Assembly: GCA_009602725.1 (NCBI GenBank)
Contig: WELB01000004.1
Span: forward strand, 1,142,185-1,206,184
Reading direction: 5' to 3'
Length of the DNA: 64,000 nucleotides
Source: Spirogloea muscicola
Taxonomy: Eukaryota; Streptophyta; Zygnematophyceae; Spirogloeales; Spirogloeaceae
Part shown: positions 1 through 64,000 of the stretch, one piece after another
How positions within the stretch are numbered: the first letter of the stretch is position 1
Layout: the number at the start of each line of letters is the position of its first letter
Notes under the pieces: generated by a model
What the model saw: the letters and a program-made list of their open reading frames with translations, nothing else
What the model was told of the DNA's origin: nothing
Database searches by the model: none
Position numbers and translations under genes: made by a program

Positions 1-700
1 GCCCGGTCCGCCGCGCCCCGACGCGCCGGCGCTGTGGCCAGGCGCCCGCCCCCCGGCGCTTTACGACAAATCGCGCCGTCGCTAGGCCGCCCGGGCCGCC
101 CGGGATGCCTTGGGCGTGCGCTGGGCGGCCGACGAGGAAGTGCCACGTGGTCGCGGCCTGGTCGCGGGGCGGGTCACGCGGCGCCGCCCGGTGGGACCCC
201 CGCCCCGGTGCCTCCAGCTTTTGCGCCGAACCGCCACACGGCGAAACATCCTCCGCCGGCGCGGGGATGAAACCCCCATCCATCTCCCCCGCCGGCTCGG
301 CTGCCCCCCCCTCGTCCATCTGCCGCCCTCGTTTCAGCTGCTTTCGAATCCCCCTCCGGACAATTTTGTGAATCTCGTTCTGCATTCACAGCCCTCGATT
401 CACAGCCCTCGGTCCCCTTGGGGGTGCCATGTTCTCTTCTTTTTCCGTTCGTTTGCCGGGAGCCCCGGCCGCCTCGCGACTTCCTCGCGGGTGGCCATTT
501 TTGGCAGTGGCGCCACTTGGGCCCGCGCCTGCGACCCCACTTGTCGGCCCCTCGCGGCCCGCTTGTCCGGCTCGGCTCCCCGCCCTTTCTACTGCAGACA
601 AGCGGAAGCGGTTGGGCCGGGGAGCCCGACCGCCGCCTGGCGCGTTGCGCTGATCCCGTGCCGCTGTGCCCGCGTCGCTTTCTTCTCTTCATGAGAGTGC
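1..700. other. GC-rich stretch without a recognisable gene
   Basis: Very GC-rich DNA that is open in several frames on both strands. None of the translations shows a domain, a conserved motif or a convincing exon-intron pattern. The overlapping long frames are what high GC content alone would give. It may be the flank of a gene lying outside the window. Confidence 0.5.
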
Positions 701-800
701 TCAATTATGTCTCTGGCTCTCGTACTGTGTTCATTCTATTTTGGGCTGGCTTTTCAGCCCCTATCCTCAATGGGCGAGCACTTTCTCCTTCAGACCTTGT
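700..800 (+). repeat. Hairpin repeat module (GGGCTGG...CAGCCC)
   Basis: Contains GGGCTGG, a short T-rich loop and CAGCCC at about 743-760, followed by a conserved downstream segment reading CTATCCTCAATGGGCGAGC. The same unit recurs, for instance at 24241 (reverse), 55737 and 59553. The two arms form a 6-8 bp stem with a loop of about 4-5 bases. It belongs to the dispersed family described under 55200-59760. Confidence 0.8.
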
Positions 801-2420
801 CCACTTGGACGAAATTTGTGTTTAGACTTGCGCTTTTTGGCAACTTGGTCCATTATTTCCGGCTGGCTTCTGGCTGGCTGTCGGAGATGGGCTTCTTCTG
901 CCAAGGTTGGGCCGCCAAGGTGCTCTGGAATGGGAGCGATGGCGTTGACCTCCCCGAATCGCCTACTTAGTCACAAGCGAGCAGCAAGTTTAAAAGCTCT
1001 GTAGATTGCTCACAATATGTCTGTGGTTGGTGAGACATTATTACACTTGTCAACCAGGAACGGTCACTTAGAGTGGACATTGCCTCCTAACACCTTCTTT
1101 GGAAGCAAGCACAGAGATAACCAAGGTCCTTACCATCCAAGTATCCTTGTCGTTGACCAGAGAAGCACTTCTTCATCCTTTAGCGCAACCTCTGGGCAAG
1201 ATCCTTCACCTTATGCTGCTGCGCCCCTGAAAGCCCTGTAATCGAGTAGGTCGATAGACCGGTCACAATCAATGGGACGGGCTGCAGTGCCGTGAACAAC
1301 AGCGACCGTAGCACTAAAGACAGTCATGGAGACAGACAAGTGTCAGCTAGCAAAGGAGGTAAGCCGTCCCCGCAATGAGCTTGTATATAAAGTACCTATC
1401 TTGTTGGAAGCAAAAAGACCAATGAAGAAAGTACACTTGCTTAACCCCAACAAGCGACCGTGACAGAAAATCTCATCAACCAAGTTGGCAAGCTATGTGA
1501 GTAAATCGGCAGCCACGCATGTCCGTTGATGTTCTGTTGAACGATATTGAATCACGCTATAGCACCCCACCAAAGCAGGTCCATCCTCAGTATAAGTACA
1601 TGCGAAATGCACTCAATGGAGCTGTTTCAGCACCATGACGCTTGGGTATGTCACAGTCATTCCAGCAGGGCCAACAGGAATGGGCGTGGCCAGTAGTGCA
1701 TTTCGTGCATGCCATTATAAACATGTATGGGGGGATGCTTGCGCACCTTTCAGCTGTATACATCATGGCATCAGCGTAGCACCTCCGAATAGAAGGTTCA
1801 TATTGCGTGAAGAAAGATGCTCGTGCGACTTGCGACAAGTCAAAGGTGGGCGTGTGGCCGGAAGGGCCAGCTAGCTTTAGCCGCCAGGTTTAGCTCCTTC
1901 AATTGCAAGCAGCGCACCCGATTACTGCATTAGTCCCATGTGATCGTATCATGCCACGCAATTTGTCACGTCACGACCTCCGCCCAGGCTGTCTTGCAGG
2001 CCATCCATGCCTTGCCATGGTAAGCTGATCCACCGCTCAGATGAGCATATCTAAGCCAGAGCGTCATCTTGTACTACTTCTGCCTTGAAAGTGCCTGTAC
2101 CTATGCAGTCCGTCAATTGAGCCTGATGCAACCTCCTCTGTCGTCCAAAGCTGGGTCACACCAGCTACTATTTTATGTCCTTGTTGCACAGGTCGCCACA
2201 AATGGTCGCCGCGGACTGCCACATGCATGATTTGCACTACATATGGTATTTACTAGCAGAGTAATGCTACAAATGTCAACATGAAAATCACAATAGAAGG
2301 CCCCTTTCTGCTTCTACCTGCACGTCATGTCAGCATCTTGCTGTACAATGACTATAACCTCGCTGAGTCCAGTGGTATCTGCTGGGTCTGAAGAGTCGAA
2401 CGAGATAGACAGAGAAGGCG
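800..2420. other. Intergenic, nothing recognised
   Basis: Mixed-composition DNA with only short frames. I see no protein motif, no RNA gene and no clear repeat structure here. It could hold untranslated or regulatory sequence of a neighbouring gene, but nothing in the bases shows this. Confidence 0.4.
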
Positions 2421-2429
2421 CGCGGAGCA

Positions 2430-3600
2430 CATAATATGAAGGCGAGGCCAAGCCGAGCATATGCAGTGTTCAAAATTCACGACTTGTCCGTGTGCCGGTG
2501 CGGGTCACAGCCCGCCTTTGCACTCCTTCGCTTGACAGTGTACTGGCTTGGCTTGGCCTTCAACTTTTGCATACAGTGCGCTCTCTCTTTCTTCTTCAGC
2601 TCCTGAACACCTTGTCCATAAGCGATTCGGCTGGCCTCTCACGGTCAACACTCCTTTGAAAACTGCTCACTCTTTGAGGGGCTTGAGGGTATATACGTGT
2701 CTTGAGTGACAGCGGGCCAGAGCGGGTCAAATGCATAAGCAGGCATATCTTCTACAAGTCTGCGAAGGCGGCGGCTATGTTGACCCGCTTCGTAGCTGTG
2801 GGTAAGCACCTGAAGGTTACTAACGGATGTCCGATCAGGATGGCAGGTTCCACAAGGGTACTGCCGCCGAGCCAACAGAGTGGTGCAATGGCGGGACCGC
2901 CGGCCCCCACAATGCATCTTGCCTTGGCGCCTTGGCGCAGATATTCTAGGACTGGCCACCGTCCCCATTTAAAGAGCTCTTCAACATGGGACGGTTTCCA
3001 CTTCTGATCCTGGGTTCTGAAGTCCCCCTTCAGCCGGCTCTTGCACTGTTACCTTAGCCCAACTTAGCGTAGGGCTCCGCTTCATGAAGCCCCACTCTTG
3101 CACTAGCTTTTGCCTGATCAGTGTATTGGCCTTATTTGGCCTCTCTTTCATTCCATGCGCACTGCCCATCTTCTTATTTCTGATCTCTCTCACCTGACTT
3201 CCTACTTGCTGACACCAGGGTACTGGGAAGGCCGCCTTGCCCAGCCTGCGACTCCGCCTTGGAAAGCAAGCTCTTCCTATGTAGGTGAGCTCTGCCTGAC
3301 GTAGCTGCCCTCCAACTCCAGTGTGTGCTGGCTCGGCTGGCTTTCACATCCGCCCATGTATGGGCACCTTTTCCGGCTCCTCCAGAAATTGTAGTATTGT
3401 GGGTTGGCTTTTCACAGCCCTCGCCCCCTTTGTAAGAGCTGCTTCTCTGATGTATGAGCAGCCGCATCCTTTCCGATGCTAGTGGTGGAACGCTCTTCTG
3501 ATAGACGAGTTCCTTAAGCTCCCGGACGACCTGTTTAGCACAGCACCGCGTCATGACCTCGGTCCCCCCTCCACCCTTGGCTTGGCCGGCATCTGCCAGT
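2430..3600. repeat. Repeat-derived DNA (dispersed short modules)
   Basis: Pieces of the window-wide modules occur here. About 3100-3175 reads CACTAGCTTTTGCCTG, then a segment ending in CATGCGCACTGCCC, and closely resembles 63100-63170. About 3340-3450 holds two degenerate hairpin units followed by CTCGCCCCCTTTG, as at 56740. No coding function is apparent. I infer decayed LINE-tail or SINE-like fragments. Confidence 0.6.
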
Positions 3601-4031
3601 GGAGTGTGGTCGAAGTGCAGACTATGAGATCGCTCTGGCTGCGCACATGCTGAGGTGTGCTAAGAGAGGTGAGCCCATGGCCTCCACAACTTACTCAGAG
3701 ACGTCATGTTTGTTTGTGCGCGAGGCGGGGTAACACCCGGCAAAGGAGGTGTCGGGCATCATGCCAGTCTCCGACAAGCCATACGTGCGGCGTCTGGACG
3801 TGGTCTGACACCCCCCCGAGCGGTCGGCCTCGCCTGCTCCTGGACGTTGTACCTGACGACGCATTCAAAGCTGGAGCACCCACGTCAAATGCGCCTGGCT
3901 GGGCAACGGAGCTCAGTGCGGAGTTCCGGGCACCAGCGACCCGCGACCCGCGCCGCCTAGGGCCCGCGCGGCGGCGCCAGCGGCGGAGGCCGAGGCGGCA
4001 GCGGAGCCATGACCGGGCGAGCGAGGCGGTC

Positions 4032-5465
4032 ATGCGCGTCGCCGCGCCGCGCGGCGGCAACCTCGTCGAGGTCGTTGCGCGCGTCCCTCTGCCGCCGCCG
4101 TCGCCGCCGCCGCCGCTACCTCCGCCGCCATGGCCAGCCTCCGCGCTCGACGGCGCCCCAATGGGTCCCTGAGCCCTGACTCCTAAGCTCTGAACCCTAA
4201 TCCTACCCCTAATCCTTAAAACCTGAACTGCCGCGGGGCGCAGGTGGAGGGCGCAGACGGCCGAACCACGCTCGCGCTGCTGCCGGCCAAGTTCCGCAAG
4301 CTCCTCTGGCTCAAGCGCGGTGCGTGTGCTCAGCTCAGGCCCCCGACATTGAACTCTAGACCTCCTCATCCCACGTGTGCTCAGACCCTCTCGCCTCTCC
4401 ACGCTGTACCCTTTGCATCAAATCCTCCACATTACATCCTTAAACCCTACGTCCTGTGTCCACTTCCTGTAACTCTACAGCCTGATCACCACCAGATCAC
4501 CCCGCCACAGCACACGAATCCAAGAGCGGCACGCGCCTGCAGCCGGCTGTGGTCACAACTTTCTCTGGATGAGTGTAGCCGCAGCACCGGCCACGCCAGA
4601 CCCACTTGAACCCCTGCTGTTCGAGTAGCGCTGCTGGCTGTCAGGCCGGCTGGCGCATCCTTTCCCCATACTAAATGTTTTCCAGAGGATATTGGTCGCA
4701 ACCTCAACTCCGCTCGGAACTTGCCTGCAGGCAACTATGTGATCGTGGACATTGGAGAGCGTGAGCGTGTGGAGGCAGACGGTGGCAAGGTCACAGGCAC
4801 AATCATGCACGTCCTGTACAGTGACCACGTGCGCTGGCTCCAAGCAGCCCAGCTCTGGTTGGTCCCCACTCCCCACATTTGCACGGCTTCAAAGGCCAAT
4901 GGAGGCTTAAGCGTTCTGCTTCACAATTGCCATTGGAGCTGAATCACAGCTTAGGGTATTTTTACTCTGTCTGGGTCATCATCCAGGCTCAGCAAGACTT
5001 AATGGGCAGGTTGGCTGTTATGGACGGATGATTGCGGAAGAACGCTGAGGGCTGCTAGATTGCCTTGAGTTGTGCAGGCCTGCGGCCTTCGCCAGCCCCC
5101 CAATGCCGCCAGTGTCCTTGGAGGAGGCCGGCTCCCATGTCAATGAGCAGGCTACACTTGCTTCTCACGAGCCTCTGCATACGTCAAAAGCAGCAGAAGG
5201 CCAGGCTGCGGAGACTAGCAGAGTGGATGCTTTGGGTGCAGTGCAGCCTCAAGCAGTGAGCTGCAAGCAGCACGGTGCCGCAAATGGCCATTGCTTGCAT
5301 TCCACCAGGGACGAGCACGAGAAGGAGGGCGAGGATGAGGTGGAGGATGAAGATGATGAAGAGGACGACCTCCTGCCCTTGGAGGCTAACTGCAATCGAA
5401 TCAGAGGCCCACACAGCCAGCTGCAAGATCAAGAGTCCAGCTCCGACAGCGACGAGTTTGGATGA
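4032..5465 (+). CDS. EIF1AD: EIF1AD-like protein (eIF-1A domain-containing, S1-type OB fold)
   Basis: Predicted RNA-binding protein of the EIF1AD family, nuclear in animals. Four exons fit with matching phases: 4032-4070, 4244-4319, 4731-4857 and 5078-5465, giving about 209 residues. The first exon has GGNLVE, the family's start of the S1/OB barrel. The second has ALLPAKFRKLLWLKRG, the basic strand pair shared with eIF1A. The third has YVIVDIGERE and DHVRWLQ, and the third-fourth junction gives WPAAF as in family members. The fourth exon is acidic and ends with LPLEANCNRIR and SSSDSDEFG, like the plant C-terminus. The ATG at 4032 sits right at the domain edge. The frame is open upstream to 3657, so a longer N-terminus or an upstream exon is possible. 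It converges with NOC2, whose stop lies 143 bp away. Confidence 0.88.
4185..4232 (+). repeat. Degenerate CCCTAA-like tract in EIF1AD intron 1
   Basis: A run of imperfect CCCTAA/CCCTGA units (GAACCCTAATCC, CCCCTAATCC) lies just before the acceptor at 4243. It resembles plant telomere repeat sequence but is degenerate. Similar tracts occur at 9160-9270 and 21084-21115. Confidence 0.6.
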
Positions 5466-5607
5466 CAGTCGACGAATTGGTGCAAAATTTATGCTGCTTG
5501 GGCATCTTGTCATGCGATGCAACAGTAAAAGTTGCCCAGCCATTACTTTAACCAACTACTGGTCGCTCAATTGCCATTTAAGTCTCCTTTGGATGCCACC
5601 ACAAAGA

Positions 5608-8600
5608 TCAGTCACGCCTGCTACGCTTGTCAGTCCTGCCGCGGGCCCCTCCCCGCCCTCTGCCCCTGCTGCCACCGCCTCCTCCCCGTCCTGGCCCGCG
5701 GTCACCAGCAGCCCCGCGCTTTCGCTTGGTGCCTCTGCCGCCCCGACTGCCAGGAGACCTGCCGGTGAAGCCGTTGGACAAGCCTTTAGCGTGGGCAGGC
5801 TTTCTGCCTCCTCGCCTCCCCTTGGTGTCGTCCTCGGGCTCCTTGCCACCAACCTTGACACCATCGGCATCCTGCTCGTCCTCGTCCTCGTCCTCCTCGT
5901 CGTCAGAGATGATGAGGGCTTCCACCACATCCTCGTCCTCAGACACCACAGGCCTGCCGTTGCTTGCAGTCTTCTGCTTGGCCCTGCCACAGCACATGTG
6001 CAAGCAGTAACTTTGGACCTCTGCCGTCTCAGCAACCCATGCCGAAAGAGCCCTTACGAGCATGCCTAATTGTTATCCACACAGGACTTAACGAGTATAG
6101 ATTTAGGATAAGGTCGTTATCAGATGCACTTCAAGGTCACAGCCCGCCCAATGATTTGAACACTCCGGCTTGCGCGATTGGCAGTGAAGTGGCTCACTCC
6201 TGAGGAAGCCACTCTGTGCTGAACGCCGCCTGGCCCTCAGTGTCCTCCATGTCAATAGCAACGGTCTCCCCTTCCGCCGGCTTCCGCTGTCTGTCCGGTA
6301 GTTCTTCTGCTTCTGTAGCTTGAAGTTGATCTTTTGTGTGCCGCTTCTCGCGTCGAACCTCCACACTGAGAGAGTTCCAATGTTCGACAAGCGGTGCCCT
6401 TTTCAGCATGATTCTAAGACTGGCTGAGGACACTTCATTGTCATCGCCGCTTGAGCTCCTGCTGGCCTACTTATGTAAGACATACACAGGAGCACAGCCA
6501 AAATCTCATCTCGAGCAACCACTTCTGAGCTCCTTCACATTCGCTCATTCAACCCTCTCTCAAATTTTCGAAGTTTTCGAAGTTTTCCAGTCAATTGTGG
6601 ACATTGACCGAATAGGATAATGATCGGACCTGGAAGACGAGAGGCTGGAGCGCCGCCGCTGCGCTTGCTCCTTCAGCTGCGTGGCGTAGATGACCAGGGT
6701 GCTCCTTCCCTTATCGCGCTCATCCTGCATCAAGTTGCATCAGTAGACAACATATACGCCTTCAAGGCCACAACATAGTGTACTCAATGAGCAAAACCAC
6801 CATGCGAGCAAAGGAGTAAGCCCTCTTGTATACTTTATAAGACTGGATCTTGCTCGGATGCACAAACACCGAGTTCGTTCTTGAATGAATCAAATACAGC
6901 AACTTGTCCCCTTGTTTGACCAAGGCCACAACAAACTTGCCTGCAGAAAGGCCTTGGCAGACGCCAAGTCCTTGGGACCGAAGCTCACCCCGCTCCTTTT
7001 TCTTTCTACCATCTCGATGTTCCTCTCTATCTGAGGGCAGGAAGACAGAGGACCTCATCAGTCAGGTGTGACTTGTGTGACACATCCTACTTACAGGCAC
7101 GAGCAAGCACAAATGACTTGACATTTACATGGACATTTACATGATCAATGAGCTGCTTAGCCTGGCGCCGGAAGCGGTCCACAGTTGTCCCCTTCATGAA
7201 GCGCCGCAGCGAGATGAGTGGCACCAGGGCAAGCTCGGGAAACGCAATGGAGTACGCCCATTGCGCAAGGTGAGCAGCGAGGAGCTCCAAGGAGGTCGCC
7301 ACGCAGTCCTCCTGGTACGCCCTCGTGCGCAGCACCTGCTTCGACACCTGGATGCGTGCGGGAAGTGCCCCTGACATCACAAGGACTGTGATGACATAGC
7401 GTACTACTCATACGAAAACCTTTGAAGTCCACCGTTTTTAACGACTACGTGCAAGGCTGGTCCATGTACAAATGAAGGACAAATGGAGAAGGCAGCCCGT
7501 CACACTTGTTGAGATACACTAGAGGGCACTCGGGCAAATTACTCTTAGGACAAGATACAAGTCCATGGCCTTTCCTGCGCCGCCAGTGAGTGTCCTTGAG
7601 AGCTCCTTGGCCTGAAGTACATCCAGGAGGAGCGGCGCAACAGGAACAAGATGCCCGGAGCTCTCTGCCAGGCCGTCGAGGAGCCGAACGGCAGCAAGCC
7701 GGAGTGGGAAGTAGCGTGCTGTTGGGACAAGCTTTGCCACACCAGTGATGATCTGGCTCAGTGGATAGACCAGCGGCGCCAACGATGCTGCTGGCCCCTG
7801 CTGGCCGCCAGCCTTCATGGGGGCCGGCCGCCCGTGCGCTCGTAGGACCTGGGTCCATGCTGAAAGGCAGTTGAGATACTGCCAGTTGTATACGCTCTTG
7901 TATGCATCCTGCCATTACAATAGAATAGTAAATGAGAGAGGATCCAGAGGCAGGAGCGGGCCTGAGAAGGGTGTAGAGGCTACAAAGGGAATGCATGAAG
8001 GCCATGCGTTTTGCTGTTAAATTAAGCACATGAACTGGAACCCATAAGCAAGAGTTGAAGTGGACTCCTGCAAGTCTAAGGTGAACTATGGAAGCTGAAA
8101 AGAACTGGAGGTCCAAGGGTCCAGGCTGTGCTCAGCAGGCCCAACCTTGGTCTTCATCGTCAGCCCATTCCGGAGGATCATCGCGAGCTGGCGCACATGC
8201 ACAAAGGCGTGCTGGTACGACATCTCCCGGTCGAGGCCATAGAGCTCCACCAGGCACGTCGTCATGAATTCGATGCTCGGCAGCGTGGAAGCATTGACAA
8301 ACTTGGCATGCGCAGCAAAGGTCTTGTACGCGCCCCTGAGCGCGGCGTCGAGGTACTGCTCTGGGAGCTGGACGGCAAGCTGGCGGATGAACAGGATGGA
8401 GAGCACCGGCAGCGCACCCTCACCAGAGGCCCAGAAGTGCAGCACCAACTGCAACGGCAGTGAGGAGCAGCTTGTCAAGAGCAAGGTGGCAAAAGTACAG
8501 CTGTCCAGCATCCACAGTAAGCAACGTGCATCAAGCAAGCATGTGAGGACCTTCAGGAGCTTGCGGGCGAGCTTGGGGAAGGGCCCCAAGAGGGCGACGC

Positions 8601-11280
8601 TGGCAGTGAGCCGGCGCAGCGTGAAGCCGATCATCACGGTGTCAGTCATCTGGCCGAGGATGTGGAGCGCGTTGCCGAGGTACGAGCGAGCCAGCGGTTC
8701 AACGCGGTGCCACCGTGCACTCGTCTCGACCCCGCTGCTGCGGCCCGCCTCGGCGCTACCACGCCCCTGCCTCCTTGACTTGTCCCTCCGCTTCTTTTTG
8801 GAGCCTGCAGCACATTCTCGCATCTCCCAATTTCAGACCTCTGATTTCCAACTTCTTGGGCGCTTGAGTCTTGGTACGTGCTACATTACAATAAGCAGCT
8901 GCCTGATAAGTCAAAGAGAGTCAAGTACTAAGCGATTGCCACATAAGCAGTCGTTGTAGCTAGCCATGTACTGCCTCTCTGCAGACCAGGAAGACAGTGT
9001 GCATTCATTGCTTTATACTTACGTCTTCCATTCAGTGCATATGTGTTATTTAGAACTGTACTGTGAGCTAAGGCTTCTGAACCCGAGTTCAGCACAAAGT
9101 TGGGGGGCGTAAGGGGTGCTTGTATCGACAACGTACATCCGGATTAGAGAGCCCTGAAGAGAGAGCCCTAAACCCTGGTCAGAAAGCCCTAACCCAAACC
9201 CTTAACCCCTTATACTCTAAACTCTAACTCTACACCCTAAATCCAAAACACCCTAAAACCTAAGTCCTGTACCCTCAAGAAAGGCCAATTTTTGACGATC
9301 AAAAAGTGCAGAAAGCTTCTGGAATTTTTTGGCAGCACCTGTGACGGTGCTCTCGTCCCCCATGGGCCCCAGCATCGCCTGCAGGATTCCGTCCATCTCC
9401 CGCAGCACGAAAAGCATAACCTTGTTGAACACATGGCTGCTCGCGATGTTGAATGGTGAGCCTGCATCCTCCTCGCTGTCGCCATAGTGGCATGCCGCCC
9501 TGAATGCCCGCAGCAGTGACCGCGCCGCGCCGGCTGAGCGCTGTGGCGCCACCACAGCTGCGCACCATGCATCCACCTTTGCCGACGTCAACACCTCCTT
9601 GTCGCCCGCCACCTGCGCCCACCCACTTCCCTCCCCATCCTCCTCTCCATCCTCGCCCTCCTCATTGCTTGCATGCCGTGCCCGTGCGTCCTCCTCGCCA
9701 TCGTCTCCAGTTCCGCCCTGGCAACGCAGGAGGATGGACATCAGGTGTGCCCCACGGACTGGTGTAAGAGCCCTGCAGCAACGGAATCTCAACACTGGGG
9801 CAGAGAAAGCTCCTGTTATGCAATTGTCCAATACCATCTCCCAGGGACGACACATGGAGCGAGATAACGCGGTACATTAATCAGAGCATGGCTCAATGAG
9901 TAGGTCGAATACTTGCTCATTGCCATCTCCGCCCTCGTCCTCATCACCGTCTTTGTCCTCGTCCTCAAAGTCAAGCAGCTCAGCATCATTCTCCTGGAGG
10001 TATGCAAAGAATTCTGGGTCCTGCACACATTCCATTGCAGACTAAGATATGTGCAGCATGCCTGTCGCTGCCATCTTGGGTCAGGGTTTAAAATGACATG
10101 GAGTTCGACTCAAGAGGTAAAGGTGTAGACTTGAGAACGCTGAACTTGGGGCTAACTACAGGAGAACCACCAACTAAGGGTTGGTGGTCGCTGTAGGTTG
10201 CGAGTGCAGGGTGAAAGACCTTGGCTCGGAGTGCCTCCAGCTCCTCACGGTGCCGCTCAATCTCCGACCGCAGCCGGTGGTTCTCAGCCTCCACAGCACT
10301 GCTGATGGCACCCACGTCCTTGTCCTCTGGATCTGCTATATCAAGAGCCCGGAAAAAGTTGCATGCACGCTTCTGTCAGACTCCACGCGCAACATGCAAG
10401 CGGTGCATAAGCCAAGTCATGCAAGGTGGCGCCAGTCAAGGAGGCTGAGGGACCGGAACAGTGGCCAGCGGAGCCCCACCGTCCTCCTCCAGCCCCAGTG
10501 GCGTGATGTCGACCACGTTGTCTTCCTCCGCCGCGCTGCCGCTCCCCAACGCCACCGCCTCGTCGTCAAGCTCGTCGGCGTCCTCCTCCACCCCGCCGTC
10601 GCCGTCGCTGCCGCTCTCGATCCCATCTCCACCGTCATCTAAGTCCTCCAGCTCCTCCTCTTCATCGGCAACGCCGTCGCTTTCGCCCTCGCCGCCGTCG
10701 CCGTCGCCATGCTCCTCGTCGTCGTCGTCGTCCAGCAGAGTCCCGTCCATGAGCTCCTCGACCGTCATGTCCTCCACAGCCCTGTAGCATTGCACAACCG
10801 CGCGCGCAGCCATGAGAGCCGCAACCCACAGTCTCGGGGCGGCTCAGCATGGCCTGCCGCCACTACCGCCATCGCCGCCGCCCCCTCCGACGCTTACTTC
10901 CTCGAGCCAGCTGGCTTTGAGGCGCGGGGGACGGCAGCCACCGCCGGAACGGCCGCCGGGGCTCCATGGCCACCTGCAGCGCGCCATCGAAGGAAGCTCA
11001 GAATCGGCTCGCCATCTCACAAGCTTCGAGCTCATGGCGGCTTGCGCATCAGCCACTGCGAGCATCCACCAGGCCTTTGGCTGACATCCAACGCTCTAGC
11101 AGTCCATTCAGCCGCGGAGAATGAGAGGTCGAGGGTTCGAGCCGCCACACCATCGTGCGCGGCGGCGGGCGCGGCCCGGCGGCGCTGCGCGCGGATCTGC
11201 TTGTGGCGGCGGCGCGCCGCGAGCTCGCCGGCCAGGTGCTTGCGCACGAACTTGCGCGTGCCCTTGGGCGCCTTGCCCAT
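5608..11280 (-). CDS. NOC2: NOC2, nucleolar complex protein 2
   Basis: Ribosome biogenesis factor that pairs with NOC1 and NOC3 during assembly and export of the 60S pre-particle. Exons from the 5' side: 11280 to about 11100 (end unresolved), 10781-10480, 10332-10220, 10020-9913, 9717-9339, 8804-8551, 8448-8146, 7908-7543, 7347-7141, 7030-6941, 6724-6630, 6461-6198, 5983-5608. All junctions after the first agree in phase. The start MGKAPKGTRKFVRK matches the basic NOC2 N-terminus, followed by an acidic stretch beginning TVEELMDG and by DPEFFAYLQENDAELL. The core has PLVYPLSQIITGVAKLVPTA and YFPLR, VSKQVLRTRAYQEDCV and ERNIEMVERKR, all diagnostic. The last exon is an acidic then RGG-rich tail. 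The intron after 6941 uses a GC donor (CAG|GCAAGT). At about 950 residues plus exon 1 it is longer than usual, because of the low-complexity ends. Confidence 0.93.
9155..9275 (+). repeat. Degenerate CCCTAAA tract in a NOC2 intron
   Basis: About 120 bp of imperfect CCCTAAA, CCCTAACC and ACTCTAAAC units lie within the intron between the exons ending at 9339 and starting at 8804. They resemble an eroded interstitial block of plant-type telomere repeat. Confidence 0.7.
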
Positions 11281-11559
11281 GCCGCGCCGCGCGACGCGGC
11301 CGCCGCCGCAGGCCGCGGAGGCTGCGGCCAAGGGTCCGGGGGGCTCGGGGCTGGAAGAAAAGAATGGCAGATATGGTAATTAAATCAGCGGCTGTAAAGG
11401 CCGGCCAGTTGTATACAGATGGGCTGTCCATGAAAAACTTGTGGAGCCACAGGAAGTATTACGTATTTAGGGTTAGGGTGTAGCGAGCACCTGCCCCGGA
11501 ACCTCAAACCCCCGCCCCAAGATGGAGGAGCTGCAGACCCCGCGTCGTCATTGGCGTCA
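11281..11559. promoter_or_regulatory. Presumed 5' flank of NOC2
   Basis: About 280 bp between the NOC2 start and a dispersed GC-rich block. A TTAGGGTTAGGG tract sits at 11467-11478. Short telomere-like boxes are known near promoters of plant ribosome-biogenesis genes, so this could be a telo-box; that assignment is inference from its position. Confidence 0.35.
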
Positions 11560-11790
11560 GCGTCACCTGGCGCCACCCCCGTGCCTCGTCCGCGTCAGGC
11601 TGGTGGATGCACGTGGCGGCTCGAGAGAGCAACCGGTTACCACGTCGTCCGCGCGCCCGCCGCGTGGCCATGACGGCGGGTTAGCGGGATGCGCGCCGGT
11701 AAGCCCCCGGCTGCGCCCCGGAGCACGGGCCCGGGCCTTACCGGCGGGCCGTCACCGCTATCTTGCAGGTAAGCCGAGGGGGATTCCACC
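11555..11790 (+). repeat. GC-rich dispersed block, copy 1 (near NOC2 start)
   Basis: Shares a long interrupted match with 33715-33950: both contain GCCGCGTGGCC followed by TGACGGCGGGTTAGCGGG, then GCCCCGGAGCACGGGC, TTACCGGCGG, CACCGCTATCTT and CAGGTAAGCCGAGGGG in the same order and orientation. Copy 1 lies about 280 bp upstream of NOC2 and copy 2 just upstream of the CCX reading frame. It is not recognised as a known element. Confidence 0.75.
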
Positions 11791-14158
11791 ACGTCCACAG
11801 CCAAACTGTCGTCAGTATGTTCAGGTGCATGTTCAGGTGCTGTTGAAGCAGCTACATTGCGCTTTTTCCTGATTGCACTGTTACGTTGTTGGTTTGCGAT
11901 GCTTTGACAAGCTGCAACAAAGTACTGACTGTGTTCAATAAGAAGGTATTTACTGCATGTGCAAGTCTCCAGCAAATAAGTCTCGGTGGTCGCCCTTGCC
12001 AAGCCCCAATCCTGTTCTACAATGTCGATTTGCTGGCCACGTGGTCATGCTTGGTTTTTGTTTCACCTCGCAGAGCACCTTAAGTCGCTATAAGTATACA
12101 AGCACCGGACACTGCGCATACTAAACCCCAACTTGCCAATGGCAATTATAGAAATGATACAACCCTGCAGAAGAGGAGAGTTACATTGGGTGTGACTGAC
12201 TGTCCACTATCTCTTACAACCTTGGAGGAGTTGTTTGTTGAAGAAGCCTTGCACAGTGGAAAAGAAGGCATTTCTTGGTCAGAGCATGTGATAAAGTCAG
12301 CTTGACAAGGTCTTGGACGCCAGCCACAAACTAATGGAAAGGTTTGTCAGCCTGATCTTCCACACGGTAAAAATCAGGGCAAACCGGCTTACAAGACAAG
12401 CGGGGAAGGCAAGCATTCACCTAACATGCGATCTTGTATTTCGGAAGACACCATCAGGGACCGATGGCTGTGAAAGGCCATCTTAAACGAGAAAGACAAG
12501 GTCCTTAAGAGGCTGGAACGTCACTCGCGAGTCCGCAAGGATGTGAGAGGGGGGGGGCCTGGGCTCCTTCCCCCACCTTCGGACCCCTTTCTGCAGGTTC
12601 CATGCCACTACTATGAGAAATTTCGGGTGGAAGAGAGGATGTCGACTCTTGCAACCAAGTCCTGACGTTGTACATTATTGGTGCTGCACGTGGTCGCTGA
12701 AGGAATGGCTCGCTGCAAGAGTTTTGTGCACTGCTTCGAAGACCACTACTTTGGTCCGAGGCTGTTGAGCTCGCATGTTGAGCTCGCATGGTAGCCGCTG
12801 CTTGGTCAGCTGCATTGCTCTCCTCTGCTAGCGCCGTCCTGCTCCAACGTGAGCTACTTCCCATAAGCTGGCCAACTTCCTATAGTCACCCTTGTGGAGA
12901 GGTCTCTCCTCTTTTGCTAGTGCCTTCTCTTTCTTACATTTATAATGTCAGGGCATCACAAACCAAAACAAAAAATGGCCTAAAGGTCGAGCCACCTCTG
13001 TGTCTCTGCCTGTCAGCGTCCTTCTAGTAGCGGCAACCTCTCTTGGACATTGAATGTTCTTTGCAGGCCGCAGCTATTCGAAGCCATTCTCTATATGGAA
13101 AAAGTTGCTGCTCTGTTCCACTGAAGCCCCTTTGCAGCTAGTGCTGCTCGACCAGCTGTTCATTCTTTGGAGGGCGCCGCAGTACTGCCCGTAGTTGACG
13201 CGAAGCATCTGATAATGTCACTGAAATGAGCTATTTACTTGTTGCTTGGCAGTGCATGCCCATGTCCCTTGCACGGCTTGTTTACAACGATGTTACGTGG
13301 TCAGGACGTCCATACCATAAGAAAGAGTGCTTGACAGATGGTTTCAGATGCTAGTCATTTAATAAGGCGGGGCGATAGAAGTATCCGTGTGCTCTTGCAC
13401 AAAAGCAAAGACTGCTCCACAGTCGTTGTGGTGCAACATGGCCCGGAGTTGGTGCGGGTGATAATGACAGCAGATCGACCTTTGTAAGTTTGCCAATGTT
13501 AAAGAACGTGTCGCTTGCAGGAGTTGGCCCAATGCGCCGAAGTGTGCCCCTTTGAGAGACTGCATGCTGGGGAGCTGGTAAGTATAACGCCAGTCGTAAA
13601 TTTGTAGTGAATGCTGAAACTGCATGGTAGAGACAGCTTCAGGTGCAAAGAAAGTCATTGTCGAGAGAGGATTGATACAAAGTGATAGCAGTCGATGGTA
13701 AACTGTAGATGGAACAATCGTATGTGCAATGTGCCTTGTTACATGTTATGTTGACAACTGTGATTTCTGTTGCTCGAATTGCTGAAGTATGAAGAATCTG
13801 TTAGTAGTTGCTTGTACAAAATTCTGATTCACACACGTCTGTGGAATTATTATCAGGTACTCTCTTGCATGCTCCAAAAGTCGATACACACTCTTGATTC
13901 CGAGGAAAGTCTTTACTGTCAACATATATGCTTTGCCGTATAGTAAATAGAACATAATGCTAACTTTCTCTTGCATTGTGGAACTTTCAATTAGTGCGTA
14001 ACTCTTGCGTACTGAAAAATGAGTACTCCATTATATACTAGCACTCCCGAGGACTGGGCTTCCATCAGCATTGGGCTTCGACAACAGACCCTTCCTGTAG
14101 AGGTGTGCACATTGAAGTGCAAGAGTATGTCTGAACACGTAGCTTCACCTCCCAGTGC
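11791..14158. other. Intergenic between NOC2 and LOX, nothing recognised
   Basis: Only short frames and no conserved motif on either strand. The part adjoining 14159 should contain the lipoxygenase 3' untranslated region. No repeat module from the rest of the window was seen here. Confidence 0.45.
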
Positions 14159-17100
14159 TCAGATGGAGACGCTATTACAGAGACCTTCAATAGCCTCGCC
14201 TTTGTGGTTGTAGCGCTTCCTTGGAAGCATGTACGGGTATGCCACACTGCCTGCATCTATGCGTTTCCTGTGGAGACAGCAAAGAGCGTATACAAGTATA
14301 ATCATATAGGTTCCAAGTTCGTCACACTGGTTGACAGATTTTGAAATGCCAAGAGCAACGTATTGTTGTCAACACTAGCTTTTGCATGGACACACAGGAT
14401 GTTAGACACACCAGTGCACCCCACACACTACATCAGAAGGTTTCTGCCTGTGAGCTGGTGATTACGAATGGACCCCCCCTCGGTACTACTAAGCTTTTCT
14501 GGTCGAGCAACGATAATCATCATAAGCACTGGCCTTTTGATGATAGTGGAGCTGACCTGTTACGCTGCTCAAGCTCATACTGCACGTCAAGCATGGCACG
14601 TCTGAACTTCTTGTGAAGAGCTGCATAGCAGGCGCCAGGACACATGAAAACGCAAGATTACAGCCCCTGAGCTGAGATGTATAAGCTTGGCAGTGGAGCC
14701 AGTTAATGAGGTATAAGACCAATCAAAGCAGCCAACCAATTTATCAGGCCACCACTCAGCCAGTTGAGCATCCTATCAGAGTGCTTACTTGCAATAAGAG
14801 CAGGGCCAGGGGGTAGAGACAAAGAGAGACACATGTGGTGTACATTCAGGTACATTGTGTAGGAAGTATTGGGCGAGGGAAAGAGGTGTACATCGAGCAA
14901 TTACCTTTCACCAGGAATCCTCCCAATCGAGCTATTATGAGAAGGTTATTGACACTGGAGGAAGGGATTTGGAAGGTGCAGTTGATTCTAGTAAGCAGGG
15001 TTGGCTCAAGGAGAATGGAGGGTTCTCACCCTGCGCCGCTGGCTCAACAGCCCACTCGTGAGCATGGGGGTTCTCCAGAGGATCATCTCCCAAGTACACC
15101 TCCTCCGGTGACCTGCCAACCAGAGACTGCATAATAGAAACGGCGAGCCCAGTGGATCGAGGGTCAGATATTGTGCATTGGGTCTACATCCCAAGTCAAG
15201 CAGCTGGGGTGGAGCTAGTCAAGCAGCTGGGGTGGAGCTGTCTCTCAAGAGCCAACTTCATATTTGGTGTTGCATATAATGTACCTTCACAATGGCCATG
15301 ACAATGACGGTCTGGAGTGGGCGTGGCAAGGCTGCCATGAACTCCTTCTCTCCAACTTCACCTTCAGGCATGCCAGAGCGCATGCCAGCCGGGTGGTTGG
15401 GCTGCCATCCACTGTAGTCATACTGTGCATGCCCCCAAATGAGTGAAGTCGTCAAGGTCAAGGCTAGCAAGAGCACCAATGACCTCGTCGGCTTGCAGTG
15501 GCAAGGAAGCAGCCCTGTCACAAACGACTGCGTGCAGGCATGCTATTGGCAACACCTGAGGGAAATTGACTGCAGTGTGGACGCCAGTGGGGACCCAGAT
15601 CATTGTGGTTATGATCTGCACAAGGTTCTCTGCCGTCTCCAACTTTGGCCACCCGGTCGTCTTGTCTGAAGGAGTCAGTCACTGCAAGTCACTTGACCAC
15701 AGCAAGATGGTAGAGGAGCGCATTGGCTTGCGGTCTGGCATAGAGCAGAACGCTTGAAATCTGCCAAATATATTGAGCTCAGTGGCCACACGCTTTGTGG
15801 TGGCTAAGTGCTTGCTTGGCATGCCACTTACCAGCGTGGCCCCTTTGCACATCCTGCCAAAAGGCCTGCAGCTCGTAATCGTCGGCGATGTTCTTCTTAG
15901 CAACTGCAGGATCATTACCGTAATAGAGAGCCACATACTCCCGGACATACGCCTCAATCGCCTGTGAGAGTGGACAGGGTCAAAGCTGCATCAGCCGCAA
16001 TGATTCTCGCTCTCATCTGAAGATTAGGAAGGGGCATGCCAGCCTCGGCCACGGTAGGGCAGCATACATGCCAAACATCCATGCCATCGTCACGGTAGGG
16101 ATAGTCCTCCACATAGTCCTTTTTCAGCATCCCACGGCGCTCAAGGTCTTTAGGCAGAGCCTGTGTGTCAAACCCCCACTTCAATCCATAAAGGGCAGCA
16201 GCAGCCTGCAAGCACCGGATGGAAGACCACGCATCCATTAGGAGGTGCAGGTGCCGTGACTCTCAGGCCTTCTTATAGCCGCACAACTTTGCTTACGTCC
16301 GCGGAAAGGTGGCACACCCGCATGGCGAACTGGCCAGTCGATGAAGTCCGCTCGACTATGCCAGTGGGGGTAAGGCCGAGCCCAAAGCCAGCATTGATGA
16401 GAAGACGGCGAGCCTGAGCCAGTTGATGTACAAGTAGCCAGCACGTCAGGGACTAACAGCTGTTGTGAAACTTATGTCGTTCAGGTCCCAGTATAGAGAC
16501 TAGCACTTGCGGATGGCATCACTACTACATGCATATTGCTAAATGTGTGCATGTTGAAGACACATGGGCTTTCAGCAAACCTCCTTGTTGATGTTCATTG
16601 TATATCGATAGTGGGGTAGCAGCAGACGGAAGATGGGGTGGGCTTCAGCCAGCTGTCGCCTCATTGAGATATTAATGACCTGCGTAAAAAACACGAGGGG
16701 TGTGCCTTGAGATTGCAGGGAGCCCATTAGTCATAGATGACTGCAACAGAGCACCGAGTCAGAAGAAGCAGTAACACTCCAGCAAACAAGCAAACCAGCT
16801 CATCGATCATGACGCAGACACCTCAGAGCACGCATGACAGTTGGTCCAGTGGCTATCCAGCTGATGCACACCAGAGTCCACAGATGCAACATAGGCCTGC
16901 CATGTGGACACAAAACACTGGTCATGCTACTTACCTGTCAAGATTACCATGTACCAGCAATGAAGCAATATGATGCCTAGGCGCATCATTCAAGCGAGAC
17001 TCCTGTGCAATCAGCTACAACCGGTGGGGCCCTTAAGAGGAAGCAGATGCAGTGGCTAAATTTGCAGCAGGCTGAGGACAAGTCCGAGCACCTTAGCCAG

Positions 17101-20100
17101 CAACCATTGCCACTTGCCCTTACTCCGATCTTTGGCATGCGTGAAGATGGGCCCTTTCTTCTCCAGCTGGATGGCAACGGGCAGGATAGACTCTGTGCTG
17201 TCGCGGTAGAAGAGGCAGCGAGCTCCATACATGAGGCACTCCTTCTGCTCATTCACCTGCTGGAAGAATGGCTCCAGAGCACTGTAGTCGATAATGGAGA
17301 AACGCTTGTCCCTGAATTCCGTCTCCAGGCTCTTTCCTGGGCGTAACCGGTCTGCAACATCCTCCTGCTTCAGCTATATAGAGCCAAACAACCGGGGCAG
17401 ACTTAGTGCGGTACGATCACCAGGGGGCAGGACATACTATTGAACAAGATTTGTCACAAAAGGGTATGTCACAACAGGGATGCTAATTGTCTTGTTGGCC
17501 AACAACAATCTGAAACAGCGTGGGCAAGCAACAAACTAAGCATCAATGTCTCCAAAGCAAAGATGCAAGCTACTGGTTGCATCACAGGAGCCGCCTGGGC
17601 TACAGTAAAAGCATATGGAGAAGCCAGTATTGCTGACCGGAAAATCATGCGGAAGGCTGGGGCAACCAGCGATCTGGTTGGGGTGCATGCCGGCCAGGGC
17701 CTGGCGGCCATACTCGTATTCATCAGTCCAAGGCCGAGGCAGATTCAGAACCAGGGGACTGGGGAATTTTACATAGTCAAACCGGCTGTTGCCGCCAAAG
17801 CCTTGAAACAGGCTTTCCTGAAGTAGCAAGCAGCAGGAGGCATCAGTCATGCACTAGGATAAGAGTACGACAGAAGTCACTGACCTCAGCACGACAGAGT
17901 GATGGCGCAAGGGTGGCAGATGTGGGAGAGGATGCGAGGGAGCTAGTAGTATCAAGAAGCAAGACGAGCACCTGCTCTGCATTTAGCAGATTCCATGGGC
18001 GGTTGCCGATAAGGTGCCATGGGTCAGAAAGCAGGGCCTTCGAGACCGAGACAATCTGCATATGAAACCTCAAGGTGTCTGTCAAGCCAAGGTGCTGCCA
18101 TATGCTCATGCTATCAGCACAAAACTTGGCAGCATCAAGAGTCTCAAGTACGAGGGCAGGTGAGAACCTGGGCCTGGTTAAAATTCCACTGCTTGCTCAA
18201 CTCAAAACGCTCGTTGATGGGTATCTCCTCTGGCTTTTGGAGCAGGGGTATACTTGCAGCGAAGCCAAGCGTTTTCTGACGCCTGCTCTCAACACACGCG
18301 GAGAACGGTGTCAAGAGCACCACATGCCTGCTAAGTGGAGAAGGGCCTCTAAGAATCTTGCACTGGGGAGTGTGAGCTGCGCGTGGAAAGCGTGCACCCA
18401 GAGCATAGAGGCGAGAGGCGCTGTGGAGAACCTTGGGTAAGGCTTGGGGACTGGTCGGTAGCCGGGGGCTGATGTAACGGTGGTCCCCAAGGGTACGCTG
18501 AGATCGTCATACTGCAGGAGGACAGGGTGCAGCATTCGTGTCAGCATGCATAGAGGCATTACTACAGCGCGGATCCTATGGCTCACTTTGACGTCAAAGC
18601 AGTGCATCCCATTTGCATGTGACTGGACGCGGAGTATATCTGCTTGAGGAGCAAGCGGGGAAGCAAGTCACCTCCGCAAAGTCATAGTCTTCCTGCGCTT
18701 TGCTGAGCTGCCATCTACGGAATGGCTTGACGACCTCAGGCGTATCCTTGGGAAGGTAGGCCTTGGCCTCGAAGAGTGGGTGGGTGTCCCTCAACCGGAT
18801 CCAGCTGTACACGGGGAAGATCTCGCCGCCCAGCTTCAGCGTGTTCACAAACCACTGCAAAGGAGGGGTGTCAACAGGGACGTTGAGGCCCGCCATCGCG
18901 GCAGACAGCCTCTGCCTTTAGACCAGAGTGCATGTGAGCAAGTCTGTCCTTCTTTGCTCCCGCACACCCGGGCATGGGTGTTCACGTGCACGCGTGACCA
19001 CCCCCCCCACAGGTACCGTGCCAAGATTAAGTGTCCATGAGTCACAGAGTAAGTCTGGAGAAAGCAACAGCAGGCAACCTGCTGTGCAGCGCAACTGAAA
19101 CAAGGCCTGAGTGACTGAGGCCTGCACCTCCCCAGTGGTGAAGTGCCGGGCCAGGGGCAGCTTCTGGAAGGGCGCCTGAAGCTCAACAGGGATCCTCGAA
19201 GTCACGATGGCAAAGAAATTGTCAACAGCACGCCCGATCAAGTTCGAATCCTCTGGATTTGCTAGTTCCACCACCACTGGATCCTGCAGGCGACAGCAAG
19301 AACACTGTTACCCGACCTTGTCTTTGCTGGCACCTCTTTGATGGAGATGCACGCAAGCGAGCAGTCAGCAGAAATCGCCAACTGTACCCACTAGCAGAGT
19401 TACTGAGAGCCCTTCATACCTCCAGCTCTGCTGGAAGTGTGATGGAGGCGCTGAGGACGGTGTCGGGGTCAAAGGGACCCTTCAAGCGCAGCCAATCTGA
19501 CTGGACACCATTACGCCCGGTAACGCGAATCTGCACATGTGAACAGCGTAGGGTGAGAAGTCGACTCGCCAACTGCAAGCTCTGTGCTCCTCTGTGCTCA
19601 CCTGTCTCCTGTCTCCAGATCCATTTTGAGCACCAAATCCACCCCTACCGCAACCCCCTCCAGGCAGGCCAGTGGCCCATTACACATCTGCCGGCACAAC
19701 GCACATTGCCTTACTGCAGCATGCGAAGCAAGGGGCTGTGCAGGTGGCCGAGCATTGCCCACATGTGCAATATAGGCCACCACACCTTGGCGTCCCGGGG
19801 CAGCCCGGCATTGGCATATGGACCCGTCTCGATCTCGATGACCTCGGTCTTGGTGCCGCCCTTGACGGACACTCGGGCTGTCGGCAGAGTGACCTTCTCC
19901 ACCGATACGGCATTGCGGACGACGAGGGTGCGCACGAGCCTGCTGGGGCGGGCTGCCGTGGGGCTGGCCGTGCTCACATGGCACTGCGGAGTGGGAGGCG
20001 CCAGGGGGTGAGAGAGGGCGTGAGGACGTCCGGGAGCTGGTGGCAAGCGTGGTGAGGCATTGCTGCCCGCCGGTGGCTGCGCTCGTGCGTCGTGCAGGCT

Positions 20101-20329
20101 GCAAGAGGCTGCCGGTGAGTCGGAGGCCCCCAGACGGATGCTGGGAGGCGAGGCGGCGAGCAAGGCGGAGCAGCATGCCGCATGCAGGCGGAAGCGGCGG
20201 CCGGGAAGAGGCGCAGACCCGACGGAGCCCGGGAGGGAGGCGGGCGAGCGCGGCGGCGGAGGAGAGCCGCTGCGGCGGCGGCGCCGTGACGGCGGCTTGG
20301 GCGGCGGCCATGGCGAAGGAAGCAGGCAC
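14159..20329 (-). CDS. LOX: Plant-type lipoxygenase
   Basis: Non-haem iron dioxygenase that peroxidises polyunsaturated fatty acids at a cis,cis-pentadiene. Exons I can place include 19983-19786, 19530-19420, 19283-19128 and 18854-18672. Conserved blocks follow down the minus strand: KAYLPKDTP (18740), PWTDEYEYGRQALAG (17720), KGKWQWLLAK (17100), then VDSGVHQLDSHW (about 16890) with the first two iron His. Next come RRQLAEAHPIFRLLLPHYRY (16640), LINAGF then IVERT (16360), and ALYGLKWG with EDYPYRDDGMDVW (16100-16200). IIWVP with TGVHTAVNF (15600) supplies the third His and the Asn, and YDYSGWQPNHP is at 15420. The last exon ends CNSVSI, giving the C-terminal Ile ligand. All five iron ligands are therefore present. 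The N-terminus at 20329 is Ala/Ser/Arg-rich and resembles a plastid transit peptide. The first junction and several middle ones were not resolved, and the N-terminal PLAT-like part is divergent. Confidence 0.92.
15192..15241 (+). repeat. Short tandem duplication in a LOX intron
   Basis: The unit GTCAAGCAGCTGGGGTGGAG occurs twice back to back with a period of about 24 bp. It lies in the intron between the exon with YDYSGW and the one with GRSPEEVYLG. It is probably a recent slippage duplication. Confidence 0.8.
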
Positions 20330-20429
20330 GGCGAGGGGGCCCGTGGCGCTGCGCCGGAGCTGGCGACCACAGGAGGCGGCTGCTTATGTGGTGGATGGGG
20401 GCTGGATGGAGGTCGGGGCGAGGATGCAG

Positions 20430-20435
<6 letters not shown>

Positions 20436-20481
<46 letters not shown>

Positions 20482-20494
20482 NNNNNNNNNNNNN

Positions 20495-20526
<32 letters not shown>
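20436..20526 (+). repeat. CT microsatellite, 12-base gap and poly-A
   Basis: About 45 bp of pure CT repeat is followed by 12 unknown bases (20482-20493) and a run of about 33 A. Such junctions at a gap often mark an unresolved low-complexity assembly join, so the true sequence and length are uncertain. It lies just upstream of the lipoxygenase start. Confidence 0.85.
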
Positions 20527-20527
<1 letters not shown>

Positions 20528-20626
20528 ACCCCCCAGGCCCCCTCCGCCTGACTCGGCGCGCTCTGGCCCCGGCTCTTCCGGAGCCGGCTCTCCCCGTAGA
20601 CCCTCTAGGCTTGCATTAGCCCAGGC

Positions 20627-20970
20627 TAAATGACCCGTGGGTTTTGACCAGAGGTTACTGAGCAGGTCAATCTGCTGTAGGTTATGTAGGTCTTTAGATG
20701 TGCTTGCCTTTGTACTTGGCAATTTGGCATTCATTTGTTTCAAACACACGAAAATTTTTCCAGGCTAAATAGCTTCCGTGGCGGTGGTTCGGCTCCTCAG
20801 TATAGCTTGTCAGATATGCATGTGCTCACTCGGGGATATTCAGTGTCCCCCTTAGCATACATAGCACACGAAATTTCCTTAGCCAGCTCATTACCCAGTT
20901 AAGACGACATTTGTAAGGCTAGAATTGGCCTCCCTTTCAGATTACATGCGCACCGCGCGCCTTCTTTCTA
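20627..20970 (+). repeat. Two adjacent dispersed modules (TGACCC hairpin unit, then GCGCACCGCGCGCC unit)
   Basis: The first part (about 20627-20755) is the unit that starts TGACCC, has TTACTGAGC and GGTCA, and runs through TCTGCTGTAGGTTATG and GTGCTTGCCTTTGTACTTGG. The second (about 20825-20970) runs from GGGATATTCAGTGTCCCCC through TTTGTAAGGCTAGAATTGGC to CATGCGCACCGCGCGCC. Both recur many times in the window. No coding capacity is seen. Confidence 0.8.
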
Positions 20971-21119
20971 GGCTGAGATGGGCTTGCCAGCTGCATATCT
21001 GTCGTCCTTGCGAAGACGAGTTTAGGCGTGTTTGCAGCCTGCTCAGGCTAATGCTTTGCAAGAGAAAGCTGGGCGAGCTCTAGTTAGTGACCCTAACCCT
21101 AAACTTTAAACCCCAATCA

Positions 21120-21340
21120 TGTATTGACCCGTGGTTACTGAGAGGGTCAATCTGCTGTGGGTGATGTCTGTCATTAGATGTGCTTGCCTTTGTACTTGGG
21201 CAATCTGGCCTTCATTTGCTTTAAACAAACGCAATCTCCTCTAGACTAGAACGGGTCAATTTGTAGTGGGTGATGTACGTCATCGGATGTGCTAGCCATT
21301 GTACTTGGCCACTTTGGCCTTCGCTTATCCTTACAACAAT
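21120..21340 (+). repeat. Two further copies of the TGACCC hairpin unit
   Basis: A clear copy at about 21126-21235 opens with TGACCCGTGGTTACTGAGAG then GGTCA, whose ends TGACCC and GGGTCA can pair. A truncated copy follows at about 21245-21330, with GGGTCAATTTG and ATGTGCTAGCCATTGTACTTGG. They are arranged head to tail. A short CCCTAACCCTAAAC tract precedes them at 21086. Confidence 0.8.
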
Positions 21341-21409
21341 TTCGACCATTCCCCTCTGGATGCTCCCTGGGCTGGCTTCTCCCCGTCCGTCCTGAACCAG
21401 GAGACCAGT

Positions 21410-22115
21410 TTCTTCGACCTGTGGCCGCTTAGCAGGGGTTACCGAGTATTCGTAGCTACTTAAATTCCCTGTGTGCTATAGCGCTTTCGCTGGCCTCTCT
21501 TTCAATTTCATGCGCACCGCGCGCCTGCTCTCTCTTTCCCTGGTTCCTTCGAAGTTTGTTCACTCTTTTCTCTGGGCTGCCCTCTCTCAGCCACCGCCCT
21601 CTCCTGAAAGCGTCTTTCTTCTTTTCGGGCTGGCTTTCCTACAACCCTGGGCCCTCTCCCAACGCAAATCTTGGATGAGCTTACGGGTACAGCCGCTTCT
21701 TCCGCGTATCAGCAGCCGTATGCACGGCGAGCTCCTCGGCCGGCGGTCTCGGCGTGCCGGCGCGCGAGGCAGGCCGGCGCTGCAGCCCGCCCGCCCGTTC
21801 GCCCGCGTCTCGTAAGCCTTCTTGCCTTGTGCCTTCCCGCTTGACCTGCCCTCTCCCAGCCGATCGCCCCCTCCTGGGCGGCCTGCCTCTCCTCCTTTAC
21901 CCCGTTAACAGGACATTTGTAAGGCTTAAATTGGCCTTCCTTTCAAATTCATGCGCCTTCTCTCCTCCGCCGCCCGCCTCCCCATTTATCGATTAGCGAC
22001 CTTCCCGTTTTGACCCATGGGTATTGAGCGGGTCAATCTGCTGTAGGTTATGTAGGTCTTCAGATGTGCTTGCCTTGTACTTGGCCATTTGACCTTCGTT
22101 TGATTTAGATACACG
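21410..22115 (+). repeat. Mosaic of LINE-tail and hairpin modules
   Basis: About 21410-21470 resembles the LINE 3'-end segment (GCTTAGCAGGGGTTACCGAG, TCGTAGCTACT) seen at 59270. About 21495-21530 and 21905-21960 are pieces of the GCGCACCGCGCGCC unit. A degenerate GGGCTGGC hairpin lies near 21628. About 22011-22115 is a good copy of the TGACCC hairpin unit. The GC-rich part 21690-21850 is open but has no recognised domain. Confidence 0.7.
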
Positions 22116-24150
22116 TTTTTCCCGTCACTCCCATTGCATGCCAGATTTCGCACATGCGAGAATTGGCATGGGTATCATGGCAAGAATGGGTATCATAGCA
22201 AAAGAGGCAGACAGCCAGCTCTCTTGGCTTGATTTAAGCCCTGGAGCAGCCCAGGCAGGTGGATGAGATCGAGCTCTTTCCTCACACCCAGCACGTGCTA
22301 CTGCTCGGTGGCAGGATGGAGAGGCGCTCGTTGTCAACGCCGCTCTCCGCCTCCACACATTGCCCGACAAGTCAGTCTCCAAGGCTAGCTCGCTGGGTTA
22401 TTCTGAAAGCCCTCCATGATCTCAAGCCTTGCATGGTCTCCCTGGTTGAGATCAGCTCCAATCACAACTTCCAGTTTTTTATCTGCAGCGCTTTAAGGAG
22501 GTAAGGAGGTCACTGTCGATTTTAGGACACCCTCTTCTCTCCTCAGTACCTCCTCATTGCAATGGTGTTTACGGAGTGGCACGCCCCTGGGGAAGGGGCA
22601 CGGGGGACCTATCACGAAGAACGGCTGGTCTTGCCGTGACCTTGCAGGGGACTGTGCAGTGGCCCAATTTGATCACAAGGTTGATGAGTACAGTCGACGT
22701 TGGACTCACTTATTAGAAAGCAGACTCACTCAGTGAATCTTGGTTCTATATATGAGTGCAGCACAAGTGCCCGTTCCTCTGGTGGCTCTGCTGAATATGC
22801 TGTGGCAGGCTCTGAATGTATTCCTTGCAAACCTGGAGAGCATTGCAAATATTCTACCATCGGACTGCAAGAAGTGTCATATCTTCAAGAAGCACATCAT
22901 GGGGCGTAAAGTCATCAATGTCATTGCGTGCAAGGAACACACAGAATCAAGCGCACTGAGGCTTTGATACGGTGGCAAGCCCGAATGCGAGAGGCACAAG
23001 AAGCACTTCAGGAACGGGACGTGTCTTGGCGTGTAGATGTGTAATTGCTGGGTTCTGCTGCATGTTGGATGGGCTGGCAGAGCTGCATGAGCTCCACAAC
23101 TTGAGTTATCTGATGTACGTTCACAAGATGTGGCCTTGTTGCTGAAGTCTTTCGAAGCGTCGGGGCCCTGCCGCTGTGAGTGCAGGCCATATAGGTCGCG
23201 CGGGCCAAGTGCGTTGGTGCCAAGGTCCTACTGAAGCACAGGTCATTTTCTGTGCAGGAGCAGGCAGGAGCTTTCCTACTGAAGTGAAAGAAGGAGCAGG
23301 TGATGCAATCAACTGCATAGTGTCCCTATAGGTGATGGTCACTTCACAACGAGTCTCAGAACGCGGCGGAAGAGGAGCTGGGTCATACCATTGATGAACT
23401 TTCCCCTCTACTCAACGGTCCAGATTGTGAAGGCTCAGAGCCAGGTCGGTCCCTGTGGGTGCTTGTTTAATTGAGCTCCTAGTTGACCTGGCAGGGCATG
23501 GCCTGTGGCCAAGGTCGAGGTGGCCTCAATGTAGAAGCACAGCTGATGTATAGTGCAGGTGGAGATTTGAGCTTGTCTCATTGAGGTCTGCTCTAGGCAA
23601 CACTGCATGTTACACGGATTAGCAGCCACTAACATTATCTAAGGCTGACTACCAGTCTTGACTTCCGAGTAGTATGTCACTCACTTCTGATCAGTATATG
23701 GCATTCGCCTGATTATCATCAATGCCTATCTTTTCCCCATTGACATCGGCCGTATATCTCGACAATCGGGGGCAACGAGGGGGAGGTTGTCTTTATTGAC
23801 CCTACTTGATGAGTCTTTTGAGAGCTGGTAAGGACGCATGACGTGGTTGCTCATTACCCGCTTCTCTCCCTTGATTTTCATGCCATAAAGCCTGAGCCCA
23901 TGTCAATATTAAGCCCATCTTTGGTCGGGCTTGAAGATCTACTCCCAAATTGCCCGATATCTCATATGCGTATAAGGCACTCAAGTGCCTAAGCAAGAGG
24001 ACTGCGAAGTGGTCGTGTCAGTAGCTGAGCAGCCATAGGCCTGCAGTGTAAGTTATATCCGACCTCGTGCAGGACATTCCACCTTCTATGCCATCATCTT
24101 AGTTGCAGACACAAGAATGCAATGCAAAAGCCTGTGCATGAGGAGCTAAA
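22116..24150. other. Gene-poor stretch, nothing recognised
   Basis: Only short frames. A 69-residue frame at 22700-22909 has a few spaced cysteines (CIPCKPGEHC) but no support from splice sites or neighbours. I see no RNA gene. Loose similarity to module edges occurs, but nothing I can delimit. Confidence 0.4.
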
Positions 24151-24174
24151 AACGAGTCAAGTCACAATGAGAAG

Positions 24175-24365
24175 CTTGGCCTGATATGCCTCCAAGTACG
24201 TTGTGATCCTTGGAAGAAAGGGCTCGCCCATTGAGGATAGGGGCTGGAAAAGCCAGCCCAAAAAAAAATGAAGAAAGGACAAGAAGGGGGCCAGGGGAAG
24301 CGCTAAGAAAATCAAGCACAAAAAGAAACAAAGCAGCTACGAATCACTCAGTAACCCCTGCTAAG
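24175..24365 (-). repeat. LINE-tail module with hairpin, reverse orientation
   Basis: Read on the minus strand it goes GTTACTGAGTGATTCGTAGC, then a T-rich stretch with CTTAGCGCTTCCCC, then GGGCTGGC-TTTT-CCAGCCCC and ATCCTCAATGGGCGAGCC. The same order is present at 58020-58200 (reverse) and 59280-59590 (forward). This colinearity over about 180 bp defines one repeat rather than unrelated pieces. Confidence 0.85.
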
Positions 24366-24547
24366 GGGACGCTCAGTAACCTCTAGTGAGAAGATGCAAG
24401 TCTGGAGTTGGAAGAGATGTTAGCTGCAACTTTCAAACATGCCCACCATTAGAGGTGACACAAGAAAGCATTTAGGTGCCTGTCCTACTTGAGCTAGCGC
24501 TGCCCTGCATCAAACTCGACTTTCACATGCGCTTAAGCTTCGTTTTG

Positions 24548-24665
24548 TCGGGGATATTTAGTGTCCCCCCTAGCCAGTTCATTAACCAATTAACAGGACA
24601 TTTGTAAGGCTAGAATTGGCCTCCCCTTCAATTTCATGCGCACCGCGCGCCTTCTCTCTTTCTGC
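24548..24665 (+). repeat. GCGCACCGCGCGCC unit
   Basis: Runs from GGGGATATTTAGTGTCCCCC through TTAACAGGACATTTGTAAGG to TCATGCGCACCGCGCGCC. It is nearly identical in order to 20825-20970 and 55268-55375, with small indels. The start and end share no terminal inverted repeat that I can see. Confidence 0.85.
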
Positions 24666-25630
24666 TTGGAGAGCTTCCACAAAGTGTCGCTTGAGGTGGC
24701 CGACGGAGGCCCTGCCCGCGTGAGAAGGACCAAGAAACAAGCTTTCCCAATGTAAGAGGATGCCTGTGGTAGGCACAGCCCAAAAGGCATGAAGACGGTG
24801 TGAGGGCTGCTTGAAGTGGCGCGCCCCAGCCCAGACGCAGGTCCTGCTACGCGGTCCCTGGGCAGGCCAGACTGTTGCCCGGGGCCGCCGCCCGTGGCTT
24901 TTCAACGCGCGGTGGATTTTTTGGGAGTGTTGAGGATGATAGCATGACTACGGGACGACGCACCCCAGGTCCTGACAAAGCGGGCTGAGGTCACCCACTA
25001 AGTGCGTGACGCCACGAGACGTCACCAAAGACCTCACCCACTCCAGCGGGAAAGATTCTCCCGTGAGACCCTCAACCATCATTGATCAATCATGATACCC
25101 ACACGTGCGAGCGCCCAGGCTCCCTCGCATGGGGAGCTTGCCTTGGCACCGCGCTTGCGGTAGGTCCGTCCAGGTGTCCTAGCCACTGCCTCTGCCTCTT
25201 CTCTGTGGGGGCTCCCCCTTGGACGTAGTCGGGGGGGCATACTTTGGGCCACCTCAGCGGTCTGCAGGCTTGAATGCGTGCTACAGAATGCGGCTCTAGG
25301 CTTTGCCCTTCATCAGCGTGTTAGGCGCCCCTAAGCAAGGCCACGAGCTTCCATGGCGGTGCTCAGGCTCCCCAACCAAGCCTGCCCCGACTTGTATGTG
25401 CTCCCTCGTGTGTACAAACGCCCCACTCCAGCCGTGCTCCCGCCCTGCTTCCTCAGGCCCTAAGAGGGTAGAAGGGCTTCGCTTTGAGTAACCCCATCAT
25501 CTACACTGGCTTTGGCTTTAAGCGGACAGTGTTGGCTAGGCTTAACCACCTCCTAAATTTTCACGGTGTGCACTGCGTGCCACATCTCTCGACATTGTCG
25601 ACTTTTTTGAGCACATTCCGCCCCTTTTTG
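24666..25630. other. Repeat-flank DNA without a recognised gene
   Basis: A minus-strand frame of 107 residues (24905-24582) runs into the GCGCACCGCGCGCC unit, so its lower part is repeat sequence. I recognise no domain in the rest. The region is probably transposon-derived, since repeat pieces flank it on both sides. Confidence 0.4.
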
Positions 25631-25639
25631 ATGGGCTTC

Positions 25640-25870
25640 CCTTGGGAGCCGGTGGATTCCATGCAGCAGGCTCGCTCGCACAGGTGTATCGCATGCGCTT
25701 GTCCGTCTCGCTGCAGAGGTCCATGTAGATACAGCGCTCGCGCGCTGTATCTACGTGCCGGTCGTGCCTTAGCTGCAGCCTCTGTCTCTAGCCAGGGGAC
25801 CCGTTATTGGAAACTAGTTTCTCCGACCTGCGGCTGCTAAGAAGGGAATTCTGAGTGTTTCGTAGTTACT
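25640..25870 (+). mobile_element. LINE 3'-end remnant
   Basis: The translation contains VYRMRLSVSLQRSM, a break, then LYLRAGRALAAAS. It matches the C-terminal tail of the ORF at 58712-58323, followed by the same 3' segment (CGACCTGCGGCTGCTAAG, GTAGTTACTTG). It is a 5'-truncated, decayed copy of the non-LTR family. Confidence 0.75.
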
Positions 25871-25904
25871 TGATTCCTTATCTTTTTAAGCGCGATTCTC
25901 CTGT

Positions 25905-25985
25905 CCCCTTCAATCTTTGTTTATTCTTTTCCCTGGGCTGGCCACTCCCAGCCACCGCCCTCTCCTGGAAGCGTCTTTCTCTTCC
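25905..25985 (+). repeat. Hairpin module
   Basis: GGGCTGGCC-ACT-CCCAGCC at about 25937-25956, preceded by CTTTGTTTATTC and followed by ACCGCCCTCTCCTGGAAGCG, as at 21580-21610. It is one of the dispersed hairpin units. Confidence 0.75.
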
Positions 25986-26599
25986 CCTACCCCATTAGGA
26001 GGATCTCCGATGCTCTACAGCACCCCATCCTCCATAAGCATGGCCACCTATTATGCTCTCCATCGAGATGTGAAGACTCCACCGGGCTCCCACCGCCCTG
26101 CATGCAAGCAGTACACGTGCGCCTCCAGCTTGGGTAGGGTACCCTTGACCAGGTCGTCGCGAGCTCCAGAAAAAAGATTGGGGGACATATGGAGCACAGA
26201 CATGGTCCACCGGACATGTGAGGACTACGTAGTGCATAGGCTACCAGGCACCCAATGGTTGGGCAGGGCGCTTCCTCTTCCTGCGCGATTCGAGTATGTA
26301 AAGAGCATGACGTACAGCAAGCAGACTGCCGACTCTGCATGTGGCGCCTTGCCGGTGGCCAGGCTCCAGCCGCGTTTTCGCAGGGTGATCCAGGCGTGGC
26401 GATGAGGGCTTCAGCATCTACGCTCAAATGCAGGCGCCGTTACTGATCTGCCGGCAGTGCAGGCCGGCTGCATGGCTTGAAGGTTAAGGGCCTCGGACGA
26501 GCAAGGTGGCTTGCTTGGCCTCTCTGCGAAGAGAGTGAAGGCTGCTACTGACATCCAAGGCGGCTGTAAAAGCCAGGCGAGTGGTGAAGGGCATCTGTA

Positions 26600-27990
26600 G
26601 TACTCGGATGCTAGCAGAATCGCGCGATCAGCATTGCCGTGTCGGCAACCGGTGACCGGATGAGGTGAGGGGAGAAAGAGGAGCTGCGTCGCTCAAGCCA
26701 GAGGCTGCAGAAAGGGGCGGTGAAAGGTGAGGGCTTGGGACAGCTGAAGCGACATGGAGCAGCCGCAGCCGGTAGCACGACGGAAGAGCGCATGCACAGA
26801 GCCTCCAGAAAGTGCTGCTCCATGCTCGCGTCGTCATCGGTCAGCTTGAGGGGCCAGCAGCGCGAGCAGCGAGAAACCGGCCACACGCACAAGTGCCGTG
26901 TATGTCCAAGACCAGCGCTCAGACGATATCGCTGCGAACCGGACAAGAGGAGTCGCAGTTGCACTGCAGACAGGCACGCAGAATGAGCGCAGCCTCCATC
27001 GAACGGCTCTGGCGGCAGCATCCGCGAGATCTTCGGATGTGAGCCCGTGGAGGGAATGCCATGGCCAGGGAGGCAGAGTGGCGGATGTCACGCTCGCGTG
27101 CTACCGGCCAGCCGGAGCTCGTGCAGCCTCGTGGGCAGAGGTGCGCAAGGGGCGAGGAGAGGCAATGAAGAGGAGGCGCATTGAAGCGGACGGCGGTCGC
27201 GGTTGGCGGCGCAGCACCCGAGCGAGCGTGACGCCGCGCACAGCCAAGGAGCTATCCGACAGGGGAGAGGCGCCAAGGCCTCGCTCTGGTGTGAGCACGT
27301 TGTGGGTCCCGACGCCGAGTGGGCGTCCGTGGCGGAGCACGGCAGTGGCGAGAGGGGGCCCGGGCCGTCGGCGTCGCCAGGCGCGAGGCCACGGCACGGC
27401 AGCCCGCCGGAAGGAAGGGGCAGCGCCTAGTGGCTCTCCCGCAGGGGCGGCCTGCAGGCCGGCCGGGCCCCACCACGCCGGAGGGAGGTGGGGCGGGAGG
27501 CAGGGCCCGTGCGCGCACTGGCGGGCACAGCGGGCGCCGCAAGTTGGGGAAGGAGGGGCCGCACGGCAGGGCCCGCGCTACTGTGCGCGAATCTTGGCGC
27601 GGGCAGGACAAGCCAATGCGGCGGGCAGGGCGGTGGCGGATGCGGTTGCGGGCGGGGGGGGGGGCGCCCCGCGAAGGCCGGACGGCGGGCAGCCCGATGA
27701 TCCTCTGCGGGGGCCCGCGCGGGAAATTGTCGGGCGGTCAACGGCGCCCCGCCCGCGCTGGTGCTGTGCGAGCCGGCCCGGGCTTTTCGGGGCATGCGCG
27801 CCGGCCTCCGCACCCCCCCTTGGGCATGCCGGCAGCCTACGTGCCATACTTGCGACGTCGGGTGTCAGCTTGTCTGCAGCGAGCTCAAGCGCATGCGTTG
27901 CATCAGAAAGCTAAAGCTGGTCGAGCCTCTGCTCGTTGCTCGAGGGCTTGTCGACTGCCGTCCGGTATTCGGGCATCAGTCAGCGACCTG
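26600..27990. other. GC-rich island with long overlapping frames
   Basis: GC content rises sharply from about 27050 to 27830. Frames of 338 residues (26898-27914) and 259 residues (27319-28098) on the plus strand and several on the minus strand overlap. None shows a known domain, and their residues (Arg, Gly, Ala, Pro) are those expected from GC-rich DNA. It may be a CpG-island-like promoter for the lipase downstream or LINE 5' sequence; I cannot decide. Confidence 0.4.
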
Positions 27991-27999
27991 CATGTGCCT

Positions 28000-28108
28000 G
28001 ACTCGTGGTTTCTGAGCGGGTCAGCTTCGCAGCAGGTGACGTACATTTGCCAACGTGCTTGCCTTTGTCCTTGGCCACGCAGGCCCTCCATCTCTTAATA
28101 CGCACCCG
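28000..28108 (+). repeat. TGACCC-type hairpin unit
   Basis: Begins CTGACTCGTGGTTTCTGAGC then GGGTCA, and continues with GCAGGTGACGTACATTTGCC, GTGCTTGCCTTTGTCCTTGGC and ATACGCACCCG. This is the same order as 20627-20755 and 22011-22115, with many substitutions, so it is an older copy. Confidence 0.75.
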
Positions 28109-28369
28109 TTTTCCTTGGCAGGGGGTACTTAGTGCTCCGGAGCTGCTCGTTGCCATCTGTGCTGGCTCTGGCGCTTCCTCCTGGGCAGCAGCTCCGAAGC
28201 AGTGAGGTCGCCCCCCCCAAAAAAAAAAGCCGGGCCCGCACCGCCGCGCCGCGTGCTGCGCTGCTCACGCGCGCCCCGGCAACCCACCAGGTCCGCCGCC
28301 TCGCCCCACCCCCGCTGCGCAGTCGGCGGCACCCCTAGCGGGAGCCTCACTGACATTGCCTCTGGTCAG

Positions 28370-31300
28370 GTGGAGGGAGGCGACAGTGGCCGGCGGCCGG
28401 ACACCATCCACACCATTCTGCGGAAGCCCAAGGAGGAGGTCACAGCACTGCTGAAAGAGTGGAACAGCAGCGACGAGGAGCTGCGCGAGCGGCTTCATGA
28501 CGAGGCGCAGCATCCCAACCAGCCCCAGGCACTTCCACCTTCCGAAGAGCTCACGGTACTGCTACTGTGGCCCCCAGCCCACTGAGGCACCCAACTGCCA
28601 CTGCCTCATTGCCATTGTTGTCGACAGTCTCGCTCGGTCGCCAGGCGTGGCACCAGCAGGCCAGCTCTGCTCATGGCAGAGCGCTTGTGTTTGTAGCGCC
28701 TTCCCCCCTTGTAGCATGGTACTGGCTTTGAGCTGGCTATACTCCTCGCGACCATTCCTTTGGAGGAAGATGGTGGTGGTATTTAGCATGCAGCATGGCG
28801 AGGCAATCTGGCACTTGATTGGCCACTCGGCCCTTCACAAGAGTGAATGTCGCCGCCTGCAGGACCTCGATGTGCTGCGCAGTGAGGTCATCAAGTACGG
28901 TGAATTTGCACAGACCACGTACGACGCTCTAGAAACCAAGAACATTTACAGCAGTCGCTTTGGCCGGAGCCGTCTGGATCCAGACGATTACCTGACCTCA
29001 AAGAGTCTCACTCTCACCAGCGATGACGGCAGACGTTACAAGGTGGATTTTCTCGTCCTGCTCGGGTATCGAGACTAGTTGCTGCTACTGGCGGGAAAAG
29101 AGAAGAGCGTCTCTCTGCAGACTCTACTCCATGTGCCTCTTGGCCTAGCTCTTTGATCTTGCTCTTAGCACCATAATTACGACAGTCACGACAAGGCCGC
29201 TGTGGCTCACTTTTCTCGGCTGTTCTTTGGCTGGCCAGGTCACAGCCCTCCTGTATGCAGACTCGGGGGCCTACAAGCTGGTTGAGACTAGCAATGAGAT
29301 GAAGAACTTTGTGGGCTTTGTCGCTCACAGCGACCCTGCGGACAACAAGGAGGTGGACATTGCGGTTGTATGGCGAGGCACGATCACCAAGGGCGAGTGG
29401 CTTCAGGTCCCTGCTCAAGCCTTCGCATGCTTTCTTGTTGCCATTCTAATATGGAGTATGGACCTTAGTCACCCGCTCATGGAAACTGACACTGGTGAGC
29501 TTGTATTTGTACATTGTGCTATCTGGGCAGGACATCAAGGCATTGATGGTGAGCTGGAACAACGGGCAGGGAATTGCTCCAGTCCCATCATGGACCTTGT
29601 CTTCAGATGTGTTCAAGATGCTTGGCATCAATGTCGGCCTCGGCGTGGGAGCCTTTGCTGCCGTTGCTTACATCCTCAGCACTGCCATTCTGCAAGATCT
29701 GCCGCTGCTGCCTTCGGTAGCAGCAGCCTGGAGATTGGCATTGCCTCTAGGTTTTATGGCTGGCGCAATCTCCGGCATGCTGTCTCTGGGGCCCAAAGAA
29801 TGGGTTATTGAAGCGGGCAGCCTCCCAATAGTAGCATTCCAGTGGTTCATCTTCTGGCTGGAGGGCACATGGCGAAGCAGAATGAATTTCGACGACCCTC
29901 GTGTCTCGTTCGGCTTCAAGGAGATGTACTGCGATGCACGTGAGGACCAGCTTGCCTCGCCGCAATCCAGCGAAGGAGATGCACCTCCTCTTGGATCACC
30001 TCGCCAACAGGTCTACCATGAGCTGTACAAGATCCTGGACAGCGTAGAGAAGGTATGCACAGTCAAGCTGTGGGGGAAGTGCTCATGGTGCTTGGCCGTG
30101 AGGAGGCAGCAAGATGAGTAGTATGTTCCCCCTACTTGAATGGGATTTGACTTGAAAATACCTATATACTTGCAGAGCGGCGGGCGTGTGAGAAGTATTA
30201 CCACAACGGGCCACAGCCTTGGAGGAGCGCTGGCTGCGCTGAGTGCCTTTGACATCGCCGAGACTCTCCGGGAGGCCAAGAAGATTGTCAAGCTGGACAA
30301 GCAGGTGCTCGAGCAAGACACTTAGCACCACAAGGACGACACAGGCTTGTTGCCACATGCTTCCACCCCACTTTGACTGCGGAGCTAGGGGTTAACTGAA
30401 GGGTGGTGGTTTTTAATTCAATCTTTCGATTGCAAGTTGAAGAAGGATGACATCAACCTTGTGTTGACAAGCATTATGCAGGGCTGGAAAAAGGTTGAAA
30501 AAAAGTCCACCGACCGAGACGAGACGAAGAATAAAATCTACCTACAGACTGAGGAGTGCAGACAGGACTTCATTGAGGAGCTTGTGGATGGCCAGAAGTC
30601 TGGCTATGAGCTGCCCACAGTGACAGCCGTGACCTTCGCAGCACCCCGCGTTGGCGATCGCCTTTTTGCAGACCGCTTTGGGCCAGAAACTCTTATGGCG
30701 CCTCCATTTGCTCCTGGGGGCCTGCACGCCATCAACTACTTCACCATCCTTGACACCCTTCCTTTCGCGCTCGGCTCAGTTGCCTTGGCTGTGGGCCCTG
30801 GCTTGTACGACAACCTCTTCTGGATCATAACTACAGGACTGGCAGGCGGCATCTTCCTTCAGTCTGGACAGCCGGTTCGGGATTGAACCTGGCGCTGGCC
30901 CCATCATGTTGAGTCCCGACAGCGCATGCTGCGAACCAGCAAGCGAAGTGCAGCCCTTAACGTGCACTCCTCTCCTTGCATGTCAGATTGTGCTGGTTGT
31001 TGGGGCTACGTGGCTCTTGGGTCCATTTGTATCCGGACTCTTGGCCCGCTTCAGCAAGCACCCGGATGAGCAGGAAGAGGCGCCAACCACAGAAGTAAGT
31101 GCGGTTCCACATCAGCCACTCGAGGCTATCTGCAGCCATGTCTTTCTGCTCATTTCTCCAGTTTCCTGTAGCAGGAAGCTACAGAAGGTGCCCGGATGCT
31201 GCGCGTGCGGAACATTCATGACCTTGTCCCAAAAGTGCCCCTGGGCCTTGCCTCGGGCCGCTGGTTGGCCCCCTCTTCTACCAATCCTTGCAACTTGCAG

Positions 31301-32199
31301 TTCCTCTCCTTGTCTTTTGCATGCTGCTTGCGCTTGCAAAATGTGCTGCCAAGACCTAGTAAGAGAAAGAACCTCACAATGTGACGTCATGGCAACTACA
31401 TGCGATGCTAAATGTGTGCTAGCTCCTCTGGGTCTTTCATGGCAGGTTTACGCACGGTGGCTTTGAGGTCCTGCGAAACGCTTATAAGATGAAGGAGTAT
31501 CGGAGGGACTCGCCCGCCCCCTTCATTGGGAAAGTGCCATGGGCTTCTGTTGGAGGTCGTCACAATCTGGAGGTTCATCCTTAATCATATCCCTAGTGGT
31601 GTTACCACTGCTTTCCATGTCCACTTAAGTAGCCCGTCATTTGCCTATCCCTGAGTCAGCCCATGCGTGGTTCTTGTGTAGGTATATCTGCGGATGATGG
31701 ACCCCACGAGAGACCATGCTCTCATGAACAAGACTGACGACGTTCTGGTTGCTGAGAAGCGCGTCCCACCATGCTGGTTCAGTCCTACACGCAACCTGGG
31801 CCTGTATCTGCAGAAGTCCTCTCGGAGGTGGTGCGAATGGCCTCCTCATGTCACGAAGAGCCAAAAGGCTCTGAGGCATGTTGTTGAGGTCAGCTCGTAC
31901 GTGCCAAGATGCCTCAAGATAATTGGCACCCCAGATTGATAGCTTATCCCGGTTCTATGGTGGCTCCACTAGATCTTGTTGATGTCCAGAATCCAGCTGC
32001 TCCTGTTAGCTACTGACGCTTTTGCATTACCTGTGCACTGCAGGAAGTGCTCGATGGCACTGGCGGTTTTGAGCTCACACTACAGGCTGCCCTTGATGAC
32101 AAGCTTGATGTTGAAACGATGGACTCACGCAAGGCCGCGGAAATATTGCAAGAGGTCAAGGATGTCCTGGAGCGCAGAATCCGGGAAGAGGTTGCGTAG
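28370..32199 (+). CDS. Class 3 (PLA1-II-like) lipase with inserted hydrophobic segments; 5' end unresolved
   Basis: Predicted acylhydrolase of the plant phospholipase A1-II/fungal lipase-3 family. Exons with agreeing phases: 28370-28555, 28794-29042, 29239-29406, 29531-30052, 30176-30304, 30437-30874, 30987-31094, 31172-31263, 31446-31572, 31682-31888, 32044-32199, giving about 793 residues. Motifs: SEVIKYGEFAQTTYDA, AVVWRGTITKGEW, the nucleophile elbow TTGHSLGGALAA (30204-30239), TFAAPRVGDRLFADRF, RVRNIHDLVPKVPLG with the acid, FTHGGFEV, RHNLE with the probable His, and ALMNKTDDVLV then VPPCW. Unusual: two hydrophobic stretches in exon 29531-30052 (GINVGLGVGAFAAVAYIL and LALPLGFMAGAISGML), one at the end of exon 30437-30874, and one in exon 30987-31094 (IVLVVGATWLLGPFVSGLL). 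These suggest a membrane-anchored enzyme. No start codon is visible upstream of 28370 in this frame, so a 5' exon is missing from the model. Confidence 0.85.
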
Positions 32200-32514
32200 T
32201 CAGAGGCTGCTCACCAAAACATTAGGCCACATTATGGCCACCATGGCAACACGGCTACTTGTAAAATATTTTGCAATCCGCTTGGCCACCCTTTGCTTTG
32301 AAAGTGGCTGATGTCCTACACTGCCACATGCCAACGGCATCAGATGTTTGCAGTCCAAGGGTTTAATATCCTGGCCTTATGGAGGCTTGCTCCTGTAGGC
32401 ACAGGCTACAATGTCGCCAAATGACATTGAGTAGCTGCTCGGATGTTATGCTTGCACTGCTATTTTTGAAGTGACTGTACATACCTCCTGAATGAGAACA
32501 TGTGTATCAAGAGA

Positions 32515-32615
32515 TGGGGAGGCCATGTCTGGCCAAGTACAGAGGCAAGCACATTGACAAATGTACGTCACCTGCTGCTAAGCTGACCCGCTCAGTAACC
32601 ATGAGTCAGCACATA
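32515..32615 (-). repeat. TGACCC-type hairpin unit, reverse
   Basis: On the minus strand it reads TGACTCATGGTTACTGAGC then GGGTCA, and GCAGGTGACGTACATTTG, GTGCTTGCCTCTGTACTTGGCC. It matches 28000-28108 closely in order, including the GACGTACATTTG variant. It lies just downstream of the lipase. Confidence 0.8.
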
Positions 32616-32849
32616 GAGGTTGCCTGAATGGAGGCAACCTGTTGCTTTGCCTCCTCCACAATGTAGAGGCTTTTTCCAGGGAGCATCTTCCATGCCAGCA
32701 AGTTGCAGCGAATGGCAAGGACAACAGCCACGTACTATCTGAGAATGCCACACTGCGCCTCATCCGTTGATACTCCGCTGTCACCAGTGCTTGACAAACA
32801 CAAGAGAGGTGCTCATGTGTGTTTCCAGCAAGAGATTGTGCGCCCAGAC

Positions 32850-33000
32850 AAAAGAGGGGCTGGCAGAGGCCAGCCCTAAAAATATGGAGAGAATTGAAAG
32901 GGCCAAAAAGGTGCCGAAAAGAGAAACCACACAGCTAGCGACGAGACGGCCTAAAGGGAAGCTCAGTACCCACGAGTGAGCAGCAGCAAGTCCGAGAGAC
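32850..33000 (-). repeat. LINE-tail and hairpin module, reverse
   Basis: On the minus strand a GGGCTGGCC-TCTG-CCAGCCCC hairpin lies at about 32858-32876, next to the segment with CGTGGGTACTGAGCTTCCC. It adjoins the 3' end of the LINE remnant at 33000-33690 and has the same orientation, as expected of that element's 3' tail. Confidence 0.75.
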
Positions 33001-33690
33001 TCGCAGCTGAGAAAGAGGTACTCCGCCTAGACCCAGATGCAGCAGCCATGGCGCGGCCTGCTCGCTAGTGGACTGCGTGAGCCAGGGAGCGCTGGAACGA
33101 GACCGCCAGCCGCATGCGGAGTACCTGCGCTAGGGAGCCGGCAGCATTGAAGCCGGGCAGCTCCCCTGGCTGACCCGGCCGCCGATTGATGGCCTGCCGG
33201 GTCAGCCAGCGGCTGCCGAAAGCCCCGTGGACATTAATCGCCAGAGCCGCGAGTTCATCACCAGCAGGGTGGTCGGCGTACTGACGCCTCTTGCCACGGG
33301 CCGCCAGGCCGACTGCGTGCCCGACCGTCAGACGCCGATCTGGTGAGGTTGGCGGAGTCGACGCAGTCGGCGGTCACCACATCCGCGACGATGCGGGGGC
33401 CGTCTCCGGGCGGGATGACGACCAGGCCGGCGCGCCGGGTATGGAGCTGCCCAGCCGGATGGGCATGATGCTTCCGACGGCGACAGTGTAGCCCGCCTCC
33501 GGGGGCGCTCCATGCATGTCGTTCCTCAGGAGGTCGTGGGGCCCGGTCCTCTCGCCTCCGCGCGCACAGCGGAGCATGGGTGCAGCCAGCTCCGCCGCGT
33601 CGGCGTGGCCGGGCACCGCACTCATACTGCTGAGGCCCAGGAGCCAGTGGACCGCCGGTGAGGGAAGGAGCCGAGGAGGAGCTTGCCACC
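33000..33690 (-). mobile_element. LINE C-terminal remnant (non-LTR retrotransposon)
   Basis: In pieces on the minus strand: RHNLL-like HDLLRNDMHG, then GLVVIPPGDGPRIVADVVTA, then NVHGAFGSRWL, then SLAQVLRMRLAVSFQRSL and RAGRAMAAASGS. These match the order of the C-terminal, post-reverse-transcriptase part of a LINE ORF and the cleaner copy at 58712-58323. The pieces fall in different frames, with a stop before RAGRA, so it is decayed. It is truncated at its 5' side near 33690, where the GC-rich block of 33715-33950 begins. Confidence 0.75.
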
Positions 33691-33714
33691 GTCAGCCGGC
33701 CCCTAGTCCCTTGC

Positions 33715-33950
33715 CATCGTCAGCGTCATCTCACGCGCCGCCGCCGTGCCTCGTCAGCATCAGCTGGGGTGCCACACGTGGCGGCGCGATATAGCCCCCG
33801 GCTAACAAAGTGTCGTCTGCCGGCCCGCCGCGTGGCCGTGACGGCGGGTTAGCGGGTTAGCGGGTTAGCGGGGCGGTTAGCGCGCCCCGGAGCACGGGCT
33901 CGAGACTTTACCGGCGGCACCGCTATCTTCCAGGTAAGCCGAGGGGGGCT
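33715..33950 (+). repeat. GC-rich dispersed block, copy 2 (upstream of CCX)
   Basis: Matches 11555-11790 in order and orientation. It contains an extra local tandem, three copies of GGGTTAGC at 33846-33872, where copy 1 has one. It ends in CAGGTAAGCCGAGGGG, which resembles a splice donor in both copies, so the block may carry a first exon and donor that were duplicated. Confidence 0.75.
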
Positions 33951-34026
33951 CCAGCAGGGGAAGACACCCCCCCCGGCACCCTCCCGGCCTTCTCCATGAC
34001 CGCCACCCCGCACGCGGCGCCGGCTC

Positions 34027-34028
34027 CC

Positions 34029-34063
<35 letters not shown>

Positions 34064-34065
34064 AG

Positions 34066-34110
<45 letters not shown>

Positions 34111-34357
34111 NNNNNNNNNNNNNNNNNNNNNNNNNNNNNNNNNNNNNNNNNNNNNNNNNNNNNNNNNNNNNNNNNNNNNNNNNNNNNNNNNNNNNNNNNN
34201 NNNNNNNNNNNNNNNNNNNNNNNNNNNNNNNNNNNNNNNNNNNNNNNNNNNNNNNNNNNNNNNNNNNNNNNNNNNNNNNNNNNNNNNNNNNNNNNNNNNN
34301 NNNNNNNNNNNNNNNNNNNNNNNNNNNNNNNNNNNNNNNNNNNNNNNNNNNNNNNNN
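34027..34357 (+). other. GCG repeat, poly-A and assembly gap
   Basis: A run of GGC/GCG triplets (34030-34064) leads into about 46 A and then 247 unknown bases (34111-34357). The 5' part of the CCX gene lies here or is obscured by the gap. The poly-A next to the gap looks like an assembly artefact. Confidence 0.85.
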
Positions 34358-34452
34358 GCTGCCGCCGCCGCCCGGCCCCGTTGCCACCGCCGCCGCCGCC
34401 GCCCCCATTGCGCCGCGGCTGACGGCCTGACGCCAACGCTCGCGGCGCGCAG

Positions 34453-37381
34453 AGAAGTGCGCGTTCGTGGTGGCGGAGGAGGCGTGCGCGTCGGGGACGC
34501 TGGTGGAGTACACGCGCGCCTTCTACTGCCACTGCGGCCGGTGGCCCGCCGGCGGCTACGGCGCGCTGGCCCTGGCACTCGCTGCGCTCTTCTACATGCT
34601 CGGCAACACCGCCGCTGACTACTTCTGCCCGTCCCTCGAGCGCCTCTCCCAGCTCCTCCGCCTCCCGCCCACCGTCGCCGGCGTCACGCTCCTGCCCTTC
34701 GGCAACGGCGCACCCGATGTCTTCGCCAGGTCCGCTGCCTCTCCCGTTTTGTCAGACAGGCCATCTTGCTATAGTTACTTCTTTGTAAGTTGATGGGTTC
34801 GTTGGTTGGTTAAATATATTGTCATAGTTATTTGGGCATCGCTTCAATCACTTCTATTCGGGTATGTGTATGAGAGCCACGCCGCCTGCCCCGCTGACCA
34901 GCCTCCTCCTCCTTCGCCACACTGCCTCTGCTCCGGCTGGCTCCGTTGTTAGTACGAGACTTGCTGCCGCTTCGCACTTCCATGGCCCTCACTGCGGCCG
35001 TCGTTGCCTGCCCCGTGTGGCGCAGCATCGCGGCGTTCGTGGGCGCAGGCCAGGGCCAGGTGGGCCTCAACAGCGTGCTGGGCGCCGCGACGTTCGTGAC
35101 GAGCGTCGTCGTGGGCCTGGTCGCGTGCGCCGTCGCCGCCTCGGGCACCCGCGTACGGCTCCACCAGGGCTCCTTCCTCCGCGACATCTCCTTCTTTCTC
35201 CTCACGCTCATGGTCAGTCCGACCTCCCATGCAGTCGCTTTTTCAGCAGCTTACCTGATCCAGAAGCAGAGGACTGCTTGACTCTAATACGATCGATCAA
35301 CGTCATAGCAAGACAAGTTGGTATTGAGGTCATACTCTGACTGCCTCTGCTGCGTCCGAGCTGCATTGCTAAGCGCAGTCAAGGTGAGGGAACATGCGAG
35401 ACAGGCTTCACGCCAATGCTGAGGCCTTTGTGTGCGACCGACAGGCACTGGTGGCCATCATGGCCTATGGGAAGATCACGCTCGTAGGCGCCGTCGCTTT
35501 CATATCCATCTACGTCGCATACGGCGTCTCTGTCGCGCTTTCTGAGGTTCTGCGGCGCCAGGCGGAGCACTGGCACCTGCTACAGCCGCTCGCCTCCACA
35601 GGTCTGCAGGCAGGGGCAGCTCCTGCAGATTGCTGCTGTCCTCCTCTGTCTATCTATCTCACATTCGGCTCTGGCTTTAGCACGGTCAATATAGCCTTGT
35701 TCGCCTCAGGTGGGCCCCATTCTGCCATAGTTGATGCTGCAGCCGCTGAGCTGTAGCTACATGGACTTTAATCAAGAGCTTGCGTCTGTGCCTCTCACCT
35801 GCCATGCTTACCTACTACCTTACCTCCTCTCAATGACAGGCTTCGAGGGGCGGAACCTGCTCAAGGACTGCTGGCTGCGGGGTGGTGACGATGCTGGCGG
35901 TTATGGCGACGACTTTGGATACTCACTGCTCCAAGACGATGCGGATGCAGAGCGCGCTGCCATGCTGAGCAACACAGCTGCAGGCGGCGGCCCAATGCTG
36001 CCGCAGTGGATGTGGACAAGCAACGTAGCGATCTACCGCCACTCGAGCTCATTGGAACAGCGCCTGCGCGCAGAAGCAGCCAAGCGTGCCATGCAGCACC
36101 ATGGAGTTGTTGAGGCTGCCAATGAGGCCGAGGAGGGCGCAGGAGGGAGCCCGGCAAGCCCCGCCGTGCGGCCTCTCTGGGGCTGGAGCGATGCTGAGGC
36201 TGAGGCCAACGAGGTGCCCCATCCACTGTTGCCCCCAAGCCCTTTGTGTTGCCCTTGCTCCGATTCTGAAGGCTTGGGGTGCAGATTTGTTCAGCTGAGT
36301 GTTGAATCTCTGGAATTGCAAAATGGGATCCAAATGAGCAGCAGCATGTTTGATCAGCTCTGATGGCTGTGATTATGATGGAGAGCTGGTTATTTGAATT
36401 GTGTAGTAAGACAGTTGCCGTTGCCTTCATTGCACTGCCATGATATGTTTGTCCCCCTGTTATCAGTGCGCCAAAAGGCAAAGGAGGTGGCAAGACATGG
36501 CATGCATTGCATGGCATGGCATGCAGGGACGAAGAGCATGTTCTGACCTCCGGCAAGCCACCGTCCGTATGATGCAGAAGCCCAAGTGGTACACGCTGTC
36601 GGGACTGTGCCACTATGGCATTGCTTTGCCACTTGAGTTCCCGCGACGCGTTACAATCCCTATCCTGGACGAAGATCGCTGGAGCAAGCCTTGCACGGTT
36701 GCCGCGCTCGCGTGCGCACCACTTCTTGTGGCTGTTGTTTGGGACAGTTCCGACTCGCACCTCGGTGACGACGCAAAGGGTTACGCAATCGGCGGCGCCA
36801 TTGGCGCGGTCCTTGCTGTGCTGGGCTTGGCCACTCTCTCACCAGACCACCCGCCGGCACGCCTGCAGCTGCTCTGGGTCTCCGCCGGCTTCTCCATGAG
36901 CATTCTGTGGTTCTACCTCATCGCCAACGAGCTCGTTGCCGCACTCGTGGCGCTCGGCATTATCCTGGAGATCGACTCGGCGGTCCTTGGCCTCACGCTG
37001 CTAGCGTGGGGCAACTCCATTGGCGATCTGGTCGCAAACCTGTCGCTTGCCTGCAACGGCAGCGCCGATGGCGTGCAGATCGCTGTCGCTGGCTCCTATG
37101 CCGGCCCCATGTTCAACACACTCGTCGGCCTCGGCCTGTCCCTTGTGCTCGCCGCCTGGCGTGCGGCGCCGGCACCGTTCCGCATCCCTCGCGACGACTC
37201 CCTCTACTGGACTATCAGCTTCCTTGTCGCTGGTCTCCTGTACGCCCTCATCACGCTGCCCCGTGCCGGCATGAGGCCTGGCCGCGCGCTCGGCATTGGC
37301 CTCATTGCCCTCTACGCGTCCTTCCTTGCCCTCCGGATTTTGCATGTCTTTGGCATTGTGTCGCTGCCAGGCCTACGATGA
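34453..37381 (+). CDS. CCX: Cation/calcium exchanger (CCX, CaCA superfamily); 5' end in a gap
   Basis: Membrane antiporter of the Ca2+/cation exchanger superfamily, CCX branch (NCKX-like). Exons: 34453-34729, 35026-35212, 35445-35601, 35840-36213, 36578-37381, all in phase, giving about 599 residues. The first alpha repeat reads [37 protein letters not shown] and ASIAAFVG, with the hallmark GNGAPD. A Gly/Asp-rich cytosolic loop follows (exon 35840-36213, including [15 protein letters not shown]). The second repeat has [20 protein letters not shown] and [16 protein letters not shown], with GNSIGD. Several hydrophobic helices precede and follow each motif. The N-terminal signal or first helix is missing; an ATG at 33996 opens an Ala-rich frame that runs into the gap and could be exon 1. 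Whether it acts at the plasma membrane, vacuole or Golgi cannot be told from sequence. Confidence 0.9.
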
Positions 37382-39026
37382 CCCCTGCTTGTTGGAATCT
37401 CATTGTTGCCAGAGCACCATTCTTTCATTTTTGTAAGCCCCCTGAAAGCAATTGCTTTGCTCCATGAGGCCTTACCACTGCCCAATTGCAGCTAAATGCA
37501 GCTACACAGCTTAAGACAGCAGCCAAACAGCTGATCTGAGCAGCTAAACACCCTACGCTAATAGTAGGTGCTGCGTCGAGTCATAATCATGAAGGCTCCA
37601 ACCAGCCTGCGGGTCACATCAGCTTATATAACTGCAGTGTGTGTTTCTCCATCCGAAAGTCCACTGTCTGTGTATGTTGGCTAATGTTCCAAGCTTGTCA
37701 GATGCTGTTTGTTTTGCAACCTCAGCCCGTCAGCAGTGGGACTTGTTCACTGTCAGGCAGAACACGAACACTATTGCTCTTCTGACAGAGCTGCACAGAT
37801 TTGCAGAATACAAGCTTGTTGTGCACAAAGAAAAGCTGGAGAAGAAGGTTAAAATCAATGATGAAATGTGGAATAGGATCTTGCGAGGTCACGATTAGGC
37901 CACTGACTGACACATTTGCGCGGACGGGTCTTGTCACAAAAACATCATAATAACTCTCTCCGGTGACGGCCAGCACATATTGTATGCTTGTTACAAAATC
38001 ATATCTAGATATCTTAAGCACAGAAGGCCAGCACACAAACTCCACTGCCTACCAGAGCTAATTATGTGGCCAGCAATCTCAGTACATGAAATAGGTGATG
38101 CAGATACTGCAAATAGAGAAAAGTACGTACTGTCCAGGTCAGCCTGAAGGCAGACCTGGCAGCAGTAATCCCACAAAGTTAGTAAACGGTTTGTACAACA
38201 CATTGCATGAAGTCTTGACGGGATCTGCACAAAAGGGTCACCTTCCAAAAGTCATGATGGGGTGTTCATTGCTCCTGAATGATATAGGCGTGTGATCAAT
38301 GCAGCTAAGCTGCGGTGCACATTGGAACGCAATGGCTTACCAACCAAGAGGACAAATTCTCAAAGCACTTTGCAGCTCATCAATCGTGTCAGTATTCACT
38401 TTGTGATGAAGGCTTAGTACTCGGCCAGGACAAGCAGCAAACTCCCCAAAGCGCCTTCCAAAGCATAATATAGGAATAGGTTTACACATGCAAGCAGCTT
38501 GGCTGCAATTGCTGTGTCCACATAGACATCGCAGGCAGGGCAGGCCAGTAGAAAAGAGTGCCAAGGCTTGTCACAGACTAGTGAAGCCAGCACAGTTGTA
38601 ACCCATTGCCATGGAAAGCGAAAACATGTGTACAAGGTTGGCGGCAGGTCAAGAAGTGTGCTAGGCCTGCCTGCCAAAGGTGCGCCATGTGCCAGCCAAA
38701 GGCTGACAGATATGAAGTGTGAAAAATTGCAGATAATGCAGTAGCATGGACTCTTCAGGAGGACACAGCAAGAGCCACCTATGCCCCTTGTGGGATATTA
38801 CTGGATAGTACTAGCTTGCTTATACCACCGCTCTGCTGGCGGACTGGCCTGCAGCAATACCAAAGATCCGGCAACACATGGCCACCTGCCAGCAAGAGCT
38901 CAAAAGAACATCTGAGATGCTCAGGTGGTCTCAGTGAGGTGTAACAAGGCCGTCTGACCACTCTTCTGTCCAGACCGGAATGTCCTTGTTGTCGGAGACT
39001 CGCAATCTCAACTGCCTCCAGCATCG
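37382..39026. other. Intergenic between CCX and CLPF 3' ends
   Basis: The two genes converge here. The stretch is AT-richer, holds only short frames and should contain both 3' untranslated regions. I see no repeat module and no RNA gene. Confidence 0.45.
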
Positions 39027-41686
39027 TCAGTCAGTGGGGGGCTGTTCTGAGTTGTCTTCTCCGTCATATGGCAGCTCGTGACGAGGAGCACCATACTTCT
39101 CCCTCAGCTGCTTGGAGGGAATGAAGTCCCCGGCTGAGTCCACACCCAAGAAAAGGAGGTATGTGTAGGGGTGATCGAAAGGTGACCTCTCCTTCTCCTT
39201 TTCCCCTGGCACCACCATGCGCTCCTCGGGCACTGCAAAGCAAGTGTCAAGGCAGCCACTGAGGGCAATGCACAACTTTGAAGTGATTCTCAGCCTCTCT
39301 CCTGAATTCCTATGGGCTACGTCAACATGCCAGGAGTCACTGCTACAACCTGAGTAAACAGAAATTGCTATTATTTGTGGCAATGTCAATCATCACAGCA
39401 TTATCATGCTTGCAGAACTTACAGTAAGCCACGACGAAGCCAGGGCTGTCTCTGCGATCCACCAAGACCTGCCCAACAGCATACAATGACAAGAATTAGG
39501 TGGGCATAGTGGGTATCAAGATTTGCAGATACACAAAGATAGAGACACAGCAGGAATCAGGAAGAGCAGTCATCCAAAGCTTTCACACTTGCCATACCTG
39601 ATAGAATGGCTGACACCGACCTCGGGGTAGTCTGTCAATCTCAGCACTCTCAGCCCAATTGTCCAACTCACAACACATGGGATCCATTCCACAAATGACC
39701 CCTCGATATTCTGAACATGAATACAAAGAGGTGTATAAGACTCGGGCTCCAGCCTCCTGAAGTAATCGGCAAGGTCAAAAGTGTATCACTCGCTCAAGAA
39801 GCAGGTCAAGCAGCAGGGTAAAAGAACAAAAGTAACATGCCATACAACCCTTGGCTCTGATGCTTGGCTATTTGACTTACTGTGCTCTTTGTGCAGAATG
39901 ACCTGCCCGAGCCGGAATTTGTATTCGACAGTGGTGAAAGCCAAGGCTTGTGCGGAAGCTGCAAGCGTTTCGGCCTGACAAATGACAAGGCATATGTGAT
40001 TATTACACTGGCACAAACATGAAGTACACAATTAAACAAGCATAAAATACTCCCCAGAAAAAATAATCAGAGGCACACCTCGAGCTGTGACAGCCTGTCT
40101 CGAAGCAGGGCCGCCTCAGAGTATTGCTCCTGTTCAATGGCCTTCTGCAACTCAGACCTGCACACCTTGCAGAGCATGAGCACAAATGATAGAAGCCACA
40201 AGAAGCCATGGACTTTGCCAGTGAAACTTGCATGCCTGATGAACTTGCACTTGCCCACCTAATTCCAAGGATGGCAAGCGCCTTGTCTTGCACTTCCGCT
40301 TTAGCTGAGCTTGACCCCATTTTCAAGTCTTGTTGCCTCTGCACTTCCTGCTCAACCTGCCAAACGCTCAAGAGCAGGAACCTAGAGTGAGCATTTTCAT
40401 CACCATCTGCCTATGAATGTAGCATCACAATTACCCTGCAGCAAAAAGTAGGGGTTGCCCTATACACTGCTAAAGTACCAACATCTATCATAAATGGTTG
40501 CTGGCTATCTCTTGCTCCAGAAAGAGCAGGATTGACATCCTTCCAGCACTTTGATCGCCTCACATACAACCTACTACAACTTACATCTGTTATCTTCTCC
40601 CGTAGTTGCTGTGCTGCTTCGTATTCATCTTTGTTCAGGGCCCTCTGTGGAATGGCACATGACAAATATCAGTGACATCGAGTACATGTTACAGCGGGCC
40701 AAAGTGCACACCTCAGCCAATACCAGTAGCCTGTGAATACACCACAAGAACTTCAAAATGCAGAGCCAGAAACAGGGGCTGGAGACAGGCGCCAGTGCAT
40801 GTACAGTCACGAGGACATGGGCTGCAAGGCTAAAGGCAAGACCTGTAGTCTGGTGGTGAGGTCCAACTGAAAGAAGAAAAGCAAGAGTTCCTCATTGACA
40901 GATTGACTGCGCTCTGTCACTGCCAGCCTGTCAATGACTTCGGCCTCCATCTCATCGCCATCGCTGTGCTTTGCAGAGCTGACAAAGTTGGCCCTCCGGA
41001 GTACAACCGGCATGACAGCAGCGTTCCTTGCCATCATTGTCTGTGTGCCAGTGCTGCTTGCCCCCCCGCCAGAGCTGTTGAAGAAGAACGTAAGGGCAGC
41101 TCCTGCAGCCAACCGGCCATGCCGCCTCCGAGGAGTCTTGGGGGCCATGGCTTGGCTTCGCTGTATCACATGATCAGAAAACGCATGTCATGCACGTCAC
41201 ACCCCCCATTACAGATGACCAGAAGAACCTGAAAGAACTCTGAATCCATGAATATTATTTGCACTATCACTTGGCCAACAGACAATCATCTGGACTTTGT
41301 ACTCTGCGATCGACAGTGATGCCTGGTATGATGCTTCACGAGCTCAATGAAGGGCAGATATACGCTTTCAGCGCGTAACAATACACTGCAACACTAAGCT
41401 GTGCCCCTCCAGGTTCACGGCTGCAACCAACCTGAGAGTTGCCGAGCGCCCCACGAGGGCACCGCAGCTTCGGCAGGCCGGGGCGCGGCATCACGTAAGG
41501 GAGGCCCGAAGCCGACGTTGTGGCGGATGATGAGGCGCTCGTCGCGGATGCCTCGTCGGAGTGGCCGCTCCTGAGGGAGCCGCCGGGCCTGGACTGCTCC
41601 AAGGTCGAGGCGGCAAGGGACTCGGCGGCGGCGAGGTTGGAGCTGCCGCCGGCGCTCCTCCCTGCGGCATTCGTCCAGGCCTGCAT
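39027..41686 (-). CDS. CLPF: CLPF, UVR and YccV-like domain Clp adaptor (plastid)
   Basis: In Arabidopsis, ClpF partners ClpS1 in delivering substrates to the stromal Clp protease. Nine exons agree in phase: 41686-41432, 41160-40843, 40644-40585, 40356-40259, 40157-40079, 39974-39881, 39710-39598, 39468-39423 and 39232-39027, giving 422 residues. The first 85 residues are Ser/Ala-rich and look like a transit peptide. Then come NEELLLFFFQLDLTTRLQ and a UVR-like repeat (ALNKDEYEAAQQLREKI), GSSSAKAEVQDKALAILGI, and a second UVR motif (AIEQEQYSEAALLRDRLSQL). A YccV-like domain follows, with YKFRLGQVILHKE, YRGVICGMDPMC, LPRGRCQPFYQVLVD, DHPYTYLLFLGVD and FIPSKQLREKYGAPRHE. Domain order matches the plant protein. 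The frame continues open above 41686, so the exact start is not fixed. Confidence 0.93.
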
Positions 41687-41699
41687 GGATGGTGGTGGC

Positions 41700-43225
41700 C
41701 CGCTGCAGCAGCAATCGCGGGCGCCGGGCGCCTGGGGCGCCTCCTCAGGACGAGCTTCCCGGTGAGGTCGACGATGGTGAAGCGCGAAGGAGCGGGGCGC
41801 AGATGGCGGTCAGGCGGCGGCGCGGCGGCGAGGGCGAGGGCGGCCGCACGCCATGGCTGATCGGGAGGAGAGAGCGGCGTCGATGGCGGCGGCGAGGGCG
41901 AGGGGTCCGGCGAGTTCACGGCAGCGTCCTTGCAGCAGCAGCACTTGTGCTTCGGGGGGGGGCGAAGCGGCGGCGATACATCACCCGGGAGGAGATTAGC
42001 CGGGGGGACATGTGGGCGCGCCGGGGGAGGGGGAGGGGGGTGAGGAGGGAGGGCAGGGCGCCCGCCCTCATGGGGGGGTGACCAAATATCTTCCCAGGGG
42101 TTTTGGGGGCGTGGGTGCGGCGCCCTGGACATGGGCCGCGGCGGCCGGCCTCATGCTTCCGCCCGGGGGGGGCCTGCGGGCGCTACTGTGCCGAGCTGGG
42201 AATGCCGAGGCGTCCCTCCGCCGCATTTCTCGGCCCTCGTGTCGTGCATGAATCAAAAACGGTTGGTCGAATTCCCCTATTCTAGCTCACCCCTCTGGGA
42301 TCTGCAGCCCAGGACCAGGAATTTATAACTGCAGACGAACTGTAGCGCTCCACCCCCCGGGGCCCCGGAGGTGTGCCAAGTGGGAAAGGGGGGGACGCCC
42401 CTCGCATCGCCCCGGTGGTGCTGGGGGCCCATGCCCCCTGCCGCGCCACGGCGCCCACATCGACGTCCGGCTCGAGGTCGGCACTGGGCCCCGTTACAGA
42501 ACATAGGCCGCGCCACAGCGGCTCGGCGCTTCCCTCCCTTGGACTGTACTCCCACGCGCGGGCCCCGGCTGCCAAATCAGGCGCAGGCCCTGGCGACAAG
42601 TGGCCCCCCGGCGACGTCGCTCGGCGGCGTCGCCAGCGGCATGCCGCGTCGCTCGCTAATCGCACGCGCCACGTTGGTGCCAGCGTGGCGCTTCGTCGCT
42701 ACCTGCTGCCGCGTGCCGGCCCCCGGCAGCCAATGTGATCGCGCGATCGTGGCAGGGGACCCCGTCAGCACCCGGGCAATGAGCTCGGCGGCCGCCAGCC
42801 CCGGGCAATAGTCTCCCGGCCTTGCCCCCGGGGGCCAGTTTTGCGGGGCACGCCCCCGGGCGACGGCACCGCCGCCCCATCAGCTCCTTCTGGCTGCAGA
42901 GCGGCGCCTGGAGATCCTTGTCGGCCCCCCCATCCACTTGTCCGCCTCCCATCCACTTGTCCCGTTCCTCTCTGGGCTGGCCACACAGGCCCCGCCCCAT
43001 TTGGAAGCGCTCAATCCTCTCTCTTGGCTGGCATCTACAGCCGCTCTTCCAGTGTTTAGCAGCCGCATCCACTCTTTTCTTCGTAATCAGGCTGCCCGCC
43101 AGGCTCAGGATCAGGCTACAAGACTCGGCTCGGTGGCGAGCTGCAGCCCGTCTGCCGGAGGAAGGACCCCGTGGTGTGCGCATGAGATGAGAGGGAGGCA
43201 CAGGAAGCGCCGCCCGGGCTACTCG
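41700..43225. other. GC-rich stretch with a decayed LINE-tail module
   Basis: GC-rich DNA with overlapping frames on both strands, lying between the CLPF start and the DHHC gene's 3' end. At about 42970-43075 a hairpin unit (GGGCTGGCCACACAGGCCCC), then GGAAGCGCT, and CAGCAGCCGCATCC resemble the tail modules of 55-57 kb. A proline-rich minus frame (42132-41491) overlaps the CLPF first exon in another frame and is a composition effect. Confidence 0.45.
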
Positions 43226-43432
43226 TGACATTCCGCCCACATTCCAGGTCGGTCAACCCTGCATCCTCCATACTTGTTTGTTGTGATGCTGCTCAGCAAT
43301 AGCCAGACATGGTATTCACCACATCCCATCACGCACAATGCTGGGATGCTCTGCATACATGGATGGCCTTTTAAGATCGGCACTCGTACTGAGCGACAAG
43401 CTCTGACTTTCTCCGGCACTGGGTAATTGTGG

Positions 43433-44935
43433 TCAATGACTGTGGTCATTTCCAGCCCACTTGGGGTGCTCTGAGCCTGGAGGCGGACCTAACCTCGGAA
43501 GGAGCCAATATGGCATCCACTCTGTACCAAAAACGTGTCTTAAGTTCGTCATACTCATGCCCTGCCCTCGCTGCCCGGCAGCTCCATTGGTACACTGCAA
43601 AGAATCAATGTATGTAATCCCTCTCAACAAGAGCCTTAGCTGTTGACGCAAGAGGGTCGCCATCCCAATTGCTGTTCCAGCACCCGCTAAGCACAAGTAA
43701 AATAGCACCATAGCACGATAGCTTACTGCCATCCCAGAATTGGCTCTGAATAACCACGACAACTGCACGGTGGTCAAGGCAAGAAAGCCGCGCCTAATGC
43801 TCCCACTTCTGCTAGCATCCCGGATTGTTGTCAACTCGTGCGTGCAATGAGTGCGTAGAGTGTATGTAGAAATGCCAGCAAGATAAGTGCAGCTGATAAC
43901 AGCATAAATAAGAAAGAGAACAAAGTGTCTTTGATTGGTTGCTCCCACACAGTTGGCAATCTGCACCACAAGACCATCTATCCAAATTTCACTTGCAAGC
44001 AGCTGGCCAGAGAAAGGCATGCAATTGGTGCTAGAAAGTCTCAGCAGCAGCTTTCACCATTAGCTGGTGCCAACATCAACCATCTTGCCAACAAAGCGAC
44101 CACTACTGATAGTTGCAGATTTTGTAGTACTTACAAAGGGGCAGTGGTGATCCATGTCGAGAACGCATAGCCCGCAGGATCGACAATGGTGTGCACGATG
44201 GGGCTTAGGAAAATGGCACATTCGGCAGTACGTGACATTGTCTAGCCCGCCTTGTCCCACGGCGCTGCCTTCACCCCAGCACATCGGCGGCAGTCTGCCC
44301 GCAGGCCGGCACGAACAAAGGGCAAAGTTGAAGACGGTGTTGAAGGCCAATGCGGCCGTCAGGACAGTGTGCAGCAGGAAACCGCTGGATACTGCGGGGA
44401 AGAGCACCGGGAAGACGGACCACACACCGCCACCTGAGTGAAGCAACAGAGCTTGTCAACTGTGTGCCTGCAACAGGTGGGGTCGGACAAGATGGCTTGC
44501 ATGGCAAGACCAGCACGCCAGTGAAACGAACGCAGATGCATGGAAGCGAGCGGAGGAGGCGGCCGTGAGCAACACAGCGAGAGGGTGCGGCGTGAGCGAG
44601 CGAGCTGGGAGCGCACCGATGAGGCACAGGATGAAAGTGGTGACAGCGGCCAGCATGAGGCGGCCCTGCAGCTGCGACCACCGGTACTGTGCTGCGGTCT
44701 CGCGGGGCCAGCGGGCGCGCGCGCCCCGGGCTGCCGCTCTGCCCGCCGCCGCCGCCGCCGAGGCCGCCTGCTGATCGTCGCCTTCGACGGAGACGGCGCC
44801 GCACCAGCCGCACCGGAACATCGGGGAGTAGGCTGGCAGGCCGACGCCGAGGCCGCAGCCCCAGCAGCGCGTCCGCCACTCCATGGCCGCCAGCCCCTGG
44901 CCTCCGCCGCTGCCGCCGCCGCCGCCGTCGGCCAT
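43433..44935 (-). CDS. DHHC-type protein S-acyltransferase (plant PAT11-like)
   Basis: Palmitoyltransferase that S-acylates cytosolic cysteines of membrane proteins. Three exons agree in phase: 44935-44617, 44433-44135 and 43960-43433, giving 381 residues. The N-terminus has the plant-type paired-cysteine motif RCWGCGLGVGLPAYSPMFRC then GWCGA. Two hydrophobic helices follow (AAVTTFILCLIGGGVW, FPVLFPAVSSGFLL). The zinc-binding cysteine-rich domain starts NVTYCRMCHFPKP and ends in DMDHHCPF, with the catalytic Cys of DHHC. After the splice it reads IANCVGATNQRHF, where most relatives have IGNCVG. Two more helices come next (FVLFLIYAVISCTYLAGI, VLFYLCLAGAGTAIGMA). MTNLRHVFG near the end resembles the family's C-terminal motif. 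It is divergently transcribed from the Arg/Glu-rich gene. A second ATG at 44884 is an alternative start. Confidence 0.93.
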
Positions 44936-45192
44936 GGCCGCGCTCGCCGCAGGTCGCGGCGTGCCCAAGGGCGAGTTTAGGTCGCCGGGCCCTGCTGCTA
45001 CAATGCAGCCGCGTCCTGCGGACAGACCCCGGCCGTCGACGTGGCCGTCCGATCTGCAAGATCGGAACATCCCCGCCGTCCATGCTAAGCCGAATGGAAA
45101 GCGCAGCCATAGTGGCGCTCCCGAGGCCCGCGGCGCCGCGCGCGGGTCNCAACGCCGCCGCCAACGCCGCCGCCGTCGCCTCAGCCGCAGGC
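44936..45192. promoter_or_regulatory. Putative bidirectional promoter
   Basis: Only 257 bp separate the predicted start codons of the DHHC gene (minus) and the Arg/Glu-rich gene (plus). The segment is GC-rich and has one unknown base at 45148. With 5' untranslated regions included, the two transcription starts must lie very close, so a shared promoter is likely. No specific box is evident. Confidence 0.5.
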
Positions 45193-48100
45193 ATGTCGTC
45201 GGCGGAACACCGGCGGCCGCGGTCGGGAGGCCGCTACGACGTGGAGCGACGTAGCGGCAGCGGCAGCGGCGTCCGCGAGATGGAGGGCCGCCGCCACGGA
45301 GGCGGCGGCGGCGGCGACAACGACGACGACGGTCGCGGAGGCCGCGGCGCTGCAGGTGTGCGAGCCCCGCGCCGCAGCTCACTCGTGTGCGGCGACCCCC
45401 TCGCCGCCGCTCCCATGCTTGCAATCTCGGCGTCCACCACGGACCCGGGCGTCGGCGCCTGTGGCGGCGAGGCTCGAGCGGCGTTTATGGCGCGTCAGGC
45501 GCGCTGACGGACGGCGGCCGCTTGGCGGCGCACCCCTTGGCAGCTGACAGGGCTCCGGAGAAGCGCCGCCGGGAGGCCACCGTGCCAGGATCGGATGGCG
45601 GCGGCAGTGGCGCCAGAGACGCAAAGCATCCGCGGCTGTACCAGTCCTCCCACGACAGCACAAGGGATGCGAAGCTCCATGGCGGCGAGGGCGAAGCTCC
45701 GGGGAGCCACCAGTCTCCCGCGTGGTCGGGAGGGGCTGCTGGCGCTGCAGGTGCAAGCCCGCGCTCTGAGCTCGCTGAGCAGAACGGAGGAGGGCCGGCA
45801 CCAGGTGATGGTCCTACCGTCTCAGCGGCCTCCGTGGAGGCGGAGCCGGTGGAGCGAGCCGAGCGAGCGAGCGAGTGGGACGACGAGGACGACGGGGAGG
45901 GCATCAAGCTCGGGTGGGACGAGGACGAGCCCTTCGACACGTACGATGAGGAGGACCGCGAGGCCGAGCTGGACGAAGCGCAGCATGAGCCCCAGCCTGA
46001 GCACGAGCACGCTCGCCCGCTGCACCAGGAGGGAGCCGCCGCCAAAGCTCCTGGTATGGCGCCCTGCCTACAACGGAGGCAGCAATTCTCGCCTTCATCT
46101 GGTTGCTTGGCATGCCGCCTCTGTGACTTGGTAGCTCATATTTGTAGCTGGGATGGCTTGGTTGAGCTTAAGAGCACAAACAACAGTTGTAGCAGCTCTT
46201 CTTTCCAAAGATACTCTGAACCATGTCATTAGTGGAAAGGTTGACTTGGAAAGTGAGCAAGCCTTGATCAGCTAGCAGCAGATGCTCAACATTTCTTCAA
46301 TTATCTTAGGATTACCGTTTGGCCGGGCGCTTGTACACTTTTCCTGTACAAATTGCTGGAACAACTTTGTTGGTCAATTCTTTGTAAGGCTGTCAATTGT
46401 TGAAGGTGGACAACTGGTCATTGTGCTGTTGGCTAGCGGCAGAGGTGGCGATGTCATCCATGCCGGTCTTGCCCTTGGCTGTCGCAGATGCTACAGAGGA
46501 CTACGCATCTCAAGATCTCGAGGCTGATGAGCAGGCTGGTCAAGGTGGCCGCGAGCAGGAGCCCTATTCAGGACACCACGATGGGCACCTTCGGACAGAG
46601 GGCAGGCGGGGTGACGAGCATCATCGGCGGAGCTCGCGCAAGGGCGAGGTGGATGTGGAGGATATGAATGCCAAGAGGCCGGCGGCTTGGGAGGCTGACA
46701 AGCTCGAGGGCCGGTTGCAAGGCAGGAACCGAAGGGCGGAGGATGTGCACATGGATCGGGTAGGTCGGGAAGTGCGGGACGCAAGAGGTGTTGGTCGGGA
46801 GGCTCAGAAGAAAGTGGAGTTGCCCAGCAACCGACATGGTGACAGGTCCAGGGATAGAGCGAGCTTCAAGCAGGACCATTACCGAGGCGATGAGCCTGGC
46901 AGGGAGGATGCACGAAGGCATCGACAGCGAGAGGGGGAGAGGGAGCGGGAGAGGCCTGGAAGAGAGAGAGAGCGGGAGAAGGAGAGGGGGAGGGAGAAGG
47001 AGCGCGAGCGGGAGCGGGAGCGCGAAAGGGAGCGGGAGCAGGAGCGGGAGCGAGAGCGAGAGAGGGAGAGGGCCGAGGAGAGGGAGAGGGAGAGGGTGAG
47101 GGAGAAGGAGAGGGAGAAGGAGATTGAGAGGCTGGCGAGGGTGCGTATGCGGGAGGAGAAGCTGTGGGAGCGGGAGCGGGAGAGGGAGAAGGAGCAAGAG
47201 CAGGAGGAGCGGGACAGGGAAAGGGAGAGGGAGAAGGAGAGGCAGAAGGAGAGGGAGGTAGCGCAGGAGCGGCAGCTGGAGAGGGGAAGGGGGCGGGAGA
47301 GGGAGGAGAGGGGGAGAGAGCGCGAGGGGGGCTGGGAGAGGGAGAGGCGAGCTGAGAAGGACAGGGACAGGCAGCAAGACAGGTCGTGGGATGTGGAGAG
47401 GGAGAGGGCGAGGGAGAAGGGGCAGGGGAGGGGCCGCGAGCAGGAGCGGCTGCTGTCAGAGGGTGATGGCCGCTTCAACAGGGCTGCTCGTAGGTGAGAA
47501 GGAGCAGAGCTGCTCTCGTTCCCCCACGATTAGTTGCCACCTAGCTGTTTTGGCTTAGAGGCGGACAGACTACAGCAGCATTGGCAAAGAGCGGCTACTG
47601 CTGCTTAAGGAACTGTTGAAAGCAGCAGTAATGCTCTCTGCTTCCCAATCTCATTGACGGCAGGTGGGGCAGCTTCAGAGCTGTGTGTTGCGGACTCTCA
47701 ATGACTATCTGCTTGTGACGAGACGTAGCCTGCTTTTCGTACTGGGCGTGATGGCTTTCTGTTGTACGTGTTGTCAATTTCGTCTGACGCCACGCTCGTC
47801 TCGCGGCCAGGCAACGAGGCGAGTTAGTGCTTGAGGAGCATGACTACGTGCAGATGGACTGGAGGGGCCCTGCTGCTGCTGATGCTCATGGAAGAGCCGA
47901 TTGGAGCATGCACGTTGCCAGTGACGCCGGCGGTCGCAGGTCGAGGAGCCGCACTAGACAGGAGGAGGATGACTGGCACGCCCAGCATGGAATGCGCGAG
48001 CAGGTCAGCCACTCGAGGAGGGGCGATGGGCCTGTGCACGACGGCGATGGCCGGGAGTTTCACAGGGCTGAACACCCGTTGGAGCTGCCGCAGCGGCACG

Positions 48101-50976
48101 ACAGCCGAGGGCTGCCGCTGGCCTCAAGGAGGCACGAGTCCCCATCCCAGCAGCACAACTTGCGGCAAAGGTCGCAACGGCCTCATGTCGGCTCTCCGCA
48201 TTACGAGGGCGGAGGCGGTCGGGGCCTGGAACAGGCATTCAGCGATGGCAGTGACACGCGACGCCGGCGACAGTACGAGGACGAGATGCGTAGCTACCAA
48301 CGGAAGCAGCAGGGAGAGTATGTGGGGGGCCACGACCACCAGGAGAGGCAGCAGTATGACGAGCGAGTGGAGGGCTTCCCATGGACTGACGAGGAGGAGG
48401 CGCGCCTAAGCGGCGCAGCACGGCAGGTGCGCCGTGGCAGGCCGCCGAAGCGAGGCCGCGCGGACAAGGTCAAGGCGGCAGAGGATGACGAGGATGTGGA
48501 GGAGCAGAGAGAGGAGGAGGAGGAGGAGGGCGTGGAGGAAGATGAGGAGGAGGAGGTGGAGGAGGAGGAGGAGGAGGAGGAGGANCACGGCAAGTCCCGG
48601 CCGCTGCTGCCCAGCCCACTCCTGATGCGGCCGCCGCCGCTGGCACCGCTGCCTCTCCCGGCACTCGCGCCGCTGCCGCCGCCGCCTCAGCTGCTGGCGC
48701 CGCCTGGCAAGCTGGAGCCGGGGGCTGATGGCCCCAGCAAGCGCAAGGGCCGTAAGCAGCCGCCGCCGCCCGTGGAGCCTGGCGTCGGGCTGGGGCTGTG
48801 GGGCCAGGGCCCCGTCGGCCCGACCGGCCCCCACTTCCCACCGCCATACGGCCCAGCGGCGCTCGGCGGTCTCGGCATGCCGCCCTTCCGGCCGCGGCCA
48901 CCGCACCTGATGGGCCGCGGCATGGGCATGGGCATGAGCATGGGCATGGGCCTTGGCATGGGCTTCGGCATGGGCCCCGGCATGGGCTTCGGCATGGGCC
49001 CCGGCATGGGCATGGGCATGGACGGCGGCTACACCGATGGCTCGTTTGGCATGGGCAGCGGCGGCGGTGGCGGCGGAGGCCGTGGTGGTGGCGGCAACTG
49101 GGAGCACCCAATGATGCGGCGGCCGGAGTGGGGCAGCGGGCACATTGGCGGCCGTGGCGGTGGACCGTGGCTGCGGGGCAGCCCCTGGGGTGGTGGTCCC
49201 CCGGGGGGCCGTGGAGGCGGCCCCATGGTGCAGCCCCCGCCTGGCGGTCCTCCATTTCCCCCAGCATGGTGGGGGCCGCTGGACCAGCAGCAGCAGCAGC
49301 CGCGGCCACCGCAGCAGCAGCGGCGGAGTGGCGGAGGCGGCGGCGGCGACCCGGGCACGTGGCATGGCGGCCGTGCGCCGGCAGAGGGGCCGGGCAAGCA
49401 GCAGCACGCCCTGGCAGGCCCCCCTCCACCGTTTCGACGCGCGGCGGGCCGGCAGGATGAGCGCCAAGGCGGCATGCGCCGGTCCTCTGCGGCAGCGCTC
49501 AAGGAGCTGCTGGCCGGTTTCCCCATCTCTGCAGAGCTCGCTGGCCCGGAGCTCCTCAGAAGAGTCAGGAGCCTCCTCAGTCCCACAGAGGCTATTGTGG
49601 AGGACGCTGCCGAGGACACCAACAATGACCTGGACGATAAGCTGGTGAGCAAGTTGGCCCACAAGATATTTCTGATACTTCTCTTGCCAATCATCACATC
49701 TCCTTCTTTTCTAAGGTGTCGATGCAAGGTTCTTGGAAAGGTCTTACTGCTATGCTTGTAGCTTGGGTGCCGATATACAGTCCTTGCGCCTAGCTTCAAG
49801 TGTAGCATATTAAGGGTTCGTAGGCATCATCTGCTTTTAGTGGGCTACAACATAAAGCACACAGAGTACCTTGCTGTGGACCACATTGTCTTATGTCATA
49901 GACCATATCTGCTGATTGCCATATGACCACCGCACACATCAGTAGTCCATTCCTTACCACTTTGGTGAGGTAGTGCATCAGATGCAGTGACCTTTGCCAA
50001 TATTTGATATGCCAGCAGCCCCTGTCCCATCGGTCAATACTGGCCAAGTACACATCAGGCAGCTCAACATCCAATCTGTTGCTGCAGGATGCGGCATATC
50101 AGGTATATTCTTGCCTGTACTTTATTCAGTATGGGCAATTTTCAAGCATTCTTGCCTCTACCATGCTTACTATTATAATCTGTAGTCATGCTTGTATATC
50201 CTTCAGCACCAGTGCAACAAAATAGCGACCTGCACATTTGATGCTCTGCTCTTGAAGGACCTCAGATAGTGAAGGCCATGCTGACTGGGCACTTGAATCC
50301 TGTTCATGTGTAGGCCGCCATTGCTGCTTACAGAAAGCCAGAGAAGGAGCTTTTCACGCTTAGAACTCAAAGTGGCGTCCTCCTAGTGCCCTTCGACCCA
50401 TCCAAAGTGCACATCCCCCTATCAGTCACCCTCCCTGTGAATACGTCCCACCAGGATGTCAAGAGAGCTGTTGCAGAAGGGGCTCGCCGGGAAGAGAAGC
50501 TCGACTCCACGACAGATGCATCTGGTTTGCATACTCATCTGCCTGAAGCTGCACTTGAAGATGGAGCGAAGACCTTCACAAGTGCAGCCCAGCTGCACAT
50601 TGGCGATGAAGAAAGTCCACAGGAGGTGCTGCAGGGCATGGCAGAGGGAGGCAACAAGCTGTCGCAGGTGAGAGTCAAAGTGGAGAAGCAACCAGTGCTC
50701 GGGGCCACTGACACCCGCGCTGCAGAGGTGGAGGGGCCGGGCTTGGCGAGCGGCAACGCCTTCCAGAATGAGGGGCCTGTGGACGAGGTCACAAAGGAGC
50801 ATGATGTGTCAGAAGATGGCGATGCTTGGGCAGAAGGTCTGGACATAAATCTACTAGACGGCCATCAGGGCGCAGCCGGCTCACCAGAAGTGGACCAGCG
50901 GCCAGGGCAGAGCCCAATGGAGGAGCTGATGGAGAAGCCTGAGCCTCAGCTTGGGGTTGCCCTTGTGCAGCCCTGA
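45193..50976 (+). CDS. Large Arg/Glu-rich nuclear-type protein, not recognised
   Basis: Five exons agree in phase: 45193-45355, 45544-46053, 46488-47493, 47811-49644 and 50314-50976, giving about 1391 residues. I do not recognise the family. In order: a Gly/Arg/Asp-rich start; an acidic segment ([19 protein letters not shown], near residue 190); about 175 residues of alternating Arg/Glu (46930-47450), probably one long charged helix. A second Arg/His-rich part follows, then an AT-hook-like RGRPPKRGR (48439-48465), an acidic run, a Pro-rich segment, a Met-Gly repeat (48915-49025), RGG/GGG patches and a Gln/Pro patch. A conserved-looking segment, [18 protein letters not shown], comes near 49490. 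The last exon ([20 protein letters not shown]) is ordinary in composition. This build suggests a chromatin or RNA-processing protein; that is inference. One unknown base at 48585 lies in the acidic run. Confidence 0.8.
46925..47455 (+). repeat. Homopurine GAG/AGG tract of about 500 bp
   Basis: Almost entirely G and A on the plus strand, with C mainly in CGG/CGC codons. It encodes the Arg/Glu region of the large protein. Long polypurine tracts can form triplex structures. The opposite strand is open for more than 260 codons of Leu/Pro/Ser, which is a shadow. Confidence 0.85.
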
Positions 50977-51260
50977 GGTCCTGGTGCCATGAGGGCGCCT
51001 ATTAGATCGTTTTGTATGTACACAGTAAAGACAAATCTCTATTGACATTGTAACAGACATTGCCAGTCTGGTCGATCCCATGTCGGGCTGTCACATTCTT
51101 TTCTCTTCAGCGGCATACTCCCACATGCCAAGGCTCCACCAACGTAGCGGACAAATGCCGTCTCCTGCTACAATGAGGTCAACTTGCAACTGCTACATAC
51201 GCCGGAAGTTAGCATTTCAAGCACCCACAGTTGGTTTGTGGATAAGCTATGCGATAGAGT

Positions 51261-52030
51261 AGGATGACTGGAATACTTCCTCGATCACTAGATTCTTTCA
51301 TTCTTTGTCTGCTGTGCAGAGGCAAATGGGGCATGCCTAGGTATCCTGAACCCAGGTTCCGTCGCGCCTTCTCAAGTGCAGAAGGTGTCAAGTCAATTAT
51401 ATGACAGATAGGCACCAGGTATGCTCGATACATGACGCTTATATGTACATTGCAACCTCCCAGAGATGCGATCCATATGCCTCAAGTCAAAAGGCAGCAA
51501 TGCTTGATGTAGTGAGCCAACAACTGTGCTTGAAAGAGGTTGCTGTATTTACAAGAATATTAATGGCAATAATAAAAGGACGCATGAAGATTCTGAAACC
51601 TGGTACGCAATGCGATCAGCACTATCGCCTTTGCAAGCTCTTGAGAGTAGGATGCCTGGTATACATCCTCAATCACGAGACTCTTTCCATCTTTGTCCGC
51701 TGAGTAGAGGCAATGGGGCATGCCTAGGTGTCATCAGCCCAGGTTCCGCTGCTCCTTCTCAAGTGCAGAAGGTGTCAAGTCAGTTTCATGACAGAGTCAC
51801 CAGGTATGCTTGATCCATGACGCTTTATGAACATAGCAAGCACCCAGAGATGCAATCCATATGCCTCAAGTCAAAGGCAGCAATACTTGATGTAGTGGCC
51901 CAAGCCTGCGCATGATAGGAGTTGTTGTGCTTCTACACAAATTGTAATGGCAAAGATAGAAGGCCCCGTGAAGATTTGACAATTTGGGGACGAAGGAGCC
52001 GACATGTTATGTTGTTTGATTGATGTATTG
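51261..52030 (+). repeat. 388-bp tandem duplication
   Basis: Copy A starts AGGATGACTGGAATAC at 51261 and copy B starts AGGATGCCTGGTATAC at 51649, a period of 388 bp. Shared landmarks in the same order: GGGGCATGCCTAGGT, CTTCTCAAGTGCAGAAGGTG, CACCAGGTATGCT, CCATATGCCTCAAGTCAAA and GCTTGATGTAGTG or its variant. Copies differ by substitutions and small indels. It lies between the convergent 3' ends of the Arg/Glu-rich gene and SUFB. Confidence 0.88.
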
Positions 52031-52197
52031 TACAACTGAACACATTACGTCTCACTGGTGGACAGCACCTTGACGTGCTACCTCGCATTCCCAGTAATCT
52101 TGTCCACACACTGAATCACCAAAAAGCTAGTCATTCCTGCAAAGAAAGCCCGTCTCAGGCCATGTGCAGGAAACCTCTTCTAGCTTGCCGCTGGCCT

Positions 52198-55060
52198 CTA
52201 ACCAACGCTGCCCTCGAGTTTCAAGCTCATAAGTTGGTTGACTTCTGCAGCAAATTCAAGCGGCAGCTCATTAAAGACCTCTCTGCAAAACCCAGAAATG
52301 ATCATTCCAACAGCCTTCTCAGCGTCTATGCCCCGCTGCTGGAAGTAGAACAGCTGGTCCTCGCCAATCTTCGAAGTGGACGCCTCATGCTCAACACGCG
52401 CAGTTGGGTCCTTGACCTGGAAAGTCACAGTAGCAGATCCTGACGACTTTGGTCAGCACAGCTACTATGGACATAGTTCCAAAATTCAGAAAGGATACTG
52501 AGACAGAGGAACGACAGCAGGGGAACAAGCATAAATGATGTTACCTGTATGTATGGATAGGTGTTGGCGCCCGCCTGGTCCCCAATAAGCATGGAATCGC
52601 ACTGAGAGTGATTGCGCGCACCGTGGGCAGTCGGTTGAATCTGCAAATCATCGCACACTGCTGGAGTCACTAGCCGCAAACTGAATATATACTCCGCCTG
52701 TCCATCAAATGCAGAAGAGGTGCTCAGCTCTGCTTTTATTACTGACAAATGTCGTAGGCAAGGGGTAATGCTCACCTGGACCAAGCCTCTGTAGCAATTT
52801 AATGAATTGCCAGCTGAGATGCCCTTAGAGACAATCCGTGACCGGGTATTCTTCCCGACGTGAATCATCTTGGTGCCTGTGTCAGCCTGTTGCCGGTTGT
52901 TCGTGAGGGCCACAGAGTAGAACTCGCCCTTGCTGCCGTCCCCCTTGAGGACGACCGACGGGTACTTCCACGTGATAGCTGACCCAGTCTCCACCTGCAG
53001 ACAGAGGAGGCCATGCACTGAGCAGCAAGCGGTAAACGGATGGGTCAAGCCTCTGCTGCCTCACAGTGGCACGCCAAAAGACTGTGCTACCGTGCAACAA
53101 GCAGGACTCCAATGAAGGAAACTTCACAGAAGCATAGGTCAATCAGCAGACAGCATCAAGTGGAAGTCACAACTTCGTCGGAGCATTACCTGTGTCCACG
53201 ATATCTTTGAGCTCTTGCCATCACAAAGGCCCCGCTTGGTGACAAAGTTGTAAATACCCCCAGCACCGTTCGCATCTCCTGCATACCAGTTCTGCACTGT
53301 AGAGTACTTGATCTCTGCACCCTCACCCGCAAACAGCTCTACTACCGCTGCATGCAGCTGCAAAAGCGACAATCCAAGTTGGGATCAAACTCTGTAAGTT
53401 GTGCAAGTCTCACAGGATTTTACCAGCACCCCGACTATGTGCTCTGCTATGTGGAACATTACACTGTCTTGTGAATTCAAGATATCAAGTACTGCGCAAA
53501 CTGCGCATCCATGCAAGTCACGTGCTTTAGTACCGGAAATGTAGCCTGTGCTTTCTTTCTCTGCACCTGATTCTTGTCGTATGCAGGTGCCGTGCAGCCC
53601 TCAAGGTAGCTGACATAACTGTTGTCATCAGCAACAATGAGGGTGCGCTCAAACTGCCCAGTCTCGCTGGCGTTGATGCGGAAGTAGGTGGAGAGCTCCA
53701 TGGGCGACACGGTGTCCTTAGGGATATAGCAGAAGGAGCCGTCACTGCACCAAAGTAGTGTATGACTGGGTCATGGAGTAGCCCGCCAGAGAGCTCAGTC
53801 ATAGCTCTGCCTATATCTGGCTTACAATTGAGGTGAAGCCCATCAAGCCTTCGAAGCAGCGCAATGACTGGTACATGCCTGGCTTACCTGAAAACGGCAG
53901 AATTAAGGGCGGCGTAATAGTTATCCGCGATTGGGACCACCTTGCCCAGGTACTTACGGACAATGTCTGGGTACTCCCTCACGGCCTCCGAGATGGAGCA
54001 GAAGATAACGCCCGCCCTGCCCAGCTCCTTCCGGAACGTCGTCGCAATGGAAACGCTGTCAAAGACGGCGTCCACAGCGACGTTGGCCAGGCGCTTCTGC
54101 TCGTTGAGCGAGATGCCAAGCTTGTCGAATGTTCGCAGGAGCTCGGGGTCCACCTCGTCCAGGCTCGCCTTCTTGTCCTTCATCTTGGGCTCCGAGTAGT
54201 ATGCCAAGTCCTGCGTGCACAACACAGATATTACCATCTCAGCCTTCTCAAGGAAACAGATACTCTCCAGCAGTAAGCCACAGGCCTCATGTAGGCTTGG
54301 CATGGTTTCCACTGGCAAGGGGAAATGCTGATCTAGCATGCTCACACGGCCGACAGGACTGAGTCGGGCACCACAGATGCTCTCCCATGCCAGGCAGGCA
54401 ATCTGCGCGTCTCTGCACCTTCTGGCTCTGCCCGCCAAGCTTCTCACTAGCCTCAGCTTTGCCCAACTGTGGCGCACCCGTGGCAGCAGGGACCAAGGCT
54501 GCGCACAGACCTGGAAGTTGATGTGGGGGTACTTGTTATCAGACCACGTGGGCTCCGTCATGGTGAGCCAGTGGCAGTAGGCGCGGAGGCGGAACTCAAG
54601 CATCCACTCGGGCTCCCTCTTCTTGGCGGAGATGAGGCGCACCGTCTCCTCCGACAGGCCCTTGGGGATGGTCACCGACTCGATGTCCGACACAAAGCCC
54701 CACTTGTAGTCGCGCTTCAGGAAGGCCTGGTTGCCACACCATGGTCCATGGGGTAAGATGATGGGAGGGGACAGCGGCTTTAGATGGTGAGATGAGTCGC
54801 AAGGGCTATCATTAGAGCTGACGACGAAGCTGAGGAATACTAATCGAAAGCGATCAAACGGCGCAGCAGAAGGTGCTGCGAGCCAGCGCTCCGGCCAGTA
54901 CCTCGATCGTCTCGTCGCTGCTGGGCGCCTTGGCCCTGGCGGCCGGCGGCGGCGGGCTCGCGTCCTTCTCCAGGACCTCCGCCGGGGCCTGGCATCGCGC
55001 GGCGCCAGCTGTGGCGCCGCGTCGGGCGCTGCGGCCCTGCCGCTGCGCCGCCGCCGCTCG
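52198..55060 (-). CDS. SUFB: SufB, Fe-S cluster scaffold subunit (plastid SUF system); 5' end unresolved
   Basis: Scaffold of the SufBC2D complex that builds Fe-S clusters in plastids. Exons: first exon ending at 54902, then 54726-54511, 54210-53888, 53744-53567, 53357-53190, 52994-52776, 52640-52545 and 52416-52198. All phases agree and the mature part is about 470 residues. Motifs: [161 protein letters not shown], and the end [11 protein letters not shown]. Nothing conserved is missing. The Ala/Arg-rich first exon resembles a transit peptide but has no start codon before the single unknown base at 55061, where the frame may be lost. The upstream flank is repeat DNA. Confidence 0.95.
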
Positions 55061-55261
55061 NCGGGGCGGCGGGGGCGGGGCGGCGGGGGGGGCTAGGTGG
55101 CCAGAGCTTCTTCTGACGGCAAGAGCTTCTTGGCGAACGAGCGTCCCGCTTGGAAGCCGCTGGCGCCCATCCAAACCTCCTCCGTCACCTTCTTCGACCT
55201 TGCCCGCTCTTCTCTGCTTCCTTTGTCGGGCTGGCCTGTAGCAGACCTCGCCACCTTTAAT

Positions 55262-55380
55262 TCGGGGAGATTGGTGTCCCCTTAGCTGGCACATTATCCC
55301 GTTAGCAGGGACATTTGTAAGGGCTAGGATTGGCCTCCCTTTCAACATCATGCGCACTGCGCGCGCCTTCTCTCTTGGAC
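55262..55380 (+). repeat. GCGCACCGCGCGCC unit
   Basis: Runs from GGGGAGATTGGTGTCCCC through TTAGCAGGGACATTTGTAAG to CATCATGCGCACTGCGCGCG. This is the same order as 20825-20970 and 24548-24665. It sits immediately upstream of the SUFB first exon and so may lie within or next to its promoter. Confidence 0.85.
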
Positions 55381-58300
55381 CACAAACCTGGTCGAGGCTT
55401 AGCTGGTTTAGGATGTCAGTTTGCTTACCTTTGCACTTGGCAAACCGTGGCCCTCCCATCAAAGAACAGCGCTCCATCAATCAGTACAGACTCCAGTTCC
55501 CCTTCGTCCCCCTTAGCCAGCCCATTGCCCCGTTACCAGGGATCCTTTTCTGGTTTCTCTTTCTCACGTCTTCCGGATGCGCTTGGCCATCTCTTTGCAG
55601 CGGTCCCCTGCCTTCGCATTTCACTTGCGCGAAGGCCGCGCTTCGGCGGCGGCCTCCGGCTCCGTCAGGGCGACGTCTTTCCGCCTGCGAGCTATTCCGC
55701 CTTGCATCTCTTGCCTTTGTGCTTCTTTTTTGGGCTGGCTTTTCCAGCCCCTATCCTCAATGGGCGAGCGCTTCTGAGCGTCCCTTTGTTGATATCTTAG
55801 GCCTTAGCACCCCGGCTCCTTCAGACCTTGTCCATTCCTTTGGGCTGGCCCCTCCCAGCCACCAGTTAACGTGGCCGCCCTTGCCCCTGTTCAGACATAG
55901 CATCTTCAGGCCCCTTGGTAGCTGCTAAACGCTTGTAGGCCCCCCCGAACCTTTGTCAAATTTTTTTTGGGCTAGCTTTACGCAGCCCTTGCCACCATTG
56001 GGAGTGCCACTTCTCTTTCTTTGGCTTTGGACATTGTCCATTCTTTTTGGGCTGGCTTTGCCAGCCCCACTTCTCTGTGGGCGAGCACTTCTCTCGCTTT
56101 GCCAGCCGGGCGAGCACTTTCTTTCTTTGTAAGGCTCGATTTGGCATCCCTTTCATTTCCATGTGCACCGCGCGCCTGCTCTCCTTTGGAAGAGCTCACT
56201 CAGCGCTTTTCGGCCCCTTCGGACCTTTGTCGATTCCCTTCGGGCTGGCTATCTAGAGCCCTCGCCCCGTTTGGGAGAGCCACTTTCTTTCACTTTTAAG
56301 AGTCTCACAGCCTCGCCCTTGTTCGCCCCTTCTTCTGTCCACCTTCCGGCTCTTTGGTTCGGAGCTTGTCCTTCTTTCCTTATTCTAAGCAAGTACCAGG
56401 GTTAATGTCCACTAAAGAAACCTCTACTTAGGAGCCGCAAGTCAGGACTACTGCTTTCTGGCAGCTAGTCAGACAAGCTGCCAAAAAGCAGTCCGCTTGA
56501 CGAGAGTCAGAGGCTGCAGCTAGAGCACGGCCAGCACGCAGGTGCAAGGCGTGTGCCTAGGACCGCTGGAGGGAGGGTAAGGCGCATACGAAACACCTCC
56601 GCTAGCAAACCAGCGGCGTTGGAGTCGACTCTCTGACTTGCGGCTGCTATTTATAGGTTTCTGAGTGACCATCCTTTGTGGTACTTGCTTAGCTGTGTTT
56701 CAGCACTTTATTGGCCCCTACGGACCTTGTCCATTCTTTTGAGCTGGTCTTTACAGCCCTCGCCCCCTTTGAAGAGCTGCTTACTCTCACTCCTTTCACC
56801 GCTCTTACTATCTCTGTGGCCTCTCACAGCCACTGCTCTCAATTTGGACGCGCTCTTCTCCGTAGTCTCTTGCATAGCTGTGATTTTGGCGCCATTCGGC
56901 CCTTTGGACCTTGCCCTTGCACAGCCCCCTCCTTTGGAAGAGCTCACTCATTTTACTATCTCTGTGCTTTTCACACGGATTGGAGGCTCCTCACACCTCA
57001 CTCGTAGCTATTGAGTTGTTCATCCTCCCCCAGTTCTGAGATAGCGCTTTTGGCCCCTTGTTAATTTGGCCCCTTCGAACCTTGTCATTCTTTTCAGTAT
57101 CTCGCGTTTTACGCCATTCGGCACCTCCAGACCACGTCCAATTTGTCGGGCTGGCCTCTCACTGCCACCAGTCAATTCTGAAGCGCTCTTTCTCTATGTC
57201 TTTCTTTGGGGCTGGCTTCTCACAGCCACTGTTGTCAATCTGGAAGCGCTTCTCCCTTACCCCCATTGGGAGAGCCACTTTCTTTCTTCTGCCGGGTTGC
57301 TATAGCAGGTGTACCGCATGCGCTTGACCGTCTCGCTGCTCGCTGCAGAGGTCTATGGCCCGCGCGCTGCACCTGCGTGCCGGAAGAAGAAGTGCTCGAC
57401 CATAGAAGAAGTGGCACTCCCATGGGAGCAAGGGCTGCGAAAAGCCAGCCCAAATAGAATTGACAAAGGTTCGGAGGGTCTACAAGCGTCTAGCAGCTAC
57501 AAAAGGGCCTGAAGATGCCATGTCAGAATAGGGGGAGGATGGATCACTCAGTACTTACAAGTGAGGAGCCTCAGATCCGACAGACTAGCTGCCGGAATAT
57601 TATCCCCCTGACGAAAGCCGGAGGCCGCAACAGAGAAGAGGGGCTGGCAAAGCCAGCCCAAAAAGAATGGACAATGCCAAAGCCAAAGAAAGAGGTGCCG
57701 AAAAAGAAGGAAGTGGCACTCCCAATGGGGGCAAGGGCTGCGAAAAGACAGCCCAAAAAGAATTGACAAAGATTCGGAGGGGCCTACAAGCGTTTAGCAG
57801 CTACAAAGGAAAAGCTCGCCCATAGAAGAGAGGAGCTGGCAGAAGCCAGCCAAAGAAGAATGGACAAAATCCAAAGAGCTACAGGAGAATCACTCAGTAA
57901 CCTCTGCTAAGCAGCCGCAGGTCGGAGAGGCTAGGCTCGTTGACACAAAGGGGCCTGAAAATGCTACGTCAGAACAGGGGGAGGATGGATCTCGTCACTC
58001 AGTAGTGACAAGTGAGGAGCCTCAGATCCGACAAACTAAGAAGAAAGTGCTTGCCCACTGAGGATAGGGGCTGGAAAAGCTGGCCAAAAAAAAGTGGACA
58101 AAGTACGAGAAGGGTTCCAGGGGAAGCGCTAAGAAAAACAAGCACAAATAGAAACAAAGCAGCTACGAATCACTCAGTAACCCCTGCATACTCAGACTTG
58201 CATCTCCTGATGACTAGAGGTTACTGAGCGTTCCCTGGCTGATGTCTTAGTCCTAGTCGTTCGCACTCAGGCTCCCTCAGACCTTGTCCATTCCTTTGGG

Positions 58301-59760
58301 CTGGCCTTTCCCAGCCACCAGTCAATCTGGCCGCACTTCTCTGCTAAGCAGCCGCAGATTAGAGATGCTAGGCTCCTGGAAGTGGGTCCCAAGGCCAGAG
58401 CCAGAGGCAGCAGCGAGGGCTCTGCCGGCACGAAGGTGCAGCGCGCGGGCCATGGACCTCTGCAGCGAGACGGCCAGGCGCATGCGGTACACTTGCGCCA
58501 GCGACTCGGCTGCAGGAAAGTCTACCGGCTCCCCTTGGAAGCGACGGGCGATGGCGTGGCGGGCGAGCTGGGTGAGCAGCTCGAGCCACCGAGCGCCCAG
58601 CGCCCCATGGGTGTCAATTGCCGACGGGAAGAACTCGTCTTCCCGCGGATGGTTGGCGTACTTGAGCTCTTTTGCCCAAGCGGCGCAGGCGACCGCATAC
58701 CCAGCCTTGGAAAGAGGACTACACTACCAAACACAACAACGCACTAGGGAGCTCAGTACCCGAAGAGCCCTCGCTGCCTCCGGCCAGGGGACCGGCTTCC
58801 AGCAACCTTGTACCTCTGACCTGCTCGATGAGGGAGGACCATTCCATACCGTAAGCACCGCATACATCTATAGAAAGAAAGAAAAGAGGCTCTCCACGAG
58901 GGCAAGGGCAGTGAGAGAAGCCAGCCCAGATGGAGTGGACAAGGTCGCGAACGGAAGAAAGCACGGCCAGATTGACTGGTGGCTGGGAAAGGCCAGCCCA
59001 GAGGAATGGACAAGGTCTGAAGGAGCCGGAGTGCGAAGGACTAGGACTAAGACATCAGCCAGGAAACGCTCACTAACCTCTAGTCCGGAGATGCAAGTCT
59101 GAGTAGCTAGCCGGCGGAGAGACGTCGCCCTGACGGAAGCCGGAGGCCGCCGCCAAAGCTCGGCCTGCGCGCAAGTGAACCTTGAAGGCAAGGGACCGCT
59201 GCATTGAGATGGAGAACGGAAGGGGTGGTATTTGTGCCCGCTTCCAGGAGCCCAGCTTCTCTTACCTGAGGCTGCTTAGCAGGGGTTACAGAATGCTTCG
59301 TAGCTGCTCAGTTTCAAATTTTGTGCTTGTTTTTCTTAGTGATTCCCCTTGCCCCTTCTCGTCTTTTGTACATTCCTTTTTGGGCGTCTTTCCGCCGGCT
59401 AGCTACTCAGACTTGCATCTCCTGGCTAGAGGTTACTGGACCCTGGCTGATGTCTTCGTCTTAGTCCTTCGCACTCCGGCTCCATCAGACCTTGTCCATC
59501 CCTTTTGGGCTGGCCTTCCCAGCCACCAGTCAATCTGGCCGCGCTCTCTTTTTGGGCTGGCTTTTTCCAGCCCCTATCCTCAATGGGCGAGCCCTTTCCT
59601 CTTGTTGTAATAATTCTCTTGCCCCCGTTGGGAGAGCCACTTCTCCTCTGGGCTGGCCTTCCGCAGCCATTACCTAATAATATGTCGGCTTGAGTTGGCC
59701 TCCATTTCATTCATGCGCCCCGCGCGCCTTCTCTCTCTATATTGGCGAGAGCTTGTTTCT
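55380..59760. repeat. Mosaic array of hairpin modules and LINE 3' ends in alternating orientation
   Basis: At least 18 copies of a unit with a GGGCTGG...CCAGCC stem-loop. It is usually preceded by CCTTGTCCATTC and followed either by CTATCCTCAATGGGCGAGC, by ACCAGTCAATCTGGCCGC, or by CTCGCCCCCTTTGG. Forward copies lie near 55737, 55845, 55970, 56048, 56243, 56740, 57148, 57213, 58298, 59505, 59553 and 59660; reverse copies near 57425, 57640, 57728, 57830, 58068, 58925 and 58980. LINE 3' protein tails are interspersed (55610-55700 and 57300-57390 forward, 56450-56650 and 59080-59210 reverse). No host gene is visible. Confidence 0.85.
58323..58712 (-). mobile_element. LINE C-terminal ORF piece, uninterrupted
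   Basis: An open frame of about 129 codons without an ATG near its start: GYAVACAAWAKELKYANHP, FFPSAIDTHGALGARWLELL, ESLAQVYRMRLAVSLQRSM, ARALHLRAGRALAAASGSG, then SISNLRLLSRE. It resembles the C-terminal end of LINE reverse-transcriptase proteins (final domain after the nuclease-like region). It is the best-preserved copy of this 3' end in the window and serves as the reference for the others. It is 5'-truncated near 58712. Its stop lies inside a hairpin module, so the module forms part of the element's end. Confidence 0.75.
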
Positions 59761-60039
59761 TTCATTTTCGAGGACATTTGCGAGCCGAAGCAACCTTGAC
59801 AGATGGAAAATGAGTGTGTACTAAGAGACGGCCAAGTACAAGGGTAAGCACAACTGGTGATCCGAGGCCCGGACATCTTCCTCGTCAGCTGACGTGGACC
59901 CATCGCGGCCGCCGTGATTGGGCTGGGCCCCGTGCCGGGATTCCCCTGGCACCGCGGGGGCCCCGGCCCGCGGCGGCGCGAGTGGCGCCAAAGCCGCCGT
60001 GCTCCGGGAGTCCGTCTTCCACCCTCCCTGTAAATAAGA

Positions 60040-60302
60040 AGCGTGGCATCGCATTGACGCGCCAGAACATGGCCCGAGAAGAGGGGTCTCCACCCTTGGC
60101 GCTTAGCGCCGACTGTGCGCGTCCGCTCGCCTCCCCGCCGCCGCCGCCGCCACTGCCGCCGCCGCCGCCGCTTCCGCCGCTGCCGCCACTACCGCCATTG
60201 CGCCGCCGCCGCCGNNNNNNNNNNNNNNNNNNNNNNNNNNNNNNNNNNNNNNNNNNNNNNNNNNNNGCGGTGCGCGCCACCCCGAGGCGGCGGCGGCGCG
60301 CG
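60040..60302 (+). promoter_or_regulatory. 5' flank of GIF with CCG repeat and 52-base gap
   Basis: A CCG/CCGCTG-rich run (60130-60214) leads into 52 unknown bases (60215-60266), 36 bp before the GIF start codon. The GC-rich 5' untranslated region or core promoter is therefore incomplete in this assembly. An in-frame upstream extension of the protein cannot be excluded. Confidence 0.5.
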
Positions 60303-61520
60303 ATGCAGGGCCTGCAGGGCCCCGGCATGGGCATGCGCGCGCCGCCGCCGCAGGCGCAGGCGGGCTCCGCGTACCCCGTCTCGCACCAGATCACCACCGA
60401 GCTCATCCAGAAGGTTGCTGACCAGGCCGCCCCTCGACACCCGCCACTGGCCACCGAGAGCAGCTCAGCAGACGAGCCGAAGCAGCCATTCGCTCGTCTT
60501 GAGTCCGTGGTGCTGATGTGGCGCTCGTCTCTTGATTGTCGGTCACCTCATGGCCGCTCGGTCGCCTCAGCTGAGGACCAGGACTGGGGCACCTCCCCTT
60601 GCAAGCCGCGTCTCCTGTAACACCACACTCCCCTCTCTCCTCTCTTCCTCCACTCCCCCTACCCCCCTCTCGTCTCCTTCCCTAGTCCCCTCTTTCTCTC
60701 ACCTCCCTCCCTCCCTCCCTCCCGCACTACCTCCCTTACCTCTTCACTCCTTCCCTACCCATATTTCTCTCCCCCCCCCTCCCCCCCCCTTCCACACCCT
60801 CTCTTCGTTGCCCCTCAACTTTCTTCTCCCTTTAACAAGCCATCCCACCCCTGCTCTGCTGATGTAGATGCCACCCAGATCCTCTCTGCACCCACTGGGG
60901 AAGAGGTTGCACACACCTGGGGACACACCTGAGCTCACAACCAGAGTCTCGACTTATTGATACTTCGCACCATGTGGTCGAGATAATGCAGTACTTGGAC
61001 GAGAATAAGCAGCTCATTCTGGCCATCCTGGACAACCAGAATCTAGGGAAGCTCAACGAGTGTGCACAGTGAGTCACCAGGAGCCGCTCCTTGACACCTG
61101 TGTAATGATCACGCATTCACAGTTGTCCGCCTGAGGAGGGTGTCACGCCTTGCTAGTGCAGATGTTGTTGACACCCTTACACATTTTGACTACTAATGAG
61201 CATGCTATGTCCATCAGGTATCAGGCAAGGCTACAGCAGAACCTCATGTACTTAGCAGCTATTGCGGATGCTCAACCGCAGGCCCCTACCCCTCAGCAGG
61301 CCTCGGGACACAGTCAGGTCGTTGAACTTTCAATTCCAACTGTTGTCGATTGCATGGCAGAGCTGAAAGCAAGTATTCAGAGGCCAAAGGGTCCATGATT
61401 GATCAGTATAAGACCTCTGTGATTGACACCTCTTTCTGCTACTCTTTGTCATGCTTGCATGAACAGGTTCCTGCCGCCACCCAGCAGCAGCAGCAGTACA
61501 GAAGCACGCAGCAACATCAG

Positions 61521-61595
<75 letters not shown>

Positions 61596-61604
61596 CACCA
61601 ACAA

Positions 61605-61638
<34 letters not shown>

Positions 61639-62233
61639 TGCTGCTTAACCAAAGAACCTCTGCACAATACTTGCCTGCGCAGGCGCAGCAAGGGCCCTCT
61701 CATTCACATGGCCAGGTTTGTGTGCAGCAGCTTTGCTCATGTGCTGGGACCTTGAAACAAGCCTTCTCAACAATATTGGTCTTATGTTAGAGAACCCCAG
61801 GAATCTTTGTGGAGGGTGTACCACATATCTAAACGTGGGGTGCTGTGCCCTCACTATGCAGGGACACCACCCTGGCTCAATGCCTCTATCAGCTGGAGGA
61901 GCTCAAGCAAATAGCGGGTACTCAGACTACAGCGGAAGCTTAGGTGGGTAACTAGCTGCGGATGCTCATGCTCCCTCTTCCTTTCTCTACCTTTTTGCAC
62001 AAGAAGCACTAACACGAGGACAGCGACGACACCCTATCCATGCAGCACGAGACCTCTTCTTAGGTGGCTGCACTTGTGTGCTGCAAACAGGTAGAGGCGG
62101 GAGCGGAGAGGACAACATGCAAGATTCTCTTGGGAGGGGGAATGACATTCATGGAGCCATGTCTGGCACGGGTGCATCGAGTAGGAACAATGATGGCAGG
62201 GTATCAAGCATAGCAGACGGGCACACGCTCTAG
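60303..62233 (+). CDS. GIF: GRF-interacting factor (SSXT/SNH domain coactivator)
   Basis: Transcriptional coactivator related to animal SS18, which in plants bridges GRF transcription factors and SWI/SNF chromatin remodelling. Six exons agree in phase: 60303-60413, 60992-61068, 61218-61317, 61467-61715, 61862-61943 and 62091-62233, giving 253 residues. The SNH domain is split over three exons: HQITTELIQK, YLDENKQLILAILDNQNLGK then LNECAQ, and YQARLQQNLMYLAAIADAQ. A Gln-rich activation region with His interspersed follows (about 61480-61645, mostly CAG codons). The tail is Gly/Ser-rich (GRGGSGEDNMQDS), like the C-terminus of plant GIF proteins. The start MQGLQGPG is close to the domain, as in relatives. 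Splice donors and acceptors are all GT-AG. Length is near that of plant GIFs (about 200-230) plus the longer Gln tract. Confidence 0.95.
61483..61646 (+). repeat. CAG/CAT/CAA trinucleotide repeat encoding poly-Gln/His
   Basis: About 160 bp of in-frame CAG with some CAT and CAA units within GIF exon 4. It encodes two Gln runs of more than ten separated by His. Its length is probably variable between individuals. Confidence 0.9.
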
Positions 62234-62489
62234 ACTTTTCACGAACTGTTAGTCTTATTATCATGTTGCTGAGGAAACCCGATGACAACTCTTGGCTTGT
62301 CTGCAGTGGACCAATATTTCAAGCTTTAATTGTATCTTACCTGAACCAGGACAAGCTCAGAAGTAGAGCTGAATGCATCACTTTAAATTTTGTCATGGCA
62401 ATGACATTGACAAGCTGTCATCCTGCATACATGTGCAACTTGTGAAGAGTGGAGTTCACTACCCATAAACGACGGAGAAACAGCTCTCC

Positions 62490-62880
62490 AATGTAGAGAG
62501 AGAAGGCGCGCGGTGCGCATGAAGTCGAAAGAGAGGCCAATTCTAGCCTTACAATTGTCCTGGTAACGGGTGAATGAGTCGGCTAAGGGGGGCACTAAGA
62601 TTCTCTAGTGAGCACACACATATCTGACAAGCTAAGCTGAGGAGCCAGACCACCACCACGGAAGCCATTAGCCTGGCCTAATGCACGCCCAGCACGCTGG
62701 TGTATGGCGAAAATGTAAGGCCAATGGCTATAAGAGGCCAGCTCAAAGAGGAAAAGTTCCTCCAATGTATCGCCGGGCTGGTCGCGCCCTTGCAGCAGCC
62801 TCTGGTTTGCGCAGCGGGGTTGCTCTTCCTCCCCTCAGCTCATCTGACTTCCTACTGCTGACTCGGGGGTATTGAGGGCG
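62490..62880. repeat. Repeat modules downstream of GIF
   Basis: About 62495-62600 is a reverse copy of the GCGCACCGCGCGCC unit (minus strand reads CATGCGCACCGCGCGCC, then backwards through TTGTAAGGCTAGAATTGGCC). About 62770-62875 forward is a LINE 3'-end remnant with YRRAGRALAAASGLRSG and then SDFLLLTRGY before a stop, matching the C-terminus of 58712-58323 and 33000-33690. Confidence 0.75.
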
Positions 62881-62959
62881 CCCTGTCTGCCTAGCCTTTG
62901 GCTCCGTCATGAACACCTGTATGCATCTGGCTGGCAGTTAACAGCCGATTTTTTAATAT

Positions 62960-63175
62960 CAGCAGCCGCTTTCTCCCTCAATGTAGGGCAATGGCTGTGA
63001 GAGGCCAGCCCGAAGCAATGAACAAGGTCTGATAGGGCCGAAGCGCCACATATAACAAAGCTACTCTGGGGGCTACACGCTATGTGTAGCCCCATCCGCA
63101 GCACTAGCTCTTGCCTGGACGTTGTAGTGGCTTGCTTTGGCCACCTTTTTATTACATGTGCACCGCATCTGATGA
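62960..63175. repeat. Hairpin module (reverse) and a unit shared with 3100-3175
   Basis: About 62985-63050 in reverse contains GGGCTGGCCTCTCACAGCC followed by the CCTTGTTCATTG-like end. About 63100-63170 matches 3100-3175 in order (CACTAGCTCTTGCCTG, GTGGCTTGCTTTGGCCACC, CATGTGCACCGC). Both belong to the dispersed set. Confidence 0.7.
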
Positions 63176-63239
63176 ATGTTATGAGTGGATGTTTTAGTAT
63201 AGTCGCGAACACCCTCTGTTACCCTCCCTTCCCTTCCCC

Positions 63240-64000
63240 TCCTTGGGAACACGCAGCTGGCGTTGGCCATCCTCACCCGCTGCATCGGCCAACGGGCTTG
63301 CTATCTGCAACGGACAGTCGCCCCATTGGGCATGGTGGCGGTGCTCTATAAGGAATATGATGACTCCCTTCAGCAGTTCCTGGCATCCCTACTACATTCT
63401 TCATCTTTCCCCTCAGCTTCAGCTTCCCTCCAGGCCTCCCTCCCTACTCGCATGGGCGGCCTTGGCTGCCGGTCGTTGGAGCAGACGGCGCAAGCAGCCT
63501 TCCTGGGCTGCTGGCACCAGATCGCCTCCCTGCTACCCATGCGCTTCCCTTGCCTCCACGACCCTGTACGCAATGTGGAGGAAGGCTCCTTCCCCTTCCA
63601 AGCGGATCTGAGGAGCATCCGCGACTCAGCCATCAGCTCTTTCCCCTCTCTCCAACCCTACTCACGCCATTCTCCACCCTCGCCCAAGCTTCTGGTAGAG
63701 GGGCACAATCCAGACTGGTTACGGCAGTGGAAGACGAACGCCGCAGAAGGTTGAGGAGGCTGCCAGAGATTCAGAACAATCCGAGGAGCTTGGCAAGACT
63801 CACTTCTCTGGCCACACCTGGTGCCACTGACTGGATCACCTCTCCCCCCGTCGCCAACGCCTTCAGCATCAGCTCCGAGGCCTTTCGGACATCGCTTCAA
63901 CTCTTCCTCGGCCTCCCACCTAATTGCCTGATTGGGGTGCGCCAGTGCGAGTGCGGCTTCCGTGCAGAGGGTGCTGTGCTCGCCACTCACATGCTGAGAT
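63240..64000 (+). mobile_element. LINE reverse-transcriptase ORF, C-terminal half, running off the window
   Basis: An open frame (63263-63754) reads TRCIGQRACYLQRTVAP, SASLQASLPTRMGGLGCRS and AAFLGCWHQI. This is the region after the polymerase core in plant and algal LINEs, where LPxRxGGLGxRS is typical. The similarity continues in a second frame from about 63730: VEDERRRRLRRLPE, TDWITSPPVANAFSISSEAF, SLQLFLGLPPN and CECG, the start of a zinc-binding motif. One frameshift therefore separates the two parts. The element probably belongs to the family whose 3' ends litter the window, because its continuation would be the segment seen at 33690-33000. Confidence 0.75.

Follow-up and report, generated by a model that had tools for sequence, protein, structure and literature searches.

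The array of short stem-loop units at positions 55,380–59,760 of the window (the whole 64,000-nt stretch of Spirogloea muscicola DNA analysed here) is probably a nest of 5′-truncated R2-like LINE copies from several sister lineages, which share a 3′ motif serving as a handle for the reverse transcriptase. The LINE would be of an R2-like type, with one long frame and, judged by motif, a restriction-like endonuclease. Every lineage would have its own 3′UTR, along with a common hairpin-capable motif, GGGCTGG..CAGCC, which would sit about 30 nt upstream of a 3′ end rich in pyrimidines. We infer that the reverse transcriptase recognizes this motif and that the LINE moves by target-primed reverse transcription. 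Most likely, the LINE protein would bind the RNA 3′ end through the motif, and target-primed synthesis would begin there. Synthesis that halts early would lose the 5′ part and leave copies that retain the motif, and fresh copies entering older ones in either orientation would give rise to split units and a shuffled appearance. The array is thus an unusually abundant case of an already known kind of element. A literature search, whose coverage mostly excluded subscription journals, found no publication naming this LINE.

We confirmed that the array of hairpin units is real. Eight perfect GGCTGG-N-CCAGCC hairpins lie in 55,380–59,760, compared with none in 100 dinucleotide shuffles of the same interval, and the whole window holds 11, compared with 0 or 1 in each of 30 shuffles. 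A relaxed pattern search, which allowed up to two mismatches and demanded a pyrimidine-rich upstream stretch, returned 17 unit copies in the interval (11 on the plus strand and 6 on the minus strand), and a few further decayed copies raise this number to about 20. An earlier reading of the window from its letters only (the sequence-only reading) had claimed about 20 units in both orientations with varying loop sequences, and both points held. It had also placed at least eight more units elsewhere in the window; all eight coordinates that it listed hold a unit, but only three of these (24,241, 25,935, and 32,858) are perfect hairpins, and those at 21,627 and 42,974 are heavily decayed. Across the 153-Mb genome, the pattern GGGCTGGN{3,8}CCAGCC gave 11,766 + 11,775 = 23,541 strand matches, and the same pattern read backward as a control gave 9 + 5 = 14. 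Palindromic hairpin sites score on both strands, and scaling by the ratio in the window (11 sites per 17 strand matches) yields an estimate of about 15,000 perfect hairpin sites genome-wide.

The local LINE family has the hairpin unit as its 3′ end, as had been proposed: both long copies and frame ends lead into it. Four long LINE-A copies that we fetched (L059, L060, L061, and L062) share 99.82–99.95% pairwise identity, and a type A unit terminates all of them. Three of the four carry the 5′ start; the alignment spans 4,111–4,115 bp in L059, L060, and L062 and 3,927 bp in L061, which is without the first part. Among all 13 LINE-A copies with a 5′ start, the unit was at its expected place in six, absent from the expected distance in three (C95, C96, and C135), and replaced by a reading of N in four. 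Three of the 10 5′-start copies beyond the fetched ones had the unit at the expected place, and these join the four fetched copies as long LINEs ending in the unit.

Frame ends gave a broader view of the same linkage. A script detected a hairpin within 260 nt downstream of 37 of 45 non-redundant frame ends (redundant loci L004, L006, L047, L052, L054, and L055 were removed before counting). By eye, 26 of the 45 were followed 45–115 nt on by a hairpin in sense orientation whose tail type (A, B, C, Cp, D, or E) was their own; nine of the 37 were rejected because the hairpin came from a different copy or tail type, and two were left uncertain. Seven tail types carry the motif, and six of them were observed downstream of the frame ends to which they belong. 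The lowest identity to the LINE-A reference among hairpin-tailed frame ends was 45%, with one accepted row that aligns poorly (L008 1,264–1,410, 34%) excluded as the minimum. Of 10 frame ends of type B on C1–C4, six had the exact B-tail 25-mer 91–173 nt downstream. The L083–L102 stretches entered only the frame-similarity and frame-end analyses and a clustering step, whose set left out five LTR-element look-alikes (cluster 3). In L050, the frame continues beyond the usual stop.

Copy number rises steeply toward the 3′ end of LINE-A. Exact words of 20, 24, 24, and 26 letters, taken 5′ to 3′, occurred 13, 23, 123, and 1,964 times, with reversed-word controls at 0, and the start points of truncated tails were spread (window and L039–L046). 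This gradient bears out the suggestion that the unit was multiplied through 5′-truncated insertions. A different reading would make the units a SINE of tRNA origin seen from the opposite strand, with the hairpin as an anticodon-like arm of a Pol III promoter head and the followers as SINE tails. B and A boxes do have lookalikes on the minus strand, in GGTTCGAA and TGGC..GG, and no T-run occurs there. However, LINE frame ends run into the unit in the orientation given by the sequence-only reading, the unit terminates long LINE copies, truncation falls at the opposite end, and an ARAGORN scan of the window gave no tRNA. For the 26 frame ends described above, the sequence upstream of the hairpin is LINE 3′UTR and frame, not a separate Pol III head. 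Because of this frame-to-tail linkage, the SINE head is refuted for the tail types seen; we abandoned it once LINE frame ends were found, and it now seems extremely improbable. The non-autonomous partner that had been suggested did not materialize either: none with its own head was seen among the units and frame ends examined.

The layout of the array is that of truncated LINEs lying beside and within one another. At its left edge is a plus-strand type X tail (55,309–55,375, 91% to the X query), which goes with a related frame and is without the GGGCTGG hairpin; type X tails were also found 3′ of related frame ends in the frame-end survey. A plus-strand C-terminal coding piece at 55,544–55,696, 63% to the LINE-A frame, forms the left portion of a type B copy, and a type B tail with a perfect hairpin lies at 55,774–55,882 (plus). 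Between these type B pieces sits a 51-nt, 5′-truncated type A tail with a perfect hairpin (55,723–55,773, plus, 98% to type A), with about 15 nt of B absent by eye. Plus-strand tails of type C (55,871–56,014), type E with a perfect hairpin (56,013–56,090), and type Cp with a decayed hairpin (56,204–56,285) come next. The inverted pair at 56,385–56,692, which has no assigned strand and 61-nt arms that are 77% alike, reads by eye as minus- and plus-strand LINE C-termini joined 5′ to 5′. For head-to-head pairs in L003, L045, and L001, outer repeats are short or low-complexity, and in L060 none is above 4.

The right half of the array contains the clearest interruptions. Past two decayed type B tails (57,119–57,251, plus), the minus strand carries a type C tail (57,406–57,550), a type E tail with a perfect hairpin (57,632–57,705), and a type C copy (57,710–57,988) split at about 57,807/57,945 by a type E insertion with a 5-nt overlap, ACAAA. 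The inserted type E copy (57,806–57,938, minus) has C-terminal codons before its tail, as read by eye. A single minus-strand LINE-A 3′ end (58,041–58,710; frame 58,710–58,341 at 92–93%, type A tail 58,187–58,041) is interrupted by a plus-strand type B copy with a perfect hairpin and the overlap CTGC (58,189–58,338). A type B tail at 58,955–59,112 (minus) has its own C-terminal codons directly 5′. Lastly, a type A tail at 59,266–59,598 (plus) is split at 59,385/59,549 by a type B copy with a perfect hairpin (59,397–59,550, plus), and the 9-nt overlap TTTTTGGGC flanks that copy on both sides. Outside the array, type A tails lie at 718–790 (plus) and 24,213–24,361 (minus, perfect hairpin), and a type F tail lies at 62,979–63,029 (minus). 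Two further LINE 3′ ends have frame ends with two stops each: one at 25,627–25,980 (plus, 48% to LINE-A) leads into a type D tail, and one at 32,858–33,592 (minus, 45% to LINE-A) leads into a type E-like tail with a perfect hairpin.

Target duplications of 4–11 nt accompany nested insertions, with an unbroken relative as the empty site; the duplication-bearing insertions were chosen by eye from noisy lists, without a shuffled control. Much of the shuffled and split look of the units is accounted for by sister LINE lineages inserting inside one another. The sequence-only reading had remarked that simple truncation does not explain many different followers behind one hairpin; the followers are explained by sister lineages that share the motif but have differing 3′UTRs and ends and that insert into each other.

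Arrays could instead have formed as chains in one event, with the reverse transcriptase leaving one LINE RNA and jumping to the 3′ end of another, which would leave a complete 3′ end attached to the 5′ end of the next fragment. Template jumping by a non-LTR reverse transcriptase has reportedly been published. Among 60 head-to-tail neighbor pairs whose upstream member has its 3′ end complete, 24 lie within 12 nt of each other, as chains would have it, and 3′-to-3′ pairs with both ends complete do so in 0 of 12. These counts cover the window, L039–L046, L001, L002, L003, L007, and L008, of which L001, L002, L003, L007, L008, and L039 were chosen for their hairpins and the remaining seven 10-kb stretches by position. 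Furthermore, between the copies of a GAAACAAA duplication, L059 holds a full LINE-A together with 17 nt, of which 16 agree with the type B 3′ end, and the C31 copy has an L059-like junction with 17 of 17 B letters, its 3′ side reading N. However, in several abutting pairs, matching flanks show an older unit interrupted by a nested copy, and nesting predicts identical geometry. The chimeric leader is present in only 2 of 13 5′-start copies (ACACCA occurs in six and a TTGA-type leader in five, some on shared flanks), and it could also stem from a chimeric master copy, an assembly error, or duplication. The nested insertions weaken template-jump chains as the main cause of the array, and we consider such chains unlikely. 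We would give about the same small weight to a broader history, in which a target-specific LINE lost its target and split into lineages with a shared 3′ handle, the protein of one lineage can copy the tails of another, and arrays are partly the product of cross-lineage template jumping. If the shared-handle reading is true, the B-to-A chimeric 5′ start with its enclosing target duplication would be a direct trace of such jumping.

In 56 copies with 280 core pairs, taken from the window and L039–L046 by similarity to consensuses, 269 pairs were unchanged, two had one-side changes that still paired, nine were broken, and none was altered on both sides. This matches the earlier remark that the arms co-vary little; the paired substitutions that were to support a retained stem did not appear, and a swap of halves among seven tail consensuses likewise showed no matched advantage for pairing. 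The hairpin arms nevertheless vary less than the loop and flanks. Changes affected 16 of 672 arm positions, vs 100 of 1,371 downstream (Fisher P = 2 × 10−6) and 84 of 762 upstream (Fisher P = 3 × 10−11), in copies from the window and L039–L046 gathered by consensus similarity, so that the arm deficit may partly reflect this selection.

The arms are constrained, but the predicted fold shows the stem in only part of the tail types. In four of seven tail consensuses (A, E, Cp, and F), the core stem belongs to the minimum-energy structure, and B, C, and D fold otherwise. Core pair probabilities are at least 0.97 in A, E, and Cp; the values are about 0.4–0.5 for C and F, about 0.24 for B, and 0.07 for D. 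A clear folding advantage over shuffled sequences was limited to A and E (z −2.2 and −3.1), with the other types at −1.2 to +0.8. We rejected a wider conserved stem (L059 3′UTR, z −3.59), which across the seven consensuses was present in A and E only, and a change from type A to type C that had looked compensatory but failed the seven-consensus test. Rfam gave no match at gathering score in the window; one match in L059 (E 0.4) was below that score. Because none of the 280 pairs was compensated and the stem is the fold in only four of seven consensuses, the conserved sequence may matter more than structure in this motif.

The same observations could mean that neither stem nor sequence is functional and that the motif is retained merely through recent common ancestry of the tails. 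Consistent with that idea, compensatory changes are absent, tail types B, C, and D are not predicted to fold into the stem, and the motif is short. Against it, the arms vary less than the loop and flanks, and frame ends that lead into hairpin tails are now as little as 45–48% identical in amino acids. The rest of the 3′UTR also looks unalignable between tail types by eye, in copies that were chosen by tail letters, so that their conservation is partly imposed, with the 5′ arm outside the patterns. Altogether, we find mere common descent quite improbable. Sister lineages that differ across most of the 3′ end save one short motif make that motif a good candidate for an RNA handle, and they allow us to ask whether stem or sequence is read.

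The LINE-A open frame is 1,337 aa long from stop to stop. Pfam matched RVT_1 in it (E 8.3 × 10−16), and the sole reverse transcriptases matched in PDB up to E 10 were R2 proteins, at about 10−6. Weak C2H2 Pfam matches fell in one place (residues 302–322, below cut-off), a second CxxC..H..H pattern was seen by eye, and alignment to the R2 finger scored 1.8 bits only. The frame also has conserved C-terminal CxC..H..C and RR-x-D..GG.R...DV..K motifs. A PDB sequence search with the LINE-A C-terminus returned no match, Pfam at E ≤ 1 found no endonuclease family in the frame, including APE, and a search of the genome for PF14529 gave 0 candidates. The restriction-like endonuclease is thus a putative assignment from motif, and the fingers and CCHC are likewise motif-level readings.

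Among known relatives, the R2 clade is described as including non-site-specific R2-like elements (PMC7650587). LINE-A resembles the clade in its single frame, finger-like N-terminal motif, reverse transcriptase nearest to R2 in PDB, C-terminal CxC..H..C with an RLE-like motif, lack of poly(A) at the ends read, and frequent 5′ truncation. It is unlike the clade in that the sites read are varied, mostly other LINE copies, and that it is dispersed in very many copies. Where flanking sequence was read, it varies between copies and often belongs to another LINE copy, a pattern unlike the single 28S rDNA insertion site of R2 proper. LINE-A has the C-terminal Cys/His spacing C-x-C-x12-H-x3-C, from which that of R2 differs. 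The genome offers an R2-like, apparently RLE-type LINE that is dispersed and very abundant and has some near-identical long copies.

The LINE/SINE pairs of Entamoeba are of the R4-like RLE type. The Entamoeba LINEs are likewise dispersed, repetitive, and RLE-type, but a SINE partner such as theirs was not recognized here. Dualen carries an APE additionally, whereas the LINE-A frame gave no Pfam match to one and the genome search for PF14529 yielded no candidate. RandI/Dualen LINEs occur in green algae and, like LINE-A, have non-poly(A) ends, and a Chlamydomonas SINE that bears a RandI tail terminates in (CTTT)n, according to a review (PMC3747384). The same review covers “stringent” LINEs (plant L1 and others), which have a conserved 3′ hairpin, with about 50 nt of the 3′ end related between families and a putative hairpin therein, much as here (PMC3747384). 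In the plant case as given there, the stem varies with compensatory changes and the loop is conserved, whereas in our units the stem is kept and the loop varies.

In the array at window 55380-59760 lie eight of the 11 perfect GGCTGG-N-CCAGCC hairpins of the window, compared with zero in 100 dinucleotide shuffles of the array and 0 or 1 in each of 30 shuffles of the window. Allowing up to two mismatches, the array holds 17 copies, 11 on the plus strand and 6 on the minus strand. Units were also present at all eight outlying places listed in the sequence-only reading, three of them with perfect stems. Across the genome (153,112,186 bases, 471 contigs), the pattern GGGCTGGN{3,8}CCAGCC gave 11,766 and 11,775 hits on the two strands, against 9 and 5 for the reversed pattern. 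The window also contains host gene pieces, from a sodium/calcium exchanger (36410-37378, plus strand), a DHHC palmitoyltransferase (43433-44050, minus), the SufB/D core (52425-53057, minus), and the SufB/D N-terminal region (53884-55089, minus; a match slightly below the cut-off).

Window 58711-58340, translated from the minus strand, reads like the end of a protein frame. A genome search with this frame end returned 17,369 first-look candidates; each of the 150 that were scored had E < 1e-62, and some of these matches sit inside frames of about 1,100 to 1,400 aa. We compared four fetched loci with long frames of the reference family, LINE-A; 4.1 kb is common to three and 3.9 kb of the same to the fourth, at 99.82-99.95% identity. 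The hairpin had been proposed to be a LINE tail, and indeed all four copies terminate in a type A unit with a CTTTCTTCT end, the hairpin lying about 80 nt past the stop codon. The 20-letter LINE-A 5' start occurs 13 times in the genome. Both ends were examined for the 10 copies beyond three of those fetched: the type A end stands at the expected distance in three (C66, C338, C453) and is absent there in three (C95, C96, C135), and the position reads N in four. Three kinds of leader precede the 13 starts: ACACCA (six copies, across three flank kinds), a TTGA type such as CTCTTTTGA (five), and a type B tail end (two).

The LINE-A frame matched RVT_1 (8e-16), and R2 proteins were the sole reverse transcriptases that it matched in PDB. 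A C2H2 finger at residues 302-322 is a weak match, and a second finger-like pattern was read by eye. The domain search matched no endonuclease family in the frame, and PF14529 gave zero candidates across the genome. At the C-terminus, a CxC..H..C motif and an RR-x-D..GG.R...DV..K block are kept in relatives at 34-44% identity; from its motifs, we read this region as a putative restriction-like endonuclease. Passages of PMC7650587 describe R2-like LINEs without a fixed insertion site, and passages of PMC3747384 treat a related hairpin-bearing 3' end in LINE tails and SINEs as an established idea. Unusual features are how abundant and how short the tails are for an R2-like LINE, and the strong retention of the motif across diverged lineages.

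The many different followers behind one hairpin, a puzzle in the sequence-only reading, correspond to seven tail types with a common motif, six of them seen behind their own frame ends. The aligned types (A, 45 copies; B, 18; C, 7; Cp, 9; D, 6; E, 7; F, 6) share the GGGCTGG..CAGCC motif, a preceding GTNNATTC-like stretch, and a pyrimidine-rich end. By script, a hairpin lies within 260 nt downstream of 37 of 45 non-redundant frame ends. By eye, we accepted a sense hairpin of the frame's own tail type, 45-115 nt on, for 26 of the 45 (A, B, C, Cp, D, E); seven were interrupted by another copy, six were cut or interrupted and had no hairpin, four bore X or X2 tails, which lack this hairpin, and two were uncertain. 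Among well-aligned frame ends with their own-type hairpin tail, window 33592-32966 is the lowest in identity to LINE-A (45%). Type X tails (window 55309-55375, 56126-56187, 59687-59738, 62495-62562 on the minus strand, 24558-24659, and 21491-21537) end in CATGCGCMCCGCGCGCCTTCTCTCTC, sit behind related LINE frames (34-57%), and have a short GCGC-NNN-GCGC inverted repeat in place of the GGGCTGG hairpin. Diverged frame pieces at window 63233-63999 and 3602-3881 (both plus strand; identity to LINE-A about 40%, rising to 57% in one short piece) belong to other lineages again.

With regard to 5' truncation, exact LINE-A words occur in the genome 13 times for the 5' start, 23 for the RT active-site region, 123 for position ~3,600, and 1,964 for the tail (searched with one ambiguous base); tail words number 1,579 for type B and 2,488 for type C/Cp. 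Over the window plus eight stretches of 10 kb, the 3' end is complete in 63 of 88 tail fragments, and 41 of these 63 retain no more than 60 nt before the hairpin.

Retention of the stem, as earlier claimed, stood in part. In 56 copies the arms were changed at only 16/672 positions, and therefore look constrained; the loop was changed at 41/370, the 30 nt downstream at 100/1,371, the nearest 14 nt upstream at 84/762, and the next 26 nt at 87/951. Covariation lent no support: 269 core pairs were unchanged, two changed on one side yet still paired, nine were broken, and none was compensatory. The 5' arm is the same in all seven consensuses, and by eye an outer or inner flanking pair is lost in B, C, Cp, D, and F. 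The minimum-energy fold includes the core stem in A, E, Cp, and F and omits it in B, C, and D; a clear folding advantage over shuffles is confined to A and E, as is a wider stem. When halves were swapped between tail types, matched combinations had no advantage. Given the absent covariation and mixed folding, recognition of the motif as sequence is at least as likely as recognition as structure.

Units are split by further LINE copies lying within them. In the array, type B lies inside a plus-strand A (window 59385/59549, with TTTTTGGGC flanking both sides) and inside a minus-strand A (58187/58341, CTGC), and type E inside a minus-strand C (57807/57945, ACAAA). Two raw lists (121 and 20 rows), from which cases were picked by eye without a shuffled control, added further insertions, given here with their duplicated sequences: a full LINE-A inside an older A at locus L059 (GAAACAAA) and shorter inserted copies at L039 (CTTCTATCAGA), L041 (GTTATTG), L046 (CCTGGCCAG), L049 (TTTCTTTA), L057 (AGGAAAG), and L062 (GATTTG). 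Head-to-tail neighbours abut within 12 nt in 24/60 cases with a complete upstream 3' end and in 10/53 with an incomplete one; the counts are 4/34 for 5'-to-5' neighbours, and for 3'-to-3' neighbours 0/12 with both ends complete and 2/22 otherwise. Same-orientation nesting explains part of this head-to-tail excess. Template jumping, which is reported for a non-LTR reverse transcriptase (PMC8857657), may add somewhat to it, because a 17-nt segment closely resembling a type B end precedes the LINE start within the duplication at L059, and the copy C31 has a junction identical in kind.

Truncated LINE ends also occur as head-to-head pairs (L003 1444-1545, L045 2311-2411, L001 1409-1541, and window 56385-56692), three of the four possibly enclosed by target duplications of 5-7 nt; priming at the two ends of a single break could account for such pairs. 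Finally, type B tail words at G000:C1:1708270, 1708434, and 1708598 lie on one strand at a spacing of exactly 164 bases, possibly a tandem array of whole tails.
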